41,720 bases of DNA from a virus. Every line of letters starts with the position of its first letter. Position 1 is the first letter of the stretch. The DNA lies in IMG/VR virus record IMGVR_UViG_3300036835_000566, positions 1-41,720 of that record, one strand, 5' to 3'. The translations under genes were made by a program, and so were the position numbers. Under the pieces are notes generated by a model. It saw nothing but the letters and a program-made list of their open reading frames with translations. It had not been told where the DNA came from and made no database searches. Below, in pieces: positions 1 to 41,720 of the stretch.

Positions 1-157
1 GCCCGACTTCGCCCGACGCCTCGCTCACGAAGAACGGGACGCCGCGCCACGACGCCGGCCGGAGCCGCGCGCGCCACGAGCGCTCCTCGACGGTCCGCCG
101 CTTCTGCGGGCGGCGCTGCCGCGGCGCCTCGTCGAAGAATCCGACCTGCTTCGCCAT
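1..157 (-). CDS. Phage DNA circulation protein N-terminal domain (gpN-like), partial
   Basis: This is the 5' end of a gene that runs off the left edge. The ATG is at 157-155 and the first residues read MAKQVGFFDEAPRQ. It is a near-identical copy of the start of the complete gene at 40659-41201, differing by a few substitutions, and corresponds to it if the map is circular. It starts one base after the tape measure stop codon. The family (Mu gpN / DNA_circ_N) is part of the baseplate hub of contractile tails. Confidence 0.75.
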   Translation of the reverse strand, partial: MAKQVGFFDEAPRQRRPQKRRTVEERSWRARLRPASWRGVPFFVSEASGEVG

Positions 158-676
158 CCTACGGCGCTCCGCCCGGGGCGTACGGGCCGCTGTACTCGGG
201 GACGCTCCACGGCATCGAGCGGCCGACGTCGACCGACTTGATCTTCGCCGCGCCGGTCGCCGTCGCCGCCGTCGTCTGCCCGGGCGGCGCGTTCTTGTTC
301 TCGATCGTCACGGCGACCGTGCCCGACGCCGGCGGCCCGGTGAGCGGCGGGGGCGGGACGCCCGGGACGCTCCCCGCGACGAACGTCTCGGGCGCCAGGG
401 TCTTGAACTTCTCCCATTCGCTCTTCATCACGTCGGCGGCTCTCGTCCACGCATCGAAGAGCGGGATGTCGGTGTAACTCTTGATCGTCGTCCACATATC
501 GACGAACGACGTCTTGACGGCCGTCCAGGCGTGCGAGATGCCCTCGATATCGGCCTTCGTGCTCTTGACGAAGCCGGCGATCTGTTCGAGCCCGCCCGCG
601 AAGTCCGTCGCGATCGCTTCGCGGTTCTGCTCCGTATAGGTCGCCATCTGCTCGTTCAGCTTCGTCATCTCCGGGA
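1..676. repeat. Left copy of 676-bp terminal direct repeat
   Basis: Bases 1-676 align without gaps to 41045-41720 (constant offset 41044). About 25 substitutions were counted by eye. The block covers the start of the gpN-like gene and the 3' third of the tape measure gene. Gene order across the join is continuous (tape measure, then gpN, then hub), so the natural reading is the overlap of a circular or circularly permuted genome. The substitutions are clustered around 290-480. Confidence 0.9.
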
Positions 677-1685
677 GCAGCTGCGCGCCGACCGCCATCC
701 GGGTCTGCTTCATCGCTTCGGCGAGGTGCTCCTGCGACTTCGCGAACGCGACGCCGTCGGCGACCTGCTGCGTCGTCAGCTCGCCGAGTCGCTTCTGCGC
801 TGCCGCGGCGTCGTCGATCGCCTGCGGCCCCTTCCGGAGCGCGTCGACGGTCTGCTCCCACGTCCCGCCGAAGAGAATGAACCCGCGCCGGGCGCGCTCC
901 GTCGCGTCGTCGAGACCGCGGAAGCCCTCGGCGAGCTTCGGGAGCAGATCGGCGCCGGTCTTGACGTTCTCCAGATCGGTGATCCCGAACGACTCAAGCA
1001 CGCCGGCGATCGACTTCGCGCCCTTGCCGCCTTCCTTGACGGCGCCGATCCCGCGCGTCAGGCGGAGCAGACTCGTATCGAGCTCCTTCGCCGTCCCGCC
1101 GCTCTCGACCATCCAATGCTGGAGCTCCTGGAGCTGCTCGACGGTCACGTTGAGCGACGCCGCGCGCGTTCCGAGCTCCTTCGCGGCGCGGACCGTCTCG
1201 TCCATGCCTTCGGCGGCCGCTTTCCAGAACGCGAGAAACGCGCCGCCGGCGACGCCGGCGCCGATCTCGAGGATCGGCGTGAACGCCGCCTTGAGCGTCC
1301 CGCCGAGCTCGCTCGCCCAGCCGCGGACGGACGTGATCGCGCCGCCGAGCTTCTCTCGGAGTCCGGTCCCGAGCTCCGTGAAGAGCGTCCGGACCGACTC
1401 GCCGACGCCGGCGATGTGCTCCTTCATCGGCGCGATCGCCTTCCCGATCTCGGCGACCTGCTTCTCGACCTCCGGCGCGACGTTCGGAACGACTTTCTCC
1501 GGGTCCCAGGCGTAGCCGAACATCTTGGCCTGCTCGGCCATGCTCCGCGGGACGGACGCCTGGACATCGGCGTTCGCCTGGGCGACGCCTTCGAGACTCT
1601 TCGAGATCTCTTGAATCGCCGGCGTCGCCTTGTCGATGACGGAGAAGACGACGCGGACGTCGGCGCTCGTCGTTTCGTTCGGCAC
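159..1685 (-). CDS. Tail tape measure protein
   Basis: This 508-residue protein starts with GTG and is preceded by GGAG. The N-terminal half is helical and rich in Ala, Glu and Lys. A hydrophobic Gly/Ala segment lies near residues 135-155 (GAGVAGGAFLAFW), followed by a long helical region, and the tail ends in a Pro/Gly-rich stretch (GVPPPPLTGPPASG, then SGPYAPGGAP). This is typical of tape measure proteins, which set tail length and pass through the tail tube. It follows the tail chaperone pair by three bases and precedes gpN, the standard Mu-like order. It is short for the family, so the tail is probably short. A second, diverged copy of its last 170 codons is at the right end of the window. 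Confidence 0.85.
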   Translation of the reverse strand: MPNETTSADVRVVFSVIDKATPAIQEISKSLEGVAQANADVQASVPRSMAEQAKMFGYAWDPEKVVPNVAPEVEKQVAEIGKAIAPMKEHIAGVGESVRTLFTELGTGLREKLGGAITSVRGWASELGGTLKAAFTPILEIGAGVAGGAFLAFWKAAAEGMDETVRAAKELGTRAASLNVTVEQLQELQHWMVESGGTAKELDTSLLRLTRGIGAVKEGGKGAKSIAGVLESFGITDLENVKTGADLLPKLAEGFRGLDDATERARRGFILFGGTWEQTVDALRKGPQAIDDAAAAQKRLGELTTQQVADGVAFAKSQEHLAEAMKQTRMAVGAQLLPEMTKLNEQMATYTEQNREAIATDFAGGLEQIAGFVKSTKADIEGISHAWTAVKTSFVDMWTTIKSYTDIPLFDAWTRAADVMKSEWEKFKTLAPETFVAGSVPGVPPPPLTGPPASGTVAVTIENKNAPPGQTTAATATGAAKIKSVDVGRSMPWSVPEYSGPYAPGGAP

Positions 1686-1688
1686 CGC

Positions 1689-2173
1689 TCACTCCGGCCT
1701 ACGGTTGAGGGCGAACAGCCGATGCGCCTGCCGTTCCCATTCGAGAAACTCCCGGATCGAAAGCGCGAGAACGATCGACGGCGCGCAGCGGAAGAAGTAG
1801 GCGACGTCGAAGGCGCGCGTCACGGGCTCTGGTCCGATTGCCAAAAAAAATTGATGATCTTCCAGGCGACGCGGTGCCAGTCCGGCGGCGAGAGCATCGC
1901 GACGGAGCTCGGCGGGATCTTCGCGAGCCGCGAGATGTACGCCGAGACGACCCGCGGCCGGGGCGTCATCGTGCCGTCGACGACGAGAAACGGGACGCCG
2001 TCCTCGGCGGTGATGTCGGTCACGGAGAGCGGCCGGAGCGTCAGCTCCGTTACCTGCGCGCCGTGCGCCTGGATCGGGCGCGAGAGCGGGACGACGACCG
2101 TCTCCGGCGGCTCGGGCGCCGGCTCGACGACGTGGAGTGCGGGGGACGATACGGGATCGGTAGGAGGAGGCAT
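1689..2173 (-). CDS. Tail assembly chaperone, predicted -1 frameshift product
   Basis: Reading the upstream chaperone frame to the T8 run (minus strand of 1843-1850) and slipping back one base gives a 161-residue protein. Codons then continue from 1844 to a TGA at 1691-1689. The added 51 residues include AYFFRCAPS and EFLEWERQAHRLF, aromatic and charged sequence that looks like real coding sequence and ends three bases before the tape measure gene. The slippery heptamer T TTT TTT is in the correct frame (AAT TTT TTT TGG). Lambda G/GT and P2 E/E' use this arrangement between tube and tape measure genes. The frameshift itself is inferred. Confidence 0.75.
1820..2173 (-). CDS. Tail assembly chaperone, zero-frame product (Mu gp41-like)
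   Basis: The unshifted product has 117 residues. Its middle reads as a typical tail assembly chaperone (LTLRPLSVTDITAEDG, then MLSPPDWHRVAWKIINFF). Such proteins bind the tape measure protein and nucleate tail tube polymerisation. It ends seven codons after the slippery T run. It lies between the tail tube gene (2184-2564) and the tape measure gene, exactly where Mu-like and P2-like tails carry it. Its first 30 residues are Pro-rich and not informative. Confidence 0.8.
   Translation of the reverse strand: MPPPTDPVSSPALHVVEPAPEPPETVVVPLSRPIQAHGAQVTELTLRPLSVTDITAEDGVPFLVVDGTMTPRPRVVSAYISRLAKIPPSSVAMLSPPDWHRVAWKIINFFWQSDQSP
1843..1850 (-). other. Slippery T8 run for -1 ribosomal frameshift
   Basis: Eight consecutive T on the minus strand, read in frame as AAT TTT TTT TGG. 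The heptamer T TTT TTT permits re-pairing of both tRNAs one base back. It is one of very few A/T homopolymers in this GC-rich genome, which suggests it is maintained. I did not evaluate a downstream stimulatory RNA structure. Confidence 0.75.
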
Positions 2174-2183
2174 GCCCGGCTCC

Positions 2184-2564
2184 CTACGCCGCCGCCGCGA
2201 TCATCTCTTCGATCTTCAAGAACCCGAACTTGATCTCGTAGCTCCCCTCCTTCGTGTTCAGCTCGCGGGCGTCTTCCGTCCAGCCGTTCCGGCCGACGTA
2301 CGTCTTGAGGTTCATGAGCTCCGCGGTGACGGTGACGTTCGTCCAGTCGCGGACGCGCGTGATCGAGACGCCGCCGAGATCGGTGATCGTCATCGACATG
2401 AACGGGACGCGCGGCGCCTCGGTATAGCCGTGGATCCCGTCCTGCCCGGCAACGCCCTTCCGTTCGAGCGCGTCGGGCGAGATCGTGAGATCGCCGCGGA
2501 GCAGGAGCTGCTCGCCGTCGACCTTGACGAAGGCGGTTCCGCCGACTTTGTTGACGATAGGCAT
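2184..2564 (-). CDS. Tail tube protein (Mu gpM-like)
   Basis: This 126-residue protein starts MPIVNKVGGTAFVKVDGEQL, the usual opening of the phage tail tube family of Mu-like myoviruses. The rest alternates beta strands (VPFMSMTITD, TNVTVTAELMNLKTYVG), consistent with the tube fold that polymerises as hexameric rings inside the sheath. It follows the sheath gene by nine bases and is followed by the chaperone pair, the canonical order. An ATG start at 2564 and normal length for the family support the call. Confidence 0.87.
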   Translation of the reverse strand: MPIVNKVGGTAFVKVDGEQLLLRGDLTISPDALERKGVAGQDGIHGYTEAPRVPFMSMTITDLGGVSITRVRDWTNVTVTAELMNLKTYVGRNGWTEDARELNTKEGSYEIKFGFLKIEEMIAAAA

Positions 2565-2573
2565 CGGTCCCTC

Positions 2574-4088
2574 CTATGCCGCGGCGGCGGTCGCGTCCGG
2601 CGAGTATTGCAGCCGGAACTGTACGAGTAGCGCGAGCACGCGGAGCTGGTTGACGAGATCGGGCGGGAACAGCACGTTGACGCGGTTCGGGTCGGTCAGG
2701 TCCCGCTCGACGATCAGGAACTTCTTAAACGCCTCGATGTTCTCGACCTCCGCCTCTTCCTCGAGCTCGGAGTACTGCGCGACGAGCTCGGCGCGGATCA
2801 CGGACGGGGTGACGACCGCCTGCCCGGGGCCGAAGCGGGTCCCGTCGTCCGCGAGCTTCGAGCGCGGGAACTTCGTCAGGATCGCGTTGCGGAGCCGGCG
2901 GACGATGTACTGGAGCGTCGCCGGCGTCTGGACGTCGAGGTAGGACGGATCGGTCTGCCCGAACGCGTTTTTCTGGTACGTCGTGACCGCGCGCTCGATG
3001 TGGACGACGTTGTCGGGGCCGGCGGTACAGGTCCCGATCCCGCTAAAGAGCAGCGTCTGGCGATCGCCGACCTTGAACCGCTGACCGCGCGGCGCGAGCG
3101 CGATCCCGACGAGCGGGAGCGTCTGGAGCGGGCGCGCCGGATCGGCCCGGAGTCCGACCGCCGCCTGCGCCGTGAGCGCCGCCGCGACGCGCCAGGCTGG
3201 CGACGGCGACGCCGCCGGGTAGCCCATGATCGAGCAGTGCGGATCGTTCCGCGTCCGGCCGAACGTGACGAGATCGGCGACGTCGCCCGCCCGCGCGCTG
3301 AACGCGTGGCCGTAGAGCTGGACCGACCACGCCCAGCGGCCGGCGACGTCGTTGAACGCCTCCTGAACGGCGTCGAGCGTTCCCACATCGGTCCACGGGA
3401 CGCCGACGTAGTCGTACTCGGCGTCGGCGAGCGCCGCGAGCGCCGGCGCGACGTCCGGATCGCCGGTCCCGCCGGTAAACGCCGCTACGGCGACGGTCAG
3501 CCCGTCGGGCGTGAACTCGCCGCCGGCGACGCCGCGGAGATTGACGGCGAGCCCGAGCGTATTCCCGATCTCGCCCTCGGCGTGCGCCGTGAGCGTCACG
3601 ACGCCGGTCACGGCGGTGGCGTCGACCGGGGCGAACGGGTCGACCGCGATCGCCGCCGCGAGCGCGTCGCCGAGCGTCGTCGGCGTACTCGTCGGCGTCA
3701 CGTTGATCTGATAGCGGCGGTCGCCGACGTAGATCCCGACGAGCCCGCTCGTCGTCGGCGTCCCGGTAAAGGTCACGGTCGACGTCGCGGCGCCGGCGCC
3801 GGTGCCGGCGGGCACCGCGATGCACCAGAGCTCGCCGGTCGGATCGTTCTGCCGGTAGGCGTTCACCATGTCCGTCAGCATCGAGCCGGCGCCGAAGAGC
3901 GCGATCGCCTGGTCGGTCCCGCTGACGAGAATGAGCGTGTTCTCGTCCGCCGGCGCGTCCGCGTCTTTCGTCCCGAGCAGGACCGCCGGCTGGTTCTGCG
4001 CGAGATAGCCCGCCTCGACCGCGGAGAACTCGGCCCAGAAGAGCGGCACGCGGAGGTTCGGCGGAATGAAGTTGAACGAAACCGGCAT
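2574..4088 (-). CDS. Contractile tail sheath protein (Mu gpL-like)
   Basis: This 504-residue protein opens with MPVSFNFIPPNLRVPLFWAE, the N-terminal signature of Mu-type sheath proteins (residues seen; family known). A central beta-rich insertion (about residues 90-190, Thr/Val/Gly rich) is followed by a conserved core with YDYVGVPW and SIMGYP. The C-terminal segment contains FLIVERD and DPNRVNVLFPPDLVNQLRVLA. The sheath subunits surround the tail tube and contract on infection, so this gene defines the phage as a myovirus morphotype. It lies between the tail terminator and the tube gene, with its ATG four bases after the upstream stop. Confidence 0.92.
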   Translation of the reverse strand: MPVSFNFIPPNLRVPLFWAEFSAVEAGYLAQNQPAVLLGTKDADAPADENTLILVSGTDQAIALFGAGSMLTDMVNAYRQNDPTGELWCIAVPAGTGAGAATSTVTFTGTPTTSGLVGIYVGDRRYQINVTPTSTPTTLGDALAAAIAVDPFAPVDATAVTGVVTLTAHAEGEIGNTLGLAVNLRGVAGGEFTPDGLTVAVAAFTGGTGDPDVAPALAALADAEYDYVGVPWTDVGTLDAVQEAFNDVAGRWAWSVQLYGHAFSARAGDVADLVTFGRTRNDPHCSIMGYPAASPSPAWRVAAALTAQAAVGLRADPARPLQTLPLVGIALAPRGQRFKVGDRQTLLFSGIGTCTAGPDNVVHIERAVTTYQKNAFGQTDPSYLDVQTPATLQYIVRRLRNAILTKFPRSKLADDGTRFGPGQAVVTPSVIRAELVAQYSELEEEAEVENIEAFKKFLIVERDLTDPNRVNVLFPPDLVNQLRVLALLVQFRLQYSPDATAAAA

Positions 4089-4092
4089 GGGT

Positions 4093-4857
4093 TTACTCCT
4101 TCGAGACCGGCGGCCCGTCCGCGGGCGGTCTCCCCAGGGACCGCCGCGGGGACAGCACCGCGCGCCAGAGCTCCCGCCACTGGTCTGTCGACTTCGAGCG
4201 CAGGAGCTGCCAGAGCGTCCCGTCCTTCGGGACGCGCAGATGCACTTCGATCCGGCCGTCGGGGCCGGGATAGCCGCCCGGGTAGCCGTCGGGCGGCGTC
4301 GTCGGATGCCCGTCGACGTTCGGGTCGGCCGCGGGATCGATCACGTCGACCTGGAGATCGACGGCGAGCAGATCGTCCACGAGGTCGGGCTCGACGATCT
4401 CGACGTAGACGACGGTGTAGGTCAGGACCGCCGACGCCGTCCGCCGGTCGGTATCCTGGACCTGCCCGATCGTGATGCGCGTCCCGGCGCGCGAGACGTC
4501 GAGCTTGAGCGGGACGTACCACTGCGGGTTGTAGTAGAGACACTGCTCGACCTGTTCGCAGAGCCGGTCGAGCGGCGCGCAGACGTCAGCGGCGAGCCGC
4601 TGCTCTTCGGTCCAGTCCGGATCGGTCTGGAGCTCGACGACGACCTCGACGACGAGATCGAGCGCATGCTGGAGCTCCCAGGCGCTCGAATCGCCGAGCG
4701 GCGTGACGACGTCGTTTAGCGTATAGACGGAGAGCGCCGGGAGCGGGCGCTCGCGGCGGAGCGGCAGGACGGGACTCGTGTAGACGCGCGTCTCGGCGTC
4801 GGTCTCGCCGCGGAGCGCCGCGACGGTCTGCTCTCGGATGTACTGGCGCCAGAGCAT
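4093..4857 (-). CDS. Tail terminator / tail completion protein (Mu gp37-like position)
   Basis: This 254-residue protein starts MLWRQYIREQTVAALRGET. The N-terminal part resembles minor tail or terminator proteins (PLPALSVYTLND, then a helical region with acidic pairs and CLYYNPQWYVPLKLDVSRAGT). The C-terminal third is Pro/Gly/Asp rich (PDGYPGGYPGPDG) and ends in a tail that contacts the sheath gene. Position between the head-tail connector and the sheath gene matches the protein that caps the tail and joins it to the head. The function is inferred from order and partial similarity. Confidence 0.6.
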   Translation of the reverse strand: MLWRQYIREQTVAALRGETDAETRVYTSPVLPLRRERPLPALSVYTLNDVVTPLGDSSAWELQHALDLVVEVVVELQTDPDWTEEQRLAADVCAPLDRLCEQVEQCLYYNPQWYVPLKLDVSRAGTRITIGQVQDTDRRTASAVLTYTVVYVEIVEPDLVDDLLAVDLQVDVIDPAADPNVDGHPTTPPDGYPGGYPGPDGRIEVHLRVPKDGTLWQLLRSKSTDQWRELWRAVLSPRRSLGRPPADGPPVSKE

Positions 4858-4860
4858 CGC

Positions 4861-5313
4861 TCATCCGGGGAGGGGGCGGGGCGTCGAATTGACCGGGGGC
4901 GGCCAACGACTGCGTCGACGCCCCGCCACCGGGGTCGCCCCGTCATCCGGGGAGGTAAGCGGCGGGAGCGGCCCCGTACTGCCCGGGCCGACACGCAGGA
5001 GCCGCATCCGCACATGGCCGCCGCCGTCGGACGCGAGATCGGCGATCTCCCAGTCCGCGCCGCGAATCGAGACCCGTTCGCCCTGCCGCGGCGAGTAGCC
5101 GTCGGGTAGCTCGAGGACGCGGACGCCGCACCACGGCACCTGATCGGTGAGCCCGACGACGAGCCCGAGATCGGTATGGCGCGGCGGCTCGTCGAAGATC
5201 GCCCGGCCGGCGACGCCCTCGGGCGGCCCGGTCGGCGGGAACCAGACGACCGACTCGCCGAAGGTGTCGAGACATTTCTCGAGCACGGCGTCGTGGAGAT
5301 CCCACCAGCCCAC
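4861..5313 (-). CDS. Head-tail joining protein (phage attachment / FII-like)
   Basis: This 150-residue protein opens MGWWDLHDAVLEKCLDTFGE, and residues 30-45 read GVAGRAIFDEP, a recurrent motif of small head-tail attachment proteins of the lambda FII / Gifsy-2 type. Further conserved features are LELPDGYSPRQGERVSIRG and WEIADLASDGGGHVRMRLLR, describing a compact beta-barrel. These proteins complete the connector between portal and tail. The last 40 residues are Pro/Arg rich and probably disordered. It sits between the DUF2190 capsid gene and the tail terminator. Confidence 0.75.
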   Translation of the reverse strand: MGWWDLHDAVLEKCLDTFGESVVWFPPTGPPEGVAGRAIFDEPPRHTDLGLVVGLTDQVPWCGVRVLELPDGYSPRQGERVSIRGADWEIADLASDGGGHVRMRLLRVGPGSTGPLPPLTSPDDGATPVAGRRRSRWPPPVNSTPRPLPG

Positions 5314-5320
5314 GGGGCTC

Positions 5321-5644
5321 CTACGCCGCCGACGGAATCAGCTTCACCCAGCAGGTCGGCGCGCTCGTCGCGGCGGCGACGTAGACGTAGCCGAGTACGA
5401 GCGCGCCCGTCGCCGTCATCTTCTGCGACGCGAGATCGAACTTCGCGGCGCTCCCGGCGGTAATCGCCGTCCCGTCTTTCGGGAGCTCGACGGCGCCCTC
5501 GATTAGGAGCTCGACGACCGTCCCGGTCTTCCCGTCCGTCGTCGCGACGCCGACGATCTTCCCGATCTGGACGACCTGGCCGCTCACCACATCGGCCGTC
5601 ATGACGACGCCGATGACGTTGGCCGGCTGAACGAAGTTTTGCAT
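5321..5644 (-). CDS. DUF2190 family capsid-associated protein
   Basis: This 107-residue protein starts MQNFVQPANVIGVVMTADV, followed by VSGQVVQIGKIVGVATTD, the characteristic opening of DUF2190 proteins. They are small beta-barrel proteins encoded next to major capsid genes and are thought to decorate or cement the head. Here the gene directly follows the protease-capsid fusion (17 bases apart) and precedes the head-tail joining gene. The length is normal for the family. A decoration role is inferred from position and known relatives. Confidence 0.8.
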   Translation of the reverse strand: MQNFVQPANVIGVVMTADVVSGQVVQIGKIVGVATTDGKTGTVVELLIEGAVELPKDGTAITAGSAAKFDLASQKMTATGALVLGYVYVAAATSAPTCWVKLIPSAA

Positions 5645-5661
5645 ACCTCACCTCCTGCCGG

Positions 5662-7719
5662 TCACGGCAGCCCTGGCGTCTTGACGAGCCCCCGGTACCC
5701 CACGGCGGCGGCGCCGAAGTCCTCGCGGGCCTTGAACTCGATGCCGTCGATGTCGAACCCGACGCGCGTCTCGATGGTCGGGCCGCCCGCGGGCGCGCCC
5801 TGGAGATAGGCGTACTCGATCGTGTTGGCGAAGGCGGGCGACGCGGCGAGATACCAGCTCTTGTCCGTGATGCGTCCGTCGACGACGACCTCGAGCGACT
5901 TGAGCTGGACGGGAATCACGTCGGTGCTCTTCGTCGGGACGACGGTCGTCGAGACGAACTGGAGCGCTGCGACTTCCATCGCCGGGCCGACGATCAGGAA
6001 CTGCGGTTCGAGATTGAGCAGCTGCCCGTCGGGCGTCGTCTGCGCCCGCATGAGCGCGCGCGCGGTCGTCATCCCGGCGAGATCGATCGTCGCGGCGGTT
6101 GCGAGATTCTTGTGCTGCGTCGAGAAGAGCGCGAAGCCATCGCTCATCAGCGGGTTGCCGGTCAGGATGCCGTAGACGGCGTCGGACTCCATCTGCGCGG
6201 CGGCGGCGCTGAACGCCTGCGGGATGTCCTGGAGGACGCCGAGATCGTCGTTGATCATACACTGGCGGGTGAAGGCGAGGACCCGCCCGTAGGTGTTCAG
6301 CTGGATGTTCTCGCCGCCGGTCGCGCCGTACGGGCCGCGGATGTACTCGCCGTGCTGCGGGACGAGCAGGAGCTTCGGCGCGGTGCCGACCGCGAAGCGA
6401 TTGGTCGGCCGGAAGTCCGGGAGCGTGGTCCGCCGCGTCCACGGCGGAAAGGTCTTCGGAGCGAGCTCGTAGGCGGCGATGAGCGTCGCGCGCGCGACGT
6501 TCCCGAGCAGCAGCGCGAAGTCGGACGTCGTCTGGTAGCCGGACGGCTGACGGACGGCGAGGAGACCGAGCGCGCCGCCGGCGAGCGTCATCCGATCGAG
6601 GCCGGCCGTCCGGACGCCGCGCGCTTCCAGGACGGCCGCCCCGATGTCGAGCAGCCCGCGCGCACGCCACGGCTCGCCTTCCGGCGCGAGCGGCGTGCGG
6701 CCGGCGTCGATCCGGTAGCGGAGAATCGCCTCGACGCTCCGGGTCAGAGTATCGAGCCCGGTCGGGCCGACCGTGACGGCTCTCGCCGTGACCCGCGGCT
6801 GGCGCTTCCCGAGCTCGGCGAAGATGCGCTTCCGCGCCTCGTCGAGGCCGACGCCGTCGTCGATCAGCGTCTCGGCGAACTCCTCTTCGAGCTCGACCTG
6901 TCGGACCGCCTTGCGAATCTCCCGCATCCGGGTCCGCTCCGCGGCGATCGCCCGGGCGGCGGCGTCCTTCGCCGCGATCCCCTCGGGCGCTTCGTCGTCG
7001 GGCGGCTCGTGCTTCTCCGGATCAGGCGTAGGAGGCGGGACCTCCGGCGGCGCGTCTTCCGGGTGCTCGCGCTTCTGAACGTCCGTCGGATCGCCCATGA
7101 GACTCCTCCTTGGTGTCTGGTCGAGACGGACCCGACACGGGTGCGTGCGAAGCGAGTCGAGATCGAGCTGCGCGCTGCGCGTCTGCGCGCCGGCGTCGGC
7201 GCCGACCGCGACGAACGAGAGCTCGCAGGGTCGCCAGCTCACCGCGCGTAGCAGCGGCGGCAGCTTCTCTTTCCGACGGCGCTCGCCGTCGATCTCCTGG
7301 AAGTCGTCGACCTCGTAGCCGACGGAGAGATTACCGATGATCCCGTCTTCGATATCGCGGACGATGTCGGCGATCTCGTCCCGCTTCGAGAAGCGGATCG
7401 TCGCGACGCCTTCCGGCGGGTTCGCCGAGACGCGCGCGCTGCCCGGGACGACGCGCCCGAGAATGCTCCGGACGCCGCCGTAGCTGCGATGGCTATCGAG
7501 AACGTTCGCGCCCTTGTTCAGCCGGGCGAGATCGCAGGCGCCGTCGGCGAGCGAGAGCTCTTCGAGCCAGGTCTCGCCGCTCCAGAAACTCGTCCGCTTG
7601 ACCTGCGCGCCGGTCGTCCAGCAGACGTCGATCGTCCGCGTCTCGCGATTGAACGACTCCGGGACGAGCGTCGCCTGGCGCTCGAATCGGGGGAGCTGTA
7701 CTACCAGCTCTTGCGGCAT
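5662..7719 (-). CDS. Prohead serine protease - major capsid protein fusion
   Basis: This 685-residue protein starts at ATG 7719, chosen because GGAG lies eight bases upstream. An upstream TTG at 7806 would add 29 unconvincing residues. Residues 1-200 are a U35-type prohead protease: LDSHRSYGGVRSILGRV supplies His (about residue 77) and NLSVGY the Ser (about 132). A charged scaffold-like linker (about 210-300, Pro/Glu/Lys rich, then a helix with ERTRMREIRKAV) leads to an HK97-like capsid domain (about 380-685, with MINDDLGVLQDIPQAFS and DKSWYLAASPAFANTIEYAYL). Fusion of protease, scaffold and capsid occurs in some phages. The protein is expected to cut itself during head maturation. Confidence 0.85.
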   Translation of the reverse strand: MPQELVVQLPRFERQATLVPESFNRETRTIDVCWTTGAQVKRTSFWSGETWLEELSLADGACDLARLNKGANVLDSHRSYGGVRSILGRVVPGSARVSANPPEGVATIRFSKRDEIADIVRDIEDGIIGNLSVGYEVDDFQEIDGERRRKEKLPPLLRAVSWRPCELSFVAVGADAGAQTRSAQLDLDSLRTHPCRVRLDQTPRRSLMGDPTDVQKREHPEDAPPEVPPPTPDPEKHEPPDDEAPEGIAAKDAAARAIAAERTRMREIRKAVRQVELEEEFAETLIDDGVGLDEARKRIFAELGKRQPRVTARAVTVGPTGLDTLTRSVEAILRYRIDAGRTPLAPEGEPWRARGLLDIGAAVLEARGVRTAGLDRMTLAGGALGLLAVRQPSGYQTTSDFALLLGNVARATLIAAYELAPKTFPPWTRRTTLPDFRPTNRFAVGTAPKLLLVPQHGEYIRGPYGATGGENIQLNTYGRVLAFTRQCMINDDLGVLQDIPQAFSAAAAQMESDAVYGILTGNPLMSDGFALFSTQHKNLATAATIDLAGMTTARALMRAQTTPDGQLLNLEPQFLIVGPAMEVAALQFVSTTVVPTKSTDVIPVQLKSLEVVVDGRITDKSWYLAASPAFANTIEYAYLQGAPAGGPTIETRVGFDIDGIEFKAREDFGAAAVGYRGLVKTPGLP

Positions 7720-7829
7720 CCCACGCGCTCCGACCACCACATCTGGGGGCGCCCTAGTCCCGCCGCCGGCGACCGACAAGAGGGAGCGCGTAGATTTCTC
7801 GTTCAAACCCTGCTACTTGCGATCAAACC
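7720..7829. promoter_or_regulatory. Divergent intergenic spacer with TCAAACC direct repeats
   Basis: This 110-bp gap separates the leftward capsid gene and the rightward HTH gene. TCAAACC occurs at 7803-7809 and again at 7823-7829, exactly 20 bases apart (about two helical turns). The second copy touches the GTG start codon. A TAGATT hexamer at 7791-7796 could be a -10 element, but no good -35 is seen. The repeats look like a protein-binding site, most simply for the adjacent HTH protein. This is inference. Confidence 0.4.
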
Positions 7830-8024
7830 GTGCCGATCCGCCCGCCAGAATCTCGGCTGATCACGCTCCCGCAGGCGGCGCGGCAGCTCGGGATCGGGCT
7901 CCGGCAGCTCCAGGCGGCGCGCGTCGCCGGCGAGCTCCCGGTCTACCGCGTCGGCGCGTGGCCGCGCGTTACCATGCGCGACGTCGACAGCTGGCTCGAC
8001 GGCCGACGCGAGCGCCGGCGCTAG
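7830..8024 (+). CDS. Small helix-turn-helix (excisionase/MerR-like) DNA-binding protein
   Basis: This 64-residue protein with a GTG start lies on the opposite strand from every neighbour. Residues 10-58 form a HTH_17-type domain: ITLPQAARQLGIGLRQLQAARV, then a wing VYRVGAWPRVTMRDVDSWL, the pattern of phage Xis and transposon-type DNA-binding proteins. Its last four bases overlap the 3' end of the portal gene. The paired TCAAACC repeats sit immediately upstream, suggesting autoregulation. It could be a moron-type regulator placed between the portal and capsid genes. Regulatory targets are unknown. Confidence 0.7.
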   Translation: MPIRPPESRLITLPQAARQLGIGLRQLQAARVAGELPVYRVGAWPRVTMRDVDSWLDGRRERRR

Positions 8025-9691
8025 GTCCCGGCGCCGGTTCCGTTCCCGAGCGCCGCCGCGGCACTCTCGGTCGGATCGAGAATCCACGCCGGCTGCGGGT
8101 TTCCCGTCTTCGCGACCTTCCGCGGGTCGATGTCGAGCACGAGCCCGCGCTCGTCGACCATCTTCGTAAACGCCTGCCACTCGTCGAGCACCGTCTCGAC
8201 GTCGTAGCCGAGCTCGCGGATCGCTTCCTGCGGGCTCATGAGGCCGGCGCGGACGCCCGAGATGATCGCCGGGATCTCCCGCCCGGGATCGGTGAGCGTC
8301 TTCCGCGGCGTCGTCCACTCGACCGAGACGGAGTCGGCGCCCGGGACGCCGGCGGTGACGCAGGCGTCGCGGAACCAGCCGAAGATCCGGTCGCAGAACT
8401 GCGGGATCACGACGAGCCACTGGAGCTCGCTCACGAGCTCGTAGAAGGCCGTCCGCGCCATCCGCGCCGACGAGAAGTTGACTTGCGAGTAGTCGGCGGC
8501 GAGCTCTTCGTACGGGAGCCCGGTCCCGCTCGCGATCCCTTGGAGTACCTCGGTGACGAAGCTCTTGTCCTCGACGCTCTGCGGCTGCGCGAAGGACGGC
8601 TCGTAGCCGGCCGGGAGCTTCGAGATCATGCCCGGCTCGACGTGGTCGCAGAGATCGATCGGCTCGCGGGCGGTCCCGACGAGATCGAGCGTGCCTTCGG
8701 GTTCCGAGAGAAAGACGGCGAAGCAGGCGGCGATCTTCTGCCGGATCAGCTGGGTATCGAGGTACTGATCGAGATCGCGAATCCGGATGACGACCGGCGC
8801 GAGCACGGGAACGCCGCGGACTTGCCCGGCGCGCTCTTCCTGGAAGACGTGGAGCACGTTCGCCGCGTCGACGCGGGTCGAGCTCATCCCGGGAATCATC
8901 ACGCTCGATACGCCGCCGGTCTCGCCGCTCTGCGTCCCGACGGCGACGATGCCGTCGCCCGGGTTCCGCGGGAAGAGCCAGTAGGCGACCGGCCGGTCGT
9001 CGCCGTCGAGCTCGACGCCCTGATCGAGCCGGTTGCCGTCCCGGAGCTCGTCGGGCGTGCCGCCGTAGTAGCCGGGGACGCTGTTGTCGCGCTGCGGGTC
9101 GAGATAGTCGGGCTCGATGACCTGAATCCGGAGCGAGAGCGGCGACGGCGGTCCGCCGTTCAGGTGGGCCCAGCGGCGGAGCGCGAGCACTTCGCCGGAC
9201 TCGAAGAGCGTCCGGGCGACGAGTCCTTGGAGCCCGCCGAACGTCTGCTTGCCGCGCGCGTCGCAGAGCGTCGACGCGGTCCACTGCGTCCAGAGATCGG
9301 TGATCTTCGCGACGGCGCGCTGGTTCGGCCCGGTGAGCGTCGCGCTGATCCCGTAGCTCCCGACGGTCGCCGTCGCGAGCCGCCGGACGGCGCGCCGGCC
9401 GTAGGGATTGTTCCGGCAGAGATCGCGGCTCCGGTTCCGGAGCGTCGCGAGCGAGTAGCGCGTCTCGGCGGACGCCGAGCCGCCGTCGGCCGTAATCCAG
9501 TCCTCGGTCCGCCGCCCGCGCGCCGACCCTTCGTACGCCCGGCCGAGCGTATCGAGCAGGAGCCGCGCTCGGACGCGTCGGACCGCGCGCTGCGGCGAGA
9601 CGACGGCGATCCAGCGATCGAGACGCGAGAGCGGCGCCACCGGGACGCCGCGCGTCCGGAGCGCCGGCGCGCTCACCGACGCCGCTCCCAC
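8021..9691 (-). CDS. Portal protein (lambda gpB family)
   Basis: This 556-residue protein begins at GTG 9691. Family features include TLRNRSRDLCRNNPYGRRAVRR near residues 83-105, GLVARTLFESGEVLALRRW near 155-175, an Asp-rich IEPDYLDPQ, HVFQEERAGQVRGVPVLAPV near 290-310, and LPYEELAADYSQVNFSSARMAR near 405-425, all typical of lambda-type portals. Twelve copies form the head vertex through which DNA enters and leaves. It overlaps the GpW gene by 19 bases. The C-terminal 20 residues are Ala/Gly rich. Its 3' end overlaps the convergent small HTH gene by four bases. Confidence 0.92.
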   Translation of the reverse strand: MGAASVSAPALRTRGVPVAPLSRLDRWIAVVSPQRAVRRVRARLLLDTLGRAYEGSARGRRTEDWITADGGSASAETRYSLATLRNRSRDLCRNNPYGRRAVRRLATATVGSYGISATLTGPNQRAVAKITDLWTQWTASTLCDARGKQTFGGLQGLVARTLFESGEVLALRRWAHLNGGPPSPLSLRIQVIEPDYLDPQRDNSVPGYYGGTPDELRDGNRLDQGVELDGDDRPVAYWLFPRNPGDGIVAVGTQSGETGGVSSVMIPGMSSTRVDAANVLHVFQEERAGQVRGVPVLAPVVIRIRDLDQYLDTQLIRQKIAACFAVFLSEPEGTLDLVGTAREPIDLCDHVEPGMISKLPAGYEPSFAQPQSVEDKSFVTEVLQGIASGTGLPYEELAADYSQVNFSSARMARTAFYELVSELQWLVVIPQFCDRIFGWFRDACVTAGVPGADSVSVEWTTPRKTLTDPGREIPAIISGVRAGLMSPQEAIRELGYDVETVLDEWQAFTKMVDERGLVLDIDPRKVAKTGNPQPAWILDPTESAAAALGNGTGAGT

Positions 9692-9972
9692 GCGATGTCG
9701 GCGACCTCGGCGTGTTCGAGCCCGCCGGGGTAGTAGCCGAAGAGTCCCTTCGAGAAGCAGGCAGCGGAGAACCGCGGCTGCCCGCTCCCGGGGACGGCGA
9801 TCCGCCCGACGTACTGGAGCGCTTTCAGGAGATCGCCCGGGTTCATGTACGTTACCTGTCGGTCGGCGTACTTGACCGACTGGACGCCGCCGGCGAGCGC
9901 CTTGATCAGCGCGACGACGTCGACGGGCGTCACCGGGAGCGGCGGGACCGGATCGTCGCCGGGGGTCATCAT
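9673..9972 (-). CDS. GpW-like head-to-tail joining protein
   Basis: This 99-residue protein has tandem ATG codons at 9972 and 9969. The central region VALIKALAGGVQSVKYADRQVTYMNPGDLLKALQYVGRI is the small alpha/beta fold of lambda gpW, which binds below the portal and lets the tail attach. The N-terminus is Pro rich and the C-terminal 35 residues go beyond the usual gpW core. The gene sits between TerL and portal, exactly as in lambda-like packaging modules. A long antisense-looking frame overlaps it upstream but only this segment is coding. Confidence 0.75.
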   Translation of the reverse strand: MMTPGDDPVPPLPVTPVDVVALIKALAGGVQSVKYADRQVTYMNPGDLLKALQYVGRIAVPGSGQPRFSAACFSKGLFGYYPGGLEHAEVADIAWERRR

Positions 9973-10013
9973 GGAGCCGCCGCTAGCACAGATCGGCGCC
10001 GAACGCACGACGC

Positions 10014-12026
10014 CTACCGCCAGAAGTCGGACTTCCGCCAGCGGATCGGGCCGCGCGCCGGCGGCTCGGGCGGCGCCGGCGGGACGCCGCCGCGACGTAC
10101 CGTCTCCTGCGGCGCGCGCGGGTTCGGCGGCGACGGCGGCGCGGGCGGCTCTGGCGGCCCGAACGGCGCTTCGAGCACCGTCCAGTCGGCGTCGGAGAAG
10201 CGATCGAGCCCGACGAGATGCGCGGCGGCGCGGGCGTAGATCCGGCAGTCGAGCGCCTCGTTGCGGTTGTAGACTTTCACCCACTCCTGGCGCTCGATCC
10301 CGCGGACGACTTTCCGGACGAGCTGCTCGGCGGTGAGCTGCCGGAGAAACTCGTCGCCGACGGCGGGGAGCGAGATCCAGCCCGGCGGCGTCGTCGTCCC
10401 CGGCGCCGGCGCGTCGAGCCCGAGCCAGCCGTACGTCTCGACCTTGAGCGCGTGGACGTTGACCTGCCAGACGCGGAGCCCGCGCGCGCGGCGGCGCCGC
10501 CCGGGTCGACCGCGCTGCTCGACCGCTTCCGCCGAGCGCGGGAGCGAGACGAGCGCCGGGCCGGGCGGTCCGCCCTTGACGAGGACGACGCGGCCGGCGG
10601 GCTGGTGCCGGGCCCACGCGTAGACCTGCGTCGTCGCGAACCCGGTGTCGATCGCGACGCGCTGGAGCGGGAGCGCGAGCTCGCCGGGCGTCGGCCAGGT
10701 CCGGGAGACGAGCGTCGAGAGCCGCTCCCAGACGGCGTCGGCGGCGACGTCGCCGTCGAGAACGAGATGGTCGACGAGCCACGAGCGGCGATCGCGGCCC
10801 CAGCCCCAGATCGAGCACTCGATCCGATCGCGCTGGACGTCGACGCCGGCGGTCAGCAGACAGGCGTACGGCGGTCCGGGCGGGATCCGCCCGAGCGCGT
10901 CGGTCGTCTGCCGCTCGCGGAGCCGGTGCCAGTCCGGCGCGTCGCCGCGGAGCGCGAACGACTCGCCGAGCATCGTATTGGCGAACGTCTGCGCCTTCTG
11001 CGGATCCTGCGCGGCGCGCTCCGCTTCGCCGGCGATCTCGGCCCACGAGCACCAGCCGACCGGGCAGTAGAGCGCGCTGATGTGAAAGCCCGCGACGCCC
11101 GGGTCGGTCTGCGGCGCCGTCGCCCGCCACTCGCCGCGGGCGAGCATCCGCGTCTTCGCCGCTTCGCGGATGAGCGACCCGCAGGCGACGCAGCGGTAGC
11201 GCGCCGTCTTCGGCCGCCCGGGTTCCCAGACGAGCTGAGCGAAGTCGAGCACCTGGAACTCGTTACAGGTCGGACACGGCACGAAGTAGCGGCGCTGGTC
11301 CGTCGTCTGGTACTCCGTCTCGATCGCGCTGTAGCCGGTGATCGTCGGCGACGACATGAGCAGCTCCTTCCGCCGCGCGCCGAACGTCCGCGAGCGCGCC
11401 GCGACGAGCGCGAGCGGGTTCCCTTCCCCTTCGACGTTCGCCGGGTAGCGGTCGATGTCGTCGAGCACCGCGAAGCGGCACGTCGTGTAGCAGAGCCCGG
11501 CGGCCGAGTTAGCGCCGGTGAGTACGAGCAGCCCGCCCGGGTACTCTTTGAGCAAGACGGTATTCGACGCGTCCCGGCTCCGCGGCGGCGCGACGCGGCG
11601 CCGGAGAACCTCGCTCTCCGCGATCGCCGGGTCGATCTTCTGGCGCGAGAGCCGCTTCGCGACCTCGACGGTCGGCTCGACGAAGAGAAACGGGCCGGGC
11701 GCGTGCTGGATCGTGTAGCCGAGCCAGTTGACGGCGCTCTCGGTAAACCCCATCTGCGACGCCTTCTGGATGACGACCCGCCGGATCGGCGACGAGACGG
11801 AGAGGAGATCGAACGGCTCGCGGAGATACGGCGCGCGCGCGGTCCGCCAGCGTCCGCGCTCGTTCGCCGTCCGGCCGGAGATCACGCGATGCTCGTCGGC
11901 CCACTCGCAGACGCTCACCGCCGGCTCCGGCGTCGCGCCGTCCCGGAGCGCGGCGACGACCGCGGCGGCGCCGGCGTCGTCGTCAGAGCTCGAAACGTTC
12001 GCGGCAGAGCTGGTCGAGGTGATCAC
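10014..12026 (-). CDS. Terminase large subunit (GpA family)
   Basis: This 670-residue protein starts at GTG 12026 with GAGG nine bases upstream, overlapping TerS by 44 bases. An ATPase domain carries the P-loop region QKASQMGFTES (residues 87-97) and a Walker-B-like VLDDIDRYP (187-195). A zinc-binding insert has CPTC at 251-254 and CVAC at 279-282. The nuclease domain includes GVDVQRDRIE and RNEALDCRIYARAA. These are the features of lambda gpA-type packaging motors that cut concatemers and pump DNA into the prohead. The last 60 residues are Pro rich. Family membership suggests a cos-type or related packaging strategy, but no cos site was identified. Confidence 0.93.
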   Translation of the reverse strand: MITSTSSAANVSSSDDDAGAAAVVAALRDGATPEPAVSVCEWADEHRVISGRTANERGRWRTARAPYLREPFDLLSVSSPIRRVVIQKASQMGFTESAVNWLGYTIQHAPGPFLFVEPTVEVAKRLSRQKIDPAIAESEVLRRRVAPPRSRDASNTVLLKEYPGGLLVLTGANSAAGLCYTTCRFAVLDDIDRYPANVEGEGNPLALVAARSRTFGARRKELLMSSPTITGYSAIETEYQTTDQRRYFVPCPTCNEFQVLDFAQLVWEPGRPKTARYRCVACGSLIREAAKTRMLARGEWRATAPQTDPGVAGFHISALYCPVGWCSWAEIAGEAERAAQDPQKAQTFANTMLGESFALRGDAPDWHRLRERQTTDALGRIPPGPPYACLLTAGVDVQRDRIECSIWGWGRDRRSWLVDHLVLDGDVAADAVWERLSTLVSRTWPTPGELALPLQRVAIDTGFATTQVYAWARHQPAGRVVLVKGGPPGPALVSLPRSAEAVEQRGRPGRRRRARGLRVWQVNVHALKVETYGWLGLDAPAPGTTTPPGWISLPAVGDEFLRQLTAEQLVRKVVRGIERQEWVKVYNRNEALDCRIYARAAAHLVGLDRFSDADWTVLEAPFGPPEPPAPPSPPNPRAPQETVRRGGVPPAPPEPPARGPIRWRKSDFWR

Positions 12027-12519
12027 GGACGTGGTCCTCGAGCGCGACCGTCACGGCCGTCGGGTCGAGCTCGAACTGCGCGGCGATGAGCGGCCCGACG
12101 TGGGCCGGCCATGCCTGCCAGGCGTCGCGGAAGAGCCGCGCGAACGCGAACGCCTTGGCGAGCGCCGTCTGGCGATTGACGACGAGCCCGCGGCGCTCTT
12201 CGAGCTGGAGGCGCTTCAACTGCGCCTCGGTGAGCAGCATCGCCGTCCGCGCCTGCCAGAGCGCGGTCGCGTTCCCGAGCACGCCGGGCTTCGGCGCGGC
12301 GGCCGGCGCCGGCGCCGCGTCGGGCCGGCGGAAGCGGGCGTTTGCGGCGCCGTTCGGCGCCATCGTCGCTTCCCAGAGCGCGTCGGCCTCGGTCTCGTCA
12401 ATCTGCTTCGCCGACCCGTGCGTCGGGATCGGGCCGCCGTGCTCGACGGTCCGCTTCTGGACCGCCCGATGCGTCAGGCCGTGGCGGCGGGCGTACTCGC
12501 GCTGACTAACGAGCGCCAT
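11983..12519 (-). CDS. Terminase small subunit (Nu1-like)
   Basis: This 178-residue protein starts at ATG 12519. The N-terminal 35 residues are a winged HTH (MALVSQREYARRHGLTHRAV) expected to bind the packaging site, followed by an Ala/Pro linker (about 70-80) and a helical part (EAQLKRLQLEERRGLVVNRQ) that resembles the Nu1-type oligomerisation region. The C-terminus (VRDHLDQLCRERFEL) should contact TerL, whose gene it overlaps by 44 bases. Order and overlap with TerL make the assignment firm, although small terminases diverge quickly. Confidence 0.8.
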   Translation of the reverse strand: MALVSQREYARRHGLTHRAVQKRTVEHGGPIPTHGSAKQIDETEADALWEATMAPNGAANARFRRPDAAPAPAAAPKPGVLGNATALWQARTAMLLTEAQLKRLQLEERRGLVVNRQTALAKAFAFARLFRDAWQAWPAHVGPLIAAQFELDPTAVTVALEDHVRDHLDQLCRERFEL

Positions 12520-12522
12520 CGC

Positions 12523-13212
12523 CTACTCCGGCCGCTCGACGACGTAGCCGGCGAACTCGCCGCAACGGAAGAGCTCGACGGTCGGCAGCGCGATCTCCTG
12601 GAGCAGCCGGAGATCGACCGGACGCTGGACGCCGACGAGCGCCGCCTCCTTCGCGAGAATCGCCGGCGGCTCGGCGCCGGCGCGGAGCTTCTCGGCAAGC
12701 GTCCAGCGCTGCGAGCAGAGCGCGAGATACGGCGGGAGCGGCCGGAGCCAGCGCTCGAAGACGACGAGACAGCCGCCCGGACGGAGCTGCTCGACGAGCT
12801 CGGCGAGAAGCGCCCGCCGGGCGACCGGCGCGAGAAACATCAGGACGAGAAAGCAGACGGCGACGTCGAACGGCTCGAAGGCATACGCCGTCGCGTCGGC
12901 CTCGACGAGCTCGACGCCCTCGATCGGGGCGAACGCGGCGCACATCGCCGCCGAGCTCTCGATCGCGACGAGCCGGCTCTCCCGGAGCCGACACGTCGGG
13001 GCGAGTTGCGCCGAGATGTTACCCGTTGCTGCCCCAATGTCATACACGAGCCCGCCGACCCGGACGTAGTGCTGCGCGACGTGGAGCACGAGCCGGGTCG
13101 CGATGTCGTACCACGGCAGCTGCTCCCGGACGTGGTCGCCGAACGACGCCGCGAGCCCGGCGTCCTCGAATGTCCAGCGGCCGGCGAGCTCGGCGGTCGG
13201 CGCCGTCGTCAT
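12523..13212 (-). CDS. Class I SAM-dependent methyltransferase
   Basis: This 229-residue protein starts at ATG 13212, which overlaps the upstream stop as ATGA. The motif I loop is VYDIGAATGNISAQL (about residues 55-70), followed by the acidic residue at the end of strand beta-2 (VAIESSAAMCAAF) and a motif like VELVEADATAYAF, then RPGGCLVVFERW. The pattern is CmoA-like, the type of fold that methylates small molecules, RNA or protein. The substrate cannot be read from the sequence. It lies in a three-gene block with a C5 DNA methyltransferase, just before the terminase genes. Confidence 0.75.
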   Translation of the reverse strand: MTTAPTAELAGRWTFEDAGLAASFGDHVREQLPWYDIATRLVLHVAQHYVRVGGLVYDIGAATGNISAQLAPTCRLRESRLVAIESSAAMCAAFAPIEGVELVEADATAYAFEPFDVAVCFLVLMFLAPVARRALLAELVEQLRPGGCLVVFERWLRPLPPYLALCSQRWTLAEKLRAGAEPPAILAKEAALVGVQRPVDLRLLQEIALPTVELFRCGEFAGYVVERPE

Positions 13213-13487
13213 CCGGCGAACTCCCGGCGGCGACGGACGCGACCCTTCGCCGGCGGCGGCGGGGGTTCGGCCGTCGCGAGCTCGGCGTGAAGACCGCAGC
13301 GCGCGATCAAGTAGCCGCCCCACGGGCCGCTCTTCCCGTCGAAGTGCCGGACCCAGGCGCCATTACAGCCGCAGCGGAAGACGGGAAAGAACCGGCCGTT
13401 GACGATCCGGGGCCGGATCGGGAGCGCCGTCCGCGGCGTCCGGAAGAACCCGTCTCCGACGACGCCGAAGTCGAAGAGCGCGCTCAT
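13209..13487 (-). CDS. Hypothetical protein between two methyltransferase genes
   Basis: This 92-residue protein has ATGA overlaps at both ends, so it is translationally coupled to both neighbours. Residues 28-68 contain RIVNGRFFPVFRCGCNGAWVRHFDG and ARCGLHAEL, with three Cys and two His that could bind a metal. The C-terminus is Pro then Arg/Lys rich. I do not recognise a family. Coupling to a C5 methyltransferase and a SAM-dependent methyltransferase suggests an accessory role in DNA modification or in evading restriction, as inference only. Confidence 0.6.
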   Translation of the reverse strand: MSALFDFGVVGDGFFRTPRTALPIRPRIVNGRFFPVFRCGCNGAWVRHFDGKSGPWGGYLIARCGLHAELATAEPPPPPAKGRVRRRREFAG

Positions 13488-14563
13488 ACGTCGAAGATCT
13501 CCCGGGCGACGGCGCCGGCGAGCGCCCGCATCATGAACGGCGGGACCGCCCGGCCGAGCCGCTCGGCCTGCTCGCCCTCCGTCCCGACGAGGACGTAGTC
13601 GTCCGGGAAGCTACAGAGCCGCTTGATCTCCGGGACGTTGAACGCCCGCCGCTCCCAGTGGACGACGCCGGCGGCGGTCATCCCCTTCGGCGTGTAGTGC
13701 CCGACCGTCGCCGTGATCGTCGGACAGGGCTCCCGCGGGTCGACGACGATCAGGGAGAAGTACCGCTTCGACTGCTGCCCGGGGACGAGCCAGTCCGACG
13801 CCGCCGTGAGCGCCGGCCCCATGTGGATGGTCCGCGCGCCTGGCGGGAGCCCGGCGAGCGCTTCGCCGGCGCCGTAGCGGTACGGCAGCGGCGTCGGGAA
13901 CGCCGGGACGCGGCGGAGATCGTCGCGGACGGCGACGAAGAAGAGCCGCTTCCGCCGCTGCGGGACGCCGAGCCACTGCGCGTCGAGAATCCGCGCCGCG
14001 ACCCGGTAGCCGAGCGCCTGGAATCGCCCGAGAATCTGCTTGAAGACGCCCTTCCCGGCACCGGCGACGAGCCCGGCGACGTTCTCGGCGATCGCGACCC
14101 GCGGCCGGAGCTCGTCGACGAGCCGGAGATACTCGTCGAAGAGATCGTCGACCCGCTGGACGACGCCCGAGTACGGCCGCGGGACGCCCCAGCCGGCGGT
14201 CCGGCGCCCGGCGAGCGAGAAGGCGGCGCAGGGCGGGGAGCCGTCGAGGACGTCGAGCTCGCCGCGCCCGAGCCCGAGCGCCCGGAGTACGTCGGCGCCG
14301 CGGAGCTCCCGGACGTCGCGCTCGTCGACCGGCGTCTCGGGATAGTTGGCGGCGTAAGTCGCCGCCGCGACCGGAATGAACTCGCTCGCGAAGAGGACCC
14401 GGAACCCGGCGAGCCGGTAGCCGGTCGACGAGCCGCCGGCGCCGGCGAAGAGCGAGACGACGGTCCGGCCATGGGACGGCGTCGCCCGGACGTCGGCGAC
14501 CGACGGGACGCGGTACGGCGGGCGGTCTACGCCGGCCGCTGCGGTTTCGGCTGTCCGCTCCAT
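13484..14563 (-). CDS. DNA (cytosine-5) methyltransferase
   Basis: This 359-residue protein has the ordered motifs of C5 DNA methyltransferases: motif I SLFAGAGGSSTGY (about 37-49), motif IV GSPPCAAFS with catalytic Cys about 112, motif VI AENV (159-162), motif VIII QRRKRLFF (about 203-210) and a C-terminal motif X region ERLGRAVPPFMM. It transfers methyl from SAM to cytosine C5 in a specific DNA site that cannot be predicted here. No restriction endonuclease gene is recognisable beside it, so a protective (anti-restriction) or regulatory role is likely. It overlaps its upstream gene by 37 bases. Confidence 0.93.
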   Translation of the reverse strand: MERTAETAAAGVDRPPYRVPSVADVRATPSHGRTVVSLFAGAGGSSTGYRLAGFRVLFASEFIPVAAATYAANYPETPVDERDVRELRGADVLRALGLGRGELDVLDGSPPCAAFSLAGRRTAGWGVPRPYSGVVQRVDDLFDEYLRLVDELRPRVAIAENVAGLVAGAGKGVFKQILGRFQALGYRVAARILDAQWLGVPQRRKRLFFVAVRDDLRRVPAFPTPLPYRYGAGEALAGLPPGARTIHMGPALTAASDWLVPGQQSKRYFSLIVVDPREPCPTITATVGHYTPKGMTAAGVVHWERRAFNVPEIKRLCSFPDDYVLVGTEGEQAERLGRAVPPFMMRALAGAVAREIFDV

Positions 14564-14967
14564 TCAAACCCGCACTGCGGGCACTGATAGCTCGTCTCGA
14601 CGCTCTCGTCATAGCTCCGGAAGCTCTCCGGCGCCCCGTCGCCCGCGGTCTCGGCGACGAGCGCGTCGAGCTCTTCCTGCGTGAACCCGAGCGTCCCGAG
14701 GAGCTCGGCGTCGTCGTCGACGGCGACGGGAAGCGCCGGCGAGTGGAGCCGCGGGTTGACGTCGGCGCTCCGGAGCCCGGCGACCGGGCGACGCGGGAGA
14801 CCGGGCGGAAGCCGGACGCCGGCTAGGACGCGCGCGCGGGACGCGGGCGGACCGGGAGACTTCGGGACGGCGCCGGACGCGTTAGGCGGCGCCGGGCGGC
14901 CCGATTTCGGGCTCTCCGAAGGCGGTCCGGGACGGCGCCGGCGCGACGCGGGCTCGGGCGCGGCCAC
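14527..14967 (-). CDS. Hypothetical protein with C-terminal zinc ribbon half
   Basis: Up to 146 residues, with a GTG start at 14967. The first 70 residues are Pro/Arg low-complexity and the true start may lie further in. Residues 85-105 (AELLGTLGFTQEELDALVAE) form a short helical motif common at the C-terminus of phage and plasmid ParB-like or methyltransferase-associated proteins. A CPQC pair follows near the end (SYQCPQCGFEWSG), one half of a zinc ribbon. Its 3' end overlaps the C5 methyltransferase start by 37 bases, suggesting a related task. Function unknown. Confidence 0.5.
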   Translation of the reverse strand: MAAPEPASRRRRPGPPSESPKSGRPAPPNASGAVPKSPGPPASRARVLAGVRLPPGLPRRPVAGLRSADVNPRLHSPALPVAVDDDAELLGTLGFTQEELDALVAETAGDGAPESFRSYDESVETSYQCPQCGFEWSGQPKPQRPA

Positions 14968-15285
14968 TCGGCTACCTTGGCGACCTTCCGGACGTCGAGA
15001 CGCTAGTGATTTTTCGCGGTCGGCGCGCCCGCCTCCTAGGGGTCCCGCGTCGAAGGACCCACCACGCGGGTGGCGGCGCCGGCTCTTCGTCGCGTCGTCG
15101 CGTTCGCGTTCGCATCGCGTCGCTCTTCGTCTCGCTTCGTGCGCTCTTCGTTCCGTTTCGCGCGCGCTTCGTTCCGTCGATCGCCCGCTTCGTGCCGTCG
15201 CGATCGCGCTTCGTTCCGCTTCGTTGACTTCGCTTCGCGTCGAGCTCGCGCTCGCGATCGTTCGCGTTCGCTCGCTCGTTCGTGA
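14968..15285. other. Intergenic region without a convincing gene, holding 21-bp repeats
   Basis: A 318-bp gap between the 69-residue gene (ends 15286) and the 146-residue gene (starts 14967). Frames that cross it are made of Arg/Ser/Phe or Arg/Glu/Lys heptads that merely reflect a 21-bp DNA periodicity. None has a good ribosome binding site. The repeat block occupies 15121-15246. The rest is GC-rich spacer in which I see nothing else. Confidence 0.6.
15121..15246. repeat. Imperfect 21-bp tandem repeats (about six units)
   Basis: Units start at 15121, 15142, 15163, 15184, 15205 and 15226, each exactly 21 bases. The shared core is CGCGCTTCGTTCCG with small changes. Units 2, 3 and 5 are the most alike and unit 6 is degenerate. 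The 21-base spacing is two helical turns, so protein-binding cores would lie on one face of the DNA, as with replication iterons. The same period, read on the minus strand, gives heptads such as KRNEAR. Confidence 0.75.
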
Positions 15286-15495
15286 TCAGCGACTCCGCGC
15301 GAGCCGCGCGTTCGCCTTCGCGTTGATCCGGGCGCGCTGGGAGGCCGAGAGCTTCCCGGCCTTGTACATCTGGGTCGCCCGCGCCTTCGCGTTCGCCGCG
15401 CGCGCCTTCGTGTCGACCGGATAGGCGCGCGCGCCTGGGAGTCCGAACTTCCCCGCCGGCAGCGCGTGCCGGCGCTTCGTCGTGAGGCTAGCCAT
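15286..15495 (-). CDS. Small basic phage protein (DUF6582-like)
   Basis: This 69-residue basic protein starts at ATG 15495 with a strong AAGGAG upstream. The core ALPAGKFGLPGARAYPVDTK followed by ARAANAKARATQMYKAGKL matches small proteins often seen in phages and prophages, some filed as DUF6582. The conserved LP..F.LP..RAYP.D motif is visible. Its start overlaps the end of the preceding membrane-protein gene by eight bases. Role unknown; the strong Lys/Arg/Ala content would fit nucleic-acid binding. The 21-bp repeats begin about 40 bases beyond its stop codon. Confidence 0.7.
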   Translation of the reverse strand: MASLTTKRRHALPAGKFGLPGARAYPVDTKARAANAKARATQMYKAGKLSASQRARINAKANARLARSR

Positions 15496-15619
15496 TGGGC
15501 GTATCTCCTTTCGAGTCTGCCGGCGTCTGGAGCCGGCGGCGGCGCCACAGAAAGTAGGCGACGCCGAAGACGATCAGGCCGAGCGCTACGAGCCCGGCGA
15601 GTACGTTCGCGACGGTCAT
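15488..15619 (-). CDS. Small single-pass membrane protein
   Basis: This 43-residue protein begins with ATG 15619 (MTVANVLAGLVALGLIVFGV). A single hydrophobic helix spans residues 4-24, followed by WRRRRL, giving a positive-inside membrane topology with a short cytoplasmic tail. Its stop codon lies inside the next gene, so the two are coupled. Size and topology would allow a holin-like or regulatory role, but it is far from the lysis genes, so no function is assigned. Confidence 0.55.
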   Translation of the reverse strand: MTVANVLAGLVALGLIVFGVAYFLWRRRRLQTPADSKGDTPNG

Positions 15620-15630
15620 CCCGAGCCCCC

Positions 15631-16203
15631 CTATCCGCGCCGCGAGCCGCCCGCGCGGCCGGCGTTCCGCCGGCTTCGCCGGTCGCCCTCGCGCAGCAGG
15701 TTCTTGACGAGTCGGTCCCGCATATCCTCGCAGAGCGGCGGGAGAACGTCGCGCCGCGCGAGCATCCCGTGGACGCTCGGCCCGAAGACCTGGAAGATCG
15801 GGAGTCGCGCCCGGGTCCGGCGGCGGAAGACGCCGCGGTGCCCGGTCCGCATCGTCGCGAGAAAGGCGTGCGCGTACTGCTCCTGCTTCCCGGCGATCGT
15901 CGCCGTGACGCCGCTCTCCGTCTGGCGCGCCTTGAACTCGACGAGCGGGATCGGGCGGCCGTCGACGACGAGCGCCGCCTCGAGGTGGCCGGCGACGGCG
16001 GGCTCGATCTGAAACGCCGCCTTGATCTCCGCGCTCGGGAGACCGAGCAGCGGCCGGAGCCGCTGCGCCGCCTCGACCTGCGCGTTTTTCGCCGTGTCGT
16101 TCAGCGCGAGCGCGGCGACTTCCTCGAAGTCCCCGGTCTTCAAGAACGGCAGAAGCCGGTGCGCGGGTTCGAGATCGATCTCGACCGAGACGCCGATCGG
16201 CAT
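15631..16203 (-). CDS. Minor tail protein Z (GpZ) family protein
   Basis: This 190-residue protein matches the GpZ pattern: ALNDTAKNAQVEAAQRLRP (about 32-50), then LVEFKARQTESGVTATI, FLATMRTGHRGVFRRRTRAR and LPIFQVFGPSVHGMLARRDV. The motif MRTGHRGVF..R is distinctive. Lambda gpZ helps complete the tail before head joining. It is unusual to find it upstream of the terminase genes, separated from the rest of the tail module. The Arg/Gly tail at the C-terminus is probably disordered. Confidence 0.8.
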   Translation of the reverse strand: MPIGVSVEIDLEPAHRLLPFLKTGDFEEVAALALNDTAKNAQVEAAQRLRPLLGLPSAEIKAAFQIEPAVAGHLEAALVVDGRPIPLVEFKARQTESGVTATIAGKQEQYAHAFLATMRTGHRGVFRRRTRARLPIFQVFGPSVHGMLARRDVLPPLCEDMRDRLVKNLLREGDRRSRRNAGRAGGSRRG

Positions 16204-16336
16204 GGCTACCGGCTCCCGCGGTCTCGGCCGGCGGCCGGTCTCCGGGTGGGGTGGGGTCCAGCGGAGACCGGCGCCGACGAGCTCGTAACCGTCACGGGGG
16301 AACCGGTGGCACGGCCCGGCTTGTAGCAGAGGCGTG

Positions 16337-17020
16337 TCAACCCTGCGAGATCTCCTGCGAGCGCTTAACCGCCGCCGCTAGGACGTCGCCGAGCCGGACC
16401 GGGTCGCCGCCCGGGCGGGGCGTCGGGACGGCGCGCGCGGGACCGCGGCGCATGTGGTGCGCGCTCCGGCCGAGCTCCGGGTCCGGGTCCCGCGCGCGCG
16501 TGCGGCCCTCGACTCCAGTCGCGCGCGCGCGCGCGTCCGGATCCGGATCTTTTTCTTCTACAGGGGAAGGGGAAGGGGATGCGACGTTGGTGACGCCGTC
16601 ACTGACGGCGTCACATCCTGTAAGCCTGCGATGTTTCTGCATTCTACTTCGCGTCGCGGCCCGGCGCTCGAAGACGTCCGCCCGGGACGGGTTGTATTTC
16701 AGGTAGTCGTGAATCTCCCAGTCGTCGCCCCGGTCGTGCCAGAGCCCGATCGCCGCGAGATGGTCGGCGATCGCCTCGGGATCGGGCCGGACGAGCTCGG
16801 CGAGCGCTCCGCGCCGCGGGACGCCGGCGTCGTTCCCGGGCGCGACCGTTACGCCGCTCAGGTTCAGCAGGAGCGCGACCTTCGCCTTCGGGAGCCGGCC
16901 GTCGGTCAGGTTCCGCGCGCACCAAGAGATCGCCGCCGTATGTAGGACGAGCCCGAGCACGCCGGCGCGTCCGATCTTCCCGTTGTCGAGGATCGCGTCG
17001 TCAATCGCGGCCCACGCCAT
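16337..17020 (-). CDS. Winged-helix phage replication (replisome organiser-like) protein
   Basis: This 227-residue protein opens MAWAAIDDAILDNGKIGRAG, typical of phage proteins with a DnaD/replisome-organiser-like winged helix: small beginning domain, HTAAISWCARNLTDGRLPK, then GLWHDRGDDWEIHDYLKYNPSR (about 92-112). The C-terminal half is charged and Pro rich and probably disordered. Such proteins load the host helicase at the phage origin. It overlaps the upstream gene by 20 bases. No origin was identified inside it, although the 21-bp repeats about 1.1 kb downstream are a candidate. The assignment rests on the N-terminal pattern. Confidence 0.6.
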   Translation of the reverse strand: MAWAAIDDAILDNGKIGRAGVLGLVLHTAAISWCARNLTDGRLPKAKVALLLNLSGVTVAPGNDAGVPRRGALAELVRPDPEAIADHLAAIGLWHDRGDDWEIHDYLKYNPSRADVFERRAATRSRMQKHRRLTGCDAVSDGVTNVASPSPSPVEEKDPDPDARARATGVEGRTRARDPDPELGRSAHHMRRGPARAVPTPRPGGDPVRLGDVLAAAVKRSQEISQG

Positions 17021-17885
17021 CGCCGGACTCTCCCTTCGGGACTTTACGAACCGGTCGGCGACGCAGGACGACGCCGGGACCGGAGGGACGCGTTCGGGTC
17101 TCTCGATCGCAGTAGGCGAGAATCGCCTGGCCTGCCGGCGACGCCGCGGCTACAAGCTCAGGGCCGCCGGGATAGAGCGCGGTCGGCGCTAGATACTCCG
17201 TCGTCCCGCAGAGATAGAGCCACGGACCGTTCAGAAGAAGCAGCCAGTACGGCCGAAGCACGAGATGGTCGCGTGCGTGGCGGACCGGCGCCATCGCGAT
17301 CGGCCCGCGGCATCCGTTCTCAACGTAGCGACGAACGCGAGCCGCATCCGCCCACCCGAACGCGAAGAGCAGCATAAAGCGGCGCGCCGACGCGAAGGTC
17401 GCCGCTGCTGCCGCGAGATCGAGCGCGCCCTCGTTCGGGCTAGAACCGCAGGCGTCGCTGATCGCGAGCCCCCAGACCCGATCGGGTAGCCCGAACGACC
17501 GGACGCGAGTAACGAGCCGCCCAAGCGTCCGCTTGTTATCCTCGGCGATGATCGCGATCCGCTGGTGTGCGAGCAGCCCGCCCGGCGCGCGGAGATGTTC
17601 CCGGAGCCGAGCGGCCCGGGCGTAGTGCTTCTCGACGATCGTCAGATCGTACGGAAACGTCTTCGCGACGCCGTGGACGAGAAAGTCGCGCAGTAGCGTC
17701 GCGGTACTCCGTCCCTCTGCGTATGACGCCTCGCCGCCGTTGAAGTCGTAGGCGACGAAGGGCGGCCCGGTCGGGGTGAGCTCCCGCGCCGCCCGGGCGA
17801 TCCACGCCCGGCAACACTTCGAGAAGAACGCGTGCTTCTCGCGCGAGTACCGACTATGTCCGCCCCCCGGCGCGCGACGGCCCAT
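17001..17885 (-). CDS. TcmP-like (three-Cys-motif partner) methyltransferase-fold protein
   Basis: This 294-residue protein follows the DUF5131 gene by four bases. Elements resemble the TcmP family: KHAFFSKCCRAWI (residues 18-29) for the usual KH..L..Y...W, YDFNGGEASY (46-55) at the cofactor loop, YDLTIVEKHY (79-88) at the second acidic strand, and AISDACGSSPNEG (141-153) at the DPxG position. The canonical GPG and DPYG residues are changed, so activity is uncertain. TcmP proteins occur next to Gp37/Gp68-type (DUF5131) proteins in phages and mobile elements. Function unknown; a nucleic-acid modification role is inferred. Confidence 0.5.
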   Translation of the reverse strand: MGRRAPGGGHSRYSREKHAFFSKCCRAWIARAARELTPTGPPFVAYDFNGGEASYAEGRSTATLLRDFLVHGVAKTFPYDLTIVEKHYARAARLREHLRAPGGLLAHQRIAIIAEDNKRTLGRLVTRVRSFGLPDRVWGLAISDACGSSPNEGALDLAAAAATFASARRFMLLFAFGWADAARVRRYVENGCRGPIAMAPVRHARDHLVLRPYWLLLLNGPWLYLCGTTEYLAPTALYPGGPELVAAASPAGQAILAYCDRETRTRPSGPGVVLRRRPVRKVPKGESGDGVGRD

Positions 17886-17889
17886 CGGC

Positions 17890-19245
17890 CTAGAGACCCT
17901 TCAGATAGCGGAAGCTCTCCGCGACCCGGGGCTCGGTGGGGCGCCGGCCCCAGGGAAATTCTCGGAGCCGCATCGTCTCGGGGAGTCGAAGATTCGTCTT
18001 GCAGTAGACGGCGAGTCCGGCCGCGCTCGCGTCGGTAACGAGCTGCGCGAAGGGCCGGAGCGGCGGCACGTACGCCGGAGTCTGCGCGCTCGGACTCGCG
18101 CCGCCGATTACGACCCACTGAAAGAGATCGAGCTGCTCGAACTGGAGCGCCTGGAGAAGCGGCTCGACCGAGAGCCACTTCGTCCCGCACCGGATCTTCG
18201 CAAACGCCTTCTCCGCGTTCGCGACCCGGGCCTGCGCGTCGACCGTCGTTCCCATCCACCAGTTCTTCGGGAACTCGAACTCGGCCGCGCGCTGCGGGAA
18301 CTTCGTAAGAACGAGAAACGTCCACTGCGAGTTGCGCCGCGCCATCTCGATCGTTGCGTCGATCCACTCGGCGGGGACCCACTGGCCGAAGAGATCCGAC
18401 ATTGAGTTAGCGAAGATGTGCCGATAGGCGCGATCGCCGGCCGCTTCGGGTGGGAGCGGCTCGTGCGCCGGCGCGCCGAGTCGGCTCGGGTAGAACGTCG
18501 GCGCGAAGCCCTGCGGGTAGATCCGCTCGGCGATATCGCGCGCGTAGCAGTAGGGGCAGTTGTGGAGACACCCCGTAACTGTATTAAGCGAGCGCCGCGC
18601 CCACTCGATCGCGTCCGTCGGTTGCTCGTTTAGTTTCTCGGCGCAGTCGAAGCCGGCCGCGATAATCTGGCGTCGCGTCGCCGGATCGAGCGCTGTCCAT
18701 TCCGCGACCGAATAGGCGCGCTCGGCCGGACGGGTCTCGCCGCGCGTCGGGCGGAGACGCAGCGGCTGACCCTTCTTTCTCGATGGACGATAGCGCCGAA
18801 CGGCGGCGCGAGCGAGCACGAGTAGCGGGCGGCGGGCGAGCGCCTCGATGCTATCGGCGGTCTCTAGCGCATCGAGAACGTCGTCGCGAGCGGCGGCGAG
18901 TAGGCGGAACCAGCGCCGCTCGTCGCGGGAGATACTTTCGACCGCGGTCGAAAGTTTCTTACCGCGGCCTCCACCTTCGCCCTGACGGCGCGGCCCGAGC
19001 AGCTCGCCCCAGCGCAGCTCGAGGTACCGCTGCGCTTTTACTAGTTCGAGCGTATCGCGCTCTAGACCCTCCCACTTCTTCTGGAGCTCTTCGAGCTTCT
19101 TCTGGCCGAGCCGGAAGTCGGAAGTAGTCCGGTCGCCGTTCGTCGGAAACCAGTAATCGACGAGCGGGCGCCAACCTCCCGGTGGTAAATCCGGGAGACC
19201 GACACCGCGCCGGAGCGCCGGTAGCGTCGCGGACGCGGTCGTCAT
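17890..19245 (-). CDS. DUF5131 (Gp37/Gp68 family) radical-SAM-like protein with extra N-terminal domain
   Basis: This 451-residue protein starts at ATG 19245 with GAAGGAG upstream and an ATGA overlap. Residues 1-170 form a helical domain (LELVKAQRYLELRWGELL, then ISRDERRWFRLLAAARD) resembling the domain attached to phage and plasmid modification proteins. The second part is DUF5131: NTVTGCLHNCPYCYARDIAE supplies a CxxxCxxC cluster-binding motif as in radical SAM enzymes, followed by FANSMSDLFGQWVP, FLVLTKFP, WWMGTTVD, KWLSVEPLL and WVVIGGASP. Substrate and product are unknown. It partners the TcmP-like gene. A fusion of this N-terminal domain to DUF5131 is notable. Confidence 0.8.
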   Translation of the reverse strand: MTTASATLPALRRGVGLPDLPPGGWRPLVDYWFPTNGDRTTSDFRLGQKKLEELQKKWEGLERDTLELVKAQRYLELRWGELLGPRRQGEGGGRGKKLSTAVESISRDERRWFRLLAAARDDVLDALETADSIEALARRPLLVLARAAVRRYRPSRKKGQPLRLRPTRGETRPAERAYSVAEWTALDPATRRQIIAAGFDCAEKLNEQPTDAIEWARRSLNTVTGCLHNCPYCYARDIAERIYPQGFAPTFYPSRLGAPAHEPLPPEAAGDRAYRHIFANSMSDLFGQWVPAEWIDATIEMARRNSQWTFLVLTKFPQRAAEFEFPKNWWMGTTVDAQARVANAEKAFAKIRCGTKWLSVEPLLQALQFEQLDLFQWVVIGGASPSAQTPAYVPPLRPFAQLVTDASAAGLAVYCKTNLRLPETMRLREFPWGRRPTEPRVAESFRYLKGL

Positions 19246-19454
19246 CGCTTCTTCTCCTTCTGGGCCGCACACGTTAGGTCGTGACTGATCCAGACCGACG
19301 GGCCGCGCTCGACGCGCGGCGGACGTCCCGGGTCGCTCATCCCGGCCGCCTCGACGCGATAGCTGTAGACCTGTTCGAGCGGGATGTCGGCGCCCGCCGG
19401 CGAGACCGCCCAGGTGATCGGCCGCCCGCAGCCCTGACAGGTCGCGCCGCTCAT
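19242..19454 (-). CDS. Small zinc-binding hypothetical protein
   Basis: This 70-residue protein starts at ATG 19454 (MSGATCQGCGRPITWAVSPA), with ATGA overlaps to the lipoprotein gene upstream and the DUF5131 gene downstream. CxxC near the start and a lone His/Cys near the end (SHDLTCAAQ) form a likely zinc site. An extra in-frame ATG exists at 19490, but the coupled start fits better. No specific family is recognised. Confidence 0.6.
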   Translation of the reverse strand: MSGATCQGCGRPITWAVSPAGADIPLEQVYSYRVEAAGMSDPGRPPRVERGPSVWISHDLTCAAQKEKKR

Positions 19455-19627
19455 GACGCTTTCTTCGCCGTCTCGCAAAAGGCGAGACACTCGCGAGAAC
19501 AGTACTCCGTAGCCTGACTCGCGCTAAACCATGGCGCCGGACCACACTGGCAGGTGCAGTGACTACAGCCAGGTAGGACGAGCAGTACGGCGAGCCCGAT
19601 AAGAACAGACCAGACGGGAGCGCTCAT
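19451..19627 (-). CDS. Small Cys-rich lipoprotein
   Basis: This 58-residue protein starts at ATG 19627 and overlaps both neighbours by four bases. A signal peptide (VWSVLIGLAVLLV) leads to a lipobox-like LPGC with the modified Cys at position 21. Six more Cys follow in the pattern CxxCxCxC and CxxxCxxxC (positions 24, 26, 28, 43, 47 and 51). It is expected to be anchored to a membrane with a disulfide- or metal-rich head. It does not resemble Rz1 spanins (not Pro rich, and distant from the lysis genes). A role in changing the host envelope is possible. Unrecognised family. Confidence 0.6.
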   Translation of the reverse strand: MSAPVWSVLIGLAVLLVLPGCSHCTCQCGPAPWFSASQATEYCSRECLAFCETAKKAS

Positions 19628-19860
19628 ACTCGCGGCGGAATCCGGTGCGGGTCGACGCCGGCGACGCCGAGATCGCCGAGCACCCGGGCGGACGCGACGA
19701 GCGTCTCGTGGAGACTGGCGGCGGCGTCGGCGTACAGCTCCGCCCGCGTGAGCTGGCTCCGGCGGGCGGCCCGGCGCGTCTCCCGGTTGAGCCGCCGGGC
19801 GAGCCCGCAGGCGGCGTCGAACAGCTCGCGGAGCGCCCGCTCGTCGGCCGGGGGGATCAC
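19624..19860 (-). CDS. Hypothetical helical protein
   Basis: This 78-residue protein begins at GTG 19860, coupled to QueC by a GTGA overlap and to the lipoprotein gene by ATGA. It is almost all helix (ERALRELFDAACGLARRLNR, then RAELYADAAASLHETLVAS). No family is recognised. Its position in the QueC/DpdA block suggests it belongs to the same transcript, not necessarily the same pathway. Confidence 0.55.
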   Translation of the reverse strand: MIPPADERALRELFDAACGLARRLNRETRRAARRSQLTRAELYADAAASLHETLVASARVLGDLGVAGVDPHRIPPRV

Positions 19861-20492
19861 CGGAGCGCCTCCGCCCGCAGGACGCAGGCGTCGCAGCGGC
19901 CGCAGGCGCCGAGCCGGGTCGGCGCGTAGCACGACCACGTCGCGGCGAAGTCGACCGCGAGCGACCGCCCGAGCGCGACGACCTGCTGCTTCGAGAGCGC
20001 GACCAGTGGCGCGGTCACGCCGGTCGGCTGATCGGGGAGCGCCGTCCCGGCGACGGCGTCCATCGCGGCGACGAAGAGCACCCGGCAGTCCGGGTAGCCG
20101 CGCGCGTCGGTCGCGGTCGCCCCGAAGACGACGGTCGCGCCGCCGAGAATCCCGGCGAGCGCGATCCCGTGGGCGAGAAAGACGGCGTTGCGGCCCGGGA
20201 CGAACGAGCGCGGGATCCCGCCGTCGCGGATCGCCGTCGGGCTCCGGTCGAGCGGCAGGCCATCGGCGCCGCAGAGCGGGACCTGCTTCCAGAGCGCCGG
20301 GTCGACGACGACGCAGTGGAGCTCGACGCCGCCGGTCCGGCAGATCGAGCGGGCCGCGTCGAGCTCGTAGGGCAGCGCCCGCTGCCCGTAGCTCACGTGG
20401 AGCCCGACGACGCGGTCGTACGTCCAGCAGGCGAGCGCGAGCGCGACCGTCGAATCGATCCCGCCGGAGACGAGGACGACCGCCCTAGACAT
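19857..20492 (-). CDS. queC: 7-cyano-7-deazaguanine synthase (QueC)
   Basis: This 211-residue protein carries the PP-loop LVSGGIDST (residues 7-15), FVPGRN (97-102), ATDARGYPDCR (127-137), and the zinc site TWSCY...GACGRCDAC with Cys 188, 197, 200 and 203. QueC converts 7-carboxy-7-deazaguanine to preQ0 using ATP and ammonia. FolE, QueD and QueE homologues are not seen here and would have to come from the host. It overlaps the DpdA-like gene by eight bases, so the two are coupled. In phages this combination indicates DNA containing 7-deazaguanine bases that resist restriction. Confidence 0.92.
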   Translation of the reverse strand: MSRAVVLVSGGIDSTVALALACWTYDRVVGLHVSYGQRALPYELDAARSICRTGGVELHCVVVDPALWKQVPLCGADGLPLDRSPTAIRDGGIPRSFVPGRNAVFLAHGIALAGILGGATVVFGATATDARGYPDCRVLFVAAMDAVAGTALPDQPTGVTAPLVALSKQQVVALGRSLAVDFAATWSCYAPTRLGACGRCDACVLRAEALR

Positions 20493-21096
20493 AGAGCGGG
20501 AATCCCGTCTGGCGCCGCGCCTGGTCGAGCTTCGGGAGCGTTACGGCGTACCGGGTGACGCTCGTCCCGTCGAAGGAGTGGATACCCGACGCCGCGCACC
20601 GGGCGATCCGCCGGACGCTGTTGACGCGACCGACATGGATATAGCACCCGACCCGGGCCGCGAGTGCGCCCCAGTCGCCGAGCGACCGGAGCTTCCACGG
20701 CGTCGTCCCGCCGACGAACAGGCCGACGTTCGCGCCGAGCATCGGCGAGACGTCCGCTTCGACGACGCCGTCCTGGACTGGCAGCAAGAGAAGACGGGTC
20801 TGCCCGAGCAGAAACGGGAGCCACGTCAGCGACCGTTTGAGCGACCGTCGGCCGTCGCCGACGATATCGGGCAGCACGACGAAGTCCGCGCCGGCGCCGA
20901 GCGTCTGGACTGCCCGCAGGAAGGCGTCGGCGTCCCACGGTTCTTGGCGGCAGAACGCGCTCCAGGCGCCGTTGTCGAGCGCGTATCGCATCCCCTCCGT
21001 TTGGAGCCGCGCGGGCGTCACCATGAGCCGCCAGCCCGCGTCGCGGAGCGCCGCCAGGTTCCGTCGCGTCCCGGTCCGGCTCGCATACGGAGTCAC
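20485..21096 (-). CDS. dpdA: DpdA-like DNA 7-deazaguanine transglycosylase
   Basis: This 203-residue protein starts at GTG 21096, overlapping the RuvC-like gene as GTGA. It has the recurring phage DpdA motifs: YASRTGTRRNL (4-14), YALDNGAWSAF (38-48), DFVVLPDIVGDG (71-82), LLLLPVQDG (102-110), LFVGGTTPWKL (126-136), IHVGRVNSVRR (153-163) and HSFDGTSVTRY (173-183). These belong to the tRNA-guanine transglycosylase superfamily. Phage members exchange guanine in DNA for a 7-deazaguanine. With QueC alone encoded here, deoxy-preQ0 is the predicted base; other 7-deazaguanines would need further enzymes. The Asp nucleophile was not assigned with certainty. Confidence 0.8.
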   Translation of the reverse strand: MTPYASRTGTRRNLAALRDAGWRLMVTPARLQTEGMRYALDNGAWSAFCRQEPWDADAFLRAVQTLGAGADFVVLPDIVGDGRRSLKRSLTWLPFLLGQTRLLLLPVQDGVVEADVSPMLGANVGLFVGGTTPWKLRSLGDWGALAARVGCYIHVGRVNSVRRIARCAASGIHSFDGTSVTRYAVTLPKLDQARRQTGFPLYV

Positions 21097-21656
21097 GCCG
21101 CCGGCTCCGCGCCGAACCGGGCCGCCGCCGTCCGGGCGAGATACGCCGCGAGCAGGAGCGCCTCCGCCGGGCCCTCGTCGACGGCGCGGAGCGGGCCGAC
21201 GCTCGGGCAGACTTCCGACGCTCGGAGCCGGCTCGCGGCCTTCGACGCGCCGAGCAGCCCGTACGCGCGCTTCCAGACCTGCGGCGGGATGATCCGGTAG
21301 GGGACGCCCGTCGCGACCGCGAGCGCGAGCCAGAGCCCCGAGCCGAGCCCCGTCCGGTACGTCGACGCGACGCCCTGGCGCGGGCGCGCGCCGCCCGCTT
21401 CGATCGCGAGCTCGACGACGAGCGGCGGTGCCTCGGCGATCGTGAGCTCCCGGAGCAGCGACCACATCGCTCGGACGTCGTACTCGAGGCGCGAGCGCTT
21501 CCCGCGGCGGACCCGGACGACCGGGGTCCGGAAGAGCGTCGTCCCGACCGGCTCGCGGTTCGTCCCGAGATCGAGCACGGCGAGCCCGCCGGCGAGTCCC
21601 GGGTCGATCCCGACCCAGCGCGTGACCGGGACGACGGCGGCGGCGTAGTTTCTCAT
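21093..21656 (-). CDS. RuvC-like Holliday junction resolvase
   Basis: This 187-residue protein starts at ATG 21656. It has the RuvC signature: WVGIDPGLAGGLAVLD with Asp 18, VVELAIEAGGARPRQGV with Glu 82/86, then GVPYRIIPPQVWKR, and a final acidic pair VDEGPAEALLLAAY (Asp 160, Glu 165), all in order. The family cuts branched DNA, which phages need before packaging replicated genomes. It is coupled by four-base overlaps to the DpdA-like gene downstream and to the small zinc protein gene upstream. Confidence 0.8.
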   Translation of the reverse strand: MRNYAAAVVPVTRWVGIDPGLAGGLAVLDLGTNREPVGTTLFRTPVVRVRRGKRSRLEYDVRAMWSLLRELTIAEAPPLVVELAIEAGGARPRQGVASTYRTGLGSGLWLALAVATGVPYRIIPPQVWKRAYGLLGASKAASRLRASEVCPSVGPLRAVDEGPAEALLLAAYLARTAAARFGAEPAA

Positions 21657-21829
21657 GCGCCGCGCTCGGCGAGGACGTCGTCCGCCTGTCGGCAGATCGA
21701 ACAGCGGCCATCGACCGAGACGCGCCCGCGGGTCGTCGGCCGGCAGTCGCGATGGTCGCGGGAGAGACGATAGAGCGTTACGATCTCCCGGAGCCGCGCG
21801 ATGTGCGCCATCAGGCGTGCGGATGCCAT
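21653..21829 (-). CDS. Small zinc-binding hypothetical protein
   Basis: This 58-residue protein starts at ATG 21829 (MASARLMAHIARLREIVTLY), overlapping the preceding gene by 19 bases and the next by four. It has a His/Cys pair and CSIC (RDHRDCRPTTRG, DGRCSICRQADD), a probable zinc finger. Unknown function. Confidence 0.6.
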   Translation of the reverse strand: MASARLMAHIARLREIVTLYRLSRDHRDCRPTTRGRVSVDGRCSICRQADDVLAERGA

Positions 21830-22002
21830 CGCTTGTCCCGCGGGCGCTTCTTCGTCGGCGCGTCGAACCCGGGGAGCTCCTGCCCGCAGCGCTCGCAGCG
21901 GGCCGAGCCGCCCGCCCGGTACACGATCCGGTCCGCCGGATGCCGGCACGGCCGCCCGCTCCCCGCCGATCGCGCCTGCCCGACACTCCGCCGTCGCCCC
22001 AT
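21811..22002 (-). CDS. Small zinc-ribbon protein
   Basis: This 63-residue basic protein (ATG 22002) has a zinc site built from CRHPAD and RCERCGQELPG, the CxH / CxxC arrangement seen in many tiny phage proteins. It overlaps the next gene by 19 bases. Function unknown. Confidence 0.65.
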   Translation of the reverse strand: MGRRRSVGQARSAGSGRPCRHPADRIVYRAGGSARCERCGQELPGFDAPTKKRPRDKRWHPHA

Positions 22003-22005
22003 CGT

Positions 22006-22209
22006 TCAGGGCTCCACGTCCGGCGGTTCGCCGTCCGGCGGTTCATCGTCGGACGTGACGAGATCCCTGTCGTCGTAGCCGAGCAGGACCGTCACGGCAC
22101 GGAGCACGCGCCATGCGTCCTCGCGACTCAGTCCGTCGAGCGCCGCGACCACCTCTAGGAGCGCCCGCTCCCGTCGCCGCGGCTGGCGCTCCGATCCGAC
22201 TGTCTTCAT
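22006..22209 (-). CDS. Small helical hypothetical protein, first gene of the leftward block
   Basis: This 67-residue protein starts at ATG 22209 with AGGGG upstream. Residues 17-45 form an amphipathic helix (LLEVVAALDGLSREDAWRVL), a pattern common in small phage proteins of unknown role. The C-terminus is acidic and Pro rich. It is the first gene after the attachment region in the long leftward transcript. No promoter could be assigned in the 570 bases upstream. Confidence 0.6.
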   Translation of the reverse strand: MKTVGSERQPRRRERALLEVVAALDGLSREDAWRVLRAVTVLLGYDDRDLVTSDDEPPDGEPPDVEP

Positions 22210-22522
22210 TGCCCCTATCGCCCCATCGCCCGCCCCCCTCCCCCGGGGGCTCCCGCACGCCTACGCGTCGCCGAACGGGACGGCGGCCGGCTGCCCGCCG
22301 CGCTCCGTCGCGCTGCCCGTCCGTCCCGACCGCCGTCCCGTCCCCGCAGGCGTCGCCGCCACCGGCTCGGGGAGCCGGATCGGGCCGCCGACCGCCGGCG
22401 ACTCGCCGCTCCCGGACGCCTGCGGGCGCCGGACGACCGGCCGACCCGCTCCTTCTCCGGTAGCGGGTCGGGACGCGCGCCCGGGTAACCCGCTACTTCC
22501 GTGGTAAGCGCGCTTACCAATG

Positions 22523-22532
22523 ACTAACCAAA
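22523..22532 (+). repeat. Arm-type motif copy 1 (ACTAACCAAA)
   Basis: ACTAACCAAA at 22523-22532 matches copies at 22731-22740 and 22741-22750 on the other side of the tRNA-like core. Placement on both sides of the core suggests integrase arm sites or excisionase sites. Confidence 0.45.
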
Positions 22533-22632
22533 CCCCGGACAACCGGGCGTAACGAGCAGGGACGAGCCGCGCCGGGATCGTCGGGATTGCGCGGACTTCG
22601 CCCCGATCGGTCCGTAGCCGATGCGCTACCTC

Positions 22633-22679
22633 GCTACCTTTTAAGTAGCGGGTCCCGGGTTCGAATCCCGGACGGCTCA
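22633..22679 (+). other. tRNA-Lys(UUU) 3' half, probable attP core
   Basis: The plus strand holds an anticodon stem of five pairs (GCTAC/GTAGC at 22633-22637 and 22645-22649), a seven-base loop CTTTTAA with anticodon UUU, a five-base variable loop, a perfect T arm (CCGGG TTCGAAT CCCGG, 22655-22671) and the acceptor 3' strand with discriminator A at 22679. A matching 5' half (acceptor strand and D arm) is not convincing. It lies just 99 bases from the integrase stop codon, as expected for integration into the 3' end of a host tRNA gene. Confidence 0.75.
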
Positions 22680-22730
22680 TTCGGAAAATCAGCACGTTAG
22701 GTGGTCTCCGGCTAGCAAAATACGCCCTGA

Positions 22731-22750
22731 GCTAACCAAAACTAACCAGA
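22731..22750 (+). repeat. Tandem arm-type motifs (GCTAACCAAA, ACTAACCAGA)
   Basis: Two adjacent 10-base copies, with a further inverted copy (CTTGGTTAGC) at 22785-22794 inside the integrase 3' end. Such clustered 10-base repeats next to an attachment core are typical of lambda-type integrase arm sites. Function inferred. Confidence 0.5.
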
Positions 22751-22778
22751 TTTTGCGTATCGTTTTCGAACATACCCG

Positions 22779-23987
22779 CTACTTCTTGGTTAGCGCTGTC
22801 TCCGCCGCCGGCGCCGGCCGGTCGAAGAGCCCGACGAGCCCGGCCGGGAGCCGGGGCTTCGCGGTCGCGGCGTAGGTGTCGATCGTCAGCTGGATCGACG
22901 AGTGCCCGAGCTGCTGCTGGACGTACGCCGGCGTACAGCCGGCTTCGATCAGGAGCGTCGCGTACGTATGCCGGAGATCGTGCGGCGAGACCGGCCGCGG
23001 GAGCCCGGCGGCGACGCCGAGCTCGCCGATCTTCCGGTTGACGTTCCGCGGGAGCAGCGTCCCGCCGGTCGCCGTCGGGAACAGCCAGCGGTTGCCGATC
23101 CGCGCCGTCTCGACGGCGTGTCGTTTCAAGCCGGCGACGCGCGCCTTGAGCACCGCGACGAGCTCGGGCGAGAGCGTCAGATCGACGATCCGGGGGCCGT
23201 GCTTCGGCGGCCCGAGCGTCCCGGTCCGGTAGTCGAGCGCGTGGCGGACCCGGAGCGAGCCGCCGCCCGCGGCGGAGAAGTCGTCGACTTCGAGCGCGAG
23301 CGCCTCGCCGAGCCGGAGCCCGGCGCGCATGTAGACGAGGAGAAGCCCGAGCCACCGCGGCGCGCGCGTCTTCGTCGAGGCGGCGAGCGTCGCGAGCTCG
23401 TCGGCGTCGAGGACCCGCTGCTCGATCCGCGCCCGGCGCTCGGCCTTCGTCGGCTCGCAGCGGAGTCCGCCGCGCTTCCCGCCGAGCTTCCCCGCCGGGT
23501 TCGCCGGGAGCATCTCGCGCTCGACGGCGGCTTGCAGACAGGCGCGGACCGCCGAGTAGATCGTCCGGATCGAGCCCGGCTTGAGCGGCCGGGGCTGGTT
23601 CGTCTTCGGGTCCGTCCCGCCGCGTGCCTGGCAGTCGAGCAGCGCGTCGAGCACGACGCCGCGCCGGCAGTCGACGAGCCGGACGTCGCCGAGCCGCGGG
23701 AAGAGGTAGCGGTACATCGCGCGGTGGTGGACGTCGTACGCGCGCGGCTTGAGCGTCGGCTCGATCTTCGCGAGCCACGCCGTCGCCCACTCGCGGAACG
23801 TCAGCCGGGGATCGCAGCCGGCGGCGCCGCGCCGCTGCCCGCGGGTCGGGACGAGCGTCTTCGCGGCGTCGTCCGCGTCGGCGCGCGTCACGTAGCGCGG
23901 CTGATGTTGAACGTTCTGCGCGTCGCGGTAGTTGAGCACGTACCGGACGCCGGCGGCGGTCTTGATCTTCCGGATCGCGTACGCCAT
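22779..23987 (-). CDS. int: Tyrosine integrase
   Basis: This 402-residue protein starts at ATG 23987, which overlaps the upstream stop as TGATG. An N-terminal arm-binding and core-binding region (1-185) precedes the catalytic domain. The catalytic residues are Arg 225 (RAGLRLGE), Lys 262 (PPKHGPR), His 336 and Arg 339 (SPHDLRHTYATLL), His 362 (LGHSS) and Tyr 372 (TIDTYA). It recombines attP with a host attB, here probably the 3' end of a tRNA-Lys gene. All residues are intact, so it should be active. It is the last gene of the leftward control transcript. Confidence 0.95.
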   Translation of the reverse strand: MAYAIRKIKTAAGVRYVLNYRDAQNVQHQPRYVTRADADDAAKTLVPTRGQRRGAAGCDPRLTFREWATAWLAKIEPTLKPRAYDVHHRAMYRYLFPRLGDVRLVDCRRGVVLDALLDCQARGGTDPKTNQPRPLKPGSIRTIYSAVRACLQAAVEREMLPANPAGKLGGKRGGLRCEPTKAERRARIEQRVLDADELATLAASTKTRAPRWLGLLLVYMRAGLRLGEALALEVDDFSAAGGGSLRVRHALDYRTGTLGPPKHGPRIVDLTLSPELVAVLKARVAGLKRHAVETARIGNRWLFPTATGGTLLPRNVNRKIGELGVAAGLPRPVSPHDLRHTYATLLIEAGCTPAYVQQQLGHSSIQLTIDTYAATAKPRLPAGLVGLFDRPAPAAETALTKK

Positions 23988-24163
23988 CAGCTCGTTCTCC
24001 CGACGAAGACCGGCACGTAGGCCAGCCGCAGCGACCGGACTTCCGCCGTCAACTCCTTGACGGCGCCGGTCAGCGCGCGGACTTCTTCGCAGACGCCGCC
24101 GAGCTGGTCGTCGATCGCGAGCAGCCGGCCGGCGAGCCGCTCGACCATCTCTTCGGAGTCCAT
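23987..24163 (-). CDS. Small helical hypothetical protein
   Basis: This 58-residue protein (ATG 24163) is a predicted coiled coil: MVERLAGRLLAIDDQLGGV, then EVRALTGAVKELTAEVRSL with heptad Leu/Val spacing. It ends at the first base of the integrase start and begins at the last base of the preceding gene. Its place directly before int suggests an accessory protein of the same transcript. No family recognised. Confidence 0.6.
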   Translation of the reverse strand: MDSEEMVERLAGRLLAIDDQLGGVCEEVRALTGAVKELTAEVRSLRLAYVPVFVGRTS

Positions 24164-24432
24164 CAGCTCGCCCCTCCCCGCGATTCGAGCACCGCGAGCC
24201 GCCGGTCGAGATCGTCGACGCGGGGCCGGAGCTCTAGCGCCGTATTGAGATGCTCGGCGATCGCTTCGAGAACTCGGAGCATCTGGTCGAGCCGGATCGT
24301 CATCACGTCGAGCCGGGCGTTGGTCGCGCCGATCTCGGTCCGGACCGTCGTGTCGAGCGTCCCGAGCCGCTTCTCGACCGCGATGAGCCGCTGGACGGTC
24401 GTCGAGATCTTGCCGTTCGTCGCGCGCGCCAT
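24163..24432 (-). CDS. Coiled-coil hypothetical protein
   Basis: This 89-residue protein (ATG 24432) is mostly alpha helix: VQRLIAVEKRLGTLDTTV, then IRLDQMLRVLEAIAEHL and VDDLDRRLAVLES. It overlaps both neighbours by one base. It resembles the small helical proteins that accompany phage integrases and regulators but I cannot name it. Confidence 0.6.
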   Translation of the reverse strand: MARATNGKISTTVQRLIAVEKRLGTLDTTVRTEIGATNARLDVMTIRLDQMLRVLEAIAEHLNTALELRPRVDDLDRRLAVLESRGGAS

Positions 24433-24719
24433 CAGCTTCTACCCCGGTGGAACGCGGCAGCGGCGCCGACGTCGAGCGGTTCGATATCACGGCCGGCTCT
24501 CCGGCGGCGACGGGAAGGCGTCGGCGTCGCCGACGTCGAGAGGTTCAGCCCCGCTCGCTCGCCGAGAAGCCGGAGCGCGGTGAGCGCGAGCGGGGGGATC
24601 GGGTTCCGGCCCTGCTCCCACCGGGCGAGCGTCGTCGGCTGCACGCCGAGATCGGCGGCGAGCTGGACCTGGGTGCGGTTGAGGTGGCGGCGGAGCCGCC
24701 GGAGATCGGTTTTTGTCAT
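24432..24719 (-). CDS. XRE-family helix-turn-helix regulator
   Basis: This 95-residue protein starts at ATG 24719. Residues 6-53 make up an XRE domain: RLRRHLNRTQVQLAADLGVQ, then PTTLARWEQGRNPIPPLAL and ALRLLGE. The C-terminal 35 residues are Arg/Ser rich and probably disordered. It is Cro/HigA-like in size and has no C-terminal peptidase, so if it represses lysis genes it would not be cleaved as lambda CI is. Its first half lies inside the 3' end of the preceding HTH gene in another frame, a large overlap of about 230 bases. It starts very close to a TATAGT hexamer. Confidence 0.8.
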   Translation of the reverse strand: MTKTDLRRLRRHLNRTQVQLAADLGVQPTTLARWEQGRNPIPPLALTALRLLGERAGLNLSTSATPTPSRRRRRAGRDIEPLDVGAAAAFHRGRS

Positions 24720-25110
24720 ACCCGGTACTATACCCGGGGCCTACGTCGGGAGCCACCGCGCGGCCGGGCGTCCCGTGGATCTCGTCGAAGCGGCGGATAT
24801 CCGCTTTTCGGACGCGGGGATAGCGACCGACCCAGACGGCGCCGAGCTCGCCGCGGTCGATCAGCCGCCGGACCTGCGTCGGCGGGACGTCGAAGATCGC
24901 GGCGGCGCGCTCGATCGAGTAGCGCGTCTGGCCGTCGTCGTCGGGCGCGGGATGCGCCGCGGTGTACGCGACGACGGCGTCGGCGAGTCGCGTCGCGATA
25001 TCGGCGATCGCGAGACTCGCCCGCACGAGTCGCTCGGGCGTCACGGTCGCGGGATCGAGGGCGGCGGCGAGCAGCTCGACGAGACGCGTGCTGCTCTCTT
25101 CCATCGCCAT
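24487..25110 (-). CDS. HTH (excisionase/MerR-like) regulator with long C-terminal tail
   Basis: Up to 207 residues, ATG 25110 (or 25104). Residues 1-55 are helical. Residues 61-112 form a HTH_17-type domain (SIERAAAIFDVPPTQVRRLI, then VWVGRYPRVRKADIRRF). The tail from about residue 130 is Pro/Arg/Ala rich and is encoded on top of the XRE gene in another frame, so the real C-terminus might be only partly functional. It is a candidate excisionase or repressor, next to the integrase transcript. An inverted repeat lies right before its start. Confidence 0.65.
   Translation of the reverse strand: MAMEESSTRLVELLAAALDPATVTPERLVRASLAIADIATRLADAVVAYTAAHPAPDDDGQTRYSIERAAAIFDVPPTQVRRLIDRGELGAVWVGRYPRVRKADIRRFDEIHGTPGRAVAPDVGPGYSTGYDKNRSPAAPPPPQPHPGPARRRSRRAADDARPVGAGPEPDPPARAHRAPASRRASGAEPLDVGDADAFPSPPESRP
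24720..24741 (-). promoter_or_regulatory. Possible XRE-gene promoter and operator
   Basis: Read on the minus strand, TATAGT ends seven bases before the XRE start codon, and CCGGGTAT occurs twice, 12 bases apart, overlapping the hexamer and the start. A leaderless transcript with autorepression would explain the layout. No good -35 is visible (TGGCTC at 17 bases). Low confidence. Confidence 0.3.
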
Positions 25111-25152
25111 AGACCGCGGGCCGGTCTAGTCCTCGCTACGGACGAGCGTCAA
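25111..25152 (-). promoter_or_regulatory. Possible leftward promoter with inverted repeat
   Basis: On the minus strand a TTGACG hexamer (25152-25147) is followed after 18 bases by TAGACC. The latter overlaps a perfect six-base inverted repeat (AGACCG with a five-base loop and CGGTCT, 25111-25127) that abuts the ATG. This is the same design as the rightward promoter (dyad over the -10 region). The -10 is weak. Confidence 0.35.
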
Positions 25153-25179
25153 GACGGGTCGCGTACTTTCCTTCCTGTC

Positions 25180-25419
25180 CTACTCGTCCGACTCGTCCGA
25201 CGTATCGGATCGACGTCGATGCCGGCGCGCGTGCGTCGGCCGTTCGGTCTCGCTCGCGGGAAATGTCTCGCGCGTGATCCCGCGGGCGTGGAGCGCTTCG
25301 GCGATGAGCAAGCGCGCGACCGACGCGACGTTCTGATGTAGATGGCGCGCGAGCGCCTGGAGCTTCGCGTGAAGAACTGCGTCGAGCGCAAGCGTGAGCC
25401 GGTATCCGCGGGTCCGCAT
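25180..25419 (-). CDS. Ribbon-helix-helix-like DNA-binding protein
   Basis: This 79-residue protein starts at ATG 25419 (an in-frame upstream start would add 13 residues). Residues 5-46 fit the beta-strand plus two helices of the CopG/Arc type: YRLTLALDAVLHAKLQALAR, then NVASVARLLIAEALHARGI. The C-terminus is Arg/Glu/Asp rich. It is divergent from the plus-strand operon with the promoter region in between, a good place for a regulator of both. Targets are unknown. Confidence 0.65.
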   Translation of the reverse strand: MRTRGYRLTLALDAVLHAKLQALARHLHQNVASVARLLIAEALHARGITRETFPASETERPTHARRHRRRSDTSDESDE

Positions 25420-25474
25420 ACGTAGGACAGGTGTGACACAAGCGGGAACGTCCGACAAAGCATCGGCAAACCTA

Positions 25475-25503
25475 TTGACCGCGTCGCGCTGCCGTCGTAC
25501 AGC
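25475..25503 (+). promoter_or_regulatory. Predicted rightward promoter of the recombination operon
   Basis: TTGACC at 25475-25480, a 17-base spacer and TACAGC at 25498-25503. The -35 has five of six consensus bases; the -10 keeps the leading TA and the A. It lies about 90 bases before the first plus-strand gene and is divergent from the ribbon-helix-helix gene. Confidence 0.5.
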
Positions 25504-25531
25504 GAGCCGCAGCGCTTCGCTGCGGTTCGCT
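25501..25531 (+). promoter_or_regulatory. 14-bp inverted repeat over the promoter start region (operator candidate)
   Basis: AGCGAGCCGCAGCG, a three-base loop CTT, and CGCTGCGGTTCGCT form a stem of 14 pairs with a single G:T pair. It begins inside the -10 hexamer and covers the expected transcription start. This could be a repressor operator or, in RNA, a 5' leader hairpin. There is no U-tract, so it is not a simple terminator. Confidence 0.6.
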
Positions 25532-25592
25532 GTTGAGAGCTACGAAGAACAGCCGTCAGATCGCTACAACCGTCGTCAGGGGGGTCGATCTG

Positions 25593-25943
25593 ATGGAGGT
25601 CTGGACGCGGCTCACGAGCGAGCCGGCGAAGCTACGCACCGCGCTCCGGGCGCGGAACCGGCGCCGGCTCGCCGCTGTCGCGCATCGTCTCACCGTCGCG
25701 CTCGCGACGCTCGACGACCGCGCGCGGGCGACGAACGGATCGAAGAGCGCGCCGCCGCGGGAGCGATATGCGCGGCCGGCGGAAATCGCACCCGAATACG
25801 GCGTCCACCCGCGGACGCTCCAGCGCTGGCTCGCCGATGATCTACCCGACGCGCTCTTCAAGCGGCGGCGACTGACGCTCGTTGATCTCGACCGCTACGC
25901 AGAATGGAAAACGCGGTTCAGCCGGAAGCACGCGGCCGGATGA
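25593..25943 (+). CDS. HTH DNA-binding protein, first gene of the rightward operon
   Basis: This 116-residue protein starts at ATG 25593 with AGGGGGG upstream. The first 50 residues are helical and basic. The rest (about 58-108) is a HTH_17/Xis-type domain: YARPAEIAPEYGVHPRTLQR, then FKRRRLTLVDLDRYAEW. It may regulate early genes or be an excisionase. Its stop overlaps the next start (ATGA). An earlier TTG at 25533 would add 20 residues but lies in the hairpin region, so the later start is preferred. Confidence 0.7.
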   Translation: MEVWTRLTSEPAKLRTALRARNRRRLAAVAHRLTVALATLDDRARATNGSKSAPPRERYARPAEIAPEYGVHPRTLQRWLADDLPDALFKRRRLTLVDLDRYAEWKTRFSRKHAAG

Positions 25944-26134
25944 CGACGACGACGCACCGGTGGTGCGCGTGGTATCCGGTCCGATCGGAGCTCCTCGAAC
26001 GGCGCTGCGCCGACTGCGGGGCCGTCGAGCGGATCACGCGGGACGGACTCGTCGACGCGACGATCGGGGAGACCGTCGCGCAGCTCCGCGCCGTCCGGGC
26101 GGCGGCCCGGGCGGCCGGAGTCGAGCTCCCGTGA
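25940..26134 (+). CDS. Small zinc-binding hypothetical protein
   Basis: This 64-residue protein starts at ATG 25940 in a four-base overlap with the previous gene. MTTTTHRWCAWYPVRSELLE followed by RRCADCGAVERITRDG gives a His, a Cys and a CxxC, a likely zinc site. A second helix follows. Its stop overlaps the GTG of the exonuclease gene. Function unknown. Confidence 0.6.
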   Translation: MTTTTHRWCAWYPVRSELLERRCADCGAVERITRDGLVDATIGETVAQLRAVRAAARAAGVELP

Positions 26135-27039
26135 GCGAGCCGTACGACTGGCGCCGCGACGTGCTCGGGAGCTCCGACGCCCCGGCGCTCGTCGGCGTCG
26201 ACCCGTGGCGGACCGCCGGCGACGTCTGGGCCGAGAAGACGGGCCGGCTCCCGGTCGCGCGGGAGTCCGAGCGCGAGCTCGGCCCGAAGACGATCGGCTC
26301 GGCGCTCGAACCGGCGTTGCTCGACATCGCGGAGCGCCGGCTCGACGTCGCGCTCGCCCGCCAGGTCTGGTACCGGCACCCGACGGCGCCGCTCGGCTGT
26401 AGCGTCGACGCGCTCGCGCTCGTCGCCGAGCCGCCGCTGCTCCTGGAAGCGAAGACGTGTGGGATCCTGAACCGCCCGGCCCAGCTGCTCGACGCATACG
26501 GCGACGAGGGAACGGACGAGGTCCCGGAGTCGGTCTTGATTCAGGTGACGCACGACTTCGTCGTCCTCGCGGCGCAGCCCGATCTCCCGCCGATCCGGGA
26601 CGCCGTCGTCGTCGCGCTGCTCGGCGACGGCCGCGGGCTCCGTCTCTATCGGCTCCGCTTCGACGAAGAGCTCGGCGCCGAACTGCTCGACGCCGAAGTC
26701 GACTTCTGGGAGCGCCACGTCGTCGGCGACCGCCGGCCGCCCGATCCGCCGTCGCTCCCGACGCTCCGGGCGCTCCCGCGGCGGCCCGAGCTCGCCGCGG
26801 TCCCGGTCGATCCGCTGCGCGTCGGCCAGTGGCTCCAGGCCCGGGCGGAGCTCGACGCCGCTGAGAAGCGCGAAGAGTTCTGCCGCCGGCAGGTACTCGC
26901 CGAGCTCGGCGACGCCGAGGCGGGCGCCTGCGCGCTCGGGACGCTCACGTATCGCGCCGTCGCCCGGAAGGGCTACGAGGTGAAGGCGACGACCGTCCGG
27001 CAGCTACGGTTCCGGGCGACGAAGGAGATGCAGGCATGA
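26131..27039 (+). CDS. YqaJ-like viral recombinase exonuclease
   Basis: This 302-residue protein starts at GTG 26131 in a GTGA overlap. The YqaJ fold is evident: SSDAPALVG (14-22), a Glu at about 60 (IGSALEPALLDI), the PD-(D/E)XK core with Asp 93 in GCSVDAL and Glu 106 / Lys 108 in LLLEAKT, and a helical C-terminal region. These enzymes degrade one DNA strand to prepare annealing, like lambda Exo. The next gene is probably its annealing partner. The expected catalytic residues are present. Confidence 0.87.
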   Translation: MSEPYDWRRDVLGSSDAPALVGVDPWRTAGDVWAEKTGRLPVARESERELGPKTIGSALEPALLDIAERRLDVALARQVWYRHPTAPLGCSVDALALVAEPPLLLEAKTCGILNRPAQLLDAYGDEGTDEVPESVLIQVTHDFVVLAAQPDLPPIRDAVVVALLGDGRGLRLYRLRFDEELGAELLDAEVDFWERHVVGDRRPPDPPSLPTLRALPRRPELAAVPVDPLRVGQWLQARAELDAAEKREEFCRRQVLAELGDAEAGACALGTLTYRAVARKGYEVKATTVRQLRFRATKEMQA

Positions 27040-28007
27040 CGACCACCGAGACGGAGCTCGTCCCGACGACCGACCGGACCGTCGGCGACGCCGTCCTGCC
27101 CGATCCGACGATTCTCCCGCCGAGCTCGCTCGAGGTCCTCACGCGGAGCGAGCTCGATACCCAGATGCTCGCGGCGCGCCGGTTTCCCCGCTCGATCGCG
27201 CTCTTCAAGCAGAACGCGCTCGCGATGATCCGCCAGGACGTCGAGACGGCGCAGCTCTGTTACTACGTCCTCCGGCGCCGGAAGCCCGACGGGACGTTCG
27301 CGAAGATCGAGGGGCCGTCGGTCCGGCTCGCCGAGATCGTCAAGAGCGCGTGGGGCAATCTCCGCTCCGGCGGCCGGGTGCTCGCCGAGACGGACCGGGA
27401 AGTCATCGGGCAGGGCTACGCCTGCGATCTCCAGACGAATACGTCGACGGTGAAGGAAGTCCGCCGGCGGATCACGACGAGCGACGGCCGGCGCTACAGC
27501 GACGACATGGTCATCGTCACCGGGAACGCCGCCGTCGCGATCGCCGAGCGAAACGCGATCTTCGGCGTCATCCCGCGGGCGATGATCGAGCCGCTCTGGC
27601 AGATCGCGAAGAAGGTCGTCGCCGGGAGCTTGAAGACGCTCGCGGAGGGCCGGAAACACGCGCTCGCCGACTGCAAGGCGCTCGGCGTCGACGCCGCCCG
27701 GGTCTGCGCGACGCTCGGGCGCGCCGGCGCCGACGATCTCTCCGTCGACGATCTCGTCGAGCTCCGCGGGATCCTGACCGCGATCGCGGAGGGGACGACG
27801 ACCGTCGAGCAGGCGTTCCCGGCGCCGGCGGCGCCGGCCGACGAGCGCGCGCCGGGGACGCGGACGGAGCAGACGAAGGAGACGCTCCGCCGACGGCGGC
27901 ACGCGGCCCAGCCGCCGGGCGACATGGAGACGCCGCCGCCAACGCCGGACGAGCTCGCCGAGATCGACCGGCAGCTCGCCGAAGAGCAGAAGAAGGAGCC
28001 GCCGTGA
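27036..28007 (+). CDS. Probable single-strand annealing partner of YqaJ exonuclease
   Basis: This 323-residue protein overlaps the exonuclease gene by four bases. Conserved-looking blocks are LTRSELDTQMLAARRFPRSI (35-54), KIEGPSVRLAEIVKSAWGNL (90-109), ITTSDGRRYSDDMVIVTGNA (147-166) and IAERNAIFGVIPRAMIEPLW (170-190). Similar proteins are common in phages as uncharacterised neighbours of exonucleases. Its location and size fit a RecT/Red-beta functional analogue, and the segment EGPSVRLAE also occurs in recombinase-associated phage proteins. The C-terminal 60 residues are charged and Pro rich. The SSAP role is inferred. Confidence 0.55.
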   Translation: MTTTETELVPTTDRTVGDAVLPDPTILPPSSLEVLTRSELDTQMLAARRFPRSIALFKQNALAMIRQDVETAQLCYYVLRRRKPDGTFAKIEGPSVRLAEIVKSAWGNLRSGGRVLAETDREVIGQGYACDLQTNTSTVKEVRRRITTSDGRRYSDDMVIVTGNAAVAIAERNAIFGVIPRAMIEPLWQIAKKVVAGSLKTLAEGRKHALADCKALGVDAARVCATLGRAGADDLSVDDLVELRGILTAIAEGTTTVEQAFPAPAAPADERAPGTRTEQTKETLRRRRHAAQPPGDMETPPPTPDELAEIDRQLAEEQKKEPP

Positions 28008-28147
28008 TGCCCGACCGTCAGACGTTGCTGATCGTCGCCGTCGTCTGTTTCGTACTCGCCGTCGTGCTCGAACTGCTCGGCGTCGAGATCCGCCTGAATC
28101 TCGTCGCGCTCGGGCTCGCGCTCGCGACGTACGCGCAGCTCCGATGA
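28007..28147 (+). CDS. Small membrane protein (two helices)
   Basis: This 46-residue protein (ATG 28007, overlap TGATG) is nearly all hydrophobic: LLIVAVVCFVLAVVLELLGV (7-26), then LNLVALGLALATYAQL (30-45). It is predicted to be a hairpin membrane protein. Its stop overlaps the next start. Unknown role; it could be a holin or antiholin, but the lysis genes lie on the opposite strand. Confidence 0.55.
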   Translation: MPDRQTLLIVAVVCFVLAVVLELLGVEIRLNLVALGLALATYAQLR

Positions 28148-28302
28148 ATCCCGTGGGGCTCGTCCTCTTGATCCTGCTGATCGTGCTGCTCGTCGGCGGC
28201 TTACCGACGTGGGGCTATCACCCCTATGGCTACGCCCCGTCCGGCGCCGTCGGGACCGTCCTGCTCGTCGTCGTTATTCTGCTCCTGCTCGGGCGGCTAT
28301 GA
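28144..28302 (+). CDS. DUF3309-family small membrane protein
   Basis: This 52-residue protein (MNPVGLVLLILLIVLLVGGL) has two membrane helices flanking LPTWGYHPYGYAPSGAVG, a pattern typical of DUF3309. The family is widespread in Proteobacteria with unknown function and is uncommon in phages. It is coupled to the genes on either side by four-base overlaps. Identification rests on the clear LPTW..H..GY.PSG motif. Confidence 0.75.
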   Translation: MNPVGLVLLILLIVLLVGGLPTWGYHPYGYAPSGAVGTVLLVVVILLLLGRL

Positions 28303-28499
28303 GAACCGCGCTCTCCCGGCTCGAACGCGAAGCGCTCCAGCGGCGCGAAGCGAAGCGCTGTAAGGGGGGCGGGCATCCGGCGTCGCTCACGTTCTGGCAG
28401 GAGGGCGACTACGCGACGCCCGACAAGCTCGTCTGCGGTCGCTGTTTCGTCGTGCTCGCCCGCCGACGGCACGGCTCCGACCGAGCCCGGACTTCCTGA
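28299..28499 (+). CDS. Small basic zinc-binding hypothetical protein
   Basis: This 66-residue protein (ATG 28299, four-base overlap) is the last plus-strand gene. It has basic helices (REALQRREAKRCKGGGH) and CGRC near residues 48-51 with another Cys/His pair (KRCKGGGH). It ends six bases before the convergent leftward holin-sized gene, and no terminator hairpin is visible between them. Role unknown. Confidence 0.6.
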   Translation: MRTALSRLEREALQRREAKRCKGGGHPASLTFWQEGDYATPDKLVCGRCFVVLARRRHGSDRARTS

Positions 28500-28504
28500 C
28501 GGGT

Positions 28505-28639
28505 CTAGTGTCGCCACGGCGGCGCGCCGTCGCGGTAGCCGCGTACGGCGACGAGCAGCTCGACCGCGAGGAGCACCAGCGCCGCGAGAAAGAGAAGCAC
28601 GAGCACCTGGCCGACGAGATGCAGCAGGCGCCGCACCAC
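28505..28639 (-). CDS. Holin-sized single-pass membrane protein
   Basis: This 44-residue protein starts at GTG 28639 or 28636, six bases after the endolysin stop. A hydrophobic helix covers about residues 10-32 (VLVLLFLAALVLLAVELLVA) with a basic N-terminus (VVRRLLH) and a short polar tail. Its position right after the GH19 gene suits a holin or spanin-type lysis component. No family is recognised, so the lysis role is inferred. Confidence 0.5.
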   Translation of the reverse strand: MVRRLLHLVGQVLVLLFLAALVLLAVELLVAVRGYRDGAPPWRH

Positions 28640-28645
28640 GGCGCC

Positions 28646-29206
28646 TCAGGTATGCGCGATCGCGTTCAAGAACTTCTCGGCGTAGCCGGCGATCGTGGAG
28701 GCGCAGTCGGTGCCATTGACGATCCGCCGCGCGTTGTACCAGTCGGTCTCGTCGGTCGTGAAATAGTCGGCGAGCTTCTTCCCGGTAAAGTCGCCGTCCG
28801 CCATGCCCTCCCAGATGATCCGCTGCGCGATGGCCGGTTCGAGCGCGAGATCCGGTGTCGCCACGAGCCGGCCGCCGAGGCCGAGCTTCTCGTCTTGCTG
28901 CTGATAGTTCTCTTCCCACGTTAGCTGGATATAGCCGCGCCCGTAGAAGGGATAGTAGGGCTTCGCCTTGAGGTACGCCTCGCCGCCGTACTCGCTCAGG
29001 GGCGCCATCGTGAACGCCGTCTCGTGGTAGGTCGTAGCGAGCAGGTAGGCGAGCTCCCGATCGCCGTAGTGGTAGCGCTCCGGCTCCGGCGGATTCTGCT
29101 GGTCGTAGTAGTCGAGGAACACGTTGAGGCCGTCGACCTGCTGCTGCGTAAAGCTCTTGAAGAGGTAGTAGCGCAGATTATCAAAAAAGTAATCGCGATG
29201 GATCAT
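28646..29206 (-). CDS. Glycoside hydrolase family 19 endolysin
   Basis: This 186-residue protein (ATG 29206) contains the GH19 motifs: [15 protein letters not shown] with Glu 62 as general acid, SEYGG with Glu 72, [15 protein letters not shown] (88-101) and ARRIVNGTD near 158-166. The family cleaves peptidoglycan or chitin, and phage members act as endolysins. There is no signal peptide, so it needs a holin to reach the wall. A membrane-protein gene follows directly. Its start overlaps the collagen-like gene by four bases. Confidence 0.9.
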
Positions 29207-29961
29207 GGTGGACCCTCCTCGGCGCAGAGCGCCGTCAGCACGACTTCGAGATTGCCGCCGTTGGAAAACCGCTGCGTGACGACGGCGTGCGCGTGCCAGC
29301 CGGTGAGCGCATCCGGCCCCGTGTCGAGCATGTGTACGAGGCCCGTGTCGCTCGCGTTGTTCACGAGATTAGCGGTACCGCCGGAGAGCACCGTAAAGCC
29401 GGGAGCGCAGGCGACGGCCAGCGCGATGATCGTGCCCATCGCCGGACGGATCAGCAGGCCCGTCGAGGTCGCGACCGGCACGATCGTCGGGCCGCCCGCG
29501 CCGGCCGGACCGGTCGGCCCCGTGGCGCCGGTCGGCCCCGTGGCGCCGGTCGACCCCGTGGCGCCCGGCGTGCCCGGCATGCCTGCGGCACCCGGCGCGC
29601 CCGTAGCGCCCGGCGGCCCGGCGGCGCCCGCGGTACCCGGCGCGCCGTCGCGGCCCGGCGGTCCGGCGGCGCCTGGCGGCCCTACGCTGCCCGGCGGCCC
29701 TAGCGGCCCCGTAGCGCCCGTCGGCCCGGTCGGCCCGGCGGGCGGCGCGACGGCCTCCGGACAGACGGCGAGCGGGTCCGCACGCCGGCAGGCGGCCTCG
29801 ACGCCGCCCGCGCATTGCCGCGCCGGTCGCCCGGTGAGCGTGCTACAGAGGCTCGCCACGCGCGTCTCGCAGACCGCGCGGCAGAGCGCCGCCTTCGAGG
29901 CGACGGTGACGGCCGGCGCCGTGGGACTGGCGAGCGCGGCGGCGATCCAGAACGCCAGCAT
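29203..29961 (-). CDS. Secreted collagen-like protein
   Basis: This 252-residue protein (ATG 29961) starts with a possible signal peptide ([18 protein letters not shown]) and a Cys-rich part ([27 protein letters not shown]). Residues 72-158 are Gly-X-Y collagen repeats ([16 protein letters not shown] type). The last 90 residues look like a globular beta-rich domain ([23 protein letters not shown]). Export, the disulfide-prone Cys and the collagen stalk suggest an envelope or surface protein. It lies between the putative outer-membrane protein and the endolysin. Confidence 0.65.
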
Positions 29962-31172
29962 CAGAAGGAGAGCCCGAGGCCGACCGTCGGCACGACGCCC
30001 ACCGGACGGAGACCGACCGCGGCGTTCAGCGCGTAGACGCCGTTGGCGAAGAGCACGATTCCCGGCGGGATGATCGCGCGGAGACCGAACGAGAGGTTGA
30101 ACTGGTCGAGCCGGCTCGACCAGCCGACGCCGAGCAGCGGATCGGCGCGGATGCCGCCGCTCGGCGTGACGACCAGGACGTCGGTATCGTTCGGCGCGAA
30201 GGCGGTATCGAGCTGACTCGTACCGAGGAACTCGACGATCGCGGCGAGCCGCCGCGGCCAGAGGACGACCGATCCCGAGACGCCGTAGAGCGCCTGCGAC
30301 TGGATCGAGTGGCTGACGTTAAAGTTGAGCGCGGCATGCGCGTCGACCTCGGCCGTGCCCTGCCACAGCGGCAGCGAGAGATTGAGTCCCGGCGTGATCC
30401 AGTACGCGCCGGTCCCGTGGAGCTCCGCCGGGTCGCCGGTCGGAAACTGGACCTCGAGCGTGAGCGCCGCGCGCCACGGCTGCGGGATCGGCAGCCGGTA
30501 CTTGCCACGGACCGTCACGTCGCCGATGCCCGTGGCGTCGACCGCCGCGATCGTGCCGCCGAGCGTCGGGCCGCCGACCGGCATGAACGCGCCGCCGGCC
30601 GGACCCGTCGCCTGGACGACGCGTGCTCCGACCGCGCAGTTGAGCCGGGTCGCGAGCACCGGCAGGACGACGCTGAGATCGACCGTATCGGTGATCCCGT
30701 GACTCATGGCGACCGCCGCCGCCCAGACGTGCAGATCGAGATCGTAGCGCAGCCGGATACCGCGCAGCGCCGGACTGCTCGGATCGCCGGTCGGCGTGCG
30801 TGCCGCGAGCACGGGCGGCGCGAAGCGGCCGAGCTCGCTGAACGGCTGGCCGAACAGCGTCGCGTCGGCCAGCGGGCGCTCGGCGATGACGTTGACGTTC
30901 GTGACGCCGGCCCCGAGCGTCGCGGCGTGATCGAGAAAGATCGGGCCGAGCACCGCTATGCTCGAATCGATCGCCGCCGTCCCGGCGAGCGCCGCGCTAC
31001 TCGCCGACGTGAGACTCGGCGCCGTAACGAGCGTCGCGACATGCGCCGCGAAGGTCGTGAAGGCCGGCGCCGGCCGGAGACCGACGCGCTCTTGCGCGTC
31101 GCCGAGCACGCCGCGGAGCGTGCGCGCGTCGAGAACCGGCGCGCAGCTAGCGAGCACGAGCCACGCCGCCAC
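29961..31172 (-). CDS. Putative outer-membrane beta-barrel protein with lipobox
   Basis: 403 residues from GTG 31172. A nearby CTG at 31181, five bases after GGAGG, could add MRA and complete a signal peptide. The N-terminus [10 protein letters not shown] ends in a lipobox LASC. The rest is repeated amphipathic strands with Gly/aromatic turns ([53 protein letters not shown]). The last residues are GLGLSF, a terminal Phe as required by BAM-assembled barrels. It resembles transporter-like barrel proteins of bacteria. In a phage it could block superinfection or alter the host surface in the lysogen. Confidence 0.5.
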
Positions 31173-31269
31173 GGCACGCAGGAGAACCTCCGCTACGAGC
31201 CGACCGGCGTCGAGCGCGCCTCGGGTAGCGGATCACGCGACGGCTCGTCGGTCATGGCGAGGGTTCCGG

Positions 31270-32043
31270 CTAGAGATACTCAATAAAAAAGTAATCCGCA
31301 TACCGGATCGCCACATTTTGGTCCGTATCGGCGGTCGACGTCTTAGCGAGCAGTTGGATGTGGTGCGGGTTCGACGCCGAGTCGAGCAGACCACCGTTGG
31401 CAAACAGCGGGAGACTAATCGAGTAGCCGTAGGTCGCGGCGGTCGTATTATACTGATTATTTCGAGTGGTCCGCATTTCGGTACCGTCGAGCAGCATGCG
31501 GAATGTAGTGATCTTGTTCGTGAGCGTATTGATATTCGCATCCCCTTCTAGGACCGCGATGAGCGACCACAGCGAACCGCGCGTCGGCCAGGTAAAGTCA
31601 AACAGGGTAGACTCGGTCGGCGTTATTACGCCCGACGACAGTTCGTTATTGGACGCGACCCAAAAACCTTGCCCGACGCCGTGGTGAGCTTTGGTAATGA
31701 CGCCCGGCGCCACTTGTGGATCGGGATAGAAACCTGTCAATTCCCCACCGGCCGGTCCGCTAGGTGGGAGCGTCGTCGGGATCGTCGGCGCGAGCGCAAG
31801 GCACATCGCCTGAATAGCGCGCCATAACATCGTGGGGTCACCCTTGACGGGACCGATCGCCGCGTGCGCGAGGAGCGCGCGAAGGTTCAGGATCAACTCG
31901 TTGAAATGTTCGGCGATCGGGCGGGTACCGTCGAAATTCGCCTCGGGATCACAGTCGGCAAAGAACCCGTTAGGTTTCGGTCCGACCGGACCAATCGGTG
32001 GGCACGTCGTCGCCGCGTCGGCGGTATCAGGTACGGTAAACAT
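31270..32043 (-). CDS. Tail-fibre / receptor-binding-like protein
   Basis: This 257-residue protein (ATG 32043) has an N-terminal part with AEHFNELILNLRALLAHAAI, then PSGPAGGELTGFYPDPQVAPG (about 93-113), a motif often found at the junction of phage fibre proteins. The C-terminal 120 residues are beta rich with Asn/Thr/Ser turns (LLDGTEMRTTRNNQYNTTAA) and end in aromatic strands (YADYFFIEYL). It is probably a host-recognition head domain. It follows the collagen-containing fibre. Confidence 0.6.
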   Translation of the reverse strand: MFTVPDTADAATTCPPIGPVGPKPNGFFADCDPEANFDGTRPIAEHFNELILNLRALLAHAAIGPVKGDPTMLWRAIQAMCLALAPTIPTTLPPSGPAGGELTGFYPDPQVAPGVITKAHHGVGQGFWVASNNELSSGVITPTESTLFDFTWPTRGSLWSLIAVLEGDANINTLTNKITTFRMLLDGTEMRTTRNNQYNTTAATYGYSISLPLFANGGLLDSASNPHHIQLLAKTSTADTDQNVAIRYADYFFIEYL

Positions 32044-32056
32044 GCCTCGCCCCTCT

Positions 32057-33256
32057 CTAGGCCAATTCGAGCGCCAGGAACGACATGGCGGTAAACGTCG
32101 CCGTGCCGGTCGCCGCCGTCCGTTGCGCGGTGACGGTGATCGTGTGCGCGCCGGGTGCTTGCGCCGCCGCGAACGCGACGAGCAACGGCGCCCACGGCAT
32201 GGTACACATACCCGGCACCTGAATCCCGCCAGGCGCCAGGGTGGCGACCGTTACGCCGTCGACTTTGAGGCGTACGGTGATCGTGTACGTTTGGCTTGCC
32301 GCGAGTAATACCGTCGGACTCGCGACCACGAGAATCCCGCCGCCGTTCGAGGTGGTGATCGGCTTTGAGTACAGCGTCACCTCGGCGGTCGTGAACGTGA
32401 CGGACTGCCCCGACGCGGTATCCGACACGGCGGCGCCGGTCGCGGCGCCCGCCGCGAGCTCGGCGAGCGCCACCGCGTTCGGCGCGATCGACGGGTTCGG
32501 GTAACTCCCGGCGAGCGACCCACCCGCCACCCCGGTGCTTGGTCCCGGCGGTCCTTGTGGTCCTTGCTGCCCCTGCGGTCCTTGCGGTCCCGTTTGCCCC
32601 GTCTGTCCCGGTTGCCCCTGCGGTCCTTGCTGCCCCTGTGCGCCTTGCTGCCCCTGCGGTCCTTGTGCCCCTTGCTGCCCCGGATCGCCTTTCGGTCCTT
32701 GCGGTCCGGTCGCGCCGTCTTGCCCCGCTTGCCCCGGTTGCCCCTGGGGTCCTTGTTGCCCCGTGGCGCCTTGCGGTCCTTGCTGCCCTTGCGGACCGGG
32801 GTCGCCTTGCGGTCCTTGCGGTCCCGGCGGGCCCGCCGGTCCCGGCGTGCCGCCGTGGGCGTCGACGTACTGCTTGGTCGCCGCCTGCAACGGCGCCGTC
32901 GGATCGGTGCCGAGGGTCAACCCGTCCCCGTCGAACGTCGCGACGATCGTCCCGGCAATCTCGATCTCGATCGTACCGGGGACCTCGAACGTCAAGTCGT
33001 CGCCGTCGGATTCGATACACGGGCACGCCCCCGTCGTCGGGTTGCCGAAATGCACCGCGCTGTCGGGCGCGAGTGACAACGACCGGTCGGGCGGCACGGG
33101 CGACATCAGCGCCGTGCCCTTGTTGTCGGACCACAACGCGCTAATGCCGGTGCCAGGCGCCCACACCTCGCCGTCCCACGTATACGCCACCCCGTTCGGT
33201 CCGGTGTACTCTTGCCCGACGGTCAAGGGTGGCGGTGGAAATACGAGCGTTGCCAT
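32057..33256 (-). CDS. Collagen-like tail fibre protein
   Basis: This 399-residue protein starts at ATG 33256. An N-terminal domain carries [16 protein letters not shown] and, about residues 95-130, a [15 protein letters not shown]...[12 protein letters not shown] module, the phage trimerisation segment. Residues 135-242 are Gly-X-Y repeats of the type GPQGPQGQQ (collagen-like, forming a trimeric stalk). Residues 243-399 hold [20 protein letters not shown] and a beta-sandwich that includes [15 protein letters not shown]. Such architectures mediate adsorption. The DNA is repeat-rich, so assembly errors are possible here. Confidence 0.8.
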
Positions 33257-33267
33257 GACCGCGACTC

Positions 33268-33540
33268 CTACGGTGCTTGTGACGAGAGGGGCAGGCGGCG
33301 CCACGTCGGCGGCGGCGTCACCCCGCCGACGGGTGCCCACACCTCGGCGAACGCTTGTGAGACGACAAACACCGTCGTGTTTGCACTCCACGGTTCGGCG
33401 TGCAGCGCCGAGACGATTTCGCCCGTGGCGGGCAGGCGGCGCACCCATGTCTCGGTTGCCACCCACGAAATGCGCTCCACACATGGAACGTCGGCACCCC
33501 ACAACTCGGCGAGCGTTTGGGAGTTGACGAAATCGGTCAT
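33268..33540 (-). CDS. Small tail-associated protein with internal repeat
   Basis: This 90-residue protein (ATG 33540) has two similar segments, [14 protein letters not shown] and [13 protein letters not shown], with a strand-rich middle ([15 protein letters not shown]). The motif SQ...EvW is common in minor tail proteins that carry one strand per repeat. It lies between the lectin-like protein and the fibre. Function unknown. Confidence 0.55.
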
Positions 33541-33543
33541 ACG

Positions 33544-35034
33544 CTAGGCGGTAACTTTCTGCCCGACTTGTATCGCGTTGACGGCGGGAATCGTCCACGC
33601 GACCCCCGTCGCCGGATCGACCGTGTCGACCTTCGCGATGTAAGTATAGGTTGTACCAAGCACGGTGTCGGTGCCGGCCACCTGCGTCGTACCGGATTTG
33701 ACGAGCACCTGCCCCGACCGCGAGCCCGCGTCGGATTTCTTGACGTACATTTTCGAGACGACGCCAATGATCGCTTGCGGCGTAAACGGTAAGTCGTCCA
33801 TGTCGTACAGGTCGGCGTCATTGACGTTCGACGAGAATACGAAATCGGTGTCGCCGTTCGCCACTGCCTCAGACACGCACCCGACGTTGCCCGGTGCGAA
33901 CGTCAAGAGGCCAAAGTACCCGCCGGTCCCGCCGAGAGTAACCGCGCCAGCGGGGTTGGGAAAGCCGGACGCAAACGTGATCGCCCGGTTATATGACGAC
34001 GTACCGGTCGATACGCCGAGCGTGTGTAATGATGCCAGCGAATCATTGTAGGCAAGGTAGTAGAGCCGGCCCTGCACAATCGCCGGGGGGGTGGGAAAGG
34101 TAAAGTCGTTTGCCCCACTTGTGGGATTGGTGACCACGGCGGTCGTGGCGAGTAACGTGCCCGGAACGCCCCCGGCCCCATCCCCCGCGTACAATGCCGC
34201 TTGCGCCTGCAACGTATTGGCGGCGCCATAGGTCATAGTGACCTTCGTTACGATCCCACTGTGTGCCGCCGTGAACGCGGTAAATTGCATGCTATTCCCG
34301 CCTATATTGGCGGGAGCGCCTTGGATATTCGCGCCTTGCGTGATGGTCATGTTCGGCGTGAAATTCTTTTGTGCTGTATCGGCGGTCGGCGAGAGGCACA
34401 CGGCGCGGACGTCGCCGACCCAATCGTTCGGCGCCGGGGCACTGCCCGAGTAAAACAACAGGTCGTCGACGAGGCGTTGCGCAACGGCATTCGCCCATGT
34501 GAACGCCACGACGTTCGCGTAATTGTTCGCGTTCGCCGACGTATCGAGGTTCGTCGCACTGGCGTAGGTGTCGGACGTCTGCCCGTTCTTCCGCACCGTC
34601 ATGGACCCGCCCGTGTTGGAAATCACGACCCGGATCTGAAAATGGGTCCACACGTCCTGCGCGAACGCGCCGGCATAGGTCGCGAGCACGGTCCCCGTTT
34701 CGGTGCCGGCTTTGAGCACGAGATTGCCACCCGAGTCGAACACGACGGTACATTGCGGGGTCGCACCGTCGCGAAATTGAATCCACGCCTCCGCCGTCGA
34801 GCCACTGAGGGCGCCGGGGCGGTAGTAGGCGAGCGCGGCGAATACCGTGCCTTCGTTCGACCCGATAGTCTTTTGCACAAACGGTACACTGGAGAGTTGC
34901 CGGACCGCCTGACCCGGAGCACCGAATCGCCCCGCCGCGAACGCAAACGTGGTGGTCGCCGAGTCCCACACACTCCGCGCGATGTCGGCCACCGTCGCGT
35001 AGTAATCGAAGCTATCGCCCGCGATCCACGCCAT
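33544..35034 (-). CDS. Phage tail protein with lectin-like beta-sandwich
   Basis: This 496-residue protein starts at ATG 35034 (one-base overlap with the previous stop). The opening [20 protein letters not shown] is common in large phage minor tail proteins. Residues 60-215 look like a concanavalin/LamG sandwich ([54 protein letters not shown]). A second beta-rich domain follows ([30 protein letters not shown]) and then a repeat-like C-terminus ([12 protein letters not shown]). It is probably a host-recognition component at the baseplate. The DNA composition appears lower in G+C than the flanking genes. Confidence 0.65.
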
Positions 35035-35684
35035 TAGAGCACCCCCCGGAGTGTCCATGTTACGTCGGCAAGCGTCGCGTCGGGCGTCGCGGGGGCAAGG
35101 AGCTCGATCCGGTCACCCGCCGCAACCGACACCGCCGACGTCCACACGAAGCCGCCGACCGTCGCGCCAGCCGCCCACCGGAGCGACCCTTTCGACACCC
35201 CGTTGACCCGCACGTCGACGTCGGTTTGCGCCGTCGCGCCGACTGTCGCGACTGCTTGACTGCCGGTGAGGTTCGCCGGCAACGTGAACGCGAGCGCCGC
35301 GACGTACAACCCGAGCGATACCGAGGCAGTCGGCGCCCCGGTGAACGCCCCGGCGACGAGATAGTATTGCCCGCCGATCAACTTGCCGACACTCGCGACC
35401 GCCGGCACCCATTGTGCCGTCGTGCCGTCGTTGTAGAAAATGTAGAGATTGCCGTCGGTGGTGCGCCACCACAACGTCCCGGGAACCGGCGACACGGGCG
35501 CCGTCGCGCCGATCGCTACGGGAAAGGTGCTCGCCGGGTTGTTCCAGGCGTCGATGAGCATTTGAATGTCGGCGTCGACCTCGGATGACAGAATCGGCGC
35601 CTCGTGGGCGAGGTTTTCGTATTCCTCGGAATACGTGCGCACGCCGGTTACTTTGAGGGGGCGAACGAGTGTCGGCGATCCCAT
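35034..35684 (-). CDS. Tail appendage protein
   Basis: This 216-residue protein starts at ATG 35684. Residues 8-45 are helical (TGVRTYSEEYENLAHEAP), then PVPGTLWWRTTDGNLYIFYN forms a trimerisation-like motif, followed by a beta-rich C-terminal half (LYVAALAFTLPANLTGS, DVDVRVNGVSKGS). It sits between the Mu gp48-like baseplate gene and the lectin-like protein. It probably attaches fibres to the baseplate. This is by position. Confidence 0.55.
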   Translation of the reverse strand: MGSPTLVRPLKVTGVRTYSEEYENLAHEAPILSSEVDADIQMLIDAWNNPASTFPVAIGATAPVSPVPGTLWWRTTDGNLYIFYNDGTTAQWVPAVASVGKLIGGQYYLVAGAFTGAPTASVSLGLYVAALAFTLPANLTGSQAVATVGATAQTDVDVRVNGVSKGSLRWAAGATVGGFVWTSAVSVAAGDRIELLAPATPDATLADVTWTLRGVL

Positions 35685-35687
35685 AGG

Positions 35688-36317
35688 TCAGGCACTCCAA
35701 AAGTCGATGTTCCACAACCCGATATTCCAGAGCGCGGGCCGTCTACAGATAAACGATACGGTCGACCCGGCGGGCGCGGCGCGTCGGATCACACATTTGA
35801 GCACGGTACAGTCGAGCGCCGTGGCGATCACTTGCCACCACATGGGCGGCACCCCGACGCGGGCGTCGCAGAACGTCGTGCACCCCATGCGCCACGGCCA
35901 GTGTTCGACGATCGTAATCTGGAACCCGTAGAGTGCCGCCAAGTAGATGAAATAGTCGCGCGACTGCCCGCCTTGCGCCGCGAGCTTCGCGCAGACGAAC
36001 GCCTGGCGCTGCGCGATCGTCCACGTTCCCTGCGTACACTCGTCGGGGAGCCCGAGCTCCCGCTCCCAGTCGGGCAGCAGCTCGACCGCGCCGCAGGGAT
36101 AGGACTCGTCGAGCAGCGCGCAGTCCCGCGTCTGGATCGCGAGCATCGCGTCGGCGATCGCCATCCAGAACGCTTCGATCGTCGTCCCGGGCTCCCGCGG
36201 CCAGCACGCGCCGCGGGGGAGTAGGTCGAGCAGCGTCCGGGTCCACTCGTCGACGGAGAGCACGCAGCTCGCGGCGACGCGGGGCGGGACGCCCGTGACG
36301 ACGGGATCAGGCGACAT
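35688..36317 (-). CDS. Baseplate protein, Mu gp48 / YmfQ (DUF2313) family
   Basis: This 209-residue protein (ATG 36317) has the family pattern: WTRTLLDLLPRGACWPREPG near residue 28, then CGAVELLPDWERELGLPDE and RQAFVCAKLAAQGGQSRDYF, with FQITIVEHWPWRMG. The protein joins the gp47/J wedge to the fibres. It overlaps the gp47-like gene by 11 bases. The spacing and order match Mu and P2. Confidence 0.87.
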   Translation of the reverse strand: MSPDPVVTGVPPRVAASCVLSVDEWTRTLLDLLPRGACWPREPGTTIEAFWMAIADAMLAIQTRDCALLDESYPCGAVELLPDWERELGLPDECTQGTWTIAQRQAFVCAKLAAQGGQSRDYFIYLAALYGFQITIVEHWPWRMGCTTFCDARVGVPPMWWQVIATALDCTVLKCVIRRAAPAGSTVSFICRRPALWNIGLWNIDFWSA

Positions 36318-37374
36318 AGGCAACCGTCCCGAGCACCGCGAGATCGCTCGCGCCGAGCGCGACGTCACCCGGCGGCTGGAGAATCGTATGATGCTGCTCG
36401 CCGGCGGCGAACGAGACCGCTTCCCAGAGCCACGAGACGTAGACCGTCCCGCCGGGCTGCCCGTGCCGGTAGAGCGTATCTGTGAGCTCGGCGACGACCG
36501 CGGTCCGGACGGCCGGAGTATCGGGCGTCAGCGCCTGGATCGTCACGTCGATCGGATAGGCGATCGGCGCGAGCACGAAGACTTGAGTCGCGACCGGGCG
36601 GACCTCGTCGAGATGCGCTTGGACGACGGCGACGTCGGCGGGCGTCGGAATCCCGTTCGGGTGGGCCGCGTCGTCCATCGTGAAGTAGACGACGACGGTC
36701 CCGGCGCCCTGGCCGCGCGGGACGACCCACGCCCGGGTGACGCCCGGGACCTCTAACGCCCACGCGCTGTAGTCGGCCGCCGCGCCGCCGTGGGGGGGGG
36801 CTTGAATGCGGGCGAGGAGCCGCGCGCGGAGCGCATCGTCGGTCTCTTCGTCCGCGCCGCCGCCGATTCCAGGCGCCGCGACCGTCGCGTCCGACGCGAC
36901 GCCGGCGAGCGCGCCGACGGTCGTCAGCGTCGTCCCGGTCGTCGCGTCGCCGGCGACGCCGAGCGTCTCCGCGGCGACCGCGAGCGTCGCGAGTCCCGCC
37001 CCGTCGAGCGTCGCGCCGGTCGTCGCGGCGTACCGCGTCCGGTCGAGCCGCTGGAACTCGGCCCCGCTCGGGACGACGGCGCCGGCGGTTCCGTGGACGC
37101 TGATCGCGCCGAGCGCCGCGACGGCCGGCTTCCGCGTCAGTCCCCAGATCGACGCCCAGCGCTCCAAGAACGAGGTCTCGGCGGTATCCGGGAAGAGCTG
37201 GAGCGAGAGCCAGACCTGATAGCCATAGTGGAGATAGGAGACGCCGCCGAACACGTCCGCGATGACGGAGAGATTCGACTGCTTAAGGAGCGCGTCGGCG
37301 CCGGGGAGCCGCGCGTTGAAGTCGCGGCGAATCTGGTCGCGGAGCGCGGCGAGCGTCGGGCGATCGAACGGCAT
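36307..37374 (-). CDS. Baseplate assembly protein J (Mu gp47-like)
   Basis: This 355-residue protein opens MPFDRPTLAALRDQIRRDFN, with SNLSVIADVFGGVSYLHYGY, typical of baseplate J. It contains GGGADEETDDALRARLLARIQ (about 172-192), ADYSAWALEVPGVTRAWVVP and the C-terminal domain LTPDTPAVRTAVVAELTDTLYRHG. It forms the baseplate wedge. A run of nine G (plus strand 36792-36800) encodes QAPPH on the minus strand; it is a possible slippage or sequencing hot spot. Follows gp46 by three bases. Confidence 0.9.
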   Translation of the reverse strand: MPFDRPTLAALRDQIRRDFNARLPGADALLKQSNLSVIADVFGGVSYLHYGYQVWLSLQLFPDTAETSFLERWASIWGLTRKPAVAALGAISVHGTAGAVVPSGAEFQRLDRTRYAATTGATLDGAGLATLAVAAETLGVAGDATTGTTLTTVGALAGVASDATVAAPGIGGGADEETDDALRARLLARIQAPPHGGAAADYSAWALEVPGVTRAWVVPRGQGAGTVVVYFTMDDAAHPNGIPTPADVAVVQAHLDEVRPVATQVFVLAPIAYPIDVTIQALTPDTPAVRTAVVAELTDTLYRHGQPGGTVYVSWLWEAVSFAAGEQHHTILQPPGDVALGASDLAVLGTVAYVA

Positions 37375-37377
37375 CGC

Positions 37378-37905
37378 CTACGCCGCTCCCGCGTCCATCG
37401 CGACGAGATACGTATTCGCGACGCCTTCGAGCGCGAGCTCGTCCCATGCCCACGCGAAGTGCCAGTCGTAGACGCTGCCGTCGAAGCGGGTGATCTCGAC
37501 GCGGAGCGCGAGCGTCATCGGCGGGACCGGGCCGACCTCGAGGTAGCTCGCGGCGACGTCGACCTGGACGGCGACGTTGTCGTCGAGCAGCCACTGGAGC
37601 GCCTCGGCGGCGTACTCTTCGGCGCGCCGGCGCGTCTCTTCGGTCGCCTTCTCGCGATCGAGCAGCCAGAGCCGCGAGCCGAGCGGAATCGTCTCCGGGC
37701 GTTCCCAGTTGCCCCACCAGCCGCGCCGGTCGTCCGTCCCGTCCGGGATAACGTCGTCGTCCCGCGCGCTCGCGTCGGTCCAGAGCGAGAGCAGGACGGC
37801 GCTTTCGAGATTGTGGTCGGTCGCAAGCCCCGGCGGCGCGAGCAGCCAGTCGCCGCGCAACGGGGCGGTGAGGGGCGACCACGCGGTGCGAACGTCAGCC
37901 GGCAT
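37378..37905 (-). CDS. Phage GP46-like baseplate protein
   Basis: This 175-residue protein starts at ATG 37905 (overlap TGATG with the PAAR gene). Features are LATDHNLESAVLLSLWTD, DRRGWWGNW and RLWLLDREKATEETRRRAEE, characteristic of the Mu gp46 family, which builds the baseplate wedge. The C-terminal segment (VYDWHFAWAWDELALEG) is aromatic. Order gp46, gp47, gp48 is conserved with Mu. Confidence 0.87.
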   Translation of the reverse strand: MPADVRTAWSPLTAPLRGDWLLAPPGLATDHNLESAVLLSLWTDASARDDDVIPDGTDDRRGWWGNWERPETIPLGSRLWLLDREKATEETRRRAEEYAAEALQWLLDDNVAVQVDVAASYLEVGPVPPMTLALRVEITRFDGSVYDWHFAWAWDELALEGVANTYLVAMDAGAA

Positions 37906-38192
37906 CAGCCCACCCGGAGAATCGACGAGCCGCCGACCCGCGCGTGCCCGCACGTATCGACGTCGTCCGCCCGGACGACCGGCTGCCCAGCGATCCGGAC
38001 CGACGTCGAGCCCTGCGCCGTCGCCCAGACGTGCGCGCAATGCGCGTTGACGGTCGGGCAGGGCGGGTGCGCCGTCCCCTGCGACCCGACGACGGCGACG
38101 ACGAGGTTCTCGACCCGGACGAACGACTGCGGGATCGTATCGATCGCGCCGCCGCCGGCGTTCTGATCGGTCATCCGCTGTACGGCTGGCAT
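37905..38192 (-). CDS. PAAR-like tail spike tip protein
   Basis: This 95-residue protein has the MTDQNAGGGAI opening of phage PAAR-like proteins and the paired His/Cys positions expected to bind a metal (GTAHPPCPTVNAHCAHVW, DDVDTCGHARVG). PAAR proteins cap the spike that pierces the membrane. It lies between gp45/V and gp46. The residues seen support the fold but not the exact metal. Confidence 0.82.
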   Translation of the reverse strand: MPAVQRMTDQNAGGGAIDTIPQSFVRVENLVVAVVGSQGTAHPPCPTVNAHCAHVWATAQGSTSVRIAGQPVVRADDVDTCGHARVGGSSILRVG

Positions 38193-38194
38193 CG

Positions 38195-38659
38195 TCAGCT
38201 CTCGTTGATGTCGATCGACGGCGACTTGACCGTGATCGAGTCGGACGCCGAGATCTCGATCGTGTCGCTATCGATCTCGATATGGGAGGCGTCGAAGTGG
38301 AGGGTATCGCACGTCACCGTGATCTGCTGGTTCCGCCCCAAGACGATCTTGGCGCCCTCGTCGTTGTAGATCGCGACGTCGCCGTTCTGGAGACCGGTGA
38401 GCCGGTAGCGGCGATCATCAACCGCGACGACGATCCCGTGGTCCCGGCCGCCGCCGAGAAAGAGCACGAGCGCCTCGGCGCCGACGAGCGGGACCGACGT
38501 AAACCCGTACTGCTGGAACCGCTCGACGTGGTCCTTCGTCTCGTCGGCGAGGAGCTCGACCTGGACCTGCTGGAGCTTCTTCGTATCGTCGACGAGCGAG
38601 ACGCCGCCGCGGGTCGTCCCCATCGCGATCCGGCGCGAGAGCTCCGTCTCGCGGCTCAT
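38195..38659 (-). CDS. Baseplate spike protein V (Mu gp45-like)
   Basis: This 154-residue protein (ATG 38659) starts with MSRETELSRRIAMGTTRGGV, then a five-stranded OB-type domain (LQQVQVELLADETKDHVERF, VPLVGAEALVLFLGGGRDHG) and a beta-helical C-terminal tail (DTIEISASDSITVKSPSIDI). It forms the trimeric spike carrying the PAAR tip. The four-base overlap with the hub gene implies coupling. Confidence 0.88.
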   Translation of the reverse strand: MSRETELSRRIAMGTTRGGVSLVDDTKKLQQVQVELLADETKDHVERFQQYGFTSVPLVGAEALVLFLGGGRDHGIVVAVDDRRYRLTGLQNGDVAIYNDEGAKIVLGRNQQITVTCDTLHFDASHIEIDSDTIEISASDSITVKSPSIDINES

Positions 38660-39933
38660 AGGAAGATTCCCCCGGCCGCGGAGACGATCGCGTCGATCGA
38701 GCCGCCCTGCCAGAGATCGGCGCCGCCGCCGGGCGGCGTCCCGCTCGCCGTCTCCGCCCCGGGGACGGTATCGCCCTCGTTCGCGTAGGCGTCGGGGAGC
38801 GTCAGTTCGAGCCGGGTCGTACTGCCGCCGTCGTCCTTCCGGAACTCGACCGACGAGACGAGGAGCACGCGGTTGATCCCGAGCCACGAGCTCACGACCG
38901 GGACGAGGATGTTGACGTCCCAGAGCGGCCCGGACGGAATCTGCCGCCAGCCGGCGACGACGACGGACGCGCGCGTCGCGTAGCCGGCGCGCCGGCGGGC
39001 TTCCCACTCGGCACGCCGCTGGCACATGGCGTCGTCGGCCTGTGTCTCGGCCGTCAGGAGCCACGGCCGGTAGCGCGCGAGAAACCCGTCGACGACCGCC
39101 CCGATACAGGCGCGAACGGTGGCGCCGGCCGGACTCGTAGTGCTCGAAGTCGGACTCGTCCGATCCTGGCGATCGTCTGTATTTGCTCGCTGACCCTTGA
39201 CGATGTACTGCGAGAACCGCTGGGAGGCGTCGAGCTCGGCGCTGGCGCCGAGAATGTTCTCTCCCTGAACGAGCCCGGCGACGGCGAGCCCGCTTCCGAC
39301 GGTAGTAAGGGCGAGCTGGCCGTCGGCCGTATCCGTAATGAGCAGTCCCCGCAGCCGCGCGAGCCGTTCGAGAAGCGCATGGCACGTCTCTCCTTGCTGG
39401 ACCTGGACATCCTGGAGCGGCGGCATCGGCCCGACGAAGTCCGGCGACGGCCGCGGTCCCTCGACGCGCGTCCCCGCGGAGCTCGGCGGCATCGGCCCGA
39501 CGAAGCTCGCATACGGCCGCGGTCCCTCGACCGACATGCCGGCCTTCGACGTGACGGTCAGCCCGAACGGCGCGGCGAGCCGCTCCGCGATCTCGACGAG
39601 CGAGAGCTGCTTGAACTGCCCGCCGGGAACGATCGCGGCGCTATCGACGAAGTCCGCCGTCCGCGACCGGCCGCGGATCTCGACGCCGTGGGAGTGCGCG
39701 TCGAAGCGCGGCATGTAGGTGTCGATGTAGCCGGTAATGACGAGCTCGCCGTCGAGGAAGATCGAGCACGGCGCGCCGGGTCGGAGGAGCCACGGCTCCA
39801 TCGGGAAGCCTACCGTCCGCTCCGAGACGCTACACGAGAACTGCGCCGACGCCTGTTCGAGCCCGCGCTGGACGGCGACGGCGTGCCAGCCCTCGTAGTC
39901 GATCCCGCTGATCCGGACGGTCACGTTGCCCAT
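38656..39933 (-). CDS. Baseplate hub protein, Mu gp44-like (tail protein P)
   Basis: This 425-residue protein starts MGNVTVRISGIDYEGWHAVA. Features are FSCSVSERTVGFP, CSIFLDGELVITGYIDTYMP, then GVEIRGRSRTADFVDSAAI, and later ALLERLARLRGLLITDTADG, VVVAGWRQIPSGPLWDVNIL and RLELTLPDAY, all in the order of gp44-type hubs. Between residues 135 and 176 it carries a tandem duplication (VEGPRP..FVGPMPP) that normal members lack. It forms the base of the spike complex. Confidence 0.87.
   Translation of the reverse strand: MGNVTVRISGIDYEGWHAVAVQRGLEQASAQFSCSVSERTVGFPMEPWLLRPGAPCSIFLDGELVITGYIDTYMPRFDAHSHGVEIRGRSRTADFVDSAAIVPGGQFKQLSLVEIAERLAAPFGLTVTSKAGMSVEGPRPYASFVGPMPPSSAGTRVEGPRPSPDFVGPMPPLQDVQVQQGETCHALLERLARLRGLLITDTADGQLALTTVGSGLAVAGLVQGENILGASAELDASQRFSQYIVKGQRANTDDRQDRTSPTSSTTSPAGATVRACIGAVVDGFLARYRPWLLTAETQADDAMCQRRAEWEARRRAGYATRASVVVAGWRQIPSGPLWDVNILVPVVSSWLGINRVLLVSSVEFRKDDGGSTTRLELTLPDAYANEGDTVPGAETASGTPPGGGADLWQGGSIDAIVSAAGGIFL
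39400..39531 (-). repeat. 66-bp tandem duplication in the gp44-like gene
   Basis: VEGPRPYASFVGPMPP at residues 135-150 is followed after six residues by VEGPRPSPDFVGPMPP at 157-172. The repeat unit is 22 codons. The DNA copies (for example CGGCATCGGCCCGACGAAG) are nearly identical, so the duplication looks recent. Confidence 0.8.
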
Positions 39934-39936
39934 CCG

Positions 39937-40662
39937 CTACCCCGCCGCCGCGAGCCCCGTCTGGGGGAGAAAGCCGGGATGCACGGCACCCGTCCGGGCG
40001 ACGAGCTCCTGATCGCGGCTCGGGTCCTGATAGAGCCGCTGGGCGAGCGCGAGACTCGGCCGCGGAAAGCCGGTCGCGTAGGCGCGGAGCGGTAAGAGCG
40101 TGGTCCCGCGGACGGCGAGCTGCGCGATCGCTTCCGCCCGGACGTCCGCGATCGCGGTGAAGACGGAGTCGGTCGCGAGCGGCTCGATCCGGTCGCAGAG
40201 CGCGACGACCCGGTCCCGGACGGCGACGAGATCGTCGTAGACGCCGAGCGGGATCGTCGAGAGCGGCCCGGGAAGCGCCGCCGCCGCCGCCTGCTGGACG
40301 AGCGCCATCAGACAATTGGCGTTCTCCGCCTGCTGCGCGCGGCCCCGCGTCGCCGTCGTCGGCGGGAGCGGGAAGGTGACGTACGTGAGCGCGTCGAGCC
40401 CATCGAGCGCCGTCGCCGGCGAGACGCTCGCCGCGAACGCCGCGACGGCGTCGAGGACGACGCTCGCGATCGTCTCGGCCGAGACGGACGCCGGATCGAG
40501 CGCCGCCAGTGCCAAGATGTGGCGGCGCGTCTCCAGCGCGACCGGCTCGGGGACCTGGAGCGTCGGGCCGCGGAGCCCTTCGAGGATCTCCGCCAGGTGC
40601 TGGAGATGCGCCGCCGCCGCGATCGCGACGAAGTCCGGAAAGCCGGCGACCTGAAAGCTCAT
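39937..40662 (-). CDS. gpN-like (DNA circulation) C-terminal protein
   Basis: This 241-residue protein (ATG 40662, ATGA overlap with the previous gene) opens MSFQVAGFPDFVAIAAAAHL and ends with ALAQRLYQDPSRDQELVART and VHPGFLPQ, the pattern of the C-terminal half of Mu gpN-type proteins. The preceding 180-residue gene is the N-terminal half. Together they form one function split into two coupled genes. Role: baseplate hub and tail assembly. Confidence 0.72.
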   Translation of the reverse strand: MSFQVAGFPDFVAIAAAAHLQHLAEILEGLRGPTLQVPEPVALETRRHILALAALDPASVSAETIASVVLDAVAAFAASVSPATALDGLDALTYVTFPLPPTTATRGRAQQAENANCLMALVQQAAAAALPGPLSTIPLGVYDDLVAVRDRVVALCDRIEPLATDSVFTAIADVRAEAIAQLAVRGTTLLPLRAYATGFPRPSLALAQRLYQDPSRDQELVARTGAVHPGFLPQTGLAAAG

Positions 40663-41201
40663 AGGACGAGCCCCGCGAACGCCGAGAGCGCCGCCGCCTG
40701 GAGCGCGCCGGCCGCCGCTTGTAGCGCGGCGCCGGCCGCGCGCCGCGCGCTCGGGAGCCCGCTCTGTCCGGGCTCCGCGAACGAGAGATCGAAGCGGCAC
40801 ATCCGCCCCTCGTCGTCCCGCTCGGTGTAGCGGAAGCGGTCGCAGACGACGCGGAGCTCGCCGAGATACGGGTGGACGAGCTTCCCGGGACCGGGCTGCT
40901 CGCAGGCGGCGAGCAGGCGGTCCCGCGTTCCCATGTAGCCCTCGCCGAGCACGTAGCCGGTGATCGACCACTTCCGCTGCGCGCGGCCGAGATCTTCGGC
41001 CCAGGGCTGATCCCGCTGCGGGTACTCGTGGAACTCGTAGCGGCGCCCGACTTCGCCCGACGCCTCGCTCACGAAGAACGGGACGCCGCGCCACGACGCC
41101 GGCCGGAGCCGCGCGCGCCACGACCGCTGCTCGACGGTCCGCCGCTTCTGCGGGCGACGCTGCCGTGGCGCCTCGTCGAAGAATCCGACCTGCTTCGCCA
41201 T
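40659..41201 (-). CDS. gpN-like (DNA circulation) N-terminal protein
   Basis: This 180-residue protein (ATG 41201) has the DNA_circ_N features: RPASWRGVPFFVSEASGEVG, RRYEFHEYPQRDQPWAEDLG, RAQRKWSITGYVLGEGY and RDRLLAACEQPGPGKLVHPYLG. It ends in an Ala-rich helix just before the ATGA overlap. The N-terminal codons repeat at the left edge of the window with substitutions. It starts one base after the tape measure stop. Confidence 0.8.
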   Translation of the reverse strand: MAKQVGFFDEAPRQRRPQKRRTVEQRSWRARLRPASWRGVPFFVSEASGEVGRRYEFHEYPQRDQPWAEDLGRAQRKWSITGYVLGEGYMGTRDRLLAACEQPGPGKLVHPYLGELRVVCDRFRYTERDDEGRMCRFDLSFAEPGQSGLPSARRAAGAALQAAAGALQAAALSAFAGLVL

Positions 41202-41720
41202 CCTACGGCGCTCCGCCCGGGGCGTACGGGCCGCTGTAGTCGGGGACGCTCCACGGCATCGAGCGGCCGACGTCGACCGACTTGATCTTCGCCGCGCCGG
41301 TCGCCGTCGCCGCCGTCGTCTGCCCAGGCGGCGCGTTCTTGTTCTCGATCGTAACGTTGACGGTTCCCGACGCCGGCGGCCCGGTGAGCGGTGGCGGCGG
41401 GACGCCCGGGACGCTCCCCGCGACGTACGTCTCGGGCGGGACCGCCTTGAACTTCTCCCATTCGCTCTTCATCGCGTCGGCGGCTCTCGTCCACGTGTCG
41501 AAGAGCGGGATGTCGGTGTAGCTCTTGATCGTCGTCCACATATCGACGAACGACGTCTTGACGGCCGTCCAGGCGTGCGCGATGCCCTCGATGTCGGCCT
41601 TCGTGCTCTTGACGAAGCCGGCGATCTGTTCGAGCCCGCCCGCGAAGTCCGTCGCGATCGCTTCGCGGTTCTGCTCCGTATAGGTCGCCATCTGCTCGTT
41701 CAGCTTCGTCATCTCCGGGA
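41045..41720. repeat. Right copy of 676-bp terminal direct repeat
   Basis: The matching copy of 1-676. Most differences fall in 41330-41520. The absence of indels together with both silent and amino-acid-changing substitutions suggests two natural variants and not random sequencing error. Confidence 0.9.
41203..41720 (-). CDS. Tape measure protein C-terminal part, truncated by the window edge
   Basis: The last 170 codons of a tape measure gene, entering from the right edge. It is the second version of 159-676 and differs at several residues (for example APPG retained, while VPPETYV replaces LAPETFV, and a VPDYSG ending replaces VPEYSG). It lies upstream of gpN as expected. In a circular map it would be the same gene as 159-1685, so one of the two versions is a variant. 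Confidence 0.8.
   Translation of the reverse strand, partial: PEMTKLNEQMATYTEQNREAIATDFAGGLEQIAGFVKSTKADIEGIAHAWTAVKTSFVDMWTTIKSYTDIPLFDTWTRAADAMKSEWEKFKAVPPETYVAGSVPGVPPPPLTGPPASGTVNVTIENKNAPPGQTTAATATGAAKIKSVDVGRSMPWSVPDYSGPYAPGGAP

Follow-up and report, generated by a model that had tools for sequence, protein, structure and literature searches.

Phages that modify their DNA with 7-deazaguanines require DpdA, and their DNA may bear dPreQ0, dADG, dPreQ1 or dG+ (PMC6884629). The DpdA of phage 9g has a conserved histidine, His196, which is missing from DpdA2 (PMC6884629). Singleton DpdA groups are already present in the literature; phages with singleton QueC or FolE were left aside by Hutinet et al., as the role of these genes was unclear (PMC6884629). 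The canonical signature of QueC includes the motif YxQxHxxE, and Y35, R99, Y131 and Y189 are essential in the Escherichia coli enzyme (PMC13329287).

The locus considered here lies in a 41,720-bp virus record of IMG/VR, IMGVR_UViG_3300036835_000566, the whole of which was analysed and is referred to below as the window. It carries a QueC-family gene and a gene for a short DpdA-like protein, and the rest of the pathway is absent. The short protein resembles DpdA in fold and motif order, and its relatives are recurrently coupled to single preQ0-pathway genes. The pair is probably a minimal cassette for 7-deazaguanine modification of DNA, predicted to depend on 7-carboxy-7-deazaguanine (CDG) supplied by the host. 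The most likely product is phage DNA bearing a 7-deazaguanine, dPreQ0 or dADG, for which the host would provide the QueC substrate.

The gene pair and the viral record

Both ORFs lie on the minus strand (Table 1) and overlap by 8 nt (ATGTCTAG); the adjacent, overlapping pair described in an earlier note on this sequence was recovered at the same coordinates. The short-DpdA gene starts with the GTG at 21096, and homologues align with its product from residue 1. Since it overlaps the RuvC-like gene as well as queC, translational coupling is likely, and the RuvC-like resolvase belongs to the same operon as the short DpdA.

Table 1. Features of the window, with strand and with predicted role or supporting evidence
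Feature	Position	Strand	Predicted role or evidence
Short DpdA-like transglycosylase, 203 aa, GTG start, phrog_15826	20485..21096	-	Predicted guanine to 7-deazaguanine exchange in DNA
QueC-family (PF06508) ATP-dependent enzyme, 211 aa	19857..20492	-	Predicted conversion of CDG, via ADG, to preQ0
RuvC-like resolvase, directly upstream of short DpdA, 4-nt overlap	21093..21656	-	phrog_1770, E 2e-19
78-aa ORF, downstream, overlapping queC by 4 nt	19624..19860	-	ORF call, no functional assignment
C5 cytosine DNA methyltransferase	13484..14563	-	PF00145, E 4e-46
Divergent motif YGQRALPYE replacing canonical YxQxHxxE in QueC	20364..20390	-	Alignment
D41 codon in DNGAW, the motif that corresponds to DSGAF of phage DpdA	20974..20976	-	Predicted catalytic Asp; alignments
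H154 codon in HVGRVNS, counterpart of 9g DpdA His196	20635..20637	-	Invariant in 84 sequences
D176 codon in SFDGTS, counterpart of DSSSW/FDC nucleophile region	20569..20571	-	Invariant
DUF5131 radical-SAM-like protein	17890..19260		DUF5131 and rSAM_mob_pairA matches
294-aa protein beside the DUF5131 gene	17001..17885		No family match
tRNA-Lys(UUU)-like sequence	22609..22679		Probable attP
Tyrosine integrase	22779..23987		
Terminal repeat, 676 bp	1..676 and 41045..41720		96.3% identity, 25 mismatches

The two ends of the window repeat one another (Table 1). The record has no complete status in IMG/VR; it is probably a complete circular or permuted genome in which two variants have been joined. 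With this repeat and a record that is probably near-complete, the absence of a gene becomes meaningful. Curated profiles found no FolE, QueD or full-length DpdA in the window record, and profiles built for this analysis found no QueE or preQ0-type transporter, in agreement with the absence of FolE, QueD and QueE noted earlier. The DUF5131 gene was considered as a substitute for QueE and rejected, as its product matches DUF5131 and rSAM_mob_pairA and has no match to a QueE profile. In PADLOC the same protein also matches PDC-M41B, a model of a candidate defence system (E 4e-31). The C5 methyltransferase listed in the earlier note is confirmed, and could possibly provide a second, separate modification layer.

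The window carries an integrase, and its terminase is akin to those of Rhodobacter phages; its gene list reads as that of a temperate phage, one tail gene being sheath-like. The tRNA-Lys(UUU)-like sequence adjoins the integrase gene and is a probable attP for a host tRNA-Lys gene. A search of 398 Pseudomonadota genomes and of the other IMG/VR contigs gave no match to this att region. The idea that the phage captured its queC at a host queC/tRNA-Lys site found no support: the strand arrangement differs, and queC overlaps the short-DpdA gene, as it does in locus L002.

Homology, motifs and fold of the short protein

Searched alone, the 203-aa protein matches no Pfam or NCBIfam model, and PHROGs places it in phrog_15826, a family of 'unknown function'. 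Single-sequence HMM scans against Pfam, NCBIfam, PHROGs and PADLOC gave no family of known function, and phmmer and the family profile gave chance-level matches only against PDB sequences. The strong DpdA match anticipated in the earlier note from an HMM search of 20485–21096 was not obtained, the single protein having no DpdA/TGT match.

The family as a whole behaves differently. An alignment-based scan confirmed it in at least 566 IMG/VR stretches, and it is present on nine bacterial contigs. Profile phrog_887, annotated as queuine tRNA-ribosyltransferase, matches 11 of 50 family records (E 2e-7 to 8e-4); the matches mapped in G004 and G011 fall within the short protein, and all matches span the DSGAF region. 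Global profile alignment (hhalign) of the short family with phage DpdA pairs the conserved blocks at E 1e-6, and the reciprocal hmmsearch reaches 3e-7, compared with 0.06 or worse for reversed decoys. Homology to phage DpdA is thus detectable by profiles at family level and absent for the window protein alone.

The conserved blocks of phage DpdA (DSGAFSA, LDxIGDP, CFHxGE, YITIGG, HGFGxTS and SCDSSSW) have counterparts, in the same order, in the short family (DNGAW, PDIVGDG, VQDG, FVGGTTxWK, HVGRVNS and SFDGTS). The HVGRVN..RR and GGTTPWK motifs, already pointed out in the earlier note, fall where an alignment of 84 homologues is most conserved, and G129, G130, K135, H154, R157, N159 and R163 are invariant among these. 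In the same 84 sequences D41 is conserved in more than 90% and D176 in 100%, and both align with DpdA by motif and in the global hhalign comparison. As H154 is invariant at the position equivalent to His196, the absence of this histidine, a trait of DpdA2, is not shared by the short family.

An AlphaFold2 model of the short protein, made with the 84 sequences, is a TIM barrel (mean pLDDT 92.5). The top structure found by VIA-align is a TGT with preQ1 (Z 15.9, 198 residues, 2.7 Å); pyruvate kinase reaches Z 15.4, so close to this value that the fold by itself is not decisive, and the conserved residues discriminate better. Among viral predicted structures, named matches include Sonali DpdA, phage queuine tRNA-ribosyltransferases and the DpdA2 of phage nt-1. 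BFVD entry A0A0F7L9Z1, a 499-aa protein of an uncultured marine virus, contains the whole short-DpdA domain in fused form (TM 0.91, 45% identity). On the strength of the motif order, the profile homology and the His196 counterpart, the short protein is best placed in the TGT superfamily as a compact protein of DpdA type, separate from DpdA2 and with a predicted function.

A TGT fold would also suit a pair that acts on tRNA or another RNA, boosting or diverting a queuosine-type modification, and phage boosting of host tRNA queuosine has been proposed for pathway-only phages (PMC6884629). However, the model lacks the zinc-binding tRNA subdomain, the chain stopping just past the nucleophile strand and one helix; the homology is to phage DpdA; and the gene adjoins DNA-replication genes in phages phiG7 and R29Z. 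An RNA target is unlikely, and TGT-type base exchange on DNA would be the simplest reading.

QueC and the identity of the base

The QueC assignment, previously made from an SGGIDST loop, VPGRN and zinc cysteines, is borne out by PF06508 (E 2.9e-51; 174.4 bits against a gathering score of 22) and by the motifs found, namely the ATP loop SGGIDS, VPGRN, YPDC and the zinc motif C(x)8CxxCxxC. The window enzyme shares with canonical QueC the PF06508 domain, SGGxDS, VPxRN, YPDC and CY...C(x)8CxxCxxC, and retains counterparts of E. coli Y35, R99, Y131 and Y189. It differs in having YxQ(x)5E in place of YxQxHxxE, and in a score just below the equivalog cut-off of TIGR00364 (142.7 against 150.3 bits). 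With the same model, the scanned QueCs linked to short DpdA score 85–143 bits, and QueCs of full-pathway phages 185 and 241. The motif histidine is repeatedly missing from linked QueCs (L070, L088, L091, L031, L032, L035, L053 and L026). Some linked QueCs score about equally on the PADLOC CBASS QueC model and on canonical QueC.

Because the window QueC departs from the signature at this one motif, dADG is a serious alternative to dPreQ0. Modification with a 7-deazaguanine made from host intermediates, as predicted in the earlier note, remains well supported; deoxy-preQ0, named there as the simplest base, can no longer be fixed as the product, the canonical motif being missing. An enzyme that halts at ADG, after activation and amidation of CDG, is plausible. 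The cassette would then modify DNA with ADG and not with preQ0, which is a sub-case of the DNA-modification reading and concerns the base alone. We regard this version as tentative. Cap9, for which the YxQ(x)5E variant has been reported, goes no further than activating CDG and joining it to a (protein) amine (PMC13329287). About half of the linked QueCs lack the histidine, in an alignment read by eye, and those of the linked enzymes that were scanned fall below the TIGR00364 cut-off, with those of full-pathway phages above it. Phages 7-11 and MED16, which have DpdA only, carry dADG (PMC6884629, PMC8306585), which also suggests that a phage can rely on host synthesis. On the other side, the four residues essential in E. 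coli QueC are kept, the histidine is not among the reported mutants, and the nearest linked QueCs (L002 and L019) still have it.

QueC-family ligases can also modify proteins, as Cap9 and QatC do (PMC13329287, PMC13279940), and the window QueC matches the PADLOC QueC model at 1e-22. A protein-deazaguanylation module akin to type IV CBASS or Qat, with a QueC-like ligase and a partner, is nevertheless highly improbable. Type IV CBASS shares the ligase family with the window, but a PF18144 search of the record found no CD-NTase and the short DpdA has no PADLOC match. The window QueC scores 142.7 on TIGR00364 against 78.7 on the PADLOC QueC model, and the partners in related loci are QueD, QueE or FolE, not sensors. 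The cysteine motif of Cap9, CE(x)6CxxCxxC, is not present; the window QueC has CY(x)7CxxCxxC.

For the preferred reading, modification of DNA, the following mechanism can be proposed. The host queuosine pathway (FolE, QueD and QueE) would supply CDG, which the phage QueC would turn into 7-amido-7-deazaguanine and then preQ0. By TGT-type chemistry, the short DpdA would then put that base in the place of guanine once the phage DNA has been replicated: an Asp nucleophile would attack C1', guanine would leave and the deazaguanine would enter. The modified product could mask restriction sites. That DNA is the substrate, which base enters it, that CDG comes from the host and that restriction is countered are all inferred, the target and the protection by analogy with relatives.

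Neighbourhood of the family and comparison with known systems

Genomic context provides the strongest evidence, as it is independent of remote homology. A search of IMG/VR seeded by the window QueC alone found nothing. Loci were gathered by the short protein only, and 81 distinct loci were obtained. A preQ0-pathway or transporter gene lies within 400 bp of the short DpdA in 28 of these: QueC in 14, QueD in six, QueE in three, a transporter (a Vut_1/YhhQ-type protein) in three, FolE in one, and QueC with QueD in one. The other 53 have no adjoining pathway gene. Of the 32 pathway-gene matches in the 81 loci, 29 lie no more than 400 bp away and each of these is on the same strand, against 2.1 expected; some seeds for this count were drawn from those loci, and two checks are free of that. 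Seeds from Sonali, phiG7 and the window alone gave the same neighbourhood picture. In 50 whole viral records, curated Pfam models gave 17 matches above cut-off (QueC 11, QueD 5, FolE 1), none of them further than about 410 bp from the short gene, a distance converted from contig coordinates. The record of L045 is the only one to combine two of these three Pfam families; in L083, QueE and QueC occur together. Phages with short DpdA usually have exactly one pathway gene, which may be QueC, QueD, QueE, FolE or a preQ0-type transporter. By contrast, 44 of 48 QueC-selected loci with full-length DpdA also have QueD, QueE and FolE nearby, in a sample biased towards Sonali-like QueC.

A tree built from 84 sequences shows at least 17 changes of partner label overall (8 among labelled rows), and the window, L002 and L019 form a QueC-keeping clade with support 98. 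All seven bacterial genomes that carry a short-DpdA prophage have their own queC. As QueD or FolE beside a short DpdA makes no base alone, the single gene most likely boosts flux through the host pathway. Family members also occur in phages of Mycobacterium smegmatis, which is reported to have no genes for the synthesis of preQ0 (PMC6884629), so that the proposed mechanism would there need an imported base. It is the neighbourhood above all, together with fold, motifs and family homology, that sustains the core of the earlier note, QueC with a short DpdA-like transglycosylase; the strong HMM match to DpdA that it predicted is one part that fell away.

Full-length DpdA accompanies the short enzyme in three lineages (Sonali, phiG7/SHIN8 and R29Z), which suggests that the short enzyme may have a different task. 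This co-occurrence, and the frequent lack of any pathway gene, would fit a counter-defence eraser, which would replace host-made 7-deazaguanine by guanine again or remove a mark carried by DNA or protein. Such an enzyme needs no biosynthetic gene, yet four preQ0-pathway steps and a transporter recur beside short DpdA, and we consider this role very unlikely.

In phiG7 (L018 5980–6572) the short DpdA sits between the genes for the DNA clamp and the DNA polymerase; the annotation splits it into two overlapping ORFs, so that it is possibly frameshifted. In R29Z (L119 4767–5351) it is close to a DNA polymerase gene, and in CAjan (L111) it is missing from the spot occupied in these two phages. In Erythrobacter phages R6L and ZS04 a short DpdA was found and no full-length one. 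PAPS-reductase-like PP-loop genes of the cysH type, another common viral 'metabolic' gene, occur about 1.5 kb or less from short DpdA in three lineages (L014 6715–7632, L012 7463–8506 and L037 5738–6568).

On balance, we favour the view that a large unnamed family of compact DpdA gives phages 'one-gene' 7-deazaguanine cassettes, and that some of the linked QueCs may make ADG. Such a cassette would consist of the inserting enzyme and whichever preQ0-pathway step or transporter suits the host. If this is true, DNA modification is the role of some of the orphan queC, queD, queE and folE genes that are listed as auxiliary metabolic genes of viruses, and singleton pathway genes beside a short DpdA acquire a testable role, that of topping up one host step for guanine swapping. 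Depositors of several actinobacteriophage genomes already label distant relatives 'DpdA-like'; the size of the compact family and its coupling to one pathway gene appear to be new relative to the literature examined. In a separate set of viral contigs (L205–L281), queC lies at the very end of the contig in 32 of 80 QueC loci, and a close tRNA-Lys(UUU) follows in 23 of the 32. These are probably host queC genes beside a prophage integration hot spot that have been counted as viral, and they may inflate 'viral queC' in auxiliary-gene surveys.

Among described proteins, the short 'DpdA-like tRNA-guanine transglycosylases' of actinobacteriophages (Sonali gp81, GreaseLightnin gp55, Aoka gp40 and ReqiPine5 gp03) belong to phrog_15826, like the window protein, and are about 28–35% identical. 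They form a separate, more distant branch in which QueC is not adjacent, and their function is predicted. DpdA2 of Vibrio phage nt-1 (R9TGF0) is a TIM-barrel relative of the short family (Foldseek E 5e-4), but has 464 aa and is reported to lack His196, which the short family keeps as H154. DpdA3 and DpdA4 are likewise published DpdA subfamilies. Phage DpdA of the 9g/CAjan type (phrog_887) shares with the short family the TGT-superfamily barrel, a preQ0-gene neighbourhood and the motif order, in which both Asp positions and the residue matching His196 are included. It differs in length, at roughly 250–360 aa against about 200 aa for the short family, which goes undetected by single-sequence HMM, and it is accompanied by all four pathway genes, whereas the short family has one and usually no other in the record. 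Two designs would thus be distinguished: in one, full-length DpdA comes with the complete pathway, and in the other, short DpdA has a single gene and draws on the host; for the second, modification is predicted to be host-dependent.
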